Positions 1 to 14,019 of a DNA stretch of 14,019 bases are shown here, piece after piece. Origin of the DNA: Microbacteriaceae bacterium (lineage in GTDB: Bacteria > Actinomycetota > Actinomycetes > Actinomycetales > Microbacteriaceae); assembly GCA_025463665.1 (NCBI GenBank), contig JAODAY010000320.1:1-14019 (forward strand). The letters are read 5' to 3'. The stretch's first letter is position 1. Each line of letters begins with the position of its first letter. The notes under the pieces were generated by a model that saw nothing but the letters and a program-made list of their open reading frames with translations, made no database searches and was not told the DNA's origin. A program made the translations under genes and the position numbers.

Positions 1-71
1 CGGTCGGCGACGGCGAGCAGGGGGTTCACGTGTCCCGCTGTTCCACCACCGGCCAGGAGGTAGGTGGTCAA
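1..71 (-). CDS. murG: MurG, N-terminal fragment (cut by window edge)
   Basis: MurG is the membrane-associated glycosyltransferase that adds GlcNAc to lipid I to make lipid II. Only the first 23 codons are present. They read LTTYLLAGGGTAGHVNPLLA and onward, and the glycine-rich GGGTAGHV loop is the hallmark of the MurG N-terminal domain. The start is a TTG at 71-69 that shares four bases (TTGA) with the ftsW stop codon. AAGGA lies about seven bases upstream of the TTG, inside the end of ftsW, and supports this start. The rest of the gene lies outside the window. The family call is sure from the motif and from its place after ftsW. Confidence 0.9.
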   Translation of the reverse strand, partial: MTTYLLAGGGTAGHVNPLLAVAD

Positions 72-1366
72 CGCTTAGTCCTTCGTGGCGCGGCGGCGGC
101 CGCCGCGCGGGTTCTCTGGGTGGCGGCGAGGCGCGAACGCTCGGCCGGGGACTGTTCGACGGGCGCCGCGGGGGTGGTGGTGCCGGACTCCCTGGCGAAC
201 GACAGCACGACACCGATGGCGAGCAGGGTGGCTATGAGCGCGGAACCACCCGCCGAGATGAGCGGGAGTGGCACACCGAGCACGGGGAGTAGCTGGAGCA
301 CGACGGCGATGTTCACGAGCGCCTGGCCGATGACCCAGATCATGACGCCCGCCGTCACGATGCGGGCGAAGCCGTCGGTGCTGGAACGGATGATGCGCAC
401 GAATGACAGGGCGAGCACGACGAACATGATCAGAACGACGACGGCGCCGATGAGCCCGAGCTCCTCGCCGATGATCGCGAAGATGTAGTCGTTGTCGGCC
501 TCAGGCAGCCAGGACCACTTGGCCTTGGAGTTGCCGAGACCGACGCCGAAGGCGCCTCCCGACGCCAGCGCCCAGTTGCCGTGGGTCGGCTGCCAGCAGA
601 AGCCCTCGTAGTCGGCGGCCGTGCACCCGTTGATCCACGCGCTGATACGCGACGTGCGGGAGGAGCTGGTGAAGGCGAGCACGATGCCGAGAAACGCGAG
701 CACGGCAACACCGGTGGCGAGGTAGCGCAGCTTGACTCCCGCGAAGAACAGCCCGCCGAAGACCATCGAGAGCATGATGACGGCGGTGCCGAGGTCGTTG
801 CCAATGAGAACGAGGCCGATGCCGACGCCGGCCACGGGCCCGATCGGCAGCAGCACGTGCTTCCAATCGTTCAGCAGGCTCGCCTTGGTGGTCAAAATAA
901 AGGCGATCCACACGATGAGCGCGAGCTTGAGCAGTTCGGAGGGCTGGGCGCTGAACGCGCCGAAGTTGATCCAGTTGCGGTTTCCGCCATAGGCGTAGCC
1001 GAGCGGGCTGAAGACCAGCAGCTGCAGGCCCATTCCGACGAAGAGAGCCGGCCACGACCAGCGCTTCCAGAAGGTGATCGGCATGCGCGAGGCGACAAGC
1101 ATGACCGGCACGCCGATGAGGGCGTAGAAGCCCTGCCTGGAAAAGGAAGCGAAGAAGGAGTTGCCCTCGACGTGCGACTCGACGGACGACGAGGAGAGCA
1201 CCATGACGAGTCCGAAGACCACAAGGAACAGCGTCGTGCCGAGCAGCAGGAAGTAGTGGCTGCCCTCGGCCGCGAAGATCTTCTTGACCCCGACCACGGC
1301 GGTCGCCGCCGCGTCGCTGACCTGCTTCGAGGGGGTCGGGCCACCGGAATTTCTCGTGGTCGTCAT
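68..1366 (-). CDS. ftsW: FtsW, septal SEDS peptidoglycan glycosyltransferase
   Basis: FtsW polymerises lipid II into glycan strands at the division site, together with its class B PBP partner FtsI. The 432-residue protein has a short cytoplasmic N-terminus, about ten hydrophobic segments from residue 38 to 390, and a charged, alanine-rich tail after 395. SEDS signatures are clear: GGNRNWI near 128, QPSELLKL near 141, GNDLGTA near 189, PEADNDYIFAIIGEE at 288-302 and PLPLISAGGS near 366. Asp293 corresponds to the catalytic Asp of the family, while the usual His two residues earlier is Asp291. Two cysteines (248 and 257) lie in the large extracellular loop. I chose ATG 1366 because GGGAGG ends eight bases upstream. 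A GTG at 1375 would overlap that ribosome site. It follows murD by 27 bases and overlaps murG by four. Confidence 0.95.
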   Translation of the reverse strand: MTTTRNSGGPTPSKQVSDAAATAVVGVKKIFAAEGSHYFLLLGTTLFLVVFGLVMVLSSSSVESHVEGNSFFASFSRQGFYALIGVPVMLVASRMPITFWKRWSWPALFVGMGLQLLVFSPLGYAYGGNRNWINFGAFSAQPSELLKLALIVWIAFILTTKASLLNDWKHVLLPIGPVAGVGIGLVLIGNDLGTAVIMLSMVFGGLFFAGVKLRYLATGVAVLAFLGIVLAFTSSSRTSRISAWINGCTAADYEGFCWQPTHGNWALASGGAFGVGLGNSKAKWSWLPEADNDYIFAIIGEELGLIGAVVVLIMFVVLALSFVRIIRSSTDGFARIVTAGVMIWVIGQALVNIAVVLQLLPVLGVPLPLISAGGSALIATLLAIGVVLSFARESGTTTPAAPVEQSPAERSRLAATQRTRAAAAAAPRRTKR

Positions 1367-1393
1367 CGGCCGCACCTCCCGCGCTGATCGTTG

Positions 1394-2887
1394 TTAGTCG
1401 TTGCCGTGCCCGTTGCGTGCCAGATGGTCGAGAACCGCCGCTGCGAAGCGACGCCCCCGGTCTGCATAGTCGGTGAATTGATCCATGGATGCCGCGGCCG
1501 GGGCGAGCAGCACGGTGTCACCCGGGTGGGCGAGACCTGCAGCCAATCGCACAGCGTCGCGCATGACCTCTTCAGTGTCGGTGGACTCGACCTCAAAGAC
1601 CGGCAGCCCCGGCGCGTGTCGCGCGAATGCCTTTCTCAGCTCCTCCCGGTCGACGCCGATGATGACGGCGCCGGTGAGCCGCGGCACGTGCCGTGCAACG
1701 AGGTCGTTGACGTCGACGCCCTTGAGCAGGCCGCCCACGACCCAGACAACGGAGGGAAGCGACCGCAGGGCCGCGTCGGCGGCGTGCGGATTGGTGGCCT
1801 TCGAGTCGTCGACCCAGACGACGCCAGCCCGGGTCGCGACGGTCTCGGTGCGGTGGTGGTCGATCTGGAACGTCGCGAGCGACGCTCGGATGACCTCGGC
1901 CGAGACGCCGTACGCTCTCACGAGAGCCGACGCGGCGAGCACGTTCGCGATCGAGTGCGGGGCGGAGAGCCCGGCGGCGGCGAGCTCGCCGTGCGTGGTG
2001 AGTTCGGCAGCCGCGTTGTGGCGGTCCTCGTGGAACGCGCGATCGACGATCAGGTCGTCGACGACGCCGAGGTCGCTCGGACCCGGCGAGCCGAGGCCGA
2101 ACCCGATGGCGCGGCATCCGTCGACCACATCGGCGTTCTCGACCATGCGCCTCGTCGCGTCGTCGGCGAGGTTGTAGACGCACGCGACACGCGTATTGTC
2201 GTAGACCTTGGCCTTGGCCTGGGCGTAGGCCTCGCTCGAACCGTGCCAGTCGAGGTGGTCGTCGGCGAGGTTGAGGCACACGCTCGCGAATGGCGACAGC
2301 GCGCCCTCCGGATAGCGGTTCGCCCAGTGCAGTTGGTAGCTCGAGAGCTCGACTACGAGCACGTCGAAACCGATGGGGTCGCGCACGGCGTCGAGCACCG
2401 GCACCCCGATGTTGCCCACGGCGGCGACCCGATGGCCGGCACCGGCGAGCAGGTGGGTCGCGAGCTGCACCGTCGTCGTCTTGCCGTTGGTGCCGGTCAC
2501 CATGATCCACTCGGCCGCCCGCACCTTGTCGCGCACCCGCCAGGCGAGTTCGATGTCTCCCCATACCGGGATGCCGCGGGCCTTCGCCCAGACGAGGATC
2601 GCGTGATCCGGGTGGAACCCCGGTGACACGACGATGAGCTCCGGGTCGAACTGCTCGAGCCGTGACGGAACGCCGTCGAGGCCGGGCTGGAGGAGAAGCT
2701 CGGCGCCGATGACGCCGACCAGGTCGACGCGCTCCTCCGGTGCGGAGGCTGCGACGACGAGCACACTCGCCCCGAGCTCGACGAGGGTGTCGGTGGCGGC
2801 GAATCCGGTCATGCCGAGCCCGAGCACCGCCGCGCGCAGCCCGCTCCAGTCGGCGTGCCAGCTGGTCAGGGTCGTCAGGTCGGTCAC
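1394..2887 (-). CDS. murD: MurD, UDP-MurNAc-L-alanine (or glycine) : D-glutamate ligase
   Basis: MurD is the cytoplasmic ATP-dependent ligase that adds D-Glu to the UDP-MurNAc-amino acid precursor. In the 497 residues, the N-terminal nucleotide-type fold has GLGMTGFA near 23-30. The central ligase domain has the P-loop TGTNGKTTT at 131-139, then VGNIGVP at 158, ELSSYQL at 180, [11 protein letters not shown] at 206 and an AKAK lysine motif near 224 that holds the expected carbamylated lysine. The C-terminal domain has DDSKATNP and GGLLKG. The start is GTG 2887, which overlaps the mraY stop as GTGA. The open frame continues far upstream of this point, but only in the shadow of mraY. Length and motifs are normal. 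In Microbacteriaceae the first stem residue is often glycine rather than alanine, so the natural substrate could be the glycine form (inference). Confidence 0.95.
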
Positions 2888-4005
2888 AGCGCCGGTGCCT
2901 TCGCCGTCGCCCACTCGAGGTAGAAGATGCCGACGCCGACCGCGATGAACAGCCCGGCGATGAGCCAGAATCGCACGACGACCGTGATTTCGGCCCACCC
3001 CTTGAGTTCGAAGTGGTGGTGCAGCGGACTCATGAGGAAGATCCGCTTGCCCTTCGTGATCTTGAAGTAGGCGCGCTGCAGGATCACGGACCCGGTGACG
3101 ATGAGGAACAGGCCGCCGATGAGCACGAGCAGAAGGTCGGTGCGGCTGAGCAGCGCGAGCGCGGCGAGAGCGCCGCCGAGGCCGAGCGAGCCGGTGTCGC
3201 CCATGAAGATCTGCGCGGGCGACGTGTTCCACCAGAGGAACCCGATGAGGCTGCCGACGATGCAGGCCGCGATCACCGCGAGGTCGAGCGGGTCGCGCAC
3301 CTGGTAGCACTTGAATGCGAGGTCGGGGTCCTGGAAGACGTTCGGGTTGAAGCAGGACTGGTTGTTCTGCCAGAACCCGATGAAGATGTACGACGAGATC
3401 GCGAGGATCGACGCGCCGGTCGCCAGACCATCGAGCCCGTCGGCCACGTTCACGCCGTTCGAGGCGCTCACGACGATGACGTTGACCCAGAGCGCGAAGA
3501 GAATGGCGCCGGCGATGCTGCCGAAGAACATCAGGTCGAGCCACGGGATGTCGCGAACGCCGGAGATCACGGTCGAGGCCGGCGTGAGACCGGTATCGGG
3601 GTCGGGGAAGTTCATGGCGAGCACGGCGAAGATCGTGGCGACGATGACCTGTCCGGCGATCTTCGACCAGCCGCCGAGCCCGAGGCTGCGCTGGTTGCGG
3701 GTCTTCAGGAAATCGTCGAGGAACCCGACGAGCCCGAGACCGACCATGAGGAAAATGACGAGGAATGCGACGAGGGTGAACGGCTCGCCGGCGACGAGGT
3801 GGCCGAACAGGTAGCCGAGCACGGCCCCGATGATGAAGACGATGCCGCCCATGGTCGGCGTGCCGCGCTTCGCGTGGTGCGACTGCGGCCCGTCATCACG
3901 GATGAACTGACCCCACCCGATGCGGTTGAACAGCTTGATGAACAGCGGTGTGGTGAGGAGGGTGAAGATGAGCGAGAAAGCGGCTCCGGCCATTAGCGCG
4001 ATCAT
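2884..4005 (-). CDS. mraY: MraY, phospho-MurNAc-pentapeptide translocase
   Basis: MraY is the integral membrane enzyme that transfers phospho-MurNAc-pentapeptide to undecaprenyl phosphate, making lipid I. The 373-residue protein has about ten membrane segments and all the family signatures: KRGTPTMGG at 46-54, LDDFLK at 96-101 with the paired Asp, [12 protein letters not shown] at 186-197, FMGDTGSL at 267-274 and the cytoplasmic [12 protein letters not shown] at 326-337. The start is ATG 4005, which shares ATGA with the stop of the upstream murF-like gene. The reading frame stays open for another 56 codons, but these are an out-of-frame shadow. A loop of about 25 residues rich in Cys, Asn and Asp (roughly 215-240) between membrane segments is longer than in the E. 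coli enzyme. The identification is secure. Confidence 0.96.
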
Positions 4006-4970
4006 GCGTTGATAGTTCCGATCCGGTTTCCGAGCGAGCGCAGGTCCGCAGTCGCGGAGGGTTTGAGGAGGACGACGGCCCCACCGGGCGGGCCGCCCGA
4101 GCGGAGGACGGTTTCGCCGAGCACAGCGTAGGCCTCCTCGACGGTGTCCACGAGCACGGACTCGCCGTCCCACGAGCCCTCGAGGCCCGCGGCGTTGTGG
4201 ATGTGCCTGGCCGACTGCCCGACCACGACGAGCTGCGACACGTTGAGACGCACGACGAGGCGACCGATCCGGTCGTGGGCCTCGCGCACCTCCTGGAAGT
4301 CGGTCTCCCCGTCGAGGTCGAGTTCGCCCAGCACGGCCACCGACGTGGTGCCGTCGGTCGTCGCTTGGGCGAGAGCCTTGAGCGCCGCCGAGACGGAGGC
4401 CGGGGTGGCGTCAAGGGTGTCGTCGATGAGGACGACACTGGGCGCGAGGTGCGAGACGCGCATGTCGAAGGGTGCGGGCGCGACGTCGACGATTGCCTCG
4501 GCGGCGGTCGTGGCATCCACACCGCACTCGACCGCGACGGCGACTGCCGCAAGCACGAGGGGCACGACGGACTCCCCGACGATGGCCGTGCGGACCGCCA
4601 CCGCGGAGCCGTCTGCGGTGTGGGCGGTGAAGGTGGTGCCCGCGAGGGAAGTGTCGATGTCGGAGGCGTGGAGGTCGCTCTCCGGCGACAGTCCGACGCG
4701 CACGATGCGGGTGCCGAGCGAAGCGGTGCGCGCGGCGACCGCCGCGTCATCCGCATAGCCGACGACGAGCGCGCTCGACGGCAGGGAGTCGAGCACCGGG
4801 GCGAGAAGAGCCGCCGAGGATGGGGCCGCGTCCAGCACCACGACGACATCGGGGTTGCCGGTCGTCATGGGGAGGGTCGTGACGGTGTGACGCCGCGCCG
4901 ACGCGCCGAGGGCGGCAGACACGAGCAGGCCGGCCGTCTCCCCACGACGGCCGGCGATGGCGATAATCAC
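4002..4970 (-). CDS. Truncated, degenerate MurF-like protein
   Basis: The gene occupies the murF slot between murE and mraY but is not a normal MurF. A usual MurF has about 450-480 residues in three domains. This product has 322. The N-terminal UDP-substrate domain is absent. It opens directly at a broken P-loop, AGRRGETAG (6-14), where family members have GKT/S. The stretch carrying the metal-binding Glu/His and catalytic lysine motifs is deleted. The YNANP loop reads LDATP (186-190). Relics remain: GYADD (71-75) for [17 protein letters not shown] (93-105), GTTFTAH (111-117) and [11 protein letters not shown]. The C-terminal domain (about 208-322) is well kept, with [18 protein letters not shown] and [19 protein letters not shown]. 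The start is GTG 4970, overlapping the murE stop as GTGA; GTG 4976 is also possible. The open frame and both overlaps argue against a decaying pseudogene. I infer a non-catalytic, possibly structural, role. Confidence 0.85.
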
Positions 4971-6511
4971 GCCCACCCGGCTTCGACGAGCGCCGCCTTG
5001 GCCTCTTCGCGCGCGGAATACGGCGTGCGGACGCCCTCGATGTCACGGTAGTCCTGGTGGCCGGGACCGGCCCAGAGGATCGAGTCCCCCTCCTGCGCCA
5101 GTGCGACGGCGACGCGGATGGCCTTCTCGGGCGGGCTCACCTCGTGCAGCTCGGCCGGCTCGGATGCGAGCGCGGCACCCTCGACGAGCGTCGCGCGGAT
5201 GGACGCGGCATTCTCGAACCGGGGGTGGTGGTCGGTGATCACGAGGATGTCAGAGCCTTCGGATGCCACGCGGGCCATGTCATGGCGCTTGGTGGCGTCG
5301 CGGTCGCCGTCCGCACCGAAGACCATGATGACCTTGCCGGTCGTGAACGTGCGCACGGCGGCGAGAGTGTTGAGAAAGGCGTCGGGGCTGTGCCCGAAGT
5401 CGACGTAGAGCGAGGGGCCGCGGTCGCCGGAGACACGCTCGGTGCGTCCGGGCAGGTAGGCGTCGATGCGGCCCGACTGCTCGAGGGCGTGACCGATCGC
5501 CTCGAGTTCGAAGCCGGCCTCGACGAGCATGACGATCGCGAGGGCGCCGTTGGCGGCCATGTGGCGGCCGATGATCGGCACCTGGGTCGCGATGGAGCGA
5601 CCGTCGGGGCCGGTGAGGGTGAACGCCGTGTGTGACGCCTGCTCGTCGGTGATGTCGACCGTCCACTCGGCCGGGACACCCGGGGTGGAGGAGATCGTGG
5701 TCACCGGGATGCGGCTCTCGTCGACGACCCGCTGACCGTAGGGCGAGTCGAGGGAGACAACGCCGCGCTTGCCACGCTCGGGCTCGAACAGGGGCAGCTT
5801 GGCGTAGAAGTACTCCTCCATGTCTGCGTAGTCGTCGAGGTGGTCGTGGCTCAGGTTGGTGAAGGCGACGACGTCGAAGAGGAGGCCGTCGACGCGGTGG
5901 CGACTGAGTGCCTGGGCGCTGACCTCGACGACGACGGCGCGCACCTCGTGCTCGCGCATGCGGGCGAGCAGTGCGTGCATCTCGCTCGCCTCGGGGGTCG
6001 TGAGCCGGCTGACGACGTTGATGTCGCCGATGTGGCGTTCCGCGGTCGAGCTGAGGCCCGTCACGAGCCCGAGCTGCTTGAGGATTCCCTCGAGGAGGTA
6101 CGACGTGGAGGTCTTGCCGTTCGTGCCGGTGGTCGCGAAGAGCAACGGCGGTTCCTCGTTGGTGCGGTAGACCCAGGCGGAGATCTCGCCGAGGGCGGCG
6201 CGGGGCGAATCCACGATGACGATGGGCAGACCGGTGTCGGCGGCGAGCTCGGCGCCGGCGGCGTCGGTCAGCACGGCCACCGCTCCCCCGGCCTTGGCCT
6301 CGGCGGCGTAGGAGGCGCCGTGGCTGTGCGCACCCGGCATGCCGACGTAGAGGTCGCCCGGGTGCAGGTCGCCCGTGCTCAGGGTGACTCCGGTGATCTC
6401 GACGCCGTCGAGGGACCCGCGGTGTTCGAGGGTGAAGGCACTGACGAGACCGGCGAGCGACCTTGCCGATGGATGCTCCGGACGTAGCACCGGGGGGATC
6501 CGAGCGGTCAC
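4967..6511 (-). CDS. murE: MurE, UDP-MurNAc-dipeptide ligase adding the third stem residue (probably not meso-DAP)
   Basis: MurE is the cytoplasmic ATP-dependent ligase that adds the third amino acid of the stem peptide. The 514 residues have the N-terminal domain (about 20-115), the P-loop TGTNGKTST at 128-136, TTPEA at 171, VEVSAQAL at 195-202 (EVSSHAL in many relatives), FTNLSHDHLDDY at 217-228, carbamylation-site Lys238 in YFYAK, and the C-terminal GADGDRD at 399. The residues that read the third amino acid are unusual. DNPR of diaminopimelate enzymes is DHHPR at 427-431, and the GKGHE motif is GPGHQ at 482-486, so the diaminopimelate-contacting Glu is Gln. This suggests a substrate other than meso-DAP (Lys, Orn, DAB or homoserine). 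The start is GTG 6511 with GAGA a few bases upstream. It lies 43 bases after ftsI and overlaps the murF-like gene by four. Confidence 0.94.
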   Translation of the reverse strand: MTARIPPVLRPEHPSARSLAGLVSAFTLEHRGSLDGVEITGVTLSTGDLHPGDLYVGMPGAHSHGASYAAEAKAGGAVAVLTDAAGAELAADTGLPIVIVDSPRAALGEISAWVYRTNEEPPLLFATTGTNGKTSTSYLLEGILKQLGLVTGLSSTAERHIGDINVVSRLTTPEASEMHALLARMREHEVRAVVVEVSAQALSRHRVDGLLFDVVAFTNLSHDHLDDYADMEEYFYAKLPLFEPERGKRGVVSLDSPYGQRVVDESRIPVTTISSTPGVPAEWTVDITDEQASHTAFTLTGPDGRSIATQVPIIGRHMAANGALAIVMLVEAGFELEAIGHALEQSGRIDAYLPGRTERVSGDRGPSLYVDFGHSPDAFLNTLAAVRTFTTGKVIMVFGADGDRDATKRHDMARVASEGSDILVITDHHPRFENAASIRATLVEGAALASEPAELHEVSPPEKAIRVAVALAQEGDSILWAGPGHQDYRDIEGVRTPYSAREEAKAALVEAGWA

Positions 6512-6535
6512 GCGATTCTCATTTCTAGACTTTTT

Positions 6536-6566
6536 ATCTTATTTGTGTGCTTCGTCACCACGTCAA
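6536..6566 (-). promoter_or_regulatory. Candidate internal promoter for murE and downstream genes
   Basis: On the minus strand TTGACG (6566-6561) is followed after 19 bases by TAAGAT (6541-6536), inside an unusually A-rich patch between ftsI and murE. The -35 hexamer matches the sigma-70-like consensus at five of six positions. The -10 is a four-of-six match, and the spacer is one or two bases longer than ideal. A transcript would start near 6529, about 18 bases before the murE start codon. The -35 lies within the last codons of ftsI. This is a motif match only. Confidence 0.3.
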
Positions 6567-8321
6567 CGGCATCTTCACGGTGGGCGTCGACGAGGGCTCG
6601 ATTCGGAATGTCTTGATCACCTGAGTGGTGATCTTCTTGAACGACGACGAAACGGCGGCGGAAGTCTTCTTCGTATCCGGCTTGCCGAAGGTGACGACAA
6701 TCGAGTACTCCGGATTCTCCGCCGGAACGAGTCCCGCTATCGAGATGATGCGGTCGCTCGTGTAGCCGCCGCCGTTCTCTGCAGCCACTTCCGCGGTCCC
6801 CGTCTTGGCGGCGACCCGGTAGCCCGGAATGGTCAGATCGGCGCTCAGGGCGCCCTGGCTCACGACGTTCTCCATCATCGCCACGGTCTGGTCGGCGGCG
6901 GACTTCGACACCACCTGCACGCCCTCGGTGGAGGGCAGGTCGGTCACGGTGCCGTCTGGCCACTCGCAGCCCTCGACGAGGGTCAGCGGCATCCGCACTC
7001 CCCCGTTTCCGATCGCCTGGTAGGCCGAGGCCATCTGCGCCGAGGTGGCCGTCATGCCCTGGCCGAACTGCACGGCGTAGTTGGTGACCGAGTCCCATTT
7101 GCTGGTCTCCGGCACGAATCCGGATGACTCGCCCTGGAAGCCCACGTCGGTGAGCGAATTGAGACCGAACTTGATCATGTAGTCGCGGCGAGCGTCCTTG
7201 CCGAGCTTGTCGGCGAGCAGCGAGGTTCCCGTGTTCGAGGAGTTCGTGAGCACGCCCGCGGCGGTGTAGTTGATGTCGGCGTGGGCCCAGGAGTCCTTGA
7301 TCGACTGGCCGTCGCCGAGGTCGCGGCGACCGGGGGCCGTCACCCGCTCCAGGGGGGTGATTCTCCCCGCGTCGATGAGCGACGCCATGGTCAGCGCCTT
7401 CATGGTCGAGCCGGGCTCGAAGGGCGTGCTGAAGGCGAGAGAGCCGAGGGCAGTCGTCGCGGATCCGTCGACATTGTTCGGGTCGACCGACGGGTAGTCC
7501 GCAACAGCCATCAGGTGTCCATCACTCACCCGCGTCACCACGGCGGTCGCCCAGTCGGCGCCGAGCTCCTCCGCCCGCTGGGCGATCGTCTGCTGCACGT
7601 ACCACTGGAAGTCGCTGTCGATCGTGAGCTTCAGGGTGCCGCCGACCTTGGCTTCCTGCGTCGTCACGGTGGATCCGGGGATGCGGATGCCGTCGGCACC
7701 GCGCTCGTAGACCGAGGAGCCGTCTGTGCTGCCGACGCAGTCGTTCGCGGTGACCTCGAGCCCGTTCTGCGGGCCGTCTGTGCCGATGAAGCCGACGAGG
7801 TTGCCGGCGACGGAACCGTTGGGGTAGGTGCGACTCGGGTGGTACTGGCTGTACACCCACGGGATCTTGAGGGCCTGCACGGCGTTAAGCGTCTCGAGCG
7901 TCACCGACCGGGCGACGTAGGTGAAGTTGGATGTCGGCTCTGCGGTGAGGGCTGTCGTGACGTCGGCGACGGAGGTGCCCGTGGCGACCGAAAGCTCGCT
8001 GATCGCGTCGGCCACCGTCACGTCTACCGCAGGTTCGCCCGTGACGGCCTTGCGGGTGAATTCGTCGACCAGCTGGGGCGAGGCGGTGATGTCGAATCGG
8101 TCGACGCTGTCGGCGAGCACGGTGCCGTTGGTGTCGAGGATGTCGCCGCGTGGGCCGTAGGTGGTCTCCGAGATGGAGCGCTTGCTCATCGACTCCTCGT
8201 TGAGCCCCTCGGCACGCACCACCTGGATGTCCACGAGCCGAATGACGAAGATCGCGACGACCGCAAACATCGCGATGACCGTGATGGCAAGGCGGCGCTT
8301 GGTACTGCGAACATCGTTCAC
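6555..8321 (-). CDS. ftsI: FtsI, septal class B penicillin-binding protein (transpeptidase)
   Basis: FtsI is the bitopic septal transpeptidase that cross-links new peptidoglycan and works with FtsW. The 588 residues have a short cytoplasmic tail, one membrane anchor at about 10-29, the N-terminal pedestal domain with the RGDILDTNG motif at 58-66, and a C-terminal transpeptidase domain. All three active-site motifs are present: Ser305-x-x-Lys308 in EPGSTMK, Ser361-Ser-Asn363 in SSNTG, and Lys506-Thr-Gly508. No PASTA repeats follow. The start is GTG 8321 with GAAGGA eight to ten bases upstream. The gene sits 43 bases downstream of the ftsL-like gene and 43 bases before murE, so it lacks the 4-base overlaps seen at most other junctions of the cluster. 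The assignment is secure. Confidence 0.95.
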   Translation of the reverse strand: MNDVRSTKRRLAITVIAMFAVVAIFVIRLVDIQVVRAEGLNEESMSKRSISETTYGPRGDILDTNGTVLADSVDRFDITASPQLVDEFTRKAVTGEPAVDVTVADAISELSVATGTSVADVTTALTAEPTSNFTYVARSVTLETLNAVQALKIPWVYSQYHPSRTYPNGSVAGNLVGFIGTDGPQNGLEVTANDCVGSTDGSSVYERGADGIRIPGSTVTTQEAKVGGTLKLTIDSDFQWYVQQTIAQRAEELGADWATAVVTRVSDGHLMAVADYPSVDPNNVDGSATTALGSLAFSTPFEPGSTMKALTMASLIDAGRITPLERVTAPGRRDLGDGQSIKDSWAHADINYTAAGVLTNSSNTGTSLLADKLGKDARRDYMIKFGLNSLTDVGFQGESSGFVPETSKWDSVTNYAVQFGQGMTATSAQMASAYQAIGNGGVRMPLTLVEGCEWPDGTVTDLPSTEGVQVVSKSAADQTVAMMENVVSQGALSADLTIPGYRVAAKTGTAEVAAENGGGYTSDRIISIAGLVPAENPEYSIVVTFGKPDTKKTSAAVSSSFKKITTQVIKTFRIEPSSTPTVKMPLTW

Positions 8322-8364
8322 TGAATGGGTTCCTTCGTTCGAGACCCCGCGACCGTAGCTGGGG

Positions 8365-9075
8365 TCAGCGGGTGACCGGCGAGGGCAACGCGACCGGGTT
8401 CGACGCTACAGATTCGGCTGCGAGGGTCGCGTCAGGCGCGCCCACGACGGTCGAGCCCGTGCCGGTGGATGCCGCGGCAGACGTCTTTTCGGCGGCAGTG
8501 CTTGTAGCGGCAGTGGTGTCGGCGGCGGCGGTGCCGGCTGCCGCCGTGTCCGCGGCGGTCGCCTCGGCGGCCGCCGCGGCCGCCTTCGCCGCCGCCTCGC
8601 TCGCCACCAGGGGAACCGAGCCGAGGAGAGCGTTGGGCACGCGGTCGCCGCCGGTGCCGATCACGGTGTCGCCCGCACCGTTGGTCGCGTCGCTGCCGAG
8701 AACCGCGCCGTCGGTCACCCGCAGGAAGACCGGCGAGGTGGAGCTCAGAACCATGCCGAGGCCTTCGGCCTGCATCGCGAGGTTCTGCGGAGATGCCAAA
8801 AGGTCGAGCTGCTCACTCAGCGCCTGCTGCTGGCGGCCGAGGTCGCGCTGTTCCGTCTGCAGGCCGGCGACGCGGTATGCGCCGTCGGAGACCACGATGC
8901 TCAGCAGCAGCTGAACGACGAAGAGGGCGAAGAGACCGGCGACGGCGACGATGGCGTAGTGGACGCGCGGGCGCGCCTTCTTCTGCGCGCGGGTCGCGAC
9001 GATTTCGATGTGGCGCTCGCGCGCCTGCTCGCGCGGTGCGCGCAGCGGAGTAGCGAAGGCGAGGGTGCTGCTCAC
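8365..9075 (-). CDS. ftsL: FtsL-like bitopic division protein with long Ala-rich tail
   Basis: The position between rsmH and ftsI and the topology fit FtsL, the small bitopic divisome protein that pairs with FtsB/DivIC and FtsQ and activates FtsWI. The 236 residues show a basic cytoplasmic region (12-38), one membrane helix (about 40-62), a leucine/glutamine-rich coiled-coil stretch (about 70-95), and a short conserved segment ([17 protein letters not shown], 93-109) usual after the coiled coil in this family. From about 157 the protein becomes an Ala/Thr/Ser-rich low-complexity tail ending in proline-rich residues. FtsL proteins are commonly near 100-150 residues, so the tail is an extension. 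The start is GTG 9075, with AGGAGAA five bases upstream and a GTGA overlap with rsmH. Primary-sequence similarity in FtsL is weak, so the name rests on context and topology. Confidence 0.8.
8467..8607 (-). repeat. Alanine-rich low-complexity segment of the FtsL-like gene
   Basis: Residues 157-203 of the FtsL-like protein are mostly Ala with interspersed Thr, Ser, Glu and Asp. They are encoded by GCC/GCG/GCA-rich DNA. There is no exact tandem unit, but groups of the type [17 protein letters not shown] recur imperfectly. The segment would lie on the outer face of the membrane, and such sequence could form a flexible linker or a wall-spanning stretch. Replication slippage is a likely source of length change here. 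Confidence 0.6.
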
Positions 9076-10028
9076 TGGATTCTCCTGAGTCGTTCAGCAG
9101 CACGGAGCCGCACGGGGGTCGAACGGGGATTGATGGCTTTCTCGGCCTCGGAGGCCAGTTCCGCTCCGCGGACGAGCAGCTTGAGTTCCGGCTTGTGCTG
9201 CGGGAGTTCGACCGGCAGGCCGGCGGGGGCGGTCGACGCGGAGCGCGCGGCGAGGATGCGCTTGACTATGCGGTCTTCGAGCGACTGGTACGACAGCACG
9301 ACGATGCGGCCGCCGACCTCGAGAGTGTCGATCGCGGCGGGGATCGCCCGCTCGAGAACGGCGAGCTCCTGGTTGACCTCGATGCGCAAGGCCTGGAAGA
9401 CACGCTTGGCCGGGTGGCCGGCGCGCTGCACCGCGGCAGGCGTCGCCGCGATGATCGTCTCGACGAGCTGGGAGGACCGGACGAACGGCTCGAGCTCGCG
9501 GCGCTGCACGATCTTGCTGGCGTATCGCGGCGCGAGCTTCTCTTCGCCGTAGTCATAGAAGATGCGGCGCAGTTCCATCTCGCTGTACTCCGCGAGGATG
9601 CGTTCCGCGGTCAGCGGCGACGTCGAATCCATCCGCATGTCGAGCGGGGCGTCCTTGGAGTAGGAGAAGCCGCGGTCGACCTCGTCGAGCTGCAGGGAGG
9701 AGACGCCGAGGTCGAACAGGTAGGCGGAGACCTCCGCTATGTCGAGCGACGCGAGCGCCTCGGGGATCTCGTCGTAGACCGCGTGAACAAGGTGAACCCG
9801 GTCGCCGAAGACGCTCAGCCGCTTGCCCGCGATGGCGAGCGCCTCGGGGTCACGATCGATGCCGACGAAGGTGATCCCGGGGAATCTGGCGAGGAACGCC
9901 TCGGCGTGACCGCCCATGCCGAGCGTCGCGTCGACGAGCACGGCGCCGTCGCGCTGCAGGGCTGGCCCGAGCAGCTCGATGGTGCGGGCCAGATTGACCG
10001 GGGTGTGGATGTCGTTGTTGTCGCTCAT
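9072..10028 (-). CDS. rsmH: RsmH (MraW), 16S rRNA (cytosine-1402-N4) methyltransferase
   Basis: RsmH methylates N4 of C1402 in the ribosomal P site using S-adenosylmethionine. From the chosen ATG at 10028 the product has 318 residues. It opens with the typical HTPV (8-11), followed by the SAM-binding loop [14 protein letters not shown] at 33-46, GIDRDPEAL at 56, [19 protein letters not shown] further on and the C-terminal [15 protein letters not shown]. Upstream in-frame ATGs at 10043 and 10082 would add 5 or 18 residues not usual in the family. None of the three starts has a strong ribosome site: AAAAG precedes 10028 and CAGGG precedes 10043. It ends with a GTGA overlap on the ftsL-like gene and begins 106 bases after mraZ. 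Confidence 0.93.
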
Positions 10029-10074
10029 AGCTTTTCGTTTCATGATCGTTGGCCCTGATCCCCATCCGGTTCGA

Positions 10075-10099
10075 CCTGACATCGGGGAAGAAAGTCAGG
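10075..10099 (-). other. Inverted repeat in the mraZ-rsmH spacer
   Basis: CCTGAC and GTCAGG, six bases each, flank a 13-base loop within the 106-base spacer between mraZ and rsmH. There is no T-run after it, so it is not an intrinsic terminator. It would fold in the leader just before rsmH and could stabilise or process the transcript, or it could be chance. Nothing else is evident in this spacer. Confidence 0.25.
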
Positions 10100-10134
10100 G
10101 CGGGATTCTCCGGCTGGGAGTCAGCGCCAACGAG

Positions 10135-10566
10135 TTAGAAGAGTCCGGGAATCACCTCCTCGGCGGTGTCGGAGAATTCGGCTTCGGTGCTCTCGTAGTA
10201 GGAGTTCCATGCGTCGGTGTCCCAGATCTCCGCGCGGCTGCCCGCCCCGATGATCGTGAGTTCGCGGCCCAGGTTCGCGTACTCCCGCAGGGACGCGGGA
10301 ATGGTGATGCGGTGCTGGTTGTCTGGACGCTCCTGGCTCGCCCCGGAAAGGAAAACGCGCAGAAAATCGCGCGCCTGCTTGCTCGTGACGGGTGCCTGAC
10401 GGATCTTGTCGTGCAGGTTCTCGAATTCGCGCTCGGTGAAAACGTAGAGGCAGCGCTCCTGTCCACGGGTGATGACGAGGCCGGAGGAGAGTTCATCCCA
10501 GAATTTGGCCGGAAGGATGACCCGCCCCTTGTCGTCGAGCTTGGGAGCGTAGGTGCCAAGAAACAC
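10135..10566 (-). CDS. mraZ: MraZ, dcw-cluster transcriptional regulator
   Basis: MraZ is a double SpoVT/AbrB-fold DNA-binding protein that binds repeats upstream of its own gene and controls dcw transcription. The 143 residues contain both half-domains. The first has the DDKGRVILP motif near residues 11-19. The second has [15 protein letters not shown] near 82-96, where the Gly common before Arg is His. The start is GTG 10566 ([14 protein letters not shown] follows), six bases after GAAGGGAG, which is the best ribosome site in the window. The gene leads the cluster. Three GTGGAG repeats begin 36 bases upstream of the start codon and are the expected targets of this protein, so autoregulation is likely. 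Confidence 0.96.
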
Positions 10567-10601
10567 GGAACACTCCCTTCACTACCGGCCCGGTGGATTA
10601 C

Positions 10602-10627
10602 CTCCACTTTACTCCACAACCCTCCAC
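10602..10627 (-). promoter_or_regulatory. Three MraZ-type operator boxes (GTGGAG x3, 10-base period)
   Basis: On the minus strand GTGGAG occurs at 10627-10622, 10617-10612 and 10607-10602, each followed by a 4-base spacer (GGTT, TAAA, GTAA). The 10-base period is one helical turn, as in known MraZ sites, which are short direct repeats at 10-base spacing (TGGG-type in E. coli, AAAGTG-type in Mollicutes). The middle junction here reads AAAGTGGAG. The boxes lie 36-61 bases upstream of the mraZ start. The repeat is seen directly; that MraZ binds it is inferred from the family. Confidence 0.8.
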
Positions 10628-10707
10628 TCACCTAGCGATTCGCCGCATAGACGCGCCGACTCAGCAGAAACAGGCCAGCAAATCACTGCTATCCGCGGAG
10701 TGGAGGG
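10620..10707. repeat. 10-base inverted repeat: a fourth, opposite-facing box upstream of mraZ
   Basis: CCCTCCACTC at 10620-10629 contains the most upstream operator box. It is exactly complementary to GAGTGGAGGG at 10698-10707. The second copy is thus a GTGGAG box in the opposite orientation, about 70 bases further upstream. The sequence between the arms would hold the mraZ promoter, but I see no convincing -35/-10 pair in it. Confidence 0.5.
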
Positions 10708-10748
10708 AGAATCACGCCCCGTCGCCGCATCCGGGCATAGAACGGCAC

Positions 10749-10782
10749 AAAAAAAGGACCGACCGTGACGGTCGATCCTTTT
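10749..10782 (-). terminator. Intrinsic terminator after the DUF3040 gene
   Basis: AAAAGGA and TCCTTTT enclose CGACCG-TGA-CGGTCG, giving a 13-pair stem with a single C/A mismatch and a 3-base loop (10752-10782). Read on the minus strand the stem is followed by a run of seven T (10755-10749), the classic form for stopping transcription from the DUF3040 gene, which ends 20 bases upstream. The A/T arms are symmetrical, so it may also stop transcripts on the plus strand. It insulates the mraZ promoter region. Confidence 0.85.
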
Positions 10783-10802
10783 CGGTGGCGGGTCGCGCTT
10801 TT

Positions 10803-11174
10803 CTAGTGGCCGCGTTCGTCCTGGCGCTTGTCCCAGCGGTCGCCGAGGTTGTTCATGAAGCTCGACGGCTTTGCGGGCTTGCCGGGCGAGGCCGGCTTGC
10901 CCGGGGCCATTCCACGGCGGGGCGGGGCGAGAGCCACCATCACGCCGACGAACATGAGCACGAAACCGAGCACGCCGACGAGCGGCTGGTGGACGACGAC
11001 ACCGGTCAGGAGAATCGCTACGCCGAGCAGCCCCAGAAGAATGCCGCCGACTACGATCGTGTAGTTCGGCTTACCGCGGCGCTGGCCGACAGTTGCGACG
11101 AAGTCGGCGTCGTTTTGATACAGACCCCGCTCCATCTCTTCCAGGAGACGCTGCTCCTGCTCGGAAAGTGCCAT
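10803..11174 (-). CDS. DUF3040 small membrane protein
   Basis: This 123-residue protein of unknown function fits the actinobacterial DUF3040 family. It opens with the characteristic MALSEQEQRLLEEMERGLYQ-type segment, with a second acidic motif around DADF (22-25). Two adjacent membrane helices follow (about 40-60 and 64-83), separated by a short hairpin. The C-terminal tail is rich in Pro, Gly, Lys and Arg (85-123). Both ends are probably cytoplasmic. The start is ATG 11174, about six bases after GGAGGGG. In actinobacteria this family is often found beside mraZ, which fits its place here, but the gene has its own terminator and is therefore a separate unit. No function can be given. Confidence 0.85.
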   Translation of the reverse strand: MALSEQEQRLLEEMERGLYQNDADFVATVGQRRGKPNYTIVVGGILLGLLGVAILLTGVVVHQPLVGVLGFVLMFVGVMVALAPPRRGMAPGKPASPGKPAKPSSFMNNLGDRWDKRQDERGH

Positions 11175-11244
11175 CCTGATCCCCTCCGGCTTGGTCTGTT
11201 GACGCGATTGATTCGATAATACGCCCCCCGCGGCTCGGTAGGCT
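11175..11244. promoter_or_regulatory. Divergent promoter region between DUF3040 gene and polyprenyl synthase
   Basis: The 70 bases between the two divergent genes must hold both promoters. GATAAT at 11215-11220 is a good plus-strand -10, and its complement contains TATTAT, a good minus-strand -10, so the two may overlap. No strong -35 lies at the right distance in either direction. TTGACG at about 11200 is too close to serve the plus-strand -10. This is a weak motif call. Confidence 0.35.
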
Positions 11245-12369
11245 ATGCGTGTGGCTGAGAGTACGCGGTTAGTTGACCTTGTCCAGATTCGAATCGACGA
11301 CTTTATAACGGAGCGTGAACCTCAGCTCAGGACGATAGCACCGGAACTCGGCGAGTTCGCCGGCTTCTCGAGGGACCTGCTCGCCGGGGGCAAGCGATTC
11401 CGTGCGCTGTTCTGCTACTGGGGATGGCAGTCCGTGAGTGCCCAGGGTGTCGGCTTCGACGTCACGGAAGACGTGTCGGCGGAGGAGTTGCCCGCGGTCG
11501 TATCTGCCGCGACGTCGCTCGAGTTCTTCCACGCCGCCGCCCTCGTTCACGACGACATCATGGACAACTCAGACACCAGACGGGGTCGACCCTCCGCACA
11601 CAAGCGTTTCGAGACGTTGCACAAGCAGGCTCACTGGCTCGGAAGCCCACGCGGCTTCGGCGAATCGGCCGGACTCCTCCTCGGCGACCTGCTGCTCGCG
11701 TGGAGCGACGAACTGTTCGACGGCGCCCTCCGCGCCCTCTCCATCCCGGGCGCGAGCGAGGCCGCACGGGCCGAGTTCAACCTCATGCGCACCGAGGTGA
11801 CCGTGGGACAGTATCTCGACATCGTCGAGGAGAACGCCTGGCGCACGCATCCCGAGAGCGAACTGCTCCCCCGCGCACACCGCGTGATCGTCTACAAGTC
11901 GGCGAAGTACAGTGTCGAGGCGCCTCTCGCCATCGGCGGCGCGCTCGGCGGAGGGACCCCGAAACAGCTCGCGGCCCTGCGCGCCTTCGGGCTCCCCCTG
12001 GGGATCGCGTACCAGCTGCGCGACGACATGCTCGGCGTGTTCGGCGATCCCGATGTCACGGGCAAACCGGCGGGCGATGACCTTCGAGAGGGTAAACGCA
12101 CTGTGCTCGTGGCTCTCGCGCGCACCACCCTGCCGGCGAACGCCCGCTCGCTGCTCGACGAACTCCTCGGAGACCCCGAGCTGGACGCCCATCAGATAAC
12201 GATGCTGCAGGGGATCATCCGCGACAGTGGCGCCATCGACAAGGTCGAGCGCATCATCGCCCACAACGTGAAGCTCGCCCTCTCCGCGATGACGGATGCA
12301 CCGCTGAGCTCGTCGGCGCGGGCGCAACTCACCCAGCTCGCCACGACGGTCAGCCAGCGGGCGGCCTGA
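11245..12369 (+). CDS. idsA: Polyprenyl diphosphate synthase (GGPP or longer chain)
   Basis: This is a trans-prenyltransferase that condenses isopentenyl diphosphate onto allylic diphosphates. In 374 residues the family signatures are GGKRFR at 48-53, the first Asp-rich motif DDIMD at 103-107 followed by RRGRPSAHK, and the second Asp-rich motif DDMLGVFGD at 260-268 with a GKR at 283-285. The residues four and five before the first Asp-rich motif are Ala, not aromatic, which argues against a farnesyl synthase and for a longer product. The product may feed menaquinone, carotenoid or other isoprenoid synthesis. ATG 11245 is given as the start, but GTG 11251 (VAESTRLVD) lies six bases after GGTAGG and may be the real one. 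Orthologues (idsA2 in mycobacteria) lie in the same neighbourhood. Chain length cannot be fixed by eye. Confidence 0.9.
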   Translation: MRVAESTRLVDLVQIRIDDFITEREPQLRTIAPELGEFAGFSRDLLAGGKRFRALFCYWGWQSVSAQGVGFDVTEDVSAEELPAVVSAATSLEFFHAAALVHDDIMDNSDTRRGRPSAHKRFETLHKQAHWLGSPRGFGESAGLLLGDLLLAWSDELFDGALRALSIPGASEAARAEFNLMRTEVTVGQYLDIVEENAWRTHPESELLPRAHRVIVYKSAKYSVEAPLAIGGALGGGTPKQLAALRAFGLPLGIAYQLRDDMLGVFGDPDVTGKPAGDDLREGKRTVLVALARTTLPANARSLLDELLGDPELDAHQITMLQGIIRDSGAIDKVERIIAHNVKLALSAMTDAPLSSSARAQLTQLATTVSQRAA

Positions 12370-12385
12370 GCCGACAGAGCCTCTT

Positions 12386-12397
12386 GCCCCGCGGGGC
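12386..12397. terminator. Possible weak bidirectional terminator hairpin
   Basis: GCCCCGCGGGGC is a perfect 12-base palindrome lying between the convergent ends of the polyprenyl synthase gene and the Rv2175c-like gene. It can form a short GC hairpin, but no T-run follows on either strand. The position fits a shared terminator and the form does not fit a strong one. Confidence 0.3.
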
Positions 12398-12405
12398 GTG
12401 AGTTC

Positions 12406-12744
12406 TTAGCCCAGCGCCTGGGCGACGCGACGAACCTCGGCCTTGCGGCCCGCGTGCAGCGCGGCGATGGGGCTCGTGCCGAGACTGTCGTCCACGCCGA
12501 GCAGCCAGTCCATGGCCTCGTCGTCGGTGAATCCGCTGTCGCCGAGCACGATGATCGTGCCCCGCAGCTCGCTCATCGGTTCGCCGTCGACGATGAAGGC
12601 CGACGGCACCTTCCATACGCCGTCGATGCGGCGCGCCAGCAGGGCACGGTCTTCGATGAGGCGGCGCACCTGGCTCACCTTGAGTCCGAGCATTTCGGTG
12701 AGGTCGGGGATGGTCAGCCAGGTCGTGTCGGGAAAATCAGTCAC
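12406..12744 (-). CDS. Rv2175c-type small DNA-binding protein
   Basis: A 112-residue cytoplasmic protein resembling mycobacterial Rv2175c, a winged-helix DNA-binding protein that is a substrate of the kinase PknL. The N-terminal helix-turn-helix region reads WLTIPDLTEMLGLKVSQVRRLIEDR-like (about 9-33), followed by a small wing with a VWKVPSAF strand. The C-terminal half holds FIVDGEPMSELRGTIIVL and DDEAMDWLL, conserved in the family. The start is GTG 12744 (VTDFPDTTW). The frame stays open 19 codons further up, but that part has no family likeness. No clear ribosome site precedes 12744, so a leaderless transcript is possible. It is convergent with the polyprenyl synthase gene, as in mycobacteria. 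Threonines at 7, 8 and 11 could be phosphorylation sites by analogy (inference). Confidence 0.82.
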   Translation of the reverse strand: MTDFPDTTWLTIPDLTEMLGLKVSQVRRLIEDRALLARRIDGVWKVPSAFIVDGEPMSELRGTIIVLGDSGFTDDEAMDWLLGVDDSLGTSPIAALHAGRKAEVRRVAQALG

Positions 12745-12929
12745 TGGATAATCGTGCCACGGTGCGACCGAAAACACGGAACCCGCGCCGATCGGCGCCA
12801 CGAGATTGCGCGCTATTCACTCCAGTCACAGGAGCCTCATTGATTGACTCTGATCACCATCTGTGTCACGTTTGAGTATTCGCACCACCGCTGTGCGTCG
12901 ATCCCGGCCGGGAGATTAGACGGAGACCG
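12745..12929. other. Divergent spacer before the LysM gene
   Basis: This 185-base spacer separates the Rv2175c-like gene from the LysM gene and must hold both promoters. TTGACT occurs at about 12844 on the plus strand, and an AT-richer patch with GTTTGAGTATT lies near 12880, but their spacing of about 24 bases does not fit a standard promoter. No open frame with a good start and no strong hairpin stands out. I looked for conserved features of the cyclic-di-AMP riboswitch, which often precedes wall-hydrolase genes in actinobacteria, and did not recognise them. Confidence 0.4.
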
Positions 12930-14019
12930 ATGAATAAATTGCCCCAGCACCATGCCCAGACCACCGAGGGCACGGCTCTGTCGGGTCTCGTCCCCACTCC
13001 GGCTGCCGCGTTCACACGCGACGCCGAGCCGGCAGCGACGCAGCGCGATTCCAGTGCCTTCAGCAGGACCATGCTGGCCACCATGCCGATCATCCTCGTC
13101 GGCTCGCTCGCCGTCTCGATGAACCTCACCGGTCCCATCGATCGCGTCGAGGCGAAGTCGACCACCGACCACAAGGCGACAGACCACGAGGCAACCGACC
13201 ACACGTCGGGCGCCGACGCCACGACGGTCATCGACGAGGGCGTCGCGCAGGCGGACTCGCCCGTGGGCGAGGTGTCCATAGCAGCGACGCCGAGCACCTA
13301 CCGTGTGGCATCCGGGGACACCGTCAGCGGCATCGCCGGACGCTTCGGGCTGTCGACCGCCTCCGTGCTCGCCCTCAACGGCCTCGGCTGGAAGTCCACG
13401 ATCTTCCCGGGGCAGCAGCTCACGCTCTCGAGCGGCGCCGTAGCACCGTCGGCCCCGGTGTCGGCACCCGCAGCCGCCCCGAGCGGCAGCTACACGATCG
13501 TGCGCGGCGACACCGTCGGCGGCATCGCCGCCAAGTTCCGGGTCTCCACCCAGTCGATACTCAGCGCGAACGGCCTCGGCTGGTCGAGCATCATCTACCC
13601 CGGCCAGTCGCTGCGGATTACCGGCGCTTCTGCCTCTGCGCCCGTGTCGGCCCCCGTCACGGCAACACCCGTAGTGTCACGGCCCGCGCCCTCGTCCTCC
13701 GCGGGCAGCTACGCGATCCAGGCCGGCGACAACATCACCAAGATCGCCGCCAAACTGGGCGTCTCGACCTCCTCGCTGCTGTCGGCGAACGGACTCAACT
13801 CGTCGAGCATCATCTACGCCGGTCGCACCCTCGTGGTCCCCGGAGCGAACTCGGCACCCGCGTCGGCACCGAGCGCACCCACCTCGACGCCGAGCGGAAA
13901 CATCACCCTGCTCACCGGCGAGATGGAGAGCAACGCGCGGGCAATCATCCAGGTCGGCAAGAGCCTCGGCGTCAGCGACTACGGCCTCGTCATCGCGCTG
14001 TCCGCCGCGATGCAGGAGT
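12930..14019 (+). CDS. Triple-LysM wall-binding protein, probable peptidoglycan hydrolase (3' end outside window)
   Basis: The 363 codons present have no stop. A 47-residue N-terminal region is followed by one hydrophobic segment (about 48-68) that could be a membrane anchor or an internal signal sequence. Three LysM domains then bind glycan: residues 123-166 (YRVASGDTVSGIAGRFG), 188-230 (YTIVRGDTVGGIAAKFR) and 261-303 (YAIQAGDNITKIAAKLG), joined by Ser/Ala/Pro linkers. From 328 a new module begins (EMESNARAIIQVGKSLGVSD, then YGLVIALSAAMQE), which resembles the helical start of a module found in actinobacterial LysM wall proteins and suggests a lysozyme or transglycosylase-like end. The start is ATG 12930, with GGAG five bases upstream. 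It is divergent from the Rv2175c-like gene. The catalytic class cannot be shown because the gene is cut. Confidence 0.88.
   Translation, partial: MNKLPQHHAQTTEGTALSGLVPTPAAAFTRDAEPAATQRDSSAFSRTMLATMPIILVGSLAVSMNLTGPIDRVEAKSTTDHKATDHEATDHTSGADATTVIDEGVAQADSPVGEVSIAATPSTYRVASGDTVSGIAGRFGLSTASVLALNGLGWKSTIFPGQQLTLSSGAVAPSAPVSAPAAAPSGSYTIVRGDTVGGIAAKFRVSTQSILSANGLGWSSIIYPGQSLRITGASASAPVSAPVTATPVVSRPAPSSSAGSYAIQAGDNITKIAAKLGVSTSSLLSANGLNSSSIIYAGRTLVVPGANSAPASAPSAPTSTPSGNITLLTGEMESNARAIIQVGKSLGVSDYGLVIALSAAMQE
13164..13208 (+). repeat. 15-base tandem repeat encoding T-D-H units
   Basis: Three imperfect 15-base copies encode TDHKA, TDHEA and TDHTS (residues 79-93 of the LysM protein), just after the membrane segment. 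The GAC-CAC core is identical in each copy. The histidine/aspartate-rich stretch is outside the membrane if the anchor is used as predicted. Its role is unknown; it may be a linker grown by slippage, or a weak metal-binding patch. Confidence 0.6.

Follow-up and report, generated by a model that had tools for sequence, protein, structure and literature searches.

A MurF remnant with a selected C-terminal core in Microbacteriaceae that carry a membrane-anchored MurF-like ligase

Here we show that the murF slot of a Microbacteriaceae bacterium holds a remnant of MurF without its catalytic parts, in which purifying selection acts strongly, at the protein level, on a 41-residue core within the C-terminal domain. 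MurF is regarded as essential, as an enzyme with a purely catalytic function and as a drug target. The DNA analysed (the window: 14,019 nucleotides) is contig C283 of a 2.05-Mb draft genome that consists of 400 contigs and is 63.7% complete. Judged by the names attached to its protein matches, its relatives are Conyzicola and other Microbacteriaceae. That the remnant is real and selected is very probable. We further lean towards the explanation that MurF had a second, non-catalytic docking role, exerted through a patch with the pattern EGSW.GES, and that this role survives in a pseudoenzyme after the swap to another ligase.

Results

The remnant frame

The remnant lies on the minus strand at 4002-4970 (322 residues), in the slot between murE (4967-6511, minus strand) and mraY (2884-4005, minus strand), both of which are full length by profile matches. 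Along this strand the gene order is mraZ-, mraW-, ftsL- and ftsI-like frames (assigned by eye), murE, the remnant, mraY, murD and ftsW. The GTG start (4970-4968) overlaps the TGA of murE (4969-4967) and the TGA of the remnant (4004-4002) overlaps the ATG of mraY (4005-4003), so that the frame, its coordinates and its GTGA and ATGA couplings are just as described in a first-pass annotation of this DNA. The same annotation had reported a gene some 150 residues too short, devoid of the N-terminal substrate domain and of the catalytic motifs, and this is borne out at each point. A full MurF in the murE-mraY slot of genome G046 counts 467 residues; the TIGR01143 murF profile matches the remnant over positions 182-411 of 418 only (81.5 bits, below the cut-off of 288.6), and the Pfam profile Mur_ligase_M over positions 112-200 of 200 only (under its cut-off). 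GRRGET is found in place of GxxGK[TS] and LDATP in place of YNANP, and the N-terminal domain, the P-loop, the carbamate-Lys segment and YNANP are all missing. What is left of the middle (ATP-binding) domain, residues 1-168 (4467-4970, minus strand), has lost its catalytic motifs and evolves nearly neutrally.

The C-terminal domain had been called intact. Its fold is indeed retained in the predicted model (mean pLDDT 94.9), for which Foldseek returns MurF 4qf5 as best PDB match (TM 0.80 by query length). Strong constraint, however, is confined to about 41 residues, and the catalytic loops have decayed here too. The constrained core (EAHDRIG ... EGSWDGES; 4158-4283, minus strand) has a dN/dS of about 0.1-0.2 and includes the EGSWDGES patch (4158-4181, minus strand). 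With its fold kept, its catalytic residues lost and purifying selection acting (on the 41-residue core only), the remnant is a Mur-ligase pseudoenzyme. This agrees with the earlier proposal of a MurF-derived pseudoenzyme that is kept, as opposed to a neutral pseudogene or an assembly deletion.

A homologue of the remnant, P0002 (323 residues, 68% identical), is located on an unrelated 145-kb contig, and 49 proteins of at most 330 residues occur among the 120 protein matches listed, a few of them being fragments at contig ends. A scan of contigs with the remnant as query gave one locus only, at 35% identity.

Remnants in related genomes

The murE-mraY slot was read in 39 genomes, our own included (12 genomes at first and then 27 of 28 further ligase-bearing genomes; in the remaining one a contig end interrupts the slot), and all 39 hold an open remnant frame of 139-337 residues. 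The set comprises 38 genomes with the membrane ligase described below and G048, whose ligase is inferred; left out of the counts were G693 (slot cut by a contig end) and G004 (82% complete, with the new ligase, a full MurF and an mraY over cut-off all not found). In each of the five sister genomes whose slot is readable the loss recurs, and it extends to other genera; such a comparison had been proposed in the first-pass annotation.

The N-terminal, UDP-MurNAc-peptide-binding domain is deleted in 39/39 remnants. None of them has YN..P or AK.E[IL] (0/39 for both), and one (G048) has the P-loop. In the slots read, the extent of the deletion differs by genus: remnants of genus g42 keep the first MurF residues and then jump to the C-terminal domain, those of Conyzicola start at the former P-loop, and those of g67 have only 139-142 residues left. 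The overlap with mraY is of the 4-base ATGA type in ten of the first 12 remnants, measures 7 bases in G001 and is absent from G003. A full MurF occupies the slot in G046 (which has the genus code of G117 and G658) and in G088 (genus code of G590).

Selection on the core

Calculation of dN/dS along the frame, another check suggested beforehand, has a split outcome, with strong constraint on the 41-residue core and near-neutral change in the rest. Among four Conyzicola genomes the ratio is 0.08-0.21 in the core and 0.10-0.20 in murE; for the tail it amounts to 0.44-0.65, for the middle-domain remnant to 0.67-0.99 and for the region of the lost YNANP loop to 0.32-1.10. Core versus rest gives 0.12 against 0.69 in g1, 0.11 against 0.46 in g80 and 0.20 against 0.62 in g74 (g31 provided one usable pair, g42 none). 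Over 14 chosen pairs, the core shows 91 nonsynonymous against 174 synonymous differences and the rest 1283 against 933 (p 3e-13); the two Conyzicola pairs among these were picked by hand and are not independent of each other, as they cross on the tree. Synonymous divergence in the core (dS about 0.6) is similar to that of the neighbours' genes, and codons inside EGSWDGES differ synonymously between genomes at constant residues. Of the 68 columns around the core, 12 do not vary among the 39 remnants, and EGSW.GES accounts for seven of these 12. Canonical rows have ELG in the catalytic loop, each of its positions being conserved in at least 28 of 29 rows; in the remnants this ELG has decayed.

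The EGSW.GES patch

EGSW.GES is unbroken in 39/39 remnants from about five lineages. Among distinct MurF rows of the family, 27 of 31 have EGSW.GE; of the other four, two are copies located outside the dcw cluster and two have variant sequences (QGSWNNE and EGAWDGE). In the family of Arsenicicoccus, EGSW followed by G..E variants is seen in 4/10 rows. Given the absence of the patch from 4/4 MurFs of other families and from an extra MurF of G001, EGSW.GES is not a general MurF motif, and since it is found in the active dcw MurF of relatives without the new ligase, it predates the swap. In the remnant model the patch forms a helix-to-strand loop between helix 252-263 and strand 270-274, and the lost catalytic loops follow strands; judged from this model topology, the patch would face away from them. 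The best reading is that of a putative protein-binding (docking) patch that is older than the swap. For the scaffold between MurE and MraY put forward in the first-pass annotation, the data go no further than this putative patch.

A MurF-like ligase with hydrophobic helices

Our draft genome yields six Mur_ligase_M matches: murE, murD and the remnant (window), murC (contig C322), folC (C206) and a ligase on contig C29. The complete MurF that the first-pass annotation had expected elsewhere was not found by profile search in this 63.7%-complete draft, nor in the finished relatives G002 and G003. Its other branch, in which another Mur ligase adds D-Ala-D-Ala, came nearer: a MurF-like ligase anchored in the membrane does exist, next to a divergent Ddl, and its complementarity with MurF and its ddl neighbour suggest that ligases of the C29 type carry out this addition.

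The C29 ligase has 514 residues and matches TIGR01143 over positions 65-402 only (187.1 bits, below the cut-off of 288.6). It lacks the N-terminal UDP-binding domain and has helices in its place. In the C. lurida homologue (515 residues) the first 171 residues are helical in the model (mean pLDDT 91.1), and in the C29 ligase hydropathy alone places hydrophobic segments within residues 1-149. GSYGKTSTK, EMG, AK.E and YN.NP are invariant in 54 aligned relatives, and the closest solved sequences are all MurF. Direct BLASTP between the remnant and the new ligase gave no meaningful match; what links the two is their matches to the family profiles. Membrane-ligase relatives are also named among the protein matches in Nocardioides, Aeromicrobium, Marmoricola, Gordonia and Mycobacterium species, and in one genome the ligase is in two pieces (G815:C50:14315-15969), either by a gene break or by an assembly error.

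Directly after the C29 ligase comes the divergent Ddl homologue (149 bits, cut-off 245.65) and not a gatD glutaminase, so that by its neighbourhood the ligase is not of the MurT/GatD type. The order ligase, divergent ddl, DUF3515 gene, thiL is found in 10/10 family genomes with the whole locus (our C29 plus nine). Three genomes with a canonical Ddl were examined, and there the canonical ddl comes before this DUF3515 gene and thiL, so that the ligase-ddl pair occupies the old ddl locus. Ddl over cut-off is present in 8 of 20 genomes, namely seven without the new ligase (six with a full MurF, plus G085) and G001. Most of these 20 genomes, with or without the swap, also have a third Ddl-like gene at 201-236 bits, below the cut-off (L002/L008); as this further gene occurs in both groups, the divergent Ddl need not be the sole Ddl.

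Distribution of the ligase and of full MurF

In a draw of 120 genomes of the family, MurF over cut-off was present in 110. Matches to the new ligase at 1e-25 occurred in 26, of which nine were strong (1e-138 or better) and 17 were ordinary MurF. A full MurF is absent from 8/9 genomes with the C29-type ligase (Fisher p 5e-10), and the ten genomes without one are these eight, G048 (where the contig breaks off immediately upstream of the divergent ddl) and G085 (78% complete, without an mraY over cut-off). In a larger draw of 398 genomes the ligase was detected in 39, from 7/85 genera; full MurF was checked in those 39 only, the two-way count being that of the 120-genome draw, and was present in one, G001. 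An ordinary second MurF is thereby rejected as a general explanation, as G001 alone has one. Its operon (L132, 5763-9690) consists of a complete murF, an alanine racemase gene (alr) and ddl, and is separate from the membrane ligase and the remnant. In G034 (96% complete) the only MurF match (L072, C16) adjoins a Ddl and a VanX-like frame (by eye) and is without EGSW; murE and mraY of its dcw slot were not found in the approximately 1.36 Mb searched of 3.3 Mb.

Outside the family, two further strong ligase cases, G203 and G392, came from a draw of 394 genomes at class level; protein matches place both in Arsenicicoccus. In that family MurF over cut-off is present in 56/59 genomes, the exceptions being G203, G392 and G543 (match cut); apart from the contig-cut G543, Arsenicicoccus is the sole genus of its family without a full MurF, and it has the ligase. 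Here (L207, L208) murE runs straight into mraY, murF having been lost cleanly with no remnant. The membrane ligase and divergent Ddl of G203 and G392 are located elsewhere, without DUF3515-thiL neighbours within approximately 8 kb.

Number of swaps

A tree of MraY (73 rows; rows under 250 residues or without mraY (L072) were left out) requires six label changes, at least four of them forced by strongly supported branches, and a tree of MraY plus MurE requires five, again with at least four forced. The grouping of all 39 in one clade is rejected (AU p 3e-7 and 2e-47). These trees suggest about five MurF swaps in the family, with a sixth in Arsenicicoccus, the one that left no remnant. G590 together with g80, and g42 together with Conyzicola, could each represent a single event, which the two trees test weakly (AU p 0.18 and 0.050 for the former pair, 0.56 and 0.045 for the latter). 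The membrane ligases of the family form one clade. Within it the ligase of G590 groups with Conyzicola and g42, with its MraY near that of g80, and this discordance speaks for horizontal spread of the ligase inside the family.

Discussion

Taken in order, D-Ala-D-Ala addition would have passed to a MurF-type ligase with hydrophobic helices instead of the UDP-binding domain, which lies with the divergent Ddl at the old ddl locus (our contig C29). The old murF then lost its catalytic parts through decay and through deletions whose extent varies by lineage, and the C-terminal Rossmann-like core, above all EGSW.GES, stayed under purifying selection. The patch, we suppose, docks MurF into a Mur/MraY/MurG assembly, and the remnant, whose translation is coupled to that of MurE and MraY on either side, would keep this docking job. 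Several observations count against such a docking role. The short g67 remnant has a core at 0.17 and a rest that, at 0.23, is almost as constrained (4/28 pairs usable), the residues before EGSW are much changed in g31 remnants, G001 kept a 219-residue remnant despite a full MurF elsewhere, and two-thirds of the longer remnants are near-neutral, like a gene on its way out. Moreover, Arsenicicoccus lost murF without a remnant, so use of the new ligase does not always require the docking job.

It might be argued that a useless murF is simply decaying, slowly and neutrally, with in-frame deletions at its N-terminal end and a frame held open only by the ATGA coupling of mraY. The coupling overlaps retained in nearly all slots, the widely variable remnant lengths and the dN/dS outside the core (0.46-0.69 in three genera, 0.67-0.99 in the Conyzicola middle domain) are in line with this. 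Coupling keeps a frame, however, and not its residues: the core stands at 0.08-0.21 with ordinary synonymous change, the seven residues of EGSW.GES are constant in 39/39 remnants from about five lineages, and G003 kept its remnant without an mraY overlap, which makes this course of events unlikely. We give slightly less credit still to the idea that the remnant serves the new membrane ligase, or its Ddl, as a regulatory or accessory subunit. It does accompany the ligase in 38/38 readable family cases, but EGSW.GES is also present in the dcw MurF of relatives without the new ligase, hence predates the swap, and Arsenicicoccus has the ligase without a remnant.

That the conserved stretch works as nucleic acid rather than as protein, for example as a regulatory element of mraY, is highly improbable: despite its position upstream of mraY in the same operon, the EGSWDGES codons vary synonymously at constant residues and the core dS is like that of the neighbours' genes. 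An assembly or sequencing deletion, named in advance as a possible refutation and conceivable in a fragmented draft (400 contigs, 63.7% complete), has a negligible chance, given that similar remnants occur in one-contig genomes (G002, G084) and in several genera, next to the 68%-identical P0002 on its 145-kb contig. With the same kind of remnant in finished genomes, we reject it as the cause of the truncation.

For the docking role that we favour, there is some background in the literature. Contacts of MurF with MraY, MurG and MreB are reported in PMC6420597, PMC3187750 and PMC4929429. In Bordetella pertussis a MurE-MurF fusion with MurG as scaffold places MurF in a Mur assembly that is cytoplasmic and located at the membrane (PMC6420597); unlike the situation described here, both enzymes are active and there is no dead MurF. 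PAP11, the MurE-like subunit of the plastid-encoded RNA polymerase, is likewise, going by the titles of PDB entries, a Mur-ligase fold within another assembly, but it concerns another Mur ligase, another host and another process. The dcw MurF (TIGR01143), ancestor of the remnant, shares with it the gene position, the C-terminal fold and part of the middle-domain fold; it differs by its N-terminal substrate domain and its ATP, carbamate and YNANP motifs, all absent from the remnant, which retains a non-catalytic patch only. By title, the openly licensed literature contains nothing on such MurF remnants in Microbacteriaceae; within it, MurF with pseudoenzyme gives trypanosome work only, Conyzicola with peptidoglycan gives none, and murF loss gives mostly muscle proteins and one paper on Buchnera.

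The replacement ligase resembles MurT, a subunit of lipid II isoglutaminyl synthase, in being related to Mur ligases while having no UDP-binding N-terminal domain, and differs from it by its hydrophobic helices, its MurF-type YN.NP and the Ddl, rather than GatD, that follows. According to PMC6085368, MurT/GatD amidates lipid I and II and none of the UDP-linked precursors. By analogy the new ligase might act after MraY, an idea that we hold only tentatively, action on the UDP form being possible as well. The wider scenario appears doubtful, namely that D-Ala-D-Ala is added post-MraY to a lipid-linked MurNAc-tripeptide and that a dead MurF serves as adaptor docking MurE or its product to MraY, both repeatedly.

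Overall, the repeated loss of catalysis with one patch kept would separate a second role of MurF from its enzymatic one and show the residues involved. The long-debated Mur assembly, with MurF next to MraY, MurG and MreB, becomes genetically testable in a natural setting. Finally, the membrane-anchored ligase, which has a Ddl of its own, suggests that the addition of D-Ala-D-Ala can shift to the membrane, perhaps past MraY; if true, such a post-MraY addition would change the order of the textbook pathway.
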